From Lachnospiraceae bacterium (GTDB lineage Bacteria > Bacillota > Clostridia > Lachnospirales > Lachnospiraceae): DNA of 37,766 bases. Positions within the stretch are counted from its first letter, which is position 1. Each line of letters starts with the position of its first letter. The position numbers and the translations under genes were made by a program. Below the pieces are notes generated by a model. That model did not search any database. It was not told the origin of the DNA and saw only the letters and a program-made list of their open reading frames with translations. The stretch covers positions 1 to 37,766 of the forward strand of contig JAFYCS010000008.1 of assembly GCA_017539565.1 (NCBI GenBank), read 5' to 3'. Shown piece after piece: positions 1-37,766 of the stretch.

Positions 1-105
1 TAAAGATGCGGCAGTCACTGGGTAACCGGGAAGGCGGTCATGTGTGATGATGCTAAAGCCAGGAGACCTGCCGTAAAAAAAACTTAACGGAGATTATCCG
101 TTAAG
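1..105 (+). promoter_or_regulatory. Cobalamin (B12) riboswitch, 3' part, cut by the window edge
   Basis: The conserved 3' half of the B12 aptamer is readable: the core GGGAAGGC near 28-35, the GATGA element near 46-50 and the B12 box AGCCAGGAGACCTGCC at 57-72. The 5' stems lie before the window. A short perfect hairpin follows the box (CTTAACGG 83-90 with CCGTTAAG 98-105). The element lies upstream of a cobaltochelatase and a corrinoid-type ABC transporter, so it very probably reduces expression of the whole cobalamin operon when B12 is abundant. The promoter must lie upstream of the window. Confidence 0.93.
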
Positions 106-142
106 CATATCTGTCGGTACACGAAAGAGATTTCGGGGCCAC

Positions 143-227
143 GAGTAATTGGTCGTACTGTAAGTAATGAAACTTAAGGTCTTTATGGCCTTTTTCGTGT
201 TTCATTGTTTTGGTATGGAAATTACTC
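143..227 (+). promoter_or_regulatory. Possible antiterminator of the B12 riboswitch expression platform
   Basis: GAGTAATT at 143-150 is perfectly complementary to AATTACTC at 220-227, which covers the first half of the left arm of the terminator at 224-246. The two pairings exclude each other, as expected of an antiterminator. The enclosed segment folds by itself: AATGAAAC 166-173 pairs with GTTTCATT 199-206, with an inner stem AAGGTC 176-181 / GGCCTT 187-192. This is read from complementarity only. How aptamer occupancy would choose between the folds is not visible. Confidence 0.5.
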
Positions 228-251
228 ATCTTCTTGTGAGATGAGTTTTTT
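224..251 (+). terminator. Intrinsic terminator of the riboswitch, before cbiK
   Basis: ACTCATCT (224-231) pairs perfectly with AGATGAGT (239-246) across a 7-base loop, followed at once by a run of Ts to 251. It ends five bases before the ribosome binding site AAAGGAGG (256-263) of the first gene. Its place between a B12 aptamer and the first gene points to premature transcription termination as the switch output. Confidence 0.8.
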
Positions 252-270
252 ATTTAAAGGAGGAAGAAAA

Positions 271-1911
271 ATGAAAAAGAAGATCGTAACAAAAGTATTG
301 GCAGCAGTAGTATCATTAGCTGTACTGGCAGGATGTACCGCACCCGGCGCACAGAGCCAGGCGCCTGTAGAGGCAGAGCCTACAGTAGAGGCAGAGGCGC
401 CCACAGAGGCACCTGCAGAACCCACGGAAGCAGAAGTTCAGGAGGAACCCGAAGTGAGTGATGAAGAGAAAGCAGCGGAGGTGGCTGAACTGATCGATGC
501 TATCTATGTACAGCAGCGTACAGACAAGACAGACGAACAATGTGCAGCAGCAAAGGCAGCATGGGATGCACTTACCGATGCACAGAAGGAACTGGTTGAA
601 GGTGAAGATGCAGATCCCGATTATTTCGGACGTGATACCGGTGATGCTTCAAAGGATGATCCCCTGAATGCAGACGGCATAGGTGAGAACGAGATCCTGG
701 TAGTAAGCTTCGGTACATCTTTTAACGAAAGCCGTGCGCAGGATATAAGCTCTGTTGAAAAGGCTATCGCAGCAGCAAATCCCGGCTGGGATGTAAGACG
801 TGCATTTACCGCACAGATCATCATCAACCATGTTCAGGCAAGAGATAACGAGAAGATCGATAACATGGAGCAGGCACTGGACCGCGCCGTTGCAAACGGA
901 GTAAAGAACCTGATCATACAGCCCACTCACTTAATGCACGGTGCAGAGTATGATGAGATAATAGATGCTCTCGAGGATTATTCAGACAAGTTTGAGAAAG
1001 TAGTAGTTGCAGAGCCTCTTCTGGGTGAAGTAGGATCAGATGCTACAGTGATCAATGATGATAAGAAGGCAGTTGCAGAGGCTATCACCGCAGAGGCACT
1101 TGCACTTGAAGGATATGACAGCATTCAGGCAGCAGCAGATGACAGCTGTGCATTCGTCTTCATGGGACATGGTACGGCTCACGTTGCAAAGATCAGCTAT
1201 TCACAGATGGCAACACAGATGGATAAGCTGGGCTATGATAACGTATTCATCGGTACCGTTGAGGGTGAGCCCGAAGAGACCGCATGCGAAGAGATAATCG
1301 AAGCAGTTAAGGAGGCAGGTTACACGAAGGTGGTACTTCGTCCCCTTATGGTTGTTGCAGGTGATCATGCAAACAACGATATGGCAGGCGATGACGAGGA
1401 TTCCTGGAAGTGCATGTTCTTATCGGCAAATGCATTCGATAATATTAAGTGCCAGATCGAAGGTCTGGGAAGGATCGAAGCAGTACAGCAGCTTTATGTA
1501 GCACACACCGCAGCAGCTGTAAAGGAATCAGGCGTTACGGCAACTGCCGGGCTTATGGATGGAACATATAAAGTAAAATTTAAGACTGACAGTTCCATGT
1601 TTAAGGTAAATGAGGCTGAGAACGATTTCGGGACTCTTACCGTAAAGGACGGACAGATGAGCATTCATATCAGCTTAGCCTCCAAGAATATCGTTAATCT
1701 CTATGCGGGCCTTGCAGATGACGCACAGAAGGACGGGGCAGTTCTTCTTCAGCCTACTATCGATACTGTTAAATACAGTGACGGTACCACTGAGGAAGTA
1801 AACGGTTTTGACGTGCCTGTGCCTTACCTTGATAAGGAGTTTGATCTGGCGCTTATCGGAACCAAAGGAAAATGGTATGACCATAAGGTGGTAGTATCCA
1901 GCCCCGTTTGA
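271..1911 (+). CDS. cbiK: Secreted lipoprotein sirohydrochlorin cobaltochelatase (CbiK type) with extra N- and C-terminal domains
   Basis: A CbiK-type chelatase inserts Co2+ into sirohydrochlorin in the anaerobic B12 route. The chosen ATG has AAAGGAGG eight bases upstream; the longer frame from 205 would run through the terminator. The 546 residues read as follows: signal peptide with lipobox LAGC (Cys22); an acidic Pro/Glu/Ala spacer to about 75; a helical segment (about 80-125) of the type common in clostridial surface proteins, containing AKAAWDALTDAQKELVEG; the CbiK domain from about 141 (ILVVSFGTSF) to about 425; and an Ig-like domain at 430-546. The two metal-binding histidines expected for CbiK are present, His300 in MGHGTAH and His366 in VAGDHAN. 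A lipid-anchored, extracytoplasmic chelatase is unusual, although periplasmic CbiK is known in Desulfovibrio. It may instead handle metal or tetrapyrrole uptake with the transporter encoded next. Confidence 0.9.
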   Translation: MKKKIVTKVLAAVVSLAVLAGCTAPGAQSQAPVEAEPTVEAEAPTEAPAEPTEAEVQEEPEVSDEEKAAEVAELIDAIYVQQRTDKTDEQCAAAKAAWDALTDAQKELVEGEDADPDYFGRDTGDASKDDPLNADGIGENEILVVSFGTSFNESRAQDISSVEKAIAAANPGWDVRRAFTAQIIINHVQARDNEKIDNMEQALDRAVANGVKNLIIQPTHLMHGAEYDEIIDALEDYSDKFEKVVVAEPLLGEVGSDATVINDDKKAVAEAITAEALALEGYDSIQAAADDSCAFVFMGHGTAHVAKISYSQMATQMDKLGYDNVFIGTVEGEPEETACEEIIEAVKEAGYTKVVLRPLMVVAGDHANNDMAGDDEDSWKCMFLSANAFDNIKCQIEGLGRIEAVQQLYVAHTAAAVKESGVTATAGLMDGTYKVKFKTDSSMFKVNEAENDFGTLTVKDGQMSIHISLASKNIVNLYAGLADDAQKDGAVLLQPTIDTVKYSDGTTEEVNGFDVPVPYLDKEFDLALIGTKGKWYDHKVVVSSPV

Positions 1912-1920
1912 GACTGATAT

Positions 1921-3450
1921 ATGAAGAAGCTTCTTGCACTTGTATTCATATGCATGATATTAGTAACCTCCTGCAACGGGCAGGGGGTTACTTTGCATGA
2001 GGAAACAAGTCAGGTATCCGTCACGCCTGCTGCTCCGTCAGAAGAGCAGATAACTGACGGAAGCTTTCTTGCAGACATAAGACTTGAAGGCGGCTCCGGC
2101 AAGGCGTATATCCAGTCTCCCGTAACCGTTAATGTAAACGGCGGGGAGATGAGTGCAGTACTGGTCTGGAGCAGCAAAAACTATGATTACATGATAGTTG
2201 ACGGTGTCCGTTACGATAACGAGACACCCGGGGCGGAATCGACTTTTACGATACCTGTTAAGAGTATCGACGAGCCGCTTAATGTTATTGCGGATACCGT
2301 TGCAATGAGCACGCCCCATGAGATCGAATACGTAATATACTGGGAACGCGATAACGCGGATCCAGCAGAGGAAAGAAGCTTTGACATCTCGGCAGCCGGT
2401 TTCGATGAAGTAACGTTACCGGGACTTAAGAAGACGGGGGAGATAGATCTTCAATATGCCGAGATGTTCAGGATAAGCGAGTACGGAGCATTTAAACTGA
2501 TCAGCATCTATGGCGGCGGCAATTTCCTGCTGGTGCCGGATCAGACGGATATTCCGAAGGATCTGCCTGATGATATAGTGCTGATCAGACATGCGCCGCA
2601 CAATGTATATCTGGCGTCTACTTCGGCAATGGATCTGGTCCGTGCAGCGGGAGCCCTTGGGAATATAAAGCTGTGCTCTACCGATGCAAACGGCTGGTAT
2701 GTGGATGAAGCTAAAGCTGCCATAGAAAACGGCAGCATGCTTTATGTGGGAAAATACAGGGCACCGGATTATGAGACGATCATCAGCAAAGGCTGTGACC
2801 TGGCAATAGAGAATACCATGATATACCATGAGCCTTCTGTAAAGGAGAAGCTTGAAGAACTTGGGATACCGGTAATGGTGGAAATGTCCAGCTACGAATC
2901 CCATCCCTTAGGCAGGCTTGAATGGATAAGGCTTTATGGTGTATTATTTGATAGACAGCAGGAGGCGGATGCTTTTTATGAGGAACAGCTGGCACTTACA
3001 GAGTCTGTAATGAGCAAGCCGTCGGCAGGCAAAAGTGTGGCCTTCTTTCATGTGACTGCTTCGGGCATGATCAATGTCCGCAAGCCCGGGGATTATATCA
3101 GCAGGATGATAGAGCTCTCCGGTGGCGACTATATCATCGAAGCCGGAGAAAACGATGGCGCGGTGATGTCCACCATGAACATGCAGATGGAGGACTTTTA
3201 CCTTAAGGCAAAGGATGCGGACATACTTATCTATAACAGCACCATAGGCGGTGAGATAAACTCCCTTGCGGAGCTGCTTCAAAAGAACGAACTGTTTGCG
3301 GATTTTAAAGCACTGCGCGACGGGCAGGTATACTGCACCACCAGGAATTTCTTCCAGCAGACCACAGGGATGGCGCAGTTCATGAGCGACCTTGATGCGA
3401 TTTATACGGGAAGCGGTGAGGACACCGTTTTCCTGAACAGACTTAAATAG
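1921..3450 (+). CDS. Substrate-binding lipoprotein of a corrinoid/iron-complex ABC transporter (BtuF-like)
   Basis: This is the extracytoplasmic solute receptor of the ABC transporter encoded next. It has a lipoprotein signal with lipobox VTSC (Cys18) and a short spacer. An Ig-like domain (about 47-141) shares the pattern M-x7-SKN and the segment before it with the C-terminal domain of the preceding chelatase. A class III periplasmic-binding fold runs from about 155 to 509: YGGGNFLLVP, two lobes, and ILIYNSTIGG near the end. The length (509) exceeds that of plain BtuF because of the extra domain. It starts 9 bases after cbiK with no clear Shine-Dalgarno sequence, so translation is probably coupled. 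Cobalamin or cobinamide is the likely ligand given the riboswitch and neighbours; heme or another tetrapyrrole is possible. Confidence 0.82.
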   Translation: MKKLLALVFICMILVTSCNGQGVTLHEETSQVSVTPAAPSEEQITDGSFLADIRLEGGSGKAYIQSPVTVNVNGGEMSAVLVWSSKNYDYMIVDGVRYDNETPGAESTFTIPVKSIDEPLNVIADTVAMSTPHEIEYVIYWERDNADPAEERSFDISAAGFDEVTLPGLKKTGEIDLQYAEMFRISEYGAFKLISIYGGGNFLLVPDQTDIPKDLPDDIVLIRHAPHNVYLASTSAMDLVRAAGALGNIKLCSTDANGWYVDEAKAAIENGSMLYVGKYRAPDYETIISKGCDLAIENTMIYHEPSVKEKLEELGIPVMVEMSSYESHPLGRLEWIRLYGVLFDRQQEADAFYEEQLALTESVMSKPSAGKSVAFFHVTASGMINVRKPGDYISRMIELSGGDYIIEAGENDGAVMSTMNMQMEDFYLKAKDADILIYNSTIGGEINSLAELLQKNELFADFKALRDGQVYCTTRNFFQQTTGMAQFMSDLDAIYTGSGEDTVFLNRLK

Positions 3451-3456
3451 GAATCT

Positions 3457-4476
3457 ATGAGCAGGAAAAGATGTTGTGTGATCTTTATCATATTGCTTGT
3501 TCTCCTGTCGGCACTCGTTGTGATCAACATAGCTACGGGTACCGTTTCTTTAAAACCCTCAGAGATAATATCCATACTTTCGGGCGGCAGTGATGATTCG
3601 CCGTATTACACGATACTGTATAACATACGTCTTCCGCGTATCGCAGCTGCGATAGTGCTGGGAGGTGCGCTGGCATTATCGGGTTATCTTTTGCAGACCT
3701 TTTTTGACAACCCTATAGTAGGCCCCTTTGTACTGGGGGTGTCTTCCGGAGCCAAGCTCTGCGTGGCACTTATAATGATCTTCTTTTTGTCAAAGGGTAT
3801 AAGCCTTGGTTCGGTTGCGATGATCATCGCGGCCTTTGTCGGGGCACTGACGGTAATGTGTTTCGTGCTGCTTATTTCCTTTAAGGCAAAGAATATGAGC
3901 ATACTGGTGGTATGCGGTATTATGATAGGATATATATGTTCCGCAGTGACGGATCTTTTAGTCACCTTTGCGGACGATTCGAATATAGTCAATCTCCACA
4001 ACTGGTCCATGGGATCCCTCTCGGGCATCAACTGGACGCAGGTTTTGCAGATGAGTGTGATAACGTTTGCCTGCCTTATAGTGGCATTCCTGCTTTCCAA
4101 GCCTATGGGAGCTTATCGTCTGGGAGAAGCTTATGCACGTAATATGGGCGTGAACATCACATTCCTCCGGATCATGCTGATATTATCGGCAAGCATGCTG
4201 GCTGCCTGTGTTGTGGCCTTTGCAGGACCGATATCCTTTGTTGGTATAGCGGTTCCCCATCTGATGAGACTGTCATTTAAAACATCGGAACCCAAAGTGA
4301 TGGTACCCGCTTCGTTTATCGGGGGCAGTGTGGTAACGCTTTTGTGCGACTGCCTGGCCCGTAATATATTTGCGCCTACGGAAGTGAGCATCAGCTCCGT
4401 TACCGCAGTACTGCTGGTTCCTGTAGTTATCAGTATGCTGCTTAAGAGAAGGAAAAACAGTGTCAAAAATGCGTGA
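3457..4476 (+). CDS. FecCD/BtuC-family ABC transporter permease
   Basis: This is the integral membrane subunit of an importer for large metal chelates, likely corrinoids here. Its 339 residues are almost wholly hydrophobic helices, with the family hallmark LRLPR-like NIRLPRIAAAIVLGGALALSG near 50-70, the coupling-region sequence RLGEAYARNMGVN and the segment GPISFVGIAVPHLMR at about 255-270. The length is typical of BtuC/FecC. It lies 6 bases after the binding protein and overlaps the ATPase gene by 17 bases, so the three parts are co-translated. The family also carries iron siderophores and heme; the corrinoid assignment rests on context. Confidence 0.9.
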   Translation: MSRKRCCVIFIILLVLLSALVVINIATGTVSLKPSEIISILSGGSDDSPYYTILYNIRLPRIAAAIVLGGALALSGYLLQTFFDNPIVGPFVLGVSSGAKLCVALIMIFFLSKGISLGSVAMIIAAFVGALTVMCFVLLISFKAKNMSILVVCGIMIGYICSAVTDLLVTFADDSNIVNLHNWSMGSLSGINWTQVLQMSVITFACLIVAFLLSKPMGAYRLGEAYARNMGVNITFLRIMLILSASMLAACVVAFAGPISFVGIAVPHLMRLSFKTSEPKVMVPASFIGGSVVTLLCDCLARNIFAPTEVSISSVTAVLLVPVVISMLLKRRKNSVKNA

Positions 4477-6769
4477 AGATACAGTTATAAAAACCGAATC
4501 ACTTTCCATCGGCTATGATCACGAGCTTATAAAGGATATAAGCCTGCGCCTGACTCCGGGCTGTATCATGAGCCTGATCGGCCCCAACGGCAGCGGGAAG
4601 TCCACACTGCTAAAGACTCTTACGGGCCAGCTTAAAAAGAAGGGCGGCGTTGTATATCTTAAAGCCGAGGATATGGACGCCTGCAAAGGAACGGACATTG
4701 CAAAGCTCATGTCCATGGTAGATACCTCACGAAATATCCCGGAGCTTATGAGCTGCCGTGAAATAGTTGAGATGGGCAGATATCCATATACGGGAATGCT
4801 GGGCATTTTAAGTGAGGAGGACCGCGTGGCAGTAAAAAATGCTCTTGAGATGACGGACACCGCGGACATCGCTGACCGGCCCTTTTCTGCAGTCAGCGAC
4901 GGACAGAGGCAGCGTATCATGCTGGCCAGGGCCATATGCCAGGACCCGGAGATACTGATACTGGATGAACCTACATCGTATCTGGATATACGCTTTAAGC
5001 TTCAGATACTGGATATAATACGGAGGCTTTCGGAAGAAAAGCAGGTGGCAGTGCTCATGTCCCTGCATGAGCTGGAACAGGCCATGAGGATATCGCATCA
5101 GGTGGTGGCCATAGGAAAGAATGGAGTGGAACGCATAGGCACACCCCGTGAAGTCTTTGAGGAAAGTTTTATACGCAGCCTTTACGGCATAGAGGGTATG
5201 GATATGACCCTGACCGGCGCCGTGCCCTGGTTTGAAGATGTTAAAGCAAAAAAAACACCCATAAACAAGGCACGGGGTGTTATAATGATACAGGGTACCA
5301 TGTCGGCAGCAGGGAAGAGCCTTATCGCAGCCGGACTCTGCAGGGTGTTTGCAAGGGCGGGATATAAGGTGATGCCCTTTAAATCACAGAACATGGCACT
5401 TAATTCCTTTGTCACCAGGGAAGGGCTGGAGATGGGACGCGCACAGGCCATGCAGGCGGAATGCTGCATGAGGGAACCGCTTGTATGCATGAACCCTGTA
5501 CTGTTAAAGCCCACCGATGATAAAGGCTCACAGGTCATTGTTAACGGCCGCGTTATCGGAAACATGCGCGCCGTCGAATACTTCAGATACAAGACACAGC
5601 TTATACCCGAGATAAAGAAAGCCTTCGATAAGTGCCGCGAGATGTCCGACATAGTTGTGATCGAGGGTGCAGGCTCACCTGTGGAGATCAACTTAAAGAA
5701 GAATGATATAGTCAACATGGGTCTGGCGGAGATGACAGGTGCGGCAGTGCTCCTGGTGGGAGATATAGACCGCGGCGGAGTATTTGCACAGCTTATCGGG
5801 ACACTGGATCTGCTCACGACAGAGGAGCGCGAACGTGTAGGCGGGCTCATAGTCAATAAGTTCAGGGGAGACATAAAGCTCTTTGAGGACGGTGTTAAGA
5901 TACTTGAAGAGCGCAGCGGCAAAAAGGTCATAGGTGTCGTACCTTTTACGGATGTTAATCTCGAAGATGAGGATTCCCTGTCTGGAAGGTTTGATAAACA
6001 GCAGAAGAAGGACTTTGACATTGCAGTCATACGTCTGGCACATATATCGAACTTTACGGATTTTGATGTATTCGAACAGTCGGAAGATATTTCCGTGAGA
6101 TATGTTACGGAACCTTCGCAGCTGGGAAAGCCTGATATACTTATGATACCCGGGACCAAGAATACCATAGCCGATCTGCGCAGGCTTAAGGAACAGGGAT
6201 TTGATGAGGCCATATGTGCATATGCCGCTTCGGGTGGTGTGGTCATAGGTATCTGCGGCGGTTACCAGATCCTTGGCAGGAAGATCAGTGATCCGGACTC
6301 AAGTGAGTGCGGCGGTGAGGAAGAAGGACTGGGCCTGCTGCCCGTGGATACGGTGATGAGCGCAGAAAAGACCAGGACGCAGTTTGAAGGAAGCATAACC
6401 GGAGCACAGGGTATACTTAAAGATCTGTGCGGTAAGGAAATACGCGGTTATGAGATACATATGGGAGTGTCCGTTTTATCGGACTCATTAAACGGAGAGG
6501 TGAAGGAGTTCACTTCAGCTGCGACCGGCTATTGTACCGGCAATGTATACGGCACATATGTCCATGGTGTGTTTGATGCGGGCGATATCGCTGCCGCGCT
6601 GACAGAGTGTGTTGCAGCCGCTCACGGTAAATCCGTCGACACCGCGTCTATCACGGACTACCGCAGCTTTAAGGAAACTCAGTACGAGAAACTCGCAGAC
6701 GTTTTGGAAGAAAGCCTGGACATGCAGGCGATCTATGAGATGATGGGGATAACACGCGTTTCATCCTGA
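4460..6769 (+). CDS. cbiP: Fusion: BtuD-like ABC ATPase + cobyric acid synthase (CbiP)
   Basis: Two proteins are joined in one frame of 769 residues. Residues 1 to about 255 are an ABC ATPase that should energise the permease: Walker A GPNGSGKST (41-49), signature VSDGQ (145-149), Walker B ILILDEP (165-171), switch His203. After a short linker, residues about 270-769 are CbiP, which amidates adenosylcobyrinate a,c-diamide at positions b, d, e and g using glutamine. They show the P-loop-like GTMSAAGKS (279-287), the glutaminase nucleophile Cys599 in GICGGYQ and His702 in TYVHGVFD. The GTG start at 4460 is preferred because AAGGA lies six bases before it; ATG 4469 is too far. No stop or ribosome site separates the halves. 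The last codons and stop fall inside a dispersed repeat. Confidence 0.92.
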   Translation: MSKMREDTVIKTESLSIGYDHELIKDISLRLTPGCIMSLIGPNGSGKSTLLKTLTGQLKKKGGVVYLKAEDMDACKGTDIAKLMSMVDTSRNIPELMSCREIVEMGRYPYTGMLGILSEEDRVAVKNALEMTDTADIADRPFSAVSDGQRQRIMLARAICQDPEILILDEPTSYLDIRFKLQILDIIRRLSEEKQVAVLMSLHELEQAMRISHQVVAIGKNGVERIGTPREVFEESFIRSLYGIEGMDMTLTGAVPWFEDVKAKKTPINKARGVIMIQGTMSAAGKSLIAAGLCRVFARAGYKVMPFKSQNMALNSFVTREGLEMGRAQAMQAECCMREPLVCMNPVLLKPTDDKGSQVIVNGRVIGNMRAVEYFRYKTQLIPEIKKAFDKCREMSDIVVIEGAGSPVEINLKKNDIVNMGLAEMTGAAVLLVGDIDRGGVFAQLIGTLDLLTTEERERVGGLIVNKFRGDIKLFEDGVKILEERSGKKVIGVVPFTDVNLEDEDSLSGRFDKQQKKDFDIAVIRLAHISNFTDFDVFEQSEDISVRYVTEPSQLGKPDILMIPGTKNTIADLRRLKEQGFDEAICAYAASGGVVIGICGGYQILGRKISDPDSSECGGEEEGLGLLPVDTVMSAEKTRTQFEGSITGAQGILKDLCGKEIRGYEIHMGVSVLSDSLNGEVKEFTSAATGYCTGNVYGTYVHGVFDAGDIAAALTECVAAAHGKSVDTASITDYRSFKETQYEKLADVLEESLDMQAIYEMMGITRVSS

Positions 6770-6840
6770 TCGAAGCGAATAAGTGAGACAGGAAATCTTT
6801 GATTTCCGTAGTCGAACTTATGCCGTAGCTGGATCTTTAT
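6759..6840 (+). repeat. Dispersed repeat, long form, copy A
   Basis: About 80 bp, closely related to 21821-21900. It begins inside the 3' end of the preceding gene and supplies its stop codon (TGA 6767-6769). Its centre folds into a long imperfect hairpin: ATAAGT 6779-6784 / ACTTAT 6816-6821, GAC 6787-6789 / GTC 6811-6813, GGAAATC 6791-6797 / GATTTCC 6801-6807, with a symmetric GA/GA internal loop between the first two stems. It ends in GGATCTTTA just before cobT. Confidence 0.8.
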
Positions 6841-6848
6841 AGAATTAT

Positions 6849-7931
6849 ATGACTTTCAATGAACTATATGGCATAAAACCGAATGAATACGACCCTTCAC
6901 TCCTTGATGCAGCAGGAGCGGTCTGGGATTCCATCGCCCATCCCCTGGACGGTCTGGGACGCATGGAAGAGGATATCTGCCGCATAGCTGCGGCTCAGCA
7001 CACCACAAGGCCGGATATATCAAAGAAGGCACTGGTCATATTCTGTGCGGATAACGGTGTGGTCAGGGAAGGCGTATCACAGTGCGGCAGTGAGGTCACG
7101 GCACAGGTGGCGGCGCTTATGGGTATGAGATCCAGTTCAGTGGGTATGATGACGGCATCCTATCCGCTGGATATCTTTACTGTTGATGTAGGGATCGATT
7201 CCGATGAGAGGATCGACGGTGTCATCGGCCGCAAGGTACGTAAGGGTACAGGCAATATAGCTGTAGAAGCAGCCATGACGGAGATAGAATGCCTTAGTGC
7301 CATAAGCTGCGGCATGGATATGGCAGCTCAGCTTTGTGATGACGGATACGGGATCATAGCTACAGGCGAGATGGGGATAGGCAATACCACCACCAGCACA
7401 GCCGTGCTCTGTGCTCTGTGCGGAGTTAAGCCTGAGGATATTACCGGCAGGGGGGCAGGCTTATCCGATGAAGGGCTAAAAAAGAAAATACTTGTCATAG
7501 AAAGAGCATTGGCTCTTCACAGCTTTGATAAGCCCGTAGCATTATCGGCAGAATATGCCTTTGAAGTGCTGCATTGTCTGGGAGGACTCGATATCGCAGC
7601 ACTTACGGGAGTTTATATAGGAGCAGCGGTTCACGGGCGGCCGGTGGTGATAGACGGACTGATAAGTGCCACGGCAGCATTGTGTGCAGAGTGTATCGTG
7701 CCGGGCTGCAGGGATTATATGCTGGCCTCACATGCAGGCAGGGAAAGAGGCTTAAACGTAATACTGGATAAGCTGGGATTAAAGGCTGTGATCGATGCGG
7801 ATCTGGCCCTGGGGGAAGGAAGCGGAGCGGTCCTCCTGCTTCCCATGCTGGATATGGCTATGTCACTCTACAATTCAGGGACGGCCTTTGATGATACGGA
7901 TATAAACAGTTATGAGAGGTTCGGACAGTGA
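6849..7931 (+). CDS. cobT: Nicotinate-nucleotide--dimethylbenzimidazole phosphoribosyltransferase
   Basis: CobT activates the lower-ligand base by transferring phosphoribose from nicotinate mononucleotide, giving alpha-ribazole phosphate. The 360-residue length is typical. Visible family marks are ADNGVVREGVS near 72-83, the GEMGIGNTT loop (about 173-181) and the catalytic glutamate Glu323 in LGEGSGA. No strong Shine-Dalgarno sequence is seen before the ATG, which follows the dispersed repeat. The stop overlaps the GTG start of cobU (GTGA). The cobT-cobU-cobS-cobC block forms the nucleotide-loop assembly module. Confidence 0.96.
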   Translation: MTFNELYGIKPNEYDPSLLDAAGAVWDSIAHPLDGLGRMEEDICRIAAAQHTTRPDISKKALVIFCADNGVVREGVSQCGSEVTAQVAALMGMRSSSVGMMTASYPLDIFTVDVGIDSDERIDGVIGRKVRKGTGNIAVEAAMTEIECLSAISCGMDMAAQLCDDGYGIIATGEMGIGNTTTSTAVLCALCGVKPEDITGRGAGLSDEGLKKKILVIERALALHSFDKPVALSAEYAFEVLHCLGGLDIAALTGVYIGAAVHGRPVVIDGLISATAALCAECIVPGCRDYMLASHAGRERGLNVILDKLGLKAVIDADLALGEGSGAVLLLPMLDMAMSLYNSGTAFDDTDINSYERFGQ

Positions 7932-8455
7932 TAACACTTGTTTGCGGGACACAGAACAGCGGCAAGTCCGATAAGGCGGAAGCACTGCTCACTGCAGCAG
8001 AGGCGGAGCATAAGTATTATTTAGCCACGATGAAGGTTTTCGATGAGGCCGGTGAAGAAAGAGTTAAGAAGCACAGGCGTAAACGCGAAGGCAAAGGCTT
8101 TATCACTATAGAGATACCTTATCATGTCGACCGTGCGCTTGATGAAATACCGGAGCCTGAAAACAGTGCCCTGCTGCTTGAATGTGTATCGAACCTGGCA
8201 GGCAATGAAATGTATGATGATCCGGAAAGGGCGCTTCATGCGGGCGCATCGGAGAGTGAGATCGAAGCACTGGCAGCAGCGGTGCTTGAAGATATAAAAA
8301 CGCTTGTTTCAGGATCAGGGGAAGTGATAGCGGTAGCAAATATCTTTCCCGAAAAAGATGATAGCTACGATGATGAGACTAAGATTTACGTACGGCTGAA
8401 CAACCTGTTAACAAATAAAATTCGCCAAATGGCAGATCGGGTGGTGGATGTATGA
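7928..8455 (+). CDS. cobU: Adenosylcobinamide kinase / adenosylcobinamide-phosphate guanylyltransferase
   Basis: CobU phosphorylates adenosylcobinamide and then attaches GMP, making adenosylcobinamide-GDP for CobS. It has 175 residues and a GTG start overlapping the cobT stop. The P-loop GTQNSGKS (7-14) opens the protein, and RVKKHRRKR contains His49, at the place of the histidine that is guanylylated in the family. ALLLECVSNLAGNEM (about 81-95) matches the conserved second motif. The P-loop departs from the usual GGxRSGKS at two places, so the kinase half may be somewhat divergent. Confidence 0.9.
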   Translation: MITLVCGTQNSGKSDKAEALLTAAEAEHKYYLATMKVFDEAGEERVKKHRRKREGKGFITIEIPYHVDRALDEIPEPENSALLLECVSNLAGNEMYDDPERALHAGASESEIEALAAAVLEDIKTLVSGSGEVIAVANIFPEKDDSYDDETKIYVRLNNLLTNKIRQMADRVVDV

Positions 8456-9222
8456 AATTGATCAGACGCATAGCAGTAAGCCTATCTCTTTATTCGCGGA
8501 TACCTGTGCCGGATTTCCGCTGGGAAGAAGATGATATGAAAAACAGCCTGATGTTCTTCCCTCTCGTGGGTGTCGTAATAGGTTTTATCGAGATCATAGC
8601 TTATCAGCTGTGCAAATACTTTGATCTTAATCAGATAGCATCCGTAGTCGTGATGCTTATCATCCCCATAATGATAACCGGCGGTTTTCATCTGGACGGT
8701 TATATGGATACGACTGATGCCATCAGATCATATCGTTCCAGGGAGGATAAGCTGCGTATATTAAAAGATCCCCATTGCGGAGCATTTGCTGTTATAGGAC
8801 TTGTCTGTGCGTTACTCATGTTTGCATCCGCGGCGATGGTGATCTACGAAAAAGGCGATTTCCGGATCCTGCTCAATGTCGGAGTTTCCTTTGTTTTCAG
8901 CCGCTCCTTAAGCGGGCTTCTTTCTCTTATACTGCCTAAGGCACGTACAGAGGGAATGCTGCATAAAGAGACCAGCGGGGCGGGAAGCCGCGTGATAGGT
9001 ATGCTGATCGGATGGTATATACTTGCCCTGGCAGCGGTGTTTATAATAGATCCGGAGACGGCGCTCCTTACCGTAGCCGTTTATATGACCTGCCTTATAA
9101 GATATAAGAATATGACGGATAAGGAATTCGGCGGCGTCACCGGAGATACCGCAGGTTACTTTGTTACTGTGAGTGAGATATGGAACATAGTACTGCTGGC
9201 GCTTTTGTGCCTTGTAAGATAA
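8452..9222 (+). CDS. cobS: Adenosylcobinamide-GDP ribazoletransferase (cobalamin synthase)
   Basis: This integral membrane enzyme joins adenosylcobinamide-GDP and alpha-ribazole (or its phosphate) to form the complete nucleotide loop. It has 256 residues with several hydrophobic helices and the hallmark acidic motif GGFHLDGYMDTTDA (77-90), which binds Mg2+. KTRE-like and FGGVTGDTAGY segments near the C-terminus also fit the family. The ATG overlaps the cobU stop by four bases. Confidence 0.95.
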   Translation: MKLIRRIAVSLSLYSRIPVPDFRWEEDDMKNSLMFFPLVGVVIGFIEIIAYQLCKYFDLNQIASVVVMLIIPIMITGGFHLDGYMDTTDAIRSYRSREDKLRILKDPHCGAFAVIGLVCALLMFASAAMVIYEKGDFRILLNVGVSFVFSRSLSGLLSLILPKARTEGMLHKETSGAGSRVIGMLIGWYILALAAVFIIDPETALLTVAVYMTCLIRYKNMTDKEFGGVTGDTAGYFVTVSEIWNIVLLALLCLVR

Positions 9223-9242
9223 GTCTCCGCTGAGGTCTTTAT

Positions 9243-9866
9243 ATGATCAGACGATGCATACTCATAAGGCATGGTATAACACAGGGAAATGAAAGAAAGG
9301 CTTATACCGGCTGCGGCAGCGATGATGAACTGTCGCCGGAAGGACGAAAGGCCGTGATGTCTTTTGCACAGGATATATCGGCATATATCAAAGACGACAC
9401 ACTTTTTTTCTCAAGCCCTTTAAAACGTGCAGCGGAGACGGCCGGGATTATCATAGATGCTGCTTGTCAGGATAAAACTGCTGTTACAGTTGATAAGCTC
9501 CGTGAGATCGACTTCGGCATATTTGAAGGAAAGAACCATGCACAGCTTGACGGAAATAAGGATTATCAGGCGTGGATCGACAGCGGGGGCACGGCGCCCA
9601 TTCCCGGAGGGGAGAGCAGGGAAGCCTTCATAAAAAGGAGCATGGAAGGCTTTAAGGAAGTGCTTAGATCAGCCGGTGAGCATGAGGATATAGTCATAGT
9701 ATGCCACGGCGGAAACATCATGGCGATAATGAGCAGCTTAAGGGGCTGTGATTATTATGAACATATGACGGATAATCTGGACGGATATTTTCTGGAAATT
9801 GAGATAGATAATGAGAAGGTTTCTTTGCTTACATTTGATCGCATTCGCGACAGGCTGCATACTTGA
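9243..9866 (+). CDS. cobC: Histidine phosphatase, probable alpha-ribazole phosphatase
   Basis: This is a phosphoglycerate-mutase-fold phosphatase that probably removes the 5'-phosphate from alpha-ribazole phosphate or from adenosylcobalamin phosphate. It has 207 residues. The catalytic RHG (His10) lies in LIRHGITQGN, the SSPLKRAAETA segment carries the second arginine, the REIDFGIFEG motif is present, and the second catalytic histidine is in VCHGGN. The family has many substrates; the role follows from its place between cobS and cbiB. The end overlaps cbiB by 56 bases in another frame. Confidence 0.87.
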   Translation: MIRRCILIRHGITQGNERKAYTGCGSDDELSPEGRKAVMSFAQDISAYIKDDTLFFSSPLKRAAETAGIIIDAACQDKTAVTVDKLREIDFGIFEGKNHAQLDGNKDYQAWIDSGGTAPIPGGESREAFIKRSMEGFKEVLRSAGEHEDIVIVCHGGNIMAIMSSLRGCDYYEHMTDNLDGYFLEIEIDNEKVSLLTFDRIRDRLHT

Positions 9867-10800
9867 TCTGATCATAGGGGATCCATACAGTCTGCCCCAT
9901 CCGGTAAAGGCTATGGGCAGTCTTATAGCGGCACTTGAGAAGAGACTTAATAAGGCAGACATTAAGGATGAAGATAAACGGGCGGCTATATTAAAAAGGC
10001 GTGGTACGCTTCTGGTCATGGTGGTATTACTTGCCACACTGTTAATAAGCGCTGCAGTCTGCATCGGGGCATATCTGATAAATATATATGCAGGCATGGC
10101 AGTGGAAGCCATACTTACCTGTTATGTGCTGGCAGGCAGATGCCTGTATAACGAGAGCATGAAGGTATGCCGTGATCTGAAAAATGATGATATCGCCAAG
10201 GCCAGGTATGACCTGTCTATGATAGTGGGCAGGGATACCGACAGGCTGGAAAAGCCGGCAGTCATAAGGGCGGCGGTGGAGACAGTTGCGGAGAATGCAT
10301 CTGACGGCTGTATCGCACCCTTTTTATATACTTTCATAGGCGGACCCGTGGCAGGTCTCTTATATAAGGCAGTCAATACCATGGATTCCATGATAGCCTA
10401 TCATAACGAAAGATATGAATATTTCGGAAAGACTGCTGCGGCAGCGGATGATGTGTTGAACTTCATTCCTTCGCGTTTAAGCGCCCTGCTTTTTATCTGC
10501 GCCGCATTCATACTTCCGGGATGCAGTGCAAAGGAAGCCTTAAGGATCTGGAAGAGGGACAGGCGCAAACACTTAAGCCCCAATTCCGCACAGACGGAGA
10601 GTACCTGCGCAGGAGCCCTTGGCATACAGCTGGGCGGCGTATCGTATTATAAGGGTGTGGCAGTGGAACGTCCCTGTATCGGTGATAATAAGAGAGAAGT
10701 AAACGTTGATGATATCCCCCGGGCCAACAGGCTTATGTTTGCAGCAGCGGGAATACTGATGGCGATACTATACATACCATTATTGATCTGTTTATTATGA
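9811..10800 (+). CDS. cbiB: Adenosylcobinamide-phosphate synthase
   Basis: CbiB joins adenosylcobyric acid to (R)-1-aminopropan-2-ol or its O-phosphate. This membrane protein has 329 residues and the N-terminal family motif LDLIIGDPYSLPHPVKAMG, a VETVAENASDG segment (about 155-165) and LSPNSAQTESTCAGALGI towards the end. The start at 9811 gives an unusually long 56-base overlap with cobC and has no clear ribosome site. The true start could be a few codons further in, but no later ATG precedes the family motif. The stop overlaps the cobD-like start. Confidence 0.93.
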   Translation: MRRFLCLHLIAFATGCILDLIIGDPYSLPHPVKAMGSLIAALEKRLNKADIKDEDKRAAILKRRGTLLVMVVLLATLLISAAVCIGAYLINIYAGMAVEAILTCYVLAGRCLYNESMKVCRDLKNDDIAKARYDLSMIVGRDTDRLEKPAVIRAAVETVAENASDGCIAPFLYTFIGGPVAGLLYKAVNTMDSMIAYHNERYEYFGKTAAAADDVLNFIPSRLSALLFICAAFILPGCSAKEALRIWKRDRRKHLSPNSAQTESTCAGALGIQLGGVSYYKGVAVERPCIGDNKREVNVDDIPRANRLMFAAAGILMAILYIPLLICLL

Positions 10801-11849
10801 TGCACGGCGGAGACATATACCGTAACAGGATACATACAGATTTTTCAGTTAACCTGAACCCATTACCGGTACGGGACAGTATCTTCTCGGCCATTAAACA
10901 GGGCTTTAAGAATTCTCTGGTCTATCCGGATCTTCACCAGCAGAGTGTACGTGAATCTCTTGCAGCCGCAGATGGTCTTGACAGTTCGTTTGTTGTTGCC
11001 GGTAACGGTGCTTCGGAGCTTATCATGGCAGTGACTGCAGCTATAGCGCCAGGCAGGGCAACTGTTATCTGCCCTGCCTTTTCCGGATACAAAAGGGCAC
11101 TCAGCCGTATCAGGGGCTGTGAGATAAACAGCATATGCCTAAGCGAAGAAGAGGGTTTTGCTTTTACGGAAGATACCATAAAGAATATACCTGCGGATAC
11201 GGAGCTTATCTGTATCGCAGATCCCGTAAGTCATACAGGTAAGAATATTGATGATGCCCTGACAGTTAAACTGCTGGATTACGCAGATGCAAACGGCATA
11301 AAAGTTATCATAGACGGGAGCTTTTTTTATCTGTCCGATAAAATACTCTCATATGATATCAGAAATACAGCCGCCCTTGTGAAAAAGTACAGCGGTCTGT
11401 ACGTGATACGCTCCTTTACAAAGCTTTTTGCACTGCCCGGCATACGTATGGGATACCTTGTTTCGCAGCCGCAGAATATTGAAGCGGTAATGGCGCAGCT
11501 GCCGGAGTGGAACTTAAGCATGCCGGCCCAGTACTGTATGGAACAATGCGCTTCAGAGCTTAAGGACGGAGAGTTTGTTCATGACTCTGTACAGTTTATT
11601 TCCAGGGAGCGCAGGGCATTTACAGAGGCATTAAGAGATGCCGGGTTGAAAGTGTTTGACAGCGATACGGTATATTTCTGCTTTAAGTCTGATACGGGAC
11701 TGCATAAGTACATGATCGAAAACGGTGTGCTCATCAGGGATCTGAATAACGAAGAAGGCCTGGGGGAAGGATATTACCGGATAGCGGTAAAACAGCACGA
11801 ACATAACGCAATGATAGTGAGGTTGATAAAAGAATATGCAGATATATGA
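10797..11849 (+). CDS. cobD: Aminotransferase-fold PLP enzyme, probable L-threonine-O-3-phosphate decarboxylase
   Basis: CobD makes (R)-1-aminopropan-2-ol O-phosphate for CbiB, directly upstream. The 350 residues follow the histidinol-phosphate aminotransferase fold: an N-terminal HGGDIYRN opening typical of CobD, the PLP lysine Lys209 in SFTKLFALPGIRMGY, Asp173 in IIDGSFF and an arginine in YYRIAVK. The usual N-P-x-N-P-T-G loop instead reads DPVSHTG (142-148), so the residue that normally contacts the PLP 3'-oxygen is replaced. Two adjacent ATGs are possible; the first overlaps the cbiB stop. Histidinol-phosphate aminotransferase is the alternative, but context favours CobD. Confidence 0.85.
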   Translation: MMHGGDIYRNRIHTDFSVNLNPLPVRDSIFSAIKQGFKNSLVYPDLHQQSVRESLAAADGLDSSFVVAGNGASELIMAVTAAIAPGRATVICPAFSGYKRALSRIRGCEINSICLSEEEGFAFTEDTIKNIPADTELICIADPVSHTGKNIDDALTVKLLDYADANGIKVIIDGSFFYLSDKILSYDIRNTAALVKKYSGLYVIRSFTKLFALPGIRMGYLVSQPQNIEAVMAQLPEWNLSMPAQYCMEQCASELKDGEFVHDSVQFISRERRAFTEALRDAGLKVFDSDTVYFCFKSDTGLHKYMIENGVLIRDLNNEEGLGEGYYRIAVKQHEHNAMIVRLIKEYADI

Positions 11850-12477
11850 TCTGGGACCGGCAGAGATAGAGGCAAAGAGTTTTGAAATTTTAACGGCGGA
11901 ACTTGAGGAAAAGGGGAGAGTTCTTACGGGAGATACCGCTCCCGTGATAAAGCGCTGCATACATACCACCGCAGATTTTGAATATGCGGATACACTGGTA
12001 TTCTCAGAAAATGCTGTAGAGCGTTTAAAAGAACTGATAAGAGCCGGAGCGGATATAGTCACCGATACCAATATGGGACTTTCCGGGATAAATAAAAAGG
12101 AGCTTGGAAAGTACGGCGGTGAAGTTATATGTTATATGGCTGATGAGGAAGTAGCCCGTATCGCAAAAGAACGCGGGATCACCAGGGCATCCGTCAGTAT
12201 GGAAAGAGCGATGCTCAGCAGCAAGCCACTGATATTCGCGATAGGTAATGCACCTACGGCATTGATCACTCTCTATAAGAGCTATAAGGAAGGCTCATAT
12301 AAGCCGGCCTTTGTGATCGGAGTACCCGTGGGCTTTGTTAATGTGGAAGCTGCCAAGGAAATGATAATAGGCACGGACATACCGCATATAGTAAACCGCG
12401 GACGCAAGGGCGGCAGCAATGTGGCTGCAGCTATCTGTAACGCGGTGTTATACGATATGCGCCGGGAGGAAGTATGA
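11836..12477 (+). CDS. cbiC: Cobalt-precorrin-8 methylmutase
   Basis: CbiC moves the methyl group from C11 to C12 of cobalt-precorrin-8, giving cobyrinate. It has 213 residues. The catalytic His43 lies in RCIHTTADFEY, and ADIVTDTNM (about 73-81) and IGNAPTAL are further family motifs. It overlaps the cobD-like gene by 14 bases and cbiD by four bases. Confidence 0.96.
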   Translation: MQIYDLGPAEIEAKSFEILTAELEEKGRVLTGDTAPVIKRCIHTTADFEYADTLVFSENAVERLKELIRAGADIVTDTNMGLSGINKKELGKYGGEVICYMADEEVARIAKERGITRASVSMERAMLSSKPLIFAIGNAPTALITLYKSYKEGSYKPAFVIGVPVGFVNVEAAKEMIIGTDIPHIVNRGRKGGSNVAAAICNAVLYDMRREEV

Positions 12478-13544
12478 GATACGGCTTTACCACGGGAAGC
12501 TGTGCGGCGGCGGCTGCCGGTGCTGCATCCCGCATGCTTTTTGGCGGAAAGGAAATAAATGATATCAGCATCATGACTCCTGCGGGGATCGTTTATCATG
12601 CACAGATAGAAGATATACGCGGGAACAGCTGTGCTGTCCGCAAGTTTTCCGGGGATGATCCCGATATCACAAACGGTACACTGATATATGCATCCGTCAG
12701 ACTGATCAGTGACGGTAAGGGCGAGGTATATATAAAAGGCGGCGAAGGAGTAGGCAGGGTTACACGTCCGGGGCTGGACCAGCCGGTAGGAGAGTGGGCC
12801 ATCAATTCGGTTCCCAGACAGATGATAAAGGATGTTGTAGGGGAAACGATGGAGATGTATGGTGTTCAGGATTCGGTGGAAGTGACCATATCGGTACCGG
12901 AAGGAGAGGAGCTGGCTAAAAAAACTTTTAATCCCAGACTGGGGATAGAAGGAGGCATCTCGATAATAGGAACTTCCGGCATAGTGGAGCCCATGAGTAC
13001 CAGGGCACTGTTAGATACCATTAAGGTGGAGCTTAAGCAGCAGAAAGAAGAAGGCGCGGAAGTGGCTGTGGTATCACCCGGCAACTACGGCCTTGATTTT
13101 ATGAAGGAGCACTATGGCTACGATCTGGACAAAGCCGTTAAGTGCAGCAATTACATAGGAGATACCATCGATATGGTTAAGGAGCTTGGGTTTAAGAAGA
13201 TGCAGCTCTGCGGCCATATTGGCAAGCTCATCAAGGTATCCGGCGGTATCATGAACACACACTCAAAAGAAGCGGACTGCCGTATGGAGCTTATGTCAGC
13301 GGCTGCGTTAAAGGCGGGAGCGGATACACAGACGGCGCTTGCCGTACTTGATATGCTTACGACCGATGAGGCTTTGGATTATCTTTTCGATAAGGGCTTT
13401 GGCGAAAAGAGTATGGCATACATAACAGAGCGTATAGATTATTATCTTAAGAAAAGGGCGGGAGAAGAACTGGATATACGCTGTATAGTCTTCTCAAATG
13501 CAAGAGGGCTGCTTGGCGAGACTGCAGTACCTTTTATAAGCTGA
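12474..13544 (+). CDS. cbiD: Cobalt-precorrin-5B C1-methyltransferase
   Basis: CbiD methylates C1 of the corrin ring in the anaerobic pathway. It has 356 residues and opens with the hallmark YGFTTGSCAAAAAGAA. Later marks are GEGVGRVTRPGL and GTSGIVEPMS (about 167-176), plus the glycine-rich CGHIGKLIKVSGG segment. The start overlaps the cbiC stop (ATGA). Confidence 0.96.
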   Translation: MRYGFTTGSCAAAAAGAASRMLFGGKEINDISIMTPAGIVYHAQIEDIRGNSCAVRKFSGDDPDITNGTLIYASVRLISDGKGEVYIKGGEGVGRVTRPGLDQPVGEWAINSVPRQMIKDVVGETMEMYGVQDSVEVTISVPEGEELAKKTFNPRLGIEGGISIIGTSGIVEPMSTRALLDTIKVELKQQKEEGAEVAVVSPGNYGLDFMKEHYGYDLDKAVKCSNYIGDTIDMVKELGFKKMQLCGHIGKLIKVSGGIMNTHSKEADCRMELMSAAALKAGADTQTALAVLDMLTTDEALDYLFDKGFGEKSMAYITERIDYYLKKRAGEELDIRCIVFSNARGLLGETAVPFIS

Positions 13545-13569
13545 TAGAAATGTTTCGGAGGAATTTCGA

Positions 13570-15342
13570 GTGATCGATTTTGTGGGGGCCGGACCGGGAG
13601 CACCGGATCTTATCACGGTCAGGGGAATGGAGCTGATAAAAAAGGCAGATGTGATCATTTATGCGGGGAGTCTGGTAAATCCCGCTCTGTTAAAATATGC
13701 AAAAGAAGGAGCGGAGATACATAACAGTGCACGTATGACTCTTGAAGAAGTAGTGGAGGTCATGAAGCGTGCCGATGCAGCTCATAAGGATGTGGTACGT
13801 CTTCATACCGGGGATCAGAGTATCTATGGGGCTGTAAGAGAGCAGATGGATGCACTGGATGAGCTGGGTATAGCTTATGCATCCTGTCCCGGTGTGACGG
13901 CAGCCTGCGCGGCTGCAGCTTCTCTTGATCTGGAATATACCCTGCCGGATGTTTCCCAGACTCTTATCATAACACGCCTTGAAGGCAGGACTCCGGTGCC
14001 TGAGAAGGAATCGATGGAACTGCTGGCAGCACATCATGCTTCAATGGCCATATATCTGAGTACCGGAATGCTTGGAACTCTTTCGGAAAAACTGATCGCA
14101 GGCGGCTTTTCTGCAGATACTCCCGCAGCCATAGTCTATAAAGCCAGCTGGCCCGAAGAGGAGAAGTATCTGTGTTCCGTGGGCACGCTGGAAGAAACAG
14201 CAAAAGCCCATAATATTACAAAGACTGCCATCGTTCTTGTAGGCGATGTTATCGGCTGCCGCGATTATTCACGCTCTAAATTATACGATCCCGGTTTCAC
14301 CACAGGATACCGTAAGGGAACTGATGAGGACAAAAGGACCGTACCTGTGTCCTCAGCTGCAAAGAAGGCGGTCTGCTTCAGCGCTAAAGGTACAGATGTG
14401 ATCAGAAAGATCAATGCAGGATTTTCGAAGGCCGGTATTGATGCAGCAGAGGCCTATTATAAATACTCCGCAGATGAAAAGCCCGAGGGCTTTACGGAGC
14501 TTAAGTCCTCCTTAAGTGAATGGACGGATGAAGCCTTTAAGTCTCATTCAGCCATTATCTTCGTCGGGGCGCTTGGTATAGCTATGCGCACCATAGCACC
14601 ATTTGTAAAAGACAAGCTTGCGGATTCTCCCGTGATAGTCATAGATGATAACGGTACTTTTGTCATACCCCTTTTATCGGGTCACGCAGGCGGCGGCAAC
14701 AAGCTGGCAGTAATGCTTGCAGAGGTCCTGGGATCCATACCGGTCATCACTACTTCATCCGATATCAATGACAGCTTTTCGGCAGATGTCTTCGCCTGTG
14801 AAGAACGTCTTAAGATAATGAACCGCGACGGCATCAAAAAGGTATCTGCAAAAGCCATAGAAGGAAAGGCAGTGACGATATCCGTAAAGGATTATCCTCC
14901 TGGGGAGCCGGTGGATATCATAGTCGCCGACGAAACGGACAGAGAGTATTCGCTTCTGTTATCGCCTAAGAAATATACGCTTGGCATGGGAATGAAAAAA
15001 GATACTCCCTTTGAAAAAGTGGAAGGGTTTGCGCTGGATGTGCTTAAAACAGCGGGCATCGGCATTGATGATATCTATGCCGTATGCACCATAGACATAA
15101 AGGAGAACGAGCCGGGCCTTAAGGCTTTCTGCAATAAGTACCGCATACCACTCATAAGTTTTGAAGCGGAACTGCTCAATAAGGTTAAAGGGGATTTTGA
15201 GTCTTCGGATTTTGTGAAGAAGACAACAGGTACGGACAATGTATGCGAACGCGCCGCAGTACTGGGAGCGGGAGGCGGAGAACTGATCGTTCACAAAACT
15301 GCAGGCGGCGGTATTACTGCGGCAATAGCAAGACGGAGGTAA
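13570..15342 (+). CDS. cbiF: Fusion: cobalt-precorrin-4 C11-methyltransferase (CbiF) + cobalt-precorrin-5A hydrolase (CbiG)
   Basis: Two consecutive pathway steps are joined in 590 residues. Residues 1 to about 250 are CbiF, an SAM-dependent tetrapyrrole methylase: VGAGPGAPDLITVRG at the N-terminus, LHTGDQSIYG and CPGVTAACAAAA. Residues about 267-590 are CbiG, which opens the delta-lactone and releases acetaldehyde: FVGALGIAMRTIAPF, SGHAGGGN with His372 and a C-terminal LGAGGGELIVHKT. It starts with GTG behind GGAGG (13557-13561). The product is made by CbiF and used by CbiG, so the fusion may channel an unstable intermediate. Confidence 0.94.
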   Translation: MIDFVGAGPGAPDLITVRGMELIKKADVIIYAGSLVNPALLKYAKEGAEIHNSARMTLEEVVEVMKRADAAHKDVVRLHTGDQSIYGAVREQMDALDELGIAYASCPGVTAACAAAASLDLEYTLPDVSQTLIITRLEGRTPVPEKESMELLAAHHASMAIYLSTGMLGTLSEKLIAGGFSADTPAAIVYKASWPEEEKYLCSVGTLEETAKAHNITKTAIVLVGDVIGCRDYSRSKLYDPGFTTGYRKGTDEDKRTVPVSSAAKKAVCFSAKGTDVIRKINAGFSKAGIDAAEAYYKYSADEKPEGFTELKSSLSEWTDEAFKSHSAIIFVGALGIAMRTIAPFVKDKLADSPVIVIDDNGTFVIPLLSGHAGGGNKLAVMLAEVLGSIPVITTSSDINDSFSADVFACEERLKIMNRDGIKKVSAKAIEGKAVTISVKDYPPGEPVDIIVADETDREYSLLLSPKKYTLGMGMKKDTPFEKVEGFALDVLKTAGIGIDDIYAVCTIDIKENEPGLKAFCNKYRIPLISFEAELLNKVKGDFESSDFVKKTTGTDNVCERAAVLGAGGGELIVHKTAGGGITAAIARRR

Positions 15343-15345
15343 ACA

Positions 15346-16077
15346 ATGAGTAAACTGTTCATAATCGGCACAGGCCCGGGGGCCACGGATCTGATGAGTG
15401 TGCGTGCCCACAAGGCCATGGAAGAAAGTGATATCATCATCGGTTATAAAACCTATATCGATCTGGTACGCAGTGCTTTTCCGGATAAAGAGTTTAAAGA
15501 GAGCGGTATGCGTGAAGAGATTTCCCGCTGCCGTGAAGCGGTTGAGCTGGCACAGTCGGGTAAAACAGTATCCCTTATATGCAGCGGTGATGCGGGTGTA
15601 TACGGTATGGCGTCACCTGCGCTTTTAGTGGCAGACGATATGGGCTTTGCTGATACGGAAGTGATACCCGGTATCACTGCAGCCACTGCGGGAGCGGCAG
15701 TACTGGGAGCTCCTCTTGGTCATGATTTCTGTGTTATCAGTTTAAGTGATCTGTTAACACCCTGGGAGCTTATAGAGAAGAGACTGCGCTGTGCTGCTGA
15801 AGGGGATTTCTGTATATCGATCTATAATCCTGCCAGCAAAGGCAGAAAAGATCATCTTCGCAATGCAGCGGGCATCCTGCTGGAAATATTGCCGGGTGAG
15901 CGCATATGCGGGTATGTAAAGAACATAGGCAGGGAAGGTGAGGTGCAGGGCATCTGTACACTTAAGGAACTTGCAGAGCTTGATGCGGATATGTTCACCA
16001 CTGTATTTGTAGGCAATTCCCGTACGAAGAATGTTGCGGGTCACATGGTCACACCGAGAGGTTACAGGGACGAATGA
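15346..16077 (+). CDS. cbiH: Cobalt-factor III / precorrin-3B C17-methyltransferase
   Basis: CbiH methylates C17 and contracts the ring in the anaerobic pathway. It has 243 residues with the tetrapyrrole methylase pattern: IIGTGPGATDLMSVRAHKA at the N-terminus, ICSGDAGVYGMASP (about 78-91), PGITAATAGAAVLGAPLGHDF and YNPASKGR. A good ribosome site (GGAGG) precedes the ATG three bases after the cbiFG stop. Its stop overlaps the next start. Confidence 0.96.
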   Translation: MSKLFIIGTGPGATDLMSVRAHKAMEESDIIIGYKTYIDLVRSAFPDKEFKESGMREEISRCREAVELAQSGKTVSLICSGDAGVYGMASPALLVADDMGFADTEVIPGITAATAGAAVLGAPLGHDFCVISLSDLLTPWELIEKRLRCAAEGDFCISIYNPASKGRKDHLRNAAGILLEILPGERICGYVKNIGREGEVQGICTLKELAELDADMFTTVFVGNSRTKNVAGHMVTPRGYRDE

Positions 16078-18074
16078 AAAAGATCTTATTATTCGGCGGA
16101 ACCACCGAAGGCCGGCTTTTATCAGATATACTGCTTGAGTGCGGCATGGCACATACAGTATCGGTAGTATCTGAATACGGCAACGAGATGATGAAGGAAG
16201 ATGCATCGCGCCGTGTCCTCATAGGCAGGATGGATGAGGCGGAGATGACGGAGTATCTTAAACGTGAAGGTTTTGGTGCGGAAGATATCTGCATCGATGC
16301 TACCCATCCCTATGCAACGGAAGTCAGCGTTAATATACTTAACGCTGCCAAAGCAGCGGGTGTAAAACACATACGTGTTTTAAGGGATGATACTCACGGT
16401 GATCCGGACGCAGGTACTGTGAGCCTGTGCAGCGATATAAAAGAATGCTGTGAGCTGTTAAAGGCTTCGGAGGGAAACATCCTTCTGACTACAGGCAGCA
16501 AGGAACTTCATGATTATTGCAGCTATACGGATAAGGATACCAAAGACCGCACATATGTCAGGGTACTGCCCACGGCAGAGAGTATCGGGATATGCGCAGA
16601 GGAAGGTATAGAAGCAAGGCATATCATTGCGGCCCACGGTCCCTTCGGATATGAATTTAACGCTGCGCTGATAAGGCAATATGATATCAGGCATCTTGTT
16701 ACAAAGGACAGCGGCAGCCGTGGAGGCTTTGAAGAAAAGATGCACGCATGCCGGGATGCGGGGATACATGCTTATGTGATAAAACGTCCCGATGACCTTC
16801 CGGGAGTTGGTATTTATGAGGCATATCGTATGGTTACCGGTAAAGAGTACATCTGCCGCAGGCAGATCATTCTTGCCGGCTGCGGCATGGGGACGGAGAG
16901 TTCGTACAGCTGTGAGCTTAAGTCGGCGATTGAAAATGCCGATGCCGTCTTCGGGGCGTCAAGACTGATAAAAGGAATTGACACAGCGGATAAATATGCG
17001 ATGTATAAAGCAGAAGATATAGCCGGAGTGTTAAAAGAAAAACCGGAGTATAAAAACGTGCTGATCCTCTTTTCCGGAGACAGCGGTTTTTACAGCGGGG
17101 CTGCAGCTGCGGCAAAGTACTTAAGGGGATGGGATGCTGATGCGGATATAAAGATACTTCCGGGGATATCATCCGTAGCATATCTTTCGGCGCTGTCAGG
17201 GGAGAGTTATGATGATGCCCTGATAAGCAGCATACACGGTAAGGATTCTTTGCAGGATGTCAATGTGCTTACGGAGAAGGTCAGATATAACAGAAAGACC
17301 TTCGTACTCCTTTCCGGAGATAAGGATGTAAGGCTGCTCGCAAAAGCGCTTAAGGAAAAAGGGATATGCGCAAAGATCATCATCGGAGCGGATATGTCCT
17401 ATGACAGTGAAGCCCTGATCATGCTTGACCTTAAAGAGGCTGAAGTATTTGAACGTGAAGGTATACTCACGGCTCTTATAATAAATGATGGATTTAAACG
17501 GCGTCCGTTAACAGCAGCACTTAAAGATGAGGACTTCATACGTGACAAGGTACCCATGACAAAGGAATGTATAAGGCATGAGTCTTTGATACACATGCAG
17601 CTTAAGGAAGGTGACGTGGTATATGACATAGGCGGAGGCACAGGTTCTGTTGCGATAGAGGCGGCATTACTGGATCCGACGTTAAAAGTCTATACCGTTG
17701 AAAAAAAGGAAGAAGCGCAAGCACTGATAGAACAGAACATCATTAAACATCATGCCGTTAATGTGCAGCTGATAAAGGGTGAAGCACCGCAGGCTCTTAA
17801 TGATCTGGAGAAACCCGACAGCGTCTTTATCGGCGGCAGCAGCGGCGCCCTTAAGGATATAATAGATACGGTACATGCAAAGGGAAGCGGTATACGCTAT
17901 GTGATCACGGCGGTCAGCCTGGAGACCATTGAAGAGATACGCAGTTTGCTGGATAAAGGGGAGATAGGTGATGTTTCATGTGTTCAGCTTCAGGTAAATG
18001 ATATATACAAAGCCGGAAGTCATCACCTTCTTCGTGCAAATAATCCGGTGATGCTGTTTTCTTTCAAATGGTAG
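16074..18074 (+). CDS. cbiJ: Triple fusion: cobalt-precorrin-6A reductase (CbiJ) + C5-methyltransferase (CbiE) + C15-methyltransferase/decarboxylase (CbiT)
   Basis: Three steps are joined in 666 residues. Residues 1 to about 255 are CbiJ, the NAD(P)H reductase: LLFGGTTEGRLLSD, IDATHPYATEVS, and a GPFG segment. Residues about 263-468 are CbiE, a tetrapyrrole methylase: ILAGCGMGTESSYS, LFSGDSGFYSGAA, LPGISSVAYL. Residues about 480-666 are CbiT, a class I methyltransferase with the SAM loop DIGGGTGSVAIEA (518-530) and FIGGSSG. CbiE-CbiT fusion is well known as CobL; adding the reductase in front is less usual. The start overlaps cbiH (ATGA). Confidence 0.94.
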   Translation: MKKILLFGGTTEGRLLSDILLECGMAHTVSVVSEYGNEMMKEDASRRVLIGRMDEAEMTEYLKREGFGAEDICIDATHPYATEVSVNILNAAKAAGVKHIRVLRDDTHGDPDAGTVSLCSDIKECCELLKASEGNILLTTGSKELHDYCSYTDKDTKDRTYVRVLPTAESIGICAEEGIEARHIIAAHGPFGYEFNAALIRQYDIRHLVTKDSGSRGGFEEKMHACRDAGIHAYVIKRPDDLPGVGIYEAYRMVTGKEYICRRQIILAGCGMGTESSYSCELKSAIENADAVFGASRLIKGIDTADKYAMYKAEDIAGVLKEKPEYKNVLILFSGDSGFYSGAAAAAKYLRGWDADADIKILPGISSVAYLSALSGESYDDALISSIHGKDSLQDVNVLTEKVRYNRKTFVLLSGDKDVRLLAKALKEKGICAKIIIGADMSYDSEALIMLDLKEAEVFEREGILTALIINDGFKRRPLTAALKDEDFIRDKVPMTKECIRHESLIHMQLKEGDVVYDIGGGTGSVAIEAALLDPTLKVYTVEKKEEAQALIEQNIIKHHAVNVQLIKGEAPQALNDLEKPDSVFIGGSSGALKDIIDTVHAKGSGIRYVITAVSLETIEEIRSLLDKGEIGDVSCVQLQVNDIYKAGSHHLLRANNPVMLFSFKW

Positions 18075-18107
18075 TGAGGATCGTCCGCATAGGTTTAGGA
18101 ATATATA

Positions 18108-18758
18108 ATGATATACAGAAGACTCTCCTCGGGGGAGGCTGCGGTAATAGATAAAGAGCAGTCAAAACCGAAGCTTATCAAAAGATATAAATATGACGAA
18201 GAGTATTATCCGGATGTGATGTGGATACCGCCCTTTTTTATCGCACTTGGAGCGCTGAGCCTGGCGCTCAGTGTGTTTTTGAAAAGGACGGCAGGACTGG
18301 GCATTGTCTGTGCCGCTGTAATACTGGTATTTGGTTTTATTATTGCCATGACTTTGATACAGCCCCTTATGGAACGCAGAAAGTTTATACGGACATATAA
18401 AGAGAGCAGGGATAAGGGTGAACAGTTTGAAGGCAGGATCAGATCCTATATGCTGTATGGAGAAGAAAGATTCTCATCATATAAAGGAGTCTTGGGCCGT
18501 AAGGTAGTGATTAAATATGTTTTGCAGGTGGAGGTGGGCGATGCCAGGAAGATAATGGATACACCGAAGCTGCGCTTAAATCCAAACAGCGTATTAAAGA
18601 GTGACAGATGCAGGGTATATCTGTACAAAAACAAAAAGTATGTGATGGATTTTGATCTGAGAAAAAAGCGGGATGATGAGACTGCAGACATTCCACGCAA
18701 GAGCATTAAGATAGAGAAGAGGTATCTGCCTCCGGGAAAAGGATACAGCGCATTATGA
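18108..18758 (+). CDS. Small membrane protein of unknown function in the cobalamin operon
   Basis: I do not recognise a specific family. The 216 residues have a polar N-terminus, two membrane helices (about 39-58 and 62-86) separated by a short KRTAG turn, then about 125 charged residues (KFIRTYKESRDKG onward), probably cytoplasmic and beta-rich. The layout resembles DUF3592-like two-helix proteins, but this is a weak likeness. It is preceded by a 33-base gap, and its stop overlaps the cbiA start (ATGA), so it is co-translated with cbiA. Confidence 0.8.
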   Translation: MIYRRLSSGEAAVIDKEQSKPKLIKRYKYDEEYYPDVMWIPPFFIALGALSLALSVFLKRTAGLGIVCAAVILVFGFIIAMTLIQPLMERRKFIRTYKESRDKGEQFEGRIRSYMLYGEERFSSYKGVLGRKVVIKYVLQVEVGDARKIMDTPKLRLNPNSVLKSDRCRVYLYKNKKYVMDFDLRKKRDDETADIPRKSIKIEKRYLPPGKGYSAL

Positions 18759-20785
18759 TGGAGAAGAGTGATAACAGAATTCATATACCGGGGATACTAA
18801 TAGCAGCTCCCAAAAGCGGCAGCGGGAAGACCCTATTTACCTGTGCGCTTTTAAAGCTGTTAAAAGATATGGGGCGCGATCCGGTTTCATTTAAATGCGG
18901 GCCGGATTATATAGATCCCCTGTTTCATGAAAGAGTGCTGGGTGTTACGGCATCTAATCTGGATACTTTCTTTATGGATGAGTACAGGCTTAAGAAAAGC
19001 CTCATGCAGGCGAAGGGCAGATGTGCGGTAACAGAAGGAGTTATGGGGATATATGATGGTGTCAGTGTGGAAAGCACGGAAGGATCCTGCTATCAGATAG
19101 CTGAGCTCACAGGTACGCCGGTATTACTCATCGTTGATGCACACGGTGCCGCGCGCACGCTTATATCCCTGGTCAAAGGTATACTTGCGGATGATGAAAA
19201 GCGCCTTATACGCGGCCTTGTGCTGAACCGCATCTCACCGGCCTTTTATGCAAAGCTCGAACCGGTATTAAAAAAAGAACTGAGCCGGGATTACCCTCAG
19301 GTAAAGCTTCTTGGAGGTATACCGAATGACAATGCCCTTAAGATAGGCAGCCGGCATCTGGGGCTTGATATATCCACGCCTCGGGAAGAAGTCCTGGCAG
19401 GCATAGCGCGCATGGCAGAACTGATAGAGCAGAATATAGACATTAAGTGCCTGTCTGATATAATGGAAACAGCGGCTGATATTGAAGCCGAAGTGCCGGA
19501 GCGGGATATATGCACAGATCCGGATGAACATCCCGTGCTGGCAGTGGCCATGGATGAGGCCTTCTGCTTTTATTATAAAGATAACTTTGAACTGTTAAAA
19601 GAAATGGGTGTTGAGATAAGATTCTTTTCACCCATACATGATAAGGCTCTCCCGGAAGATACCGCAGGCATACTCCTTGGCGGCGGTTATCCGGAGATGT
19701 ATTTAAAAGAACTCAGTGAAAATACTGAGATGATAAAGGCGGTAGGCGATGCCATCGGTTCCGGCATTCCTTCGCTTGCGGAATGCGGCGGTTTTATGTA
19801 TCTTCATAAATACATTACAGATACCGAAGGTAAAAGATACACGATGGCCGGTGTTATAGACGGTGAATGCACCTATACCGGCAAGAGCGTGCGCTTCGGG
19901 TATTTGCAGATAGTATCCGCGCAGGATGCTGACGGAACTCTGGCCGCTGAACTGCCGGGTATGAAGGGCCACGAATTCCATTATTATGACAGTACATTAA
20001 ACGGTGATATGTGCACCGCATCGAAGCCCTCAGGCACTCCGCAGTGGAGCTGTATGACGGGAAATAAAGTGTCACTCTGGGGCTTCCCGCATTTTTATTA
20101 TCCTTCTACACCCGGTATGGTGCGGAAGTTTGCGGAATGTATGAAGGAGTACAGGATCTTACAGTGTAAAACGGAGGGAACAGAAATGGCTGATGCAGAT
20201 GAAAAGATCACGCAGGAAAAGACTGATCCGTCGGATACGGAAGAACTGAAAGAAACTAAAGCGGATGCCGGAAATAAACCGGACCTGAGCAGCACGCTGA
20301 TGGTTTATGCCGGCCCGGAATTTATAGACCGGATGCAGATGCAGGCCGTTTATGCCGGCCCTGCCCAGATGAATCCGGCTCTTCAGACACCGGCGGAGGG
20401 TGTTTATGCGGGACCCGCCATGCTGATGGCTTATGCAGGTCCTGCTATGCAGCAACCCACCATTATGCAGATGATGATGGTTTATGCCGGACCTTCAGCC
20501 GGGCCTTCCGCAAGCAATACCCCGATGATGAATCTGCCCGGGGCCATGATGGGACCGGGGAAAGGAACGGCCCGTGTGGGAAAATACTGCTTCTGCCCCG
20601 AATGCGGGGCCATGTCTAAGGGCGAATGGTTCTGCCGTGAATGCGGTACTCCCTTAAAAGGGGTTAAGCATTACAAGGACTGCCCGGGCTGTAACGCGCG
20701 TCTTGATGCGGAAGCTAAATTCTGTCAGGAATGCGGGAAAAAGCAGGATGACACACCGCAGACGAACGGGACTCAGCTGGCATAA
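18755..20785 (+). CDS. cbiA: Cobyrinate a,c-diamide synthase with a C-terminal YAGP-repeat and double zinc-ribbon tail
   Basis: CbiA amidates the a and c side chains of cobyrinate with glutamine and ATP. Residues 1 to about 470 are a full enzyme: P-loop APKSGSGKT (18-26), CGPDYIDP, GVMGIYDG, the glutaminase nucleophile Cys344 in AECGGFMYL and His446 in GFPHFYY. The frame continues for about 200 more residues, which CbiA proteins normally lack. An acidic Lys/Glu/Asp segment (about 478-510) is followed by five [V/A]YAGP motifs (Tyr518, 533, 551, 560, 577) in a Met/Gln/Pro-rich stretch, then two zinc ribbons (CPECG...CRECG and CPGCN...CQECG). A perfect GGAGG and an in-frame ATG at 20186 start exactly at the junction. 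A radical SAM gene follows without a gap. Confidence 0.93.
   Translation: MMEKSDNRIHIPGILIAAPKSGSGKTLFTCALLKLLKDMGRDPVSFKCGPDYIDPLFHERVLGVTASNLDTFFMDEYRLKKSLMQAKGRCAVTEGVMGIYDGVSVESTEGSCYQIAELTGTPVLLIVDAHGAARTLISLVKGILADDEKRLIRGLVLNRISPAFYAKLEPVLKKELSRDYPQVKLLGGIPNDNALKIGSRHLGLDISTPREEVLAGIARMAELIEQNIDIKCLSDIMETAADIEAEVPERDICTDPDEHPVLAVAMDEAFCFYYKDNFELLKEMGVEIRFFSPIHDKALPEDTAGILLGGGYPEMYLKELSENTEMIKAVGDAIGSGIPSLAECGGFMYLHKYITDTEGKRYTMAGVIDGECTYTGKSVRFGYLQIVSAQDADGTLAAELPGMKGHEFHYYDSTLNGDMCTASKPSGTPQWSCMTGNKVSLWGFPHFYYPSTPGMVRKFAECMKEYRILQCKTEGTEMADADEKITQEKTDPSDTEELKETKADAGNKPDLSSTLMVYAGPEFIDRMQMQAVYAGPAQMNPALQTPAEGVYAGPAMLMAYAGPAMQQPTIMQMMMVYAGPSAGPSASNTPMMNLPGAMMGPGKGTARVGKYCFCPECGAMSKGEWFCRECGTPLKGVKHYKDCPGCNARLDAEAKFCQECGKKQDDTPQTNGTQLA
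20173..20188 (+). promoter_or_regulatory. Internal ribosome binding site and in-frame start inside cbiA
   Basis: GGAGG at 20173-20177 lies eight bases before ATG 20186, which is codon 478 of the long frame. Initiation here would give a free protein of 199 residues (20186-20785) made of the acidic leader-like segment, the five YAGP motifs and the two zinc ribbons. The site matches the best ribosome sites of this window and sits precisely at the end of the CbiA domain. Use of the start is an inference. Confidence 0.6.
20303..20506 (+). repeat. Coding region with five YAGP motifs
   Basis: The motif [V/A]-Tyr-Ala-Gly-Pro occurs five times, with tyrosines at residues 518, 533, 551, 560 and 577 of the CbiA fusion (spacing 15, 18, 9, 17). 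Each is embedded in Met-, Gln- and Pro-rich sequence, and the last is followed by a second AGPS. The DNA of the motif units is similar but not identical (GTTTATGCCGG, GTTTATGCGGG, GCTTATGCAGG), so the peptide rather than the DNA appears conserved. Confidence 0.9.
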
Positions 20786-21802
20786 ATGATGGGAACATAT
20801 CAGTTAAGACAATGTGTATGGGAGATCACACTGGCCTGCTGCTTTTCCTGCCGTTATTGCGGATCGGGCGGCGGTAAGGCCAGGGAGAATGAGCTTAACA
20901 GGGAAGAGTGCCTTAAGCTGGCAGATGAACTGGCTGAGCTGGGCTGCCGCCGTATATCCATGATAGGCGGCGAGATCTTCATGCGTCCGGACTGGAAGGA
21001 TATCGTAGAGCGTCTTGTTGGCAACGGCATAGCCGTATGTATCATAAGCAACGGCTATATGATCGATCATTGCCTGGCACAGGAGCTTAAGAAGCTTAAC
21101 ATAGAATCGCTGGCATTATCCCTTGACGGGCCGGCCTGCATACATGACCGCTATCGTCAGGAGGGCAGCTTTAAGAGAGTGAAACGCGCTCTTGGAGTAC
21201 TGGCTAATGCGGGGGTGCCCACATCCGTCATCAGTACGCTTAATTCAGAGAACGAAAAGACTCTTGAGGAGCTCTATGGTTTCCTTACAGATTATCCTAT
21301 CTTTGCATGGCAGCTTCAGGCCTGCCTTCCCATGGGAAACGCGTCACGTTCAGGAGTTGATCACCGTTTCGACGTGAAACGGGTGATACGCTTTGTTGAG
21401 GATCACGCCGATGCACCCTTTGCCCTGGGCATTGCAGATAATATAGGTTACTATACGGAAAGTGAAGGATCACTTCGCGGCAACAGGAGCGGAGTGGCGG
21501 TATATAAAGGCTGCCAGGCCGGATTAACGGTCGTAGGCATAGACAGTGTGGGAAATGTAAAAGGCTGCGAATCCCTTTATGACGAAAGATTCTTCGAGGG
21601 GAATGTCAGGCAGCGCAGCTTAAAGAGCATCTGGGAGGATCCGGAAGCCTTTTCCTATAACAGAAAGTTCAATACGGATATGCTGACGGGTAAATGTGCT
21701 TCCTGTGACAAAAAGAGTGTCTGCCGCGGCGGCTGCCGCTCGATGGATTATTTCGCAGGCGGGAAGCTCTACGAGTCACCCTGCTGTGCCCGTAATCTGT
21801 AA
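20786..21802 (+). CDS. Radical SAM enzyme with SPASM-type C-terminal cluster domain
   Basis: The 338 residues have the [4Fe-4S]-SAM motif C-x3-C-x2-C (Cys18, Cys22, Cys25), the SAM-binding MIGGEIFMRPDW and a C-terminal Cys-rich SPASM-like region (GCQAG..., GCESL, CASCDKKSVCRGGC, CC near the end) that should hold auxiliary iron-sulfur clusters. Enzymes of this build modify ribosomal peptides (PqqE, mycofactocin type), activate sulfatases, or act on tetrapyrroles (AhbC/AhbD, NirJ). The start directly follows the stop of the CbiA-YAGP fusion, so translation is coupled. This makes the YAGP tail a candidate substrate; a corrinoid or its precursor is the alternative. I do not recognise the exact subfamily. 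Confidence 0.9.
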   Translation: MMGTYQLRQCVWEITLACCFSCRYCGSGGGKARENELNREECLKLADELAELGCRRISMIGGEIFMRPDWKDIVERLVGNGIAVCIISNGYMIDHCLAQELKKLNIESLALSLDGPACIHDRYRQEGSFKRVKRALGVLANAGVPTSVISTLNSENEKTLEELYGFLTDYPIFAWQLQACLPMGNASRSGVDHRFDVKRVIRFVEDHADAPFALGIADNIGYYTESEGSLRGNRSGVAVYKGCQAGLTVVGIDSVGNVKGCESLYDERFFEGNVRQRSLKSIWEDPEAFSYNRKFNTDMLTGKCASCDKKSVCRGGCRSMDYFAGGKLYESPCCARNL

Positions 21803-21820
21803 TCCGGAGCACAAAAAAAC

Positions 21821-21900
21821 TGTCATCCTGAGCGCAGCGAAAAAGTGAGGCAGGAAATCTGTGATTTCCGTAGCCGAACTTTCCTACTCGGGGATCTTTA
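21821..21900 (+). repeat. Dispersed repeat, long form, copy B
   Basis: About 80 bp, homologous to copy A at 6759-6840. The central hairpin is AAAGT 21842-21846 / ACTTT 21878-21882, GGC 21849-21851 / GCC 21873-21875, GGAAATC 21853-21859 / GATTTCC 21863-21869, loop TGT. Compared with copy A, the GAC/GTC pairs became GGC/GCC and the outer stem changed on both sides, so pairing is kept while sequence differs. It fills most of the gap between the radical SAM gene and the next gene. Confidence 0.82.
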
Positions 21901-21913
21901 CGAGGAGTACAAC

Positions 21914-22171
21914 ATGTCAAATTCAAGCCGTTTTTTTGCAAATAAGGAATGTGAATACTATCCCTGCCATAAATGCAGTGTGGATATAAACTGCCTGTTC
22001 TGCTATTGTCCCCTCTATGATCTGGACTGCCCGGGCAATTATAAATATGTAGAAGTAAAGGGCAGGAAGGTCAAGAGCTGCATGGACTGTGTTTTCCCTC
22101 ATGTGGCGGAGAACTACGATAAGGTGATAGAGTTTCTAAAGAAGCGCGGAGAAAAAGATGATAATACTTGA
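21914..22171 (+). CDS. Cysteine-rich small-domain protein
   Basis: This is an 85-residue protein with nine cysteines in the pattern of the Cys-rich small domain: CEYYPCHKC, INCLFCYCPLYDLDCPG and SCMDCVFPH. It probably binds metal, zinc or an iron-sulfur cluster. Such small proteins are often encoded among cobalamin genes, but their role is not established. The ATG at 21914 is chosen because AGGAG (21903-21907) precedes it; an earlier in-frame ATG lies within the repeat. It overlaps the next gene by 14 bases. Confidence 0.85.
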   Translation: MSNSSRFFANKECEYYPCHKCSVDINCLFCYCPLYDLDCPGNYKYVEVKGRKVKSCMDCVFPHVAENYDKVIEFLKKRGEKDDNT

Positions 22172-22544
22172 TGCGAGAAGAGTCAAAGCATATGAATATC
22201 TGAAACAGCTGGCAGAAGCTGCCGGAAAAGATGAGGATTACACAGAGGAGCTTTGGGGAGAGCTTCTTTTTAATGAAGAGCTGATGGGAGCCTTTATGTA
22301 CTATCTGGACCATCACAGTCTTTTCGACGGGATAAGCTGCAGGGGATACGGCCTGACGGATCTCTACTTTTATAATATGAGAAGATTCGAGATGAGACAG
22401 GATATAGGCAAGAATTATTCCGACTGCGATAAGGAGGCCCTCAGCCTGGATACCTTTCTTCTGATGGGCAGGATGATGAGGGAACCGGAAAAGTATATTT
22501 CGAAGCTGGAAGGCGGCCCCGGAATGGATATCTTTCCCAATTAA
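22158..22544 (+). CDS. Hypothetical protein, last gene of the cobalamin operon
   Basis: I do not recognise this 128-residue protein. It is soluble, rich in Glu, Tyr, Leu and Met, and looks helical, with no signal peptide, membrane helix or cysteine motif (one Cys in SCRGYG, another in SDCDKE). GGAG stands seven bases before the ATG, and the gene overlaps the Cys-rich gene by 14 bases, so the two probably work together. Confidence 0.8.
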   Translation: MIILDARRVKAYEYLKQLAEAAGKDEDYTEELWGELLFNEELMGAFMYYLDHHSLFDGISCRGYGLTDLYFYNMRRFEMRQDIGKNYSDCDKEALSLDTFLLMGRMMREPEKYISKLEGGPGMDIFPN

Positions 22545-22563
22545 AAAGAAAATAAAAAAAAGC

Positions 22564-22592
22564 TTGCAATAAAAAAGACCCTGTGCTAATAT
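22564..22592 (+). promoter_or_regulatory. Sigma-A type promoter of the rpmJ - rplQ operon
   Basis: TTGCAA (22564-22569) and TAATAT (22587-22592) are separated by exactly 17 bases, with TGTG just upstream of the -10 box as a partial extended -10. Transcription should start near 22599, 28 bases before rpmJ. The promoter lies inside an inverted repeat. Confidence 0.8.
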
Positions 22593-22609
22593 ATAAAACG
22601 GTCTTTTTT
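22571..22609 (+). terminator. Probable terminator of the cobalamin operon, overlapping the rpmJ promoter
   Basis: AAAAAAGACC (22571-22580) pairs perfectly with GGTCTTTTTT (22600-22609), a 10-bp stem with a 19-base loop and the T run in the right arm. It is the only terminator-like structure between 22544 and rpmJ. The long loop makes it weaker than usual. Confidence 0.5.
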
Positions 22610-22626
22610 GGAAAGGAGGTAGCGCC

Positions 22627-22740
22627 ATGAAAGTAAGATCATCAGTAAAACCGATCTGCGAAAAGTGCAAGGTCATCAAAAGAAAAGGGAGGATCATGAT
22701 CATCTGTGAGAATCCCAAACACAAACAGCGCCAGGGTTGA
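22627..22740 (+). CDS. rpmJ: 50S ribosomal protein L36
   Basis: This is the 37-residue zinc-binding protein of the large ribosomal subunit. The four zinc ligands are Cys11, Cys14, Cys27 and His32 in [15 protein letters not shown]...ICENPKHKQ, the usual zinc-binding form. The ribosome site AAAGGAGGT (22612-22620) is very strong. It is the first gene after the promoter. infA, which often precedes rpmJ, is absent here. Confidence 0.97.
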
Positions 22741-22800
22741 TTTTCCGGCGTTTGACTAATGAGCGGCTATGGCAGCACTTTCCGTCAAAAGTGTCTGCCG

Positions 22801-22954
22801 ATCATCGATAAATGCAATTGCGGCGGACATTTTGTTTGCCGTCGAGGTAGAAATGCTGCTACCGTGCATTTACGATTGATACCTCTCTTGGCTAAGGTGA
22901 TCAAAACAGGAGAGGGCAAGGCCGGAAGTTTCGGCCGGGCTTTTAATAAAGCCC
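22801..22954 (+). ncRNA. Candidate structured RNA in the rpmJ-rpsM gap (leader of rpsM or stand-alone)
   Basis: The 300-base gap 22741-23040 has no credible gene but a dense series of helices. A long stem is formed by 22801-22816 with 22865-22880 (15 pairs, two single-base bulges) and encloses two hairpins: GGCGGAC 22822-22828 / GTTTGCC 22834-22840 and GGTAG 22846-22850 / CTACC 22859-22863. It is followed by CCTCTC 22882-22887 / GAGAGG 22910-22915, GGCCG 22920-22924 / CGGCC 22932-22936 and GGGCTTT 22937-22943 / AAAGCCC 22948-22954. No T run follows, so it is not a simple terminator. An autogenous ribosomal-protein leader is the likeliest role; the identity is unknown. Confidence 0.55.
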
Positions 22955-23040
22955 CAGTCAATTAGTAACTGTTAATCTGCCATCGCTTCTAATAAATAAT
23001 AAGCATACCGGATGGCACAGCAAAATGGAGGAATTGAAAA

Positions 23041-23409
23041 ATGGCTCGTATTGCAGGTATTGACTTGCCCAGAGACAAGCGCGTTGAGATAGGACTTACC
23101 TATATCTACGGCATCGGGCGTGTCAGCGCAAACAAGATCCTTGAGGCAGCAAAGGTTAACCCCGATACACGCTGCAGGGATCTGACAGACGATGAGGTAA
23201 AGCAGATAAGCGCCATCATCGAAGAAGGCTACATGGTAGAAGGTGATCTTCGTCGTGAGATCGCACTCAACATCAAGCGTCTTCAGGAGATCGGATGCTA
23301 TCGCGGTATCCGTCACAGAAAGGGGCTTCCCGTTCGTGGTCAGAAGACCAAGACCAATGCCCGTACACGCAAGGGTCCCAAGAAGACTGTTGCAGGTAAG
23401 AAGAAGTAA
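23041..23409 (+). CDS. rpsM: 30S ribosomal protein S13
   Basis: S13 sits at the head of the small subunit and contacts P-site tRNA. It has 122 residues, opening [19 protein letters not shown], with [17 protein letters not shown] and the basic tail [20 protein letters not shown] (23027-23031) precedes the ATG after the long non-coding gap. It is the first gene of the S13-S11-S4-alpha-L17 group. Confidence 0.98.
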
Positions 23410-23466
23410 TTAAAAAGAAGTAATTGTAACCGTTAATATTTATAAAAAAGAAAGTAGGTTAGTTTT

Positions 23467-23883
23467 ATGGCAGCAACAAAGAAGAGTGCTTCTTCAGCAG
23501 CTAAGAAGGCTACAGGTAAGAAGCGTGTCAAGAAAAACGTTGAACATGGACAGGCTCACATTCAGGCATCTTTCAACAATACTATCGTAACGTTGACTGA
23601 CGCTGAAGGCAATGCTCTTTCATGGGCATCAGCAGGTGGTCTGGGATTCCGCGGTTCAAAGAAATCTACTCCTTATGCCGCACAGATGGCAGCAGAAACC
23701 GCTACAAAAGCGGCGCTTGTCCACGGCCTTAAGACAGTAGACGTCATGGTGAAAGGACCTGGAAGCGGAAGAGAAGCAGCTATACGTGCACTGCAGGCAA
23801 ACGGTCTGACGGTGACCAGTATCCGCGACGTGACGCCGGTACCCCATAACGGATGCCGCCCGCCCAAGCGTCGTCGTGTATAG
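23467..23883 (+). CDS. rpsK: 30S ribosomal protein S11
   Basis: S11 forms part of the platform of the small subunit near the mRNA exit. It has 138 residues with a lysine/alanine-rich N-terminal extension (to about 25), then [30 protein letters not shown] and the C-terminal [17 protein letters not shown] typical of S11. It follows rpsM after 57 bases containing a direct AAGAAGTAATT repeat. Confidence 0.98.
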
Positions 23884-23907
23884 TTTGAAAGTGGAGGATA
23901 AATCATC

Positions 23908-24582
23908 ATGGCAGTGAATAGAGTACCTGTATTGAAAAGATGCAGAGCATTAGGCATAGATCCCTCTTTCCTGGGTGTTGAGAAGTATACCCACACCAGA
24001 GAGTGGAAGAGCGAGGTTGACGGCCGCAAGAAAAATATCAACAAGAGGCTTGACCGCAGGGTAAACGAGTCCATCCGTATGCCCCGCAATGCTAACAAGA
24101 AGGTTAGTGAGTATGGTCTTCAGCTGAAAGAGAAGCAGAAGGCAAAGTTCATCTACGGCGTACTTGAGAAGCCTTTCCGTAATTACTATGAGAAGGCTGA
24201 CCGTATGAAGGGTATGACCGGTGAGAACCTTATGATCCTCCTTGAGAGCCGCCTTGACAGTGTAGTATTCCGTATGGGATTTGCCCGTACCAGAAAAGAG
24301 GCACGTCAGGTAGTAGGTCACAAGCACATCACTGTTAACGGAAAGAAGATCAATATTCCTTCCTATCAGGTGAAGGCAGGCGATGTGATCGAGCTTACCG
24401 AAAAGGCAAAGGGTCTGCAGAGATTTAAGGATGTTATAGAAGTGACAGAGGGAAGAATCGTTCCCGCTTGGCTTGAAGTGGACTACGAAGCAAAGAAGGG
24501 CACAGTAAAAGAGCTGCCTAACAGGGAAGCTATCGATGTACCCGTAAATGAGATGCTTATCGTCGAGTTGTATTCCAAATAA
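23908..24582 (+). CDS. rpsD: 30S ribosomal protein S4, with an N-terminal insertion
   Basis: S4 is a primary 16S rRNA binder and the usual translational repressor of this operon. It has 224 residues. The N-terminus [19 protein letters not shown] lacks the zinc cysteines, as in related Clostridia. [18 protein letters not shown], the S4 RNA-binding domain and the tail [14 protein letters not shown] are intact. Between about residues 27 and 58 it carries a highly basic stretch ([14 protein letters not shown]) longer than I recall for other members. The ribosome site is GGAGG. Confidence 0.97.
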
Positions 24583-24630
24583 TTAAGATTAGGCGGATAA
24601 AACTCTATACTGGAAAAGGAGAACAGCTAC

Positions 24631-25599
24631 ATGTTAGAATTTGACTTTGACAGTCCCAACATAACCATTGAGAAGATTTCCGACGACAAAAAGTACGGAA
24701 GATTCGTGATCGAGCCTCTTGAGAGAGGATATGGTATCACACTTGGCAATTCACTCCGCAGGATCATGTTATCCTCACTGCCCGGTGCGGCTGTGAGCCA
24801 GATAAAGATCGACGGTGTGATGCATGAGTTCTCAACCATCCCCGGTGTTAAAGAGGATGTACCCGAGATCATCATGAACATCAAGTCACTTGCCATCAAG
24901 GATGACAGTGAGAGCGATGAAGCTAAGAAGGGTTATATCAAAGCCGAGGGCAACGGAGTTATCCGTGCCGAGGACATTCAGTTTGATGATCCTGAAGTTT
25001 CAATTATCAATAAGGATCAGGTGATCGCTACCATCAGCGGCGCTAAGGATGCAAGCCTTAAGATGGATCTGATCGTAAGCAAGGGCCGCGGTTACACAGG
25101 CGCTGACAAGAATAAGCGTGAAGATCTGCCCGTTGGCAGCATAGCAGTAGATTCTATCTATACACCTGTTGAGCGTGTAAACATTGCGGTTGAGAATACC
25201 CGTGTAGGTCAGATCACCGATTATGACAAGCTTACCATGGATGTATGGACAAATGGTACCCTTACTCCCGATGAGGCAGTAAGCCTTGCAGCAAAGGTTC
25301 TGAGCGAGCACTTAAAGCTCTTCATCAACCTTTCCGATAAGGGTAAGCAGGCTCAGGTTCTTGTAAACCAGAGCGAGGATCGTGAGAAGCAGGCAATCTC
25401 ACTCAACATTGATGAGCTTGAGCTTTCCGTAAGATCCTTCAACTGCTTAAAGCGTGCAGGTATCAACACTGTTGAGGAGCTGTGCAACAAGACCTCAGAT
25501 GAGATGATGAAGGTTCGTAACCTTGGTAAGAAGTCTCTGGATGAGGTGCTTGAGAAGCTTAAGGAATTAGGCCTGCACCTTCGTGACAGCGAGGAATAA
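24631..25599 (+). CDS. rpoA: DNA-directed RNA polymerase subunit alpha
   Basis: The alpha dimer is the scaffold for polymerase assembly; its C-terminal domain contacts UP elements and activators. The 322 residues show [28 protein letters not shown] at the N-terminal domain and a helix-hairpin-helix C-terminal domain (about 250-315: [28 protein letters not shown]). Length and order are standard. AAAAGGAG precedes the ATG. Confidence 0.98.
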
Positions 25600-25610
25600 G
25601 TAACGTAAAC

Positions 25611-25693
25611 GCATGCCCGGTAAGACCGATGAAGCGCGGTGCATGTATCAGACTCCCGGCATGACCGGTAAGCCCGAAGAGCGCGGCCGTGTA
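25611..25693 (+). repeat. Two imperfect direct repeats between rpoA and rplQ
   Basis: A unit of about 35 bases occurs twice, 25612-25646 and 25660-25693, offset by 48 bases; both start CATG-CCGGTAAG-CCGA and share GCGCGG. The first unit can fold as GCATGC 25611-25616 / GCATGT 25641-25646 with an inner ACCG 25625-25628 / CGGT 25637-25640. The repeats occupy the whole gap up to the rplQ ribosome site (AAAGGAG). Confidence 0.6.
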
Positions 25694-25717
25694 AGGAAAA
25701 GAAAGGAGTAAAAAGAA

Positions 25718-26254
25718 ATGGCAGAGTACAGAAAGTTAGGTAAGACATCTTCACAGAGAAAGGCACTTCTTCGTAACCAGGTGACCATGCTGATCCTCAA
25801 CGGACGCATCACCACCACCGAGGCACGTGCTAAGGAAGTTAAGAAGATCGCTGAGAAGATCATAGCACTGGGCATCAAGGAGAAGGACAATTACGAGACC
25901 GTAACTGTTAAGACCAAGGTTGCTCAGAAGGATAAAGACGGCAAGCGCGTTAAGGAAGAGAAGGACGGCAAGAAGGTTACCGTATATGATGAGGTAGAGA
26001 AGGAGATCAAGAAGGACAATCCTTCCCGCCTGCATGCACGTCACCAGATGCTGAGCATCTTCTACGACGTAAAAGAGGTTCCCGCAGAGCCTCAGGGCCG
26101 TAAGAAGAATACCAAGAAGGTTGATCTGTGTGCAAAGGTGTTCGACGAGATCGCACCCAAGTACGCTAACCGTAACGGTGGTTTCACCCGTATCGTAAAG
26201 ATCGGACCCCGCAAGGGCGACGCCGCTATGATGGTCATCCTTGAGCTGGTATAA
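25718..26254 (+). CDS. rplQ: 50S ribosomal protein L17, long form
   Basis: L17 lies near the tunnel exit of the large subunit. The opening is MAEYRKLGKTSSQRKALLRN and the end GGFTRIVKIGPRKGDAAMMVILEL. The total of 178 residues exceeds the usual 115-130 because of a charged Lys/Glu/Asp-rich insert (about 55-135). Such inserts are common in Lachnospiraceae L17. AAAGGAG precedes the ATG. Confidence 0.97.
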   Translation: MAEYRKLGKTSSQRKALLRNQVTMLILNGRITTTEARAKEVKKIAEKIIALGIKEKDNYETVTVKTKVAQKDKDGKRVKEEKDGKKVTVYDEVEKEIKKDNPSRLHARHQMLSIFYDVKEVPAEPQGRKKNTKKVDLCAKVFDEIAPKYANRNGGFTRIVKIGPRKGDAAMMVILELV

Positions 26255-26276
26255 ACCGGTAAAGATAAGTATTTTT

Positions 26277-26307
26277 AAAGGGGCACTCATATGAGTGTCC
26301 CTTTTTT
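26277..26307 (+). terminator. Intrinsic terminator after rplQ
   Basis: A near-perfect palindrome (GGGGCACTCAT 26280-26290, ATGAGTGTCCC 26291-26301, one G-U pair) is flanked by AAA before and a run of six Ts after. It closes the alpha ribosomal operon and separates it from the sortase cassette. Confidence 0.92.
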
Positions 26308-26335
26308 CAAATCAAAGGATATCCTGAGCCCGTCA

Positions 26336-26364
26336 TGTCATCCTGAGCGAAGCGAAGGATCTTA
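26336..26364 (+). repeat. Dispersed repeat, short form, copy C
   Basis: About 29 bases that match the two ends of the long element (opening TGTCATCCTGAGCG, closing GGATCTTA) without its central hairpin. An extra partial ATCCTGAGC lies at 26321-26329, perhaps a decayed neighbour copy. It ends eight bases before the sortase start, and its AAGGA (26355-26359) is the only ribosome-site-like sequence there. Confidence 0.75.
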
Positions 26365-26371
26365 AAAAATT

Positions 26372-27478
26372 ATGTCCTATCCTTTTGGCAAATACGAATT
26401 TGACGATATAACCGAATACATTGCGGCCAAGCGTGACAAAGCAAAGATCGATTCCCTGGAAAGGAATGGAAAGAGCAAAGCACAGATCGCAAAGAATATG
26501 AAGGAGCAGATCGCCCGTGAGGGGATATGCTTTGAGACTGTTGTGGGTGAAGACTTTTTAAAACAGCTGGATAAAGACAGCTTTACCCGTTCAGAGGAGC
26601 CGCAGGAAATATTCCATAAGGAGACAAAAGGAGAAAAGCAGAGAAGGCGTGCCAAGCATATACTGCTCATCCCCTTATACCTTCTCCTTATGCTTGCGCT
26701 GGGGATAGGGATACTGTGGCTGAAAAAAGCCGATGAGAGTGAAAAGAATATAGAGGATTTAAGGCAGCGTGCCATGGCAACGCCTACTGTGGCACCTACT
26801 AAGCCTGCGGCCGAGCTGGTGGGAGTTGATGATGAACTTCCCACAGAGCCTGAAGCAAGCCCTACAGAGGCTGTTTATGAGGAGCCTAAGCCCCTGGAGA
26901 TACTGCCCCGTTTTAAGGAACTGTATGAGGAGAATAACGATCTGGCAGGATGGCTTACGATAGAAGGGACGGTAATTGACTATCCCGTCATGTATAAAGA
27001 AGACGATAACGATTTTTATCTTTCACATAATTTCAATAAAGACAGTGATATAAACGGCCTGCTGGTACTGGATAAGCGCTGCGAGCGCGACGGCAGCGGC
27101 AGGAACATGCTGATACACGGACACCATATGAGGAACGGCTCAATGTTCGGCAGCCTTACCAAATATGAAGATGAAGCATACTTTAAGGAGCATCCCGTGA
27201 TCACCTTCAGTACGCTTTATGAAGAACGGCAATACGAAATATTTGCAGTTTTTAAGTCTTCGGTGTATGATGAAGAGACGGATGACATAAAATTTTACGA
27301 CTTTATAGATATTCAGACCAGGGAGGACTTTAATACCTATATCAGGAGCGCCCTGGATGACTCTTTATATGATACAGGAGTGCGCCCGTACTGGGGCGAT
27401 AAGCTCTTAAGCCTGTCCACCTGTGAATACTCAAAAGAGAACGGCAGGCTGGTGGTAGTGGGGAGAGAAGTTAAATGA
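26372..27478 (+). CDS. Class B sortase
   Basis: This is a membrane transpeptidase that cuts a C-terminal sorting motif and links the protein to the cell wall. Of 368 residues, about 1-94 are a charged cytoplasmic part, 95-117 a membrane helix (HILLIPLYLLLMLALGIGIL), then a Pro/Thr/Glu spacer and the sortase domain from about 180. Catalytic features are GHHMRNGSMFGSL (His251/252), Cys351 in SLSTC and Arg359 in GRLVVVGR, the class B arrangement. The long N-terminal cytoplasmic part is unusual. It overlaps the next gene by four bases, which marks that gene as its partner. No promoter is visible after the rplQ terminator. Confidence 0.92.
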   Translation: MSYPFGKYEFDDITEYIAAKRDKAKIDSLERNGKSKAQIAKNMKEQIAREGICFETVVGEDFLKQLDKDSFTRSEEPQEIFHKETKGEKQRRRAKHILLIPLYLLLMLALGIGILWLKKADESEKNIEDLRQRAMATPTVAPTKPAAELVGVDDELPTEPEASPTEAVYEEPKPLEILPRFKELYEENNDLAGWLTIEGTVIDYPVMYKEDDNDFYLSHNFNKDSDINGLLVLDKRCERDGSGRNMLIHGHHMRNGSMFGSLTKYEDEAYFKEHPVITFSTLYEERQYEIFAVFKSSVYDEETDDIKFYDFIDIQTREDFNTYIRSALDDSLYDTGVRPYWGDKLLSLSTCEYSKENGRLVVVGREVK

Positions 27479-29529
27479 ACAGGAAGTATATTCTTTTAAG
27501 AAGAATACTGGGTATATCAACCATATTGCTGGGTCTGCTGATCGCTATCCTGCCTATGTTCGGTAGGGCGGCTGTCATCGTAGACGTTGACATCTGGTAT
27601 GATGACTATAAATACCAAATGCCTGAAAAGATAAGAGCTACCCTTGAAATGGAAGATGTATATAATGAGCGACCGTTATTATATATATATACTGAAGAAA
27701 AAAGGGATGAAGATATAACGGAGCTTTCCCAATACTGTAATGTTATTGATTATGCCAAGATAGGGATGGCCATGTATGAACAGGGCGGAGTGGGGAATAC
27801 GCCGGCTGATGTGGATGTTGAAGTTCCGGATGTGACTTTTATCAGTTGTTCACTCACTATACCGGACCCTCTATGGAAAGAGAAAGATACTCCTGGCTTG
27901 AAGGTGTTCGGAAGAAAAAAAGGTGAGCCACTGAACCCTGTTGAGTATAGTCTTAATGATTATTATATTATGATGAATCTGAAAGACTTTTTTGAAATGG
28001 ATCTTTTTGTTGTCCAGTCGGAAGAAGAAGATCCTACCGATACTCCTACCCCTACCACAGCAGCTACCCCTTCCACGGTACAGAGGCCTACGGTAACGCC
28101 TACGCCCGCGCGTATACCTACCAATACACCTACGCCTACAACGGTACCGGTAAGGATCCCGGCAATCGATGACCAGAGAAAGGACAGGAGTGATACCAAG
28201 GGTATCAGCAGCTTCGTATACGGCGGCAGTGTTCCCAACAGTATACTGATAATACGTGACAGTGACGGTGTGAGCATCAAACGTATAGTAGTGCTCCGTA
28301 AGGGCATGATCCTGAAGCCCTGGTATATCCGTCTTGTAGACGAGAATAAAAGGGATATCACCGATTTTAAGAGTATCACTATAACCCTTCCCATACCTGA
28401 GACTATGAATCTTAACAAGGGCAGGGTAGTGATGGTTGGTAAGCGCAGGAACGGTAAGCTTCAGACCTTTGATACCAAGATCGTGACCAAGAACGGATTT
28501 AACTGTGCGGAATTCACCACAGATTATTTCTCCGATTACGAATACGGCATGCTTTATACTCCCGATGACGGAGGCGAAGATGAAAATAAGCTGACCGTCA
28601 GCGATGAGCGCGAAGATAAGGAAGGCACAGAGCACATAGACGGATCCGTGACAGAAGGCAGCGGCAAAAGAACCCTGCATATCGCTGATTCCGACGGTGT
28701 TATCATACTGCGCCGCATAGTCTGGAAGGCCGGAATGATATTAAAGCCTTACCGTATATGGATAACCGATGAAGCAGGTAATAATGTCGACGAATTCGGC
28801 ACCCTCACGGTCACCCTTCCCCTGCCCGCAGATATGGATCCCGAGAAGGGAGTCCTGCGTGTTGTAGGCAGCACTAAAGATAATGATACCGATGACTTTG
28901 TGCCGGAGATCATAAAGAACGATGACGGTACATACAGTGTCCGCTTTTCAACGGATTATTTTTCGGACAATGAATACGGTCTGGTTTATACACCCTTTGA
29001 TCTGGAACCTGATGTGACGGCAACACCCACTGCTACGGGAACACCTACACCTACCATACAGGCGACGGCAACGCCCACTCTGAGCCCCACACCTTATTCC
29101 AATGTGACGGCTACACCTACCCAAAAGGCTCCCACAAAGCCTGCGGATGTTGTTATTGTTACATCAACGACTACACCCACACCCAAGCCACCTACTCCTA
29201 CGGAAGGAAACGGCGGCGGTGATAACGGCGGAGATAACGGTGGCGGCGGTAATAACGGCCGCGGCAGAACACCCATAGTCACACCTAAGGGCGGCATGTT
29301 TTACGAAAACGGCCTTAGTATGAACTATGCATCTACAGGCAATACCGGCAACGGAAAGACAGGCGGCCAGACAGCGGTAAAGGGCAGTGGTACCGGCGCA
29401 AAGGGCAGTAATGCCAAGGATATGCCCAAGACCGGCATGGCTGACGTTCCCCGTATGCTCGCGGTGATCATCCTTATCACCTTAGGCTGCATACAGCTGG
29501 TCAGCACGATACCTGTTAAAAAGGATTGA
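27475..29529 (+). CDS. Cell-wall-anchored surface protein with MPKTG sorting signal, two tandem domains and Thr/Pro linkers
   Basis: This is the probable substrate of the sortase encoded just before it. The 684 residues begin with an N-terminal export helix (about 9-33, ILGISTILLGLLIAILP), a domain to about 180, and a Thr/Pro-rich linker (about 184-225). Two homologous domains follow (256-364 and 399-509, sharing SDGV...RIV, GMILKP and FSTDYFSD-EYG-VYTP). A second Thr/Pro linker, a Gly/Asn/Asp stretch and the sorting signal complete it: MPKTG (650-654), a hydrophobic span (about 661-678) and the tail KKD. Function is unknown; adhesion or wall display fits the build. MPKTG resembles the (S/P)PxTG motifs used by clostridial class B sortases. 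Confidence 0.88.
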   Translation: MNRKYILLRRILGISTILLGLLIAILPMFGRAAVIVDVDIWYDDYKYQMPEKIRATLEMEDVYNERPLLYIYTEEKRDEDITELSQYCNVIDYAKIGMAMYEQGGVGNTPADVDVEVPDVTFISCSLTIPDPLWKEKDTPGLKVFGRKKGEPLNPVEYSLNDYYIMMNLKDFFEMDLFVVQSEEEDPTDTPTPTTAATPSTVQRPTVTPTPARIPTNTPTPTTVPVRIPAIDDQRKDRSDTKGISSFVYGGSVPNSILIIRDSDGVSIKRIVVLRKGMILKPWYIRLVDENKRDITDFKSITITLPIPETMNLNKGRVVMVGKRRNGKLQTFDTKIVTKNGFNCAEFTTDYFSDYEYGMLYTPDDGGEDENKLTVSDEREDKEGTEHIDGSVTEGSGKRTLHIADSDGVIILRRIVWKAGMILKPYRIWITDEAGNNVDEFGTLTVTLPLPADMDPEKGVLRVVGSTKDNDTDDFVPEIIKNDDGTYSVRFSTDYFSDNEYGLVYTPFDLEPDVTATPTATGTPTPTIQATATPTLSPTPYSNVTATPTQKAPTKPADVVIVTSTTTPTPKPPTPTEGNGGGDNGGDNGGGGNNGRGRTPIVTPKGGMFYENGLSMNYASTGNTGNGKTGGQTAVKGSGTGAKGSNAKDMPKTGMADVPRMLAVIILITLGCIQLVSTIPVKKD

Positions 29530-29551
29530 CCGGGTATACCGGATACAGTAT

Positions 29552-30475
29552 ATGAAAAAGAAGAACAAGGAAGCAGCACCTTCTGCTAAGAGAAAAGTTT
29601 CATCTTTCCTGAGTATCAGGAATCTCAAATATGAATATATCCGCAGGGATGAAGAGAACAATGTTGAGGGCATTACCACGGCAGTGGATGATGTCTCTCT
29701 TGATGTTAAAGAAGGCGAGTTCATCGCCATCCTGGGGCATAACGGTTCGGGCAAATCCACACTGGCAAAGCATATCAATGCAATACTCTTTCCCGAAGAG
29801 GGAGAGGTGATACTTGACGGCATGGATACGAAAGACGAGGAGAAACTCCTTGATATACGCCGTACAGCCGGTATGGTCTTTCAGAATCCCGATAACCAGA
29901 TAATAGGCCAGGTGGTAGATGAGGATGTTGCTTTCGGGCCGGAGAACATGGGAATCCCCACTGATGAGATAGCGCAGCGTGTGGAGGAGAGTTTAAAGAC
30001 CCTTGGCATGTGGGATTACAGGGATTCATCACCCAACCGCTTATCGGGCGGACAGAAGCAGAGGGTATCCATAGCCTCTGTCATAGCCATGCATCCCAAG
30101 TGCATCATACTGGATGAGCCTACGGCCATGCTGGATCCCAGAGGCCGATATGAGGTAATCCGTGCAGCCAGGGCGCTTAATGAGGTAGAGGGTATCACTA
30201 TCATACTCATCACCCATTACATGGAGGAAGTCATCCACGCCCACAGGGTTTTTGTTATGGACAAGGGCAGGGTAAAGATGGAGGGCACTCCCCGTGAGAT
30301 ATTCTCCCGTGTGCAGGAGCTTAAGGAGATGCGCCTCACCGTTCCGCAGGTGACAGAGCTCGCCTGGGAACTTAAGAAATCCGGCCTGCGTATACCGGAT
30401 GGAATACTTACAAGAGAAGAACTGGTAAAAGAAATATTAAAGTTAGTGTCATCCCGAACGGGAGTGTCATCCTGA
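29552..30475 (+). CDS. ecfA1: ECF transporter ATPase A1
   Basis: This is one of the two ATPases that energise group II ECF importers for vitamins and metals. It has 307 residues: Walker A GHNGSGKST (62-70), the ECF-specific Q-loop FQNPDNQ, signature NRLSGGQKQR, Walker B CIILDEPTAMLDP and switch ITHYMEE. The N-terminus has a basic extension of about 20 residues (KKKNKEAAPSAKRK). No clear ribosome site is seen in the 22-base gap. The last residues (SSRTGVSS) and the stop are encoded by copy D of the dispersed repeat. Confidence 0.95.
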   Translation: MKKKNKEAAPSAKRKVSSFLSIRNLKYEYIRRDEENNVEGITTAVDDVSLDVKEGEFIAILGHNGSGKSTLAKHINAILFPEEGEVILDGMDTKDEEKLLDIRRTAGMVFQNPDNQIIGQVVDEDVAFGPENMGIPTDEIAQRVEESLKTLGMWDYRDSSPNRLSGGQKQRVSIASVIAMHPKCIILDEPTAMLDPRGRYEVIRAARALNEVEGITIILITHYMEEVIHAHRVFVMDKGRVKMEGTPREIFSRVQELKEMRLTVPQVTELAWELKKSGLRIPDGILTREELVKEILKLVSSRTGVSS

Positions 30476-30495
30476 GCGAAGCGAAGGATCTTATA
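30447..30495 (+). repeat. Dispersed repeat, short form, copy D, with a partial second unit
   Basis: A short-form copy (30465-30492, opening TGTCATCCTGAGCG, closing GGATCTT) is preceded by a partial related unit (TGTCATCCCGAACGGGA, 30447-30463). The element begins inside ecfA1 and provides its stop codon (TGA 30473-30475), then fills the gap before ecfA2. Confidence 0.75.
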
Positions 30496-30506
30496 CATAA
30501 AACACC

Positions 30507-31361
30507 ATGAACGAGTACAAGCTGATCGCCGATCATTTAATCTACGAATACAACAAAGGCACCGCCCAGGCACGCAAGGCCCTGGACGATGTCAGTTTTG
30601 TGCTGCGTTCGGGAGAGTTCGTAGGGCTAATCGGTCATACCGGTTCAGGCAAGTCCACTCTGGTGCAGCACCTGGTGGCCCTGCTTAAACCTGACAGCGG
30701 CACCATCTATTATGAAGGCGCCGATATCTTTGAGAAGGATTACAACAGAAAGGCCCTTCGCGGAAAGGTGGGCCTGGTATTCCAGTATCCGGAGTACCAG
30801 CTTTTTGAGGAGACGGTACTCAGCGAAGTGAGCTACGGGCCTAAGAATATGGGCATGGATAAGAAGGAGGCGGAGCTGGCGGCATATGCGGCCATCAAGC
30901 GCGTGGGACTGGAGGATGAATGTTTTGACCAGTCACCCTTTGACCTGTCCGGAGGACAGAAGAGGCGCGTTGCCATAGCTTCGGTACTGGCGATGAAGCC
31001 GGAGATACTCATACTGGATGAGCCGACAGCGGGGCTCGATCCTGCAGGCAGGACAGAACTGCTGGATATGATAAAGGAACTTAAGGATAAAGAAGGTATC
31101 ACCATAGTACTGGTGAGCCATTCCATGGATGATGTGGCGGAAGCTGCTGACCGTATCATCGTAATGGATAAGGGTAAGATAATATATGATGATGAACCCA
31201 GGGCGGTGTTCACGCATATAGAGGAGCTGGAAGCCATGGGGCTGGGAGCGCCCGAGATGAGCTATGTGCTGCATGAACTGAAAGCTGCGGGCCTGCCGGT
31301 AGATGTTAATGCCATTACCCTTAAAGAAGCAAAAGAAGAGATCTTGAGGGCACTGGCTTGA
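30507..31361 (+). CDS. ecfA2: ECF transporter ATPase A2
   Basis: This is the second ECF ATPase, pairing with EcfA1. It has 284 residues: Walker A GHTGSGKST (43-51), Q-loop FQYPEYQLFEE typical of EcfA2, signature DLSGGQKRR, Walker B ILILDEPTAGLDP and switch SHSMDD. The 31-base gap after ecfA1 is mostly repeat DNA and shows no good ribosome site. The stop overlaps the ecfT start. Confidence 0.96.
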   Translation: MNEYKLIADHLIYEYNKGTAQARKALDDVSFVLRSGEFVGLIGHTGSGKSTLVQHLVALLKPDSGTIYYEGADIFEKDYNRKALRGKVGLVFQYPEYQLFEETVLSEVSYGPKNMGMDKKEAELAAYAAIKRVGLEDECFDQSPFDLSGGQKRRVAIASVLAMKPEILILDEPTAGLDPAGRTELLDMIKELKDKEGITIVLVSHSMDDVAEAADRIIVMDKGKIIYDDEPRAVFTHIEELEAMGLGAPEMSYVLHELKAAGLPVDVNAITLKEAKEEILRALA

Positions 31362-32164
31362 TAAGGGATATAACACTGGGACAATATTATCAGGCAGATT
31401 CTGTCGTGCACAGACTGGATCCCCGGACCAAGCTTCTGGGGACGCTGGTTTATCTCATAAGCCTGTTTGTTTTTACAAAAGCCTGGGTGTTTGTGGCGGC
31501 GGCAACGTTTTTACTGATATGCATTTTCTTATCAAAGGTGCCGTTCTCATATATGCTTAAGGGATTAAAGCCTATACTGTTCATACTGCTGTTTACACTG
31601 GTGCTGAACATGCTCTTTACCAAGGGAACGGTACTGGTCAGCTGGTGGAAGTTCAGCATCACTGAGGAAGGCTTAAAGCAGGCAGGCTATATGGGAACAA
31701 GACTTATCCTTCTCATACTGGGCTCAAACCTGATGACACTGACCACTACGCCTACCAGGCTTACCAACGCCATGGAGCACGTGATGAAACCGCTGAAGGT
31801 GATCCATGTGCCTGTGCATGAGATAGCAATGATGATGAGCATCGCGCTGCGTTTTATCCCGATCCTTCTTGAAGAGACTGACAGGATAATGAAAGCACAG
31901 TTAGCAAGAGGAGCGGATTTTGAGAGCGGCAATATCATCAAGAAAGCCAAGAGCTTTATCCCGGTTCTGGTGCCGCTTTTTATATCGGCTTTCCGCCGTG
32001 CCAACGATCTGGCCATGGCGATGGAAGCACGCTGTTATCATGGCGGCAACGGACGTACACAGTACAGGCCGCTGAAATATAAGGGCCGCGACTTTGCGGC
32101 ATACATACTGCTCCTTATTTATCTGGCAGCGGTAATAGTTATCGGAAAGTTTTTGAATCTATGA
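31358..32164 (+). CDS. ecfT: ECF transporter transmembrane protein T
   Basis: EcfT couples the ATPases to exchangeable S components. It has 268 residues, opening with RDITLGQYYQADSVVHRLDPRTK, with several membrane helices and the ATPase-coupling motifs AQLARGADF and AMEARCYHGG. A TTG start at 31358 is chosen: GAGGG (31346-31350) lies seven bases upstream, it overlaps the ecfA2 stop (TTGA), and the family's conserved N-terminus begins right there. No S-component gene is nearby, as expected for a shared group II module. Confidence 0.94.
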   Translation: MIRDITLGQYYQADSVVHRLDPRTKLLGTLVYLISLFVFTKAWVFVAAATFLLICIFLSKVPFSYMLKGLKPILFILLFTLVLNMLFTKGTVLVSWWKFSITEEGLKQAGYMGTRLILLILGSNLMTLTTTPTRLTNAMEHVMKPLKVIHVPVHEIAMMMSIALRFIPILLEETDRIMKAQLARGADFESGNIIKKAKSFIPVLVPLFISAFRRANDLAMAMEARCYHGGNGRTQYRPLKYKGRDFAAYILLLIYLAAVIVIGKFLNL

Positions 32165-32916
32165 GAAGGGTACTGATAAGAGTTGCCTATGACGGCAGCG
32201 CCTATCACGGCTGGATGCAGCTGGAGGGCGTAGTCACGGTGGCGGGAAAAATAAATGAAGCATTATCCTCATTGTGCGGCGAGCCAATAGAGCTTATAGG
32301 CGGCAGCAGGACAGATGCGGGAGTGCATGCCATGGATAACGTCGCCGTCTTTGATGTGCCCGACAGCAGGCTTATACCTGCGGAGAAGATCCCCGGGGCG
32401 CTTAATGTAAGGCTTCCGGAGGATATAAGGATAAAGAGCGGAGTTGAGGTGCCGGCGGATTTCCATCCCAGGCACTGCGATACCGTAAAGACATACGAAT
32501 ACAGGATATTAAATTCGAAGCTGCAGGATCCGCTGCGCAGGCAGTATACAAGGTGGGTGAGGCACGAACTGGATGAGGATGCGATGCATGATGCAGCCCA
32601 GGCGCTTGTCGGAGAGCATGACTTCACATCGTTCTGCAGCGTCCATGCCCAGAGCAATACCCGTGTAAGGACCATCTATGATGCATCGGTGGTCAGGCAG
32701 GCGGATGAGATAGCCATAAGGGTATCCGGCAACGGCTTTCTCTACAACATGGTACGCATTATCGCAGGCACGCTTATAGAGGTGGGAGAGGGCCGCAGAA
32801 AAGCGGAGGATATGGCAGGTATAATAGAGGCAAAGGACCGCGGGGCAGCGGGCATCACCGCACCGCCCCAGGGCCTGTGTCTTATGGAATACAGATTTGT
32901 AAATGAGGATTTCTGA
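32161..32916 (+). CDS. truA: tRNA pseudouridine(38-40) synthase
   Basis: TruA converts uridines 38-40 in the anticodon arm to pseudouridine. It has 251 residues. The catalytic Asp52 lies in GGSRTDAGVHA, and GNGFLYNMVRIIAGTL near the C-terminus is conserved. The sequence YDGSAYHGWM at the N-terminus replaces the common YxGWQ with YHGWM. It overlaps ecfT by four bases, the usual ecf-truA arrangement. Confidence 0.96.
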   Translation: MRRVLIRVAYDGSAYHGWMQLEGVVTVAGKINEALSSLCGEPIELIGGSRTDAGVHAMDNVAVFDVPDSRLIPAEKIPGALNVRLPEDIRIKSGVEVPADFHPRHCDTVKTYEYRILNSKLQDPLRRQYTRWVRHELDEDAMHDAAQALVGEHDFTSFCSVHAQSNTRVRTIYDASVVRQADEIAIRVSGNGFLYNMVRIIAGTLIEVGEGRRKAEDMAGIIEAKDRGAAGITAPPQGLCLMEYRFVNEDF

Positions 32917-32917
32917 T

Positions 32918-33856
32918 ATGATGATAACCTGGATAGGCAATCACGAAGAAGGTCTTGAAGCATTTGAGCGCACTGCACAGAGGGGCTTTATCAACGGTTT
33001 CATCACATTAAACGATGAGGCCTTTGCAAAGCGCAGCGCAGGCAGCAGGGATTATCTGGATATAGCGGATAAGTATGGCATCAAGGTATATCCCATCAGC
33101 ACCATAAAGAATGATGAGTCCTATGAGATAGTTAAGGAGCTGGCACCGGATCTTATGGTAGTGTTCGGCTGGAGTGAGATACTTCCCGAGCGCCTGCTGG
33201 ATCTGGCAAAAGTCGGTACCGTAGGTACCCATGCGGCACTGCTTCCCCATAACCGCGGCAGCGCCCCTGTTAACTGGGCCATCATACGCGGAGAGGAAGA
33301 GACGGGCAACACACTGATGTGGCTGACCAAAGAAGTGGACAGCGGTACCATCATCGACCAGACCGCGTTTCCCATCACCCTGTTCGATACCTGCAAGACC
33401 ATATATGACAAGGTGGCAAAGTCGAACGCAGTTATGCTGGATAAACTGATCGACGCACTCATAAAAGGTGAGAAGCCTTTACTTGATATAAAAAATGAGA
33501 CTGACGAGTCCCTGCTTCCCAGAAGGCGTCCCAAGGACGGGCTTGTGGACTGGCAGCAGGATGCTAAGAAGATATATGATTTCATCAGGGCGCTTACAAT
33601 ACCCTACCCCGGAGCCTTTACCTTCCTTGACGGAAAGAAGTGGCTGATATGGGAAGCAATGGTACTGCCGCTTAAATGCAGTGAAGCGCCCGGGACAATA
33701 TTGGGACAGGCATACGGTTTTAAAGATTGCGGTATCCTGACTGCAACAAAAGACTATATCCTGTGCATTACGATGATAGAGGATGAAGACGGAAAGAGAT
33801 ATTCCGGCAGCAGCCTCTATGAGCTTGAGCTGAAAGGAGTGTTTGGCAATGAGTAG
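32918..33856 (+). CDS. Formyltransferase-family protein (probable sugar N-formyltransferase)
   Basis: The fold is that of 10-formyltetrahydrofolate-dependent formyltransferases (Fmt/ArnA type). It has 312 residues. The start at 32918 is preferred because GAGGA (32904-32908) precedes it; an in-frame ATG at 32903 lies within truA. His105 in THAALLPHNRGSAPVNWAI and Asp141 in EVDSGTIIDQ match the catalytic His and Asp with the ArnA spacing of 36. The catalytic Asn two residues before His reads Gly103. A C-terminal Fmt-like domain follows (about 205-312). Its neighbours are a deacetylase and glycolipid enzymes, so an amino sugar rather than Met-tRNA is the likely acceptor. The gene overlaps the next one. 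Confidence 0.82.
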   Translation: MMITWIGNHEEGLEAFERTAQRGFINGFITLNDEAFAKRSAGSRDYLDIADKYGIKVYPISTIKNDESYEIVKELAPDLMVVFGWSEILPERLLDLAKVGTVGTHAALLPHNRGSAPVNWAIIRGEEETGNTLMWLTKEVDSGTIIDQTAFPITLFDTCKTIYDKVAKSNAVMLDKLIDALIKGEKPLLDIKNETDESLLPRRRPKDGLVDWQQDAKKIYDFIRALTIPYPGAFTFLDGKKWLIWEAMVLPLKCSEAPGTILGQAYGFKDCGILTATKDYILCITMIEDEDGKRYSGSSLYELELKGVFGNE

Positions 33857-34499
33857 AGTACTTGTGGTAGCGGCTCATCCCGATGATGAACTGCTTGGAG
33901 TGGGCGGTACTGTTATAAAGCATGTACAGGCCGGTGATGAAGTACGCAGCATAATAATGTGTGAAGGCGAATCCTTAAGATACGGCGCCGATGTGGGACA
34001 GAATACCGCGATAAAGGAAGCGGCCGACGTTATGGGTGTGAGTAAGGTCTATCAGTTTAAGTTCCCTGACCAGAGGCTTGACACTTATACACTGACAGAG
34101 CTAATAACTCCCCTTGAACAGGTATCTGAGGAGTTTAAGCCGGATATCATTTACTGCCAGTCTGGCTCCGATGCCAACAGGGATCACAGGATACTGTTTG
34201 AGGCAGCGCTGGTTGCATTCCGCCCCAACAGTGAGTGGATAAAAGAATTCATGTGCTTTTATACGGCCTCCAGTACGGAGTGGGGACATCCCAAGACCTT
34301 CGCGCCGGATACCTGGATCGATATCAGCGCACAGCTGGATAAGAAGATAGAAGCGTTTGAGAAATATACATCAGAGGTAAGGGAGTATCCTCATCCCAGG
34401 TCTTCAGAGGCGCTGCGCCACCAGGCAGCATTCTGGGGCAACCAGTGCTGTATGGAAGCAGCGGAAGTGTTCGTGAGCATCCGGAGGACTTTAAGATGA
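33849..34499 (+). CDS. PIG-L family N-deacetylase
   Basis: This is a zinc-dependent deacetylase of the LmbE/PIG-L type, acting on N-acetyl amino sugars in glycolipids, mycothiol, bacillithiol or antibiotics. It has 216 residues. The zinc and catalytic motif AAHPDDELLGVGG (His10, Asp12, Asp13) is at the N-terminus, and a further His occurs in SDANRDHRILFEA. ATG 33849 is chosen because AGGAG (33835-33839) precedes it; the TTG six bases earlier is too close to that site. It sits between the formyltransferase and the sugar transferase, with overlaps on both sides. Confidence 0.88.
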   Translation: MSRVLVVAAHPDDELLGVGGTVIKHVQAGDEVRSIIMCEGESLRYGADVGQNTAIKEAADVMGVSKVYQFKFPDQRLDTYTLTELITPLEQVSEEFKPDIIYCQSGSDANRDHRILFEAALVAFRPNSEWIKEFMCFYTASSTEWGHPKTFAPDTWIDISAQLDKKIEAFEKYTSEVREYPHPRSSEALRHQAAFWGNQCCMEAAEVFVSIRRTLR

Positions 34500-35206
34500 T
34501 GCTGATGATAGAAAAAAAGCCGGTGCAGGCTGCCATAAAGCGTGGGGCTGATGTGGCCCTGTCTGCCATGGCCCTGCTGGTATTAAGCCCTGTGATGATC
34601 ATAGCGGCTCTTGGCATACTTATATGTGATCCGGGACCCGTGATCTATAAGGCCAGGCGTATGGGCAAAGATCTGGTGCCTGTGACCATGTATAAGTTCC
34701 GTACCATGAGAGCAGGTTCCGATAAGCAGGGTGCCATAACCGCGGCAAATGATAACCGTGTCTTTGCCTGGGGAGAGATACTCAGGAAGACCAAGGTGGA
34801 CGAACTTCCCCAGCTCATAAATATACTTAAGGGTGAGATGTCCATAGTAGGGCCCAGGCCTGAGGATATTGACATAGTAAATGAGTATTATACCGATAAG
34901 GAAAAGCTGACGCTTAAGGTGCTTCCCGGGCTTGCCTGTCCCGGCAGCATTTTTAATTACACCCACGGTGATAAGTATTTATCCGGTGACGATGCACAGA
35001 GCGCATATACGGATAAGTTCCTGCATATCAAGCTGGCGCTGGATCTGTATTATTTAAAGCACTGGTCGCTTGTTTATGATATAAGCATAATCATAAGGAC
35101 ACTGCAGGCTATTGTTCAGACCATGGGCGGAGATAAGTGGATCGATTATCCTATGGAATATAAGAAGATCAGGGAGATGGTGAGATGGCGAAAAAACCGC
35201 TTATAG
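34496..35206 (+). CDS. Bacterial sugar transferase (polyisoprenyl-phosphate phosphoglycosyl transferase)
   Basis: This small phosphoglycosyl transferase starts a polysaccharide or glycan by moving a sugar phosphate to undecaprenyl phosphate. It has 236 residues: one hydrophobic membrane-re-entrant helix (about 18-42), KARRMGKD, YKFRTMRAGSD, the catalytic Asp-Glu in KVDELPQLINILKGEMSIVGPRPE. ATG 34496 is chosen because GGAGG (34483-34487) precedes it and it overlaps the previous stop; an upstream in-frame ATG lies well inside the deacetylase gene. The transferred sugar is unknown. Confidence 0.93.
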   Translation: MMLMIEKKPVQAAIKRGADVALSAMALLVLSPVMIIAALGILICDPGPVIYKARRMGKDLVPVTMYKFRTMRAGSDKQGAITAANDNRVFAWGEILRKTKVDELPQLINILKGEMSIVGPRPEDIDIVNEYYTDKEKLTLKVLPGLACPGSIFNYTHGDKYLSGDDAQSAYTDKFLHIKLALDLYYLKHWSLVYDISIIIRTLQAIVQTMGGDKWIDYPMEYKKIREMVRWRKNRL

Positions 35207-36330
35207 CTCTTTTTACAAATAACGATGATGATATCTACTGTTTCAGGCTGGAGCTCATACAGGCCATAAGGGATGCGGGATACAGGCTTATGATATCCTG
35301 CCCGGATGGGCCTAAGTTTGAGGTTCTCGAAAAAGAGGGCCTCAGGAAAAACATAGATTTTATCTATGATGATCCCGATATAGACAGGCGAGGTACCAAC
35401 ATTTTAAATGATTTAAAGCTCGCTGTGCATTATTTTAACGTGCTGAAGAAATACCGTCCCGCAGTGCTGTTAAGCTATACCGCAAAGCCCAATGTATATG
35501 CGGGGCTTTCGGCGAAGCTGCTGGGGATCCCCGTTATCACCAACTTAACGGGCTGGGGATCGGTCATCATGCAGAAGGGCTTAAAGAAGTTCATAGCGAT
35601 GCAGCTGTTTAAGATCGCTTTCCGTAATTCATCCTGTCTTATGTTCCAGAATGCGACAAATCTGCGCCTTGCTAAAAAGAGCGGTATGGTAAAGGGCAGG
35701 TACAGGCTTATTCCCGGCAGCGGCGTGGCATTAAACCGTTTTGAACTGCAGCCGTATCCGGCTGGCGGAAACGGCACGGACGGCGAGACCGTTGTGTTTA
35801 ATTACATAGGACGTGTGCTTCACGATAAAGGCGTGGACGACTATATCGAAGCCGCCAGACGCATAAGAAAGAAGTATCCCAATACGGAATTTAATATGCT
35901 GGGCTTTATCGAGCCTACGGAGATGCATTACGAAAAGGAACTGAAAGAACTGGGAGAGCAGGGGATAGTGAATTACCGCGGTTCCCAGAAAGACGTGCGT
36001 CCCTGGGTGGAGCGTTCGCACTGCATCATTCACCCTTCAACCTACGGTGAGGGTATGAGCAACGTGCTTCTTGAAAATGCAGCCAGCGGCCGCCCCATCA
36101 TAACTACCGATAATCCGGGCTGCAAGGAAGCGGTTGATGACAATAACAGCGGCTTTATCTACCACGGCGGAGATGTTGACCTGTTGGTAAAGAAGATCGA
36201 AGCCTTCCTTGCGCTTCCCAATGATGAACGCCGTGATATGGGCCTTGCCGGTCGAAAGAAGATGGAAAAGGAATTCGACCGCCGGATAGTCATCAAAGCC
36301 TATCTTAAGATGATAGCGTATCTGGTGTGA
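35185..36330 (+). CDS. GT4-type glycosyltransferase
   Basis: A GT-B fold enzyme that probably adds the next sugar to the undecaprenyl-linked product of the preceding gene. It has 381 residues: an N-terminal Rossmann lobe (VLLSYTAKPNVYAGLSAKLLGIP, NLTGWG), the donor lobe with YIGRVLHDKGVDDYIEAA, a Ser-Thr-Tyr-Gly-Glu-Gly-Met-Ser motif (HPSTYGEGMSNVLLENAASG) and a following Glu that binds the nucleotide sugar. AGGGAG lies eight bases upstream of the ATG, and the gene overlaps the previous one by 22 bases. It is the last gene of the truA-linked operon. Confidence 0.92.
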   Translation: MAKKPLIALFTNNDDDIYCFRLELIQAIRDAGYRLMISCPDGPKFEVLEKEGLRKNIDFIYDDPDIDRRGTNILNDLKLAVHYFNVLKKYRPAVLLSYTAKPNVYAGLSAKLLGIPVITNLTGWGSVIMQKGLKKFIAMQLFKIAFRNSSCLMFQNATNLRLAKKSGMVKGRYRLIPGSGVALNRFELQPYPAGGNGTDGETVVFNYIGRVLHDKGVDDYIEAARRIRKKYPNTEFNMLGFIEPTEMHYEKELKELGEQGIVNYRGSQKDVRPWVERSHCIIHPSTYGEGMSNVLLENAASGRPIITTDNPGCKEAVDDNNSGFIYHGGDVDLLVKKIEAFLALPNDERRDMGLAGRKKMEKEFDRRIVIKAYLKMIAYLV

Positions 36331-36345
36331 GGGAAGCTAAGAATC

Positions 36346-36374
36346 TTGACATAAGCGTATCGATACGATAAGAT
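36346..36374 (+). promoter_or_regulatory. Promoter of the tRNA-Val gene
   Basis: Consensus TTGACA (36346-36351) and TAAGAT (36369-36374) with a 17-base spacer. The predicted start, near 36381, is about eight bases before the mature tRNA. Confidence 0.88.
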
Positions 36375-36388
36375 AATTTTCGGCTTAT

Positions 36389-36462
36389 GGGATCATAGCT
36401 CAGCTGGGATGAGCGTCCGCTTGACGTGCGGGAGGTCACAGGTTCGAACCCTGTTGGTCCCA
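36389..36462 (+). tRNA. tRNA-Val (anticodon GAC)
   Basis: All four arms fold: acceptor GGGATCA with TGGTCCC (36455-36461), D arm GCTC/GAGC, anticodon stem TCCGC/GCGGG with loop TTGACGT (36421-36427), T arm ACAGG/CCTGT with loop TTCGAAC. The anticodon GAC reads valine codons GUC and GUU. The discriminator is A36462. CCA is not encoded. Confidence 0.96.
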
Positions 36463-36470
36463 TCCGGATG

Positions 36471-36501
36471 AAAACAGCCGTCCTTTCGGGCGGCTGTTTT
36501 T
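36471..36501 (+). terminator. Bidirectional terminator between tRNA-Val and the vWA gene
   Basis: A 13-bp stem (36471-36483 with 36488-36500, loop TTTC) carries four As on its left side and five Ts on its right. It can therefore terminate the tRNA transcript on the plus strand and the convergent gene on the minus strand. Confidence 0.93.
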
Positions 36502-36509
36502 CTGTGTTT

Positions 36510-36544
36510 GCCCGCCGGGGAGCGGGCGCTAATGGGGTATTAGC
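36510..36544. repeat. Two adjacent small inverted repeats after the vWA gene
   Basis: GCCCGC 36510-36515 / GCGGGC 36522-36527 and GCTAAT 36528-36533 / ATTAGC 36539-36544 lie back to back between the stop of the minus-strand gene (36554) and the bidirectional terminator. Neither has a T run on either strand. They may protect the 3' end of the mRNA. Confidence 0.5.
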
Positions 36545-36553
36545 AGCTCAGAT

Positions 36554-37766
36554 TCAAGCGTTGTCAGCAACTTTCTGTACCATGTAAAGGAACTCTGCCT
36601 TGAAGTCATCGGTCATGACTGCGGGATCGTTCTTCAGTCTGTCGTATATCTCCTGATAGCTTGAGCTTCCTGCGTTATCGGAACCGCGCAGGAGCATTGC
36701 GAACTGTGCCACGCCTGCTGCCCAGGAAGTATCATAGTCCATGGAATCGGCTTTGTCGGCCATGGTCACAGGGTAGGTACGGAGTTCGCTCTTGTCTGCA
36801 TCAGGCTCTTTGTAGCGGATGTTTACTGCCAGCAGCTCATCGCTGTCGTTTGAAGCGGTATCTTCGCTTGCATATCTGGATTCAACACCGGGGATCTCGT
36901 AAGCGGAGTCATTGGTGACTACTTCGTAGAGTACGGTCACACACTGGCCGGAACCAACTTCACCGCCGTCCTTGGTATCGTCTGCGAAATCTTCTGCAGC
37001 CATCTCACGGTTTTCGTAACCGATGAGCCTGTAGCCCTTAACCTGTGCAGGATTGAATTCTACCTGGAACTTAACATCCTTGGCTACGGTATAGAGGGTT
37101 GACCACATCTCGTCTTTGAGCACGCGCTCAGCTTCTTTGGTGCAGTCGATGAAAGCATAGTTGCCGTTTCCGTAATCAGCCAGGGCTTCCATCTTGTCGT
37201 CCTGATAGTTGCCTTCTCCGAATCCAAGACAGGAGAGGAATACGCCTGTTTCTTTCTTTTCCTTTACCAGTTCGATCAGGCCTGCTTCGGAGGATACTCC
37301 TACGTTAAGGTCGCCGTCCGTGCAGAGGATCACGCGGTTGTTTCCGCCTTTGATGAAGTGCTTGGCAGCAGTATCGTAAGCTGCGTTTATGCCGCCTTCG
37401 CCGTTGGTGGAACCGTATGCCTCGAGGGAATCGATGGCTTTCTTGATCTCTTTGCGGTCGCTGCCTTTGGCACCGTCTAAGAGCACTTCGCTGGTTCCTG
37501 CATAAGTGACTATGGATATGGTGTCGTCATCATCCAGGTTTTCAAGGAGCATCTTAAGTGCTTCCTGTGCCAGGGGCAGTTTGTTGTTATTGAACATCGA
37601 CCCGGAAGTATCTACAAGAAATACTATATTGCTTCCGTTTTCGGGCTTGATATCTTCTGCGCGGATGCCGACACGGAGGAGCATGGTGTCTTCGTTCCAG
37701 GGGCAGTCGGTAAGGCTGGTGACTACGCCGAATTTCTCACCATCCTGGGGAAGAGCGTAATCATAA
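36554..37766 (-). CDS. von Willebrand factor type A domain protein (YfbK-like), N-terminus outside the window
   Basis: The frame is open to the window edge, giving 403 visible residues; the ATG at 37684 is internal, since coding continues upstream of it (VVTSLTDCPWNED). The vWA domain has the metal-ion-dependent adhesion motif DTSGSMF, the conserved Thr in GSTNGEGG and Asp in CTDGDLNVG. A C-terminal domain of the type found in YfbK-like proteins follows (VKFQVEFNPAQVKGYRLIGYENR, LLAVNIRYKEPDADKSE). Such proteins are usually secreted lipoproteins of unknown role. The gene is convergent with the tRNA and ends at the bidirectional terminator. Confidence 0.88.
   Translation of the reverse strand, partial: YDYALPQDGEKFGVVTSLTDCPWNEDTMLLRVGIRAEDIKPENGSNIVFLVDTSGSMFNNNKLPLAQEALKMLLENLDDDDTISIVTYAGTSEVLLDGAKGSDRKEIKKAIDSLEAYGSTNGEGGINAAYDTAAKHFIKGGNNRVILCTDGDLNVGVSSEAGLIELVKEKKETGVFLSCLGFGEGNYQDDKMEALADYGNGNYAFIDCTKEAERVLKDEMWSTLYTVAKDVKFQVEFNPAQVKGYRLIGYENREMAAEDFADDTKDGGEVGSGQCVTVLYEVVTNDSAYEIPGVESRYASEDTASNDSDELLAVNIRYKEPDADKSELRTYPVTMADKADSMDYDTSWAAGVAQFAMLLRGSDNAGSSSYQEIYDRLKNDPAVMTDDFKAEFLYMVQKVADNA

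Follow-up and report, generated by a model that had tools for sequence, protein, structure and literature searches.

PlpX, whose family IPR026482 we take to be TIGR04103 (nif11-class maturase 3), acts together with PlpY and leaves the spliced backbone with a ketoamide. SPASM domains are defined by the cysteine pattern CX9-15GX4C ... CX2CX5CX3C ... C. PlpX is reported to cut tyramine out at X-Tyr-Gly (PMC11002830, PMC10533398). A leader-free ten-residue tag can suffice for PlpXY, and such tags are context-sensitive, with only two FtsZ tag variants being spliced (PMC10533398). MftC, a SPASM maturase, couples Val and Tyr in a peptide substrate that ends in VY (PMC8326336); MftA ends in GVY.

We analysed a 37,766-nucleotide stretch of a Lachnospiraceae genome (the window; contig JAFYCS010000008.1), the relevant features of which are collected in Table 1. 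A preliminary description of this DNA had reported an extension of CbiA by a tail that holds five [V/A]YAGP motifs and two zinc ribbons, with a SPASM radical SAM gene beginning at the base directly after the stop codon, and this layout, with CbiA and tail in one frame, is what we find. The fused gene is a single open frame (18755–20785) of 676 aa, of which residues 12–419 match the CbiA profile NF002204 with 382.6 bits, against a cut-off of 254. Homology of 22 other CbiA proteins of the genus to the fused ORF stops at or before residue 472, and none of the 22 has the YAGP tail (the match in genome G693 stops at residue 387, possibly because it is truncated). Matches to the tail in relatives, six of which were aligned with it, start at residue 480 or later. 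The 199-residue tail opens with an internal ATG with GGAGGG ahead of it, which from the sequence looks like the original gene start of the tail, and a domain search reported no Nif11 or NHLP domain for it. Normally, the YAGP repeat protein is encoded by a separate gene, which is here fused to cbiA. Another YAGP module is fused to an FMN reductase (locus L125), and a further one possibly to a kinase-FHA protein (L030).

Table 1. Positions of features in the window
Feature	Position	Strand	Basis
Cobalamin riboswitch, truncated at the window edge, preceding the B12 gene run that ends with the fused gene	1..89	+	Rfam RF00174, 42.7 bits
cbiA part of fused ORF, cobyrinate a,c-diamide synthase, residues 1–477	18755..20185	+	NF002204 and genus CbiA comparison
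Shine-Dalgarno-like GGAGGG before internal ATG	20173..20178	+	Sequence
Candidate YAGP-repeat substrate protein (CbiA C-terminal tail), possible own start at ATG 20186	20186..20785	+	Separate ORF in relatives
Motif 1, VYAGP, proposed modification site	20303..20317	+	Sequence
Motif 2, VYAGP	20348..20362	+	Sequence
Motif 3, VYAGP	20402..20416	+	Sequence
Motif 4, AYAGP	20429..20443	+	Sequence
Motif 5, VYAGP	20480..20494	+	Sequence
Double zinc ribbon of tail	20594..20737	+	Pfam DZR PF12773, residues 614–661
Radical SAM/SPASM maturase, nif11_3/GDL (splicease-type) clade	20786..21802	+	Profiles, trees, predicted structure
CX3CX2C radical SAM cluster motif, Cys18, 22, 25	20837..20860	+	28/28 aligned enzymes
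Full 7-cysteine SPASM domain, Cys243, 261, 304, 307, 313, 317, 334	21512..21787	+	28/28 aligned enzymes
rpmJ, start of rpmJ-rpsM ribosomal cluster	22627..22740	+	Gene names read from sequence

The five YAGP stretches use four different codings, and the motif is therefore conserved at the protein level. In 30 candidate substrate ORFs, which were themselves selected by such motifs or by position, we counted Y[AG]GP 97 times, whereas 300 shuffles gave 0.48 on average and 3 at most, which rules out a chance origin of the repeats. Each ORF holds between 1 and 10 loose motif matches (weak motifs only in L025, L030 and L031), and a zinc-ribbon pattern is present in 18 of the 30. The preliminary description had put forward the ribbons or the acidic segment of the tail as the portion recognised by the enzyme, a role that either may have. 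Among 117 sites collected with a search pattern that demanded Y and P, the tyrosine is preceded by Val in 98 and followed by Ala or Gly in 110 (100 and 10, respectively); most sites read V-Y-A-G-P. The residue after the tyrosine is mostly Ala, whereas the published splice sites considered here are XYG.

YAGP as a general motif was set aside, because the VYAGPE places that were read lie mostly in ribosomal protein L13, which ends with this sequence. VYAGPE is present in 144 of 299 family genomes; 30 places in 30 genomes comprised 28 in L13, one in a membrane protein and one without such an ORF. No second motif in the ORF was seen at the 15 places from all seven enzyme-free genomes with at least two VYAGPE matches, among the matches listed. 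This hexapeptide detects only part of the family, being present in the YAGP ORF of five of the nine other enzyme-bearing genomes. In the window's own genome, the seven other YAGP places that were read (L001–L007; 23 more lie outside the window) comprise one L13 and six frames of at most 50 codons.

We assessed the pairing of enzyme and repeat protein across relatives. Counting the window, we compared 30 distinct enzymes (top pairwise identity 88%), and 25 of them have a multi-motif ORF next to them; three of the other five have a weaker adjacent candidate, and two have a candidate elsewhere in the genome. The YAGP ORF can sit on either side of the enzyme gene, and in L036 and L038 two such ORFs flank it. 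Of 30 genomes of the genus, eight have both genes, one has the YAGP gene only, none has the enzyme only and 21 have neither (Fisher p = 1.5e-6, a value flattered by the YAGP profile having been built from the same genus genomes). All seven rows of this profile (A2) come from enzyme-bearing genomes, and diverged YAGP proteins elsewhere may escape it; its only new matches were in L125 (E = 2e-10) and in genome G699, where the YAGP gene occurs with no enzyme at E<=1e-55. The adjacency supports the earlier proposal of a maturase-substrate pair with YAGP as the repeated sites, and co-occurrence of the two outside B12 operons, to which that proposal had pointed, was found.

The enzyme scores 213.4 bits with TIGR04103 and 196.3 bits with TIGR03913 (GDL maturase), below the curated cut-offs of 725 and 591.75, respectively. 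It carries the SPASM pattern, the seven cysteines of which are kept in all 28 aligned sequences, and the best fold matches of the predicted structure (mean pLDDT 80) include SkfB, PqqE and SuiB. In a 25-row tree containing 12 of 28 YAGP enzymes, the enzyme forms one clade with the nif11_3 and GDL maturases (100/99), without MftC, NirJ and AhbD; this tree omits L104, L106 and T04053, which like NirJ are long rows. The same grouping (98/94) is recovered in a 42-row tree with all 28 YAGP enzymes; PlpX, L117, L118, L124 and L125 are in neither tree. A W-x-[ILV]-Q...MG signature is present in 28/28 YAGP enzymes and 8/8 other clade members, against 0/6 other sequences and 0/2 AhbD.

Most of the clade members that were read have neighbouring precursors carrying X-Tyr-Gly/Ala. 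A Nostoc enzyme that exceeds the TIGR04103 cut-off adjoins a precursor ending ALYGLPPELF, a core resembling VYAGPEYF. This enzyme is 33.6% identical to the window enzyme over query residues 10–334; the latter is shorter (338 versus 420 aa). We place PlpX in the TIGR04103 family of the Nostoc enzyme, and an X-Tyr-small target would be common to the spliceotide and YAGP systems. The GDL maturases (TIGR03913), which accompany DUF1843 peptides, fall in the same clade as the YAGP enzymes; in the four DUF1843 peptides read, a Tyr near the start precedes G (LYGG and KPYG), A (LYAA) or, as the one exception, M (MYM). A C-terminal zinc ribbon is present in the two annotated GDL enzymes and in an Aureibacter enzyme encoded beside DUF1843 peptides, whereas in the YAGP systems the ribbon is in 18 of the 30 candidate substrate ORFs and none was found, C-terminally or elsewhere, in the whole frames of the 30 enzymes. 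An Agathobacter peptide ends VMYGTGVRM, three peptides with AYA lie near a C39 peptidase domain in L032, and a candidate precursor in L118 has AYG. The neighbourhood read held no small X-Tyr-Gly/Ala peptide in L033 and no clear one in L117 or L111. We know of no described chemistry for the nearest clade mates (L032, L033 and Agathobacter), and the chemistry could therefore differ within the clade.

From the clade placement, the X-Tyr-Gly/Ala precursors of relatives and the excision by PlpX at X-Tyr-Gly, we therefore consider it probable that the system is a variant of the splicease type that has numerous V-Y-A-G-P sites, in which no leader was recognised and no PlpY-like partner was found; that degree of belief is for the whole explanation, including the assignment of the enzyme to a branch of the splicease family as a relative of PlpX. 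The search for a partner (tblastn across 38 loci; best E 0.57) used a Nostoc 71-aa ORF deemed PlpY-like by its position and without a Pfam match. The functional unit would be a radical SAM maturase together with a protein substrate that has several near-identical short V-Y-A-G-P targets. At each site a tyramine equivalent would probably be removed from the tyrosine and the backbone rejoined, to give alpha-keto-beta-valine followed by Ala-Gly-Pro with a loss of 135.08 Da. The product, which probably remains intracellular, would be a protein bearing multiple electrophilic ketoamides, and it may act as a protease inhibitor, as the published spliceotides suggest by comparison. Because the substrate gene appears fused to cbiA in the window genome, the B12 enzyme would carry the target tail, while the internal start may still yield free protein.

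The YAGP tyrosines could also be modified by other chemistry, such as a Val-Tyr or Tyr-Pro cross-link, hydroxylation or epimerisation, with the tyramine kept. The joining of Val to Tyr by MftC (PMC8326336) fits the frequency of Val before the tyrosine, and Ala in place of Gly after it and the lack of a PlpY-like ORF in the loci searched point the same way. However, MftC lies outside the well-supported clade and does not have its signature, and X-Tyr-Gly/Ala peptides stand beside most clade members read, so we regard such chemistry as rather unlikely. We give considerably less weight to the possibility that the repeats serve for binding or structure while the adjacent enzyme has another substrate. 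The VYAGPE end of L13, the two genomes in which the genes lie apart and the enzyme-free G699 are in favour of this reading, but the frequent adjacency on either side of the enzyme, the double flanking and the finding that every enzyme-bearing genome of the genus sample also has a YAGP protein make it improbable.

An enzyme working on a tetrapyrrole, like AhbC, AhbD or NirJ, would make its place after cbiA a matter of B12 biosynthesis, and the preliminary description had raised this alternative alongside a tie of the tail to the B12 pathway as a corrinoid or cobalt carrier. The gene does stand at the end of a B12 gene run behind a cobalamin riboswitch, the enzyme matches AhbD and NirJ-type profiles (132 and 103–112 bits, far under cut-off), and in L018 a URO-D family gene lies upstream of the YAGP ORF, the lone hint among the other loci of a B12 tie. 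Against this, we searched the remaining 29 loci (about 1–6 kb of flank) by tblastn with 17 proteins from the B12 region of the window; apart from tail matches and one short match to an ABC-ATPase, nothing was returned, and hence none of the window-type B12 genes. A grouping with NirJ and AhbD was rejected (p-AU 0.0012, with a long-branch warning for NirJ, and on one NirJ row and two AhbD rows, one of them below its family cut-off), and both NirJ and AhbD are missing the signature; for AhbC the comparison used profile scores alone. A tetrapyrrole substrate is thus very hard to credit. The same loci, together with the 22 tailless CbiA proteins, speak against the carrier proposal; the B12 surroundings appear to be a local coincidence, and the locus comparison corrects a tempting B12 story.

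We found no literature linking YAGP with radical SAM enzymes, nor any joining radical SAM enzymes, multicore precursors and Lachnospiraceae; VYAGP appeared only in an unrelated context, and none of the matches listed for YxGP, YAGP or YGGP was relevant by title. If the splicease reading is true, backbone splicing is not confined to small precursor peptides but reaches cellular proteins with multiple sites in Clostridia of the gut and rumen, through a one-enzyme, apparently leader-free system in which a five-residue repeat serves as the tag, and which would be a possible tool for putting reactive ketoamides into proteins. More tentatively, and with the balance tipped somewhat against it, the YAGP modules on unrelated enzymes (CbiA, the FMN reductase and possibly the kinase-FHA protein) may be portable splice tails, on which a stand-alone, leader-free X-Tyr-Ala splicease would install backbone ketoamides in the cell. 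In two genus relatives, the YAGP genes are located immediately upstream of the rpsM ribosomal cluster.

The match to CbiA in the fused cbiA-tail gene covers residues 12-419 (NF002204, 382.6 bits against a cut-off of 254), and past this part the same frame encodes an acidic segment, then five [V/A]YAGP motifs, then a double zinc ribbon. Four different codings occur among the five YAGP stretches. The radical SAM/SPASM enzyme, of 338 residues, begins at the base after the fused frame. A cobalamin riboswitch lies on the same strand before the B12 gene run, and from its position the fused gene and the maturase probably share its operon.

Features of the fused gene and of loci in relatives
Feature	Sequence	Positions	Strand	Remark
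Fused cbiA-tail ORF	window	18755-20785	+	single open frame
GGAGGG	window	20173-20178	+	just 5' of the tail
Internal ATG	window	20186	+	at the tail start
FMN reductase-tail fusion	L125	350-1492		beside a maturase
YAGP gene	L133 (genome G699)	1453-1944		5' of rpmJ-rpsM
Ser/Thr kinase-FHA gene	L030	2483-3745		directly 5' of a YAGP-clade enzyme
URO-D family gene (PF01208)	L018	4602-5675		directly upstream of the YAGP-maturase pair
Unannotated 35-residue peptide	L108	3806-3910		just 5' of a splicease-clade radical SAM gene
Three leader peptides	L032	358-549, 780-986, 2665-2853		around a splicease-clade enzyme

We used the enzyme to collect relatives and examined their neighbours. The search returned 13 loci at 55-88% identity, to which searches of family, class and genus genomes added nine, five and two, giving 30 distinct enzymes with that of the window, the closest pair being 88% identical. 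(Two further family matches, with 37-39% identity, represent other members of the clade described below and are not counted among the nine; five further genus matches were loci already in the set.) An ORF with at least two motifs adjoins the enzyme in 25 of the 30 loci, window included, mostly upstream, but downstream in L035 and flanking the enzyme on each side in L036 and L038; L018 is counted on VYFGP and GYAGP. Three adjacent cases are weak: L025 (LYAAP, VYAPP), L030 (VYAAP) and L031 (IYAPP, on the opposite strand). At L010 and L012 a YAGP ORF is present elsewhere in the genome, away from the enzyme. The pairing of maturase and substrate proposed in the preliminary description is thus borne out, and the enzyme and YAGP ORF form a real maturase-substrate system. 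The tie to B12 drawn there is not.

Judged from the loci, the repeat protein is normally a separate gene. In L030 the VYAAP site lies between the two domains of the kinase-FHA protein, a possible single-site target within a signalling protein. The URO-D family gene at L018 is the sole tetrapyrrole- or corrinoid-flavoured neighbour noticed among the relatives.

Thirty candidate ORFs, hand-picked from the loci with the weak L025, L030 and L031 included and the later L124 and L125 not counted, contain 117 sites that fit the pattern [VAILMGTC]Y-x-[GASCP]-P. Val precedes the Tyr in 98 of these; the residue directly after it is Ala in 100 and Gly in 10, the next is Gly in 102, and Glu follows the Pro in 56. 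Seven of the YAGP ORFs (L015, L017 and L025-L029) share another short motif, YPxN[YHF]. Several of the proteins also carry a short basic LF-containing stretch, N-terminal in L021, L023, L026, L027, L028 and L036 and C-terminal in L015 and L017, which may serve in docking or as a membrane signal.

The converse search used a profile of seven YAGP proteins and gave strong matches (E 7e-44 or better) in eight genomes; below this set the scores drop to zinc-ribbon noise, judged from thirty loci read, except for the L125 fusion (2e-10). Among 30 genus genomes, eight have both genes, one (G699) the YAGP gene only, none the enzyme only and 21 neither (Fisher p 1.5e-6), a co-occurrence biased toward pairing because every profile row comes from an enzyme-bearing genome. 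G699 has no maturase at E<=1e-55; either the partner was lost or a different enzyme serves. A pattern search for VYAGPE in 299 family genomes, which did not rely on the profile, gave only ribosomal protein L13 and single chance matches in the enzyme-free genomes read. In Lachnospiraceae L13 also ends in VYAGPE (28 of the 30 places examined, L039-L068) and is the chief background when YAGP is searched for. The window's own genome, which has the maturase, retains this L13 ending (locus L006).

The distribution of the branch, defined by at least 49% identity, is patchy. Own genome included, its enzymes occur in 10 of 299 family, 6 of 391 class and 8 of 30 genus genomes, samples that partly overlap; of 398 phylum genomes only the window's own has one, alongside two 35% relatives. 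Every member found is from Clostridia.

All 28 aligned YAGP enzymes keep three radical SAM and seven SPASM cysteines. The structure model of the window enzyme has a mean pLDDT of 80, with low values in some regions of the SPASM domain, and its best fold matches include SkfB, PqqE and SuiB. The enzyme's top NCBIfam profiles, both far below cut-off, are TIGR04103 (nif11_3, 213 bits) and TIGR03913 (GDL, 196 bits). In trees the YAGP enzymes form a group with nif11_3 maturases, GDL maturases and three other enzymes from Lachnospiraceae, with support of 98/94 (42 rows), 99/98 (23 rows) and 100/99 (25 rows). The signature W-x-[ILV]-Q...MG is present in all 28 YAGP enzymes and in 8 of 8 further clade members, and in none of six enzymes outside the clade or two AhbD; a second, [IV]GY[YF], is absent from 4 of 28 YAGP enzymes and from L032. 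The earlier alternative of a tetrapyrrole enzyme did not hold for NirJ and AhbD: grouping with both was rejected (p-AU 0.0012), as was grouping with NirJ alone (p-AU 0.0049), NirJ being a long row.

PlpX with its partner PlpY is reported to cut tyramine out at X-Tyr-Gly, with an alpha-keto amide left behind (PMC11002830; PMC10533398). Given this chemistry and the peptides beside clade relatives, the simplest reading of the YAGP sites is that they are splice sites for a new branch, in which Ala replaces Gly. The Nostoc enzyme (TIGR04103, 853 bits) adjoins a Nif11 precursor whose last residues are ALYGLPPELF; the four DUF1843 peptides next to GDL-type enzymes contain, close to the start, LYGG, KPYG, MYM and LYAA; and at L118 lie a candidate precursor that contains AYG and matches nitrile hydratase weakly, below Pfam's cut-off, and a Nif11 peptide whose sole such triplet is LYA, near its start. 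No clear candidate peptide lies beside the clade enzymes at L033, L111 and L117. The likeliest identity of the YAGP system is a splicease variant that works without a leader and at several sites, in which the enzyme would excise tyramine at the YAGP tyrosines. A ten-residue tag without leader can reportedly suffice for splicing, yet just two FtsZ tag variants were spliced (PMC10533398); protease inhibition is reported for spliceotide products (PMC11117315).

In contrast to PlpX, no PlpY-like ORF was found near the YAGP pairs (38 loci searched, best E 0.57). The zinc ribbon also differs: three GDL-type enzymes and the Tropicibacter enzyme (4 of 4) carry one themselves, and 0 of 30 YAGP enzymes do, but it is present on 18 of 30 YAGP substrate ORFs; the ribbon may therefore serve docking from either partner. 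Candidate precursors also lie at two other loci: the L108 peptide, on an Agathobacter rectalis plasmid, ends VMYGTGVRM and may be a spliceotide precursor, and the L032 peptides, which contain AYA and have a C39 peptidase domain nearby, are candidate secreted X-Tyr-Ala spliceotides.

CbiA has no tail in 22 other genus genomes (one match of these stops early). In L097 a zf-like gene lies directly 3' of cbiA and in the window the same gene follows the enzyme, as if the enzyme-tail pair sat between the two. The YAGP gene of G699 lies on the cbiA contig, about 3.5 kb past cbiA and immediately 5' of rpmJ-rpsM, and that of the L010 genome is likewise 5' of the rpsM cluster, which in the window starts at 22627. 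From this gene order the YAGP gene was probably a local neighbour whose border with cbiA was lost; an assembly error at the junction may instead account for it. A second tail fusion, on an enzyme unrelated to CbiA, appears at L125, where the tail joined to an NADPH-dependent FMN reductase (PF03358) carries two VYAGP motifs plus a zinc ribbon; between the two parts, ATG codons occur only directly before the first motif.
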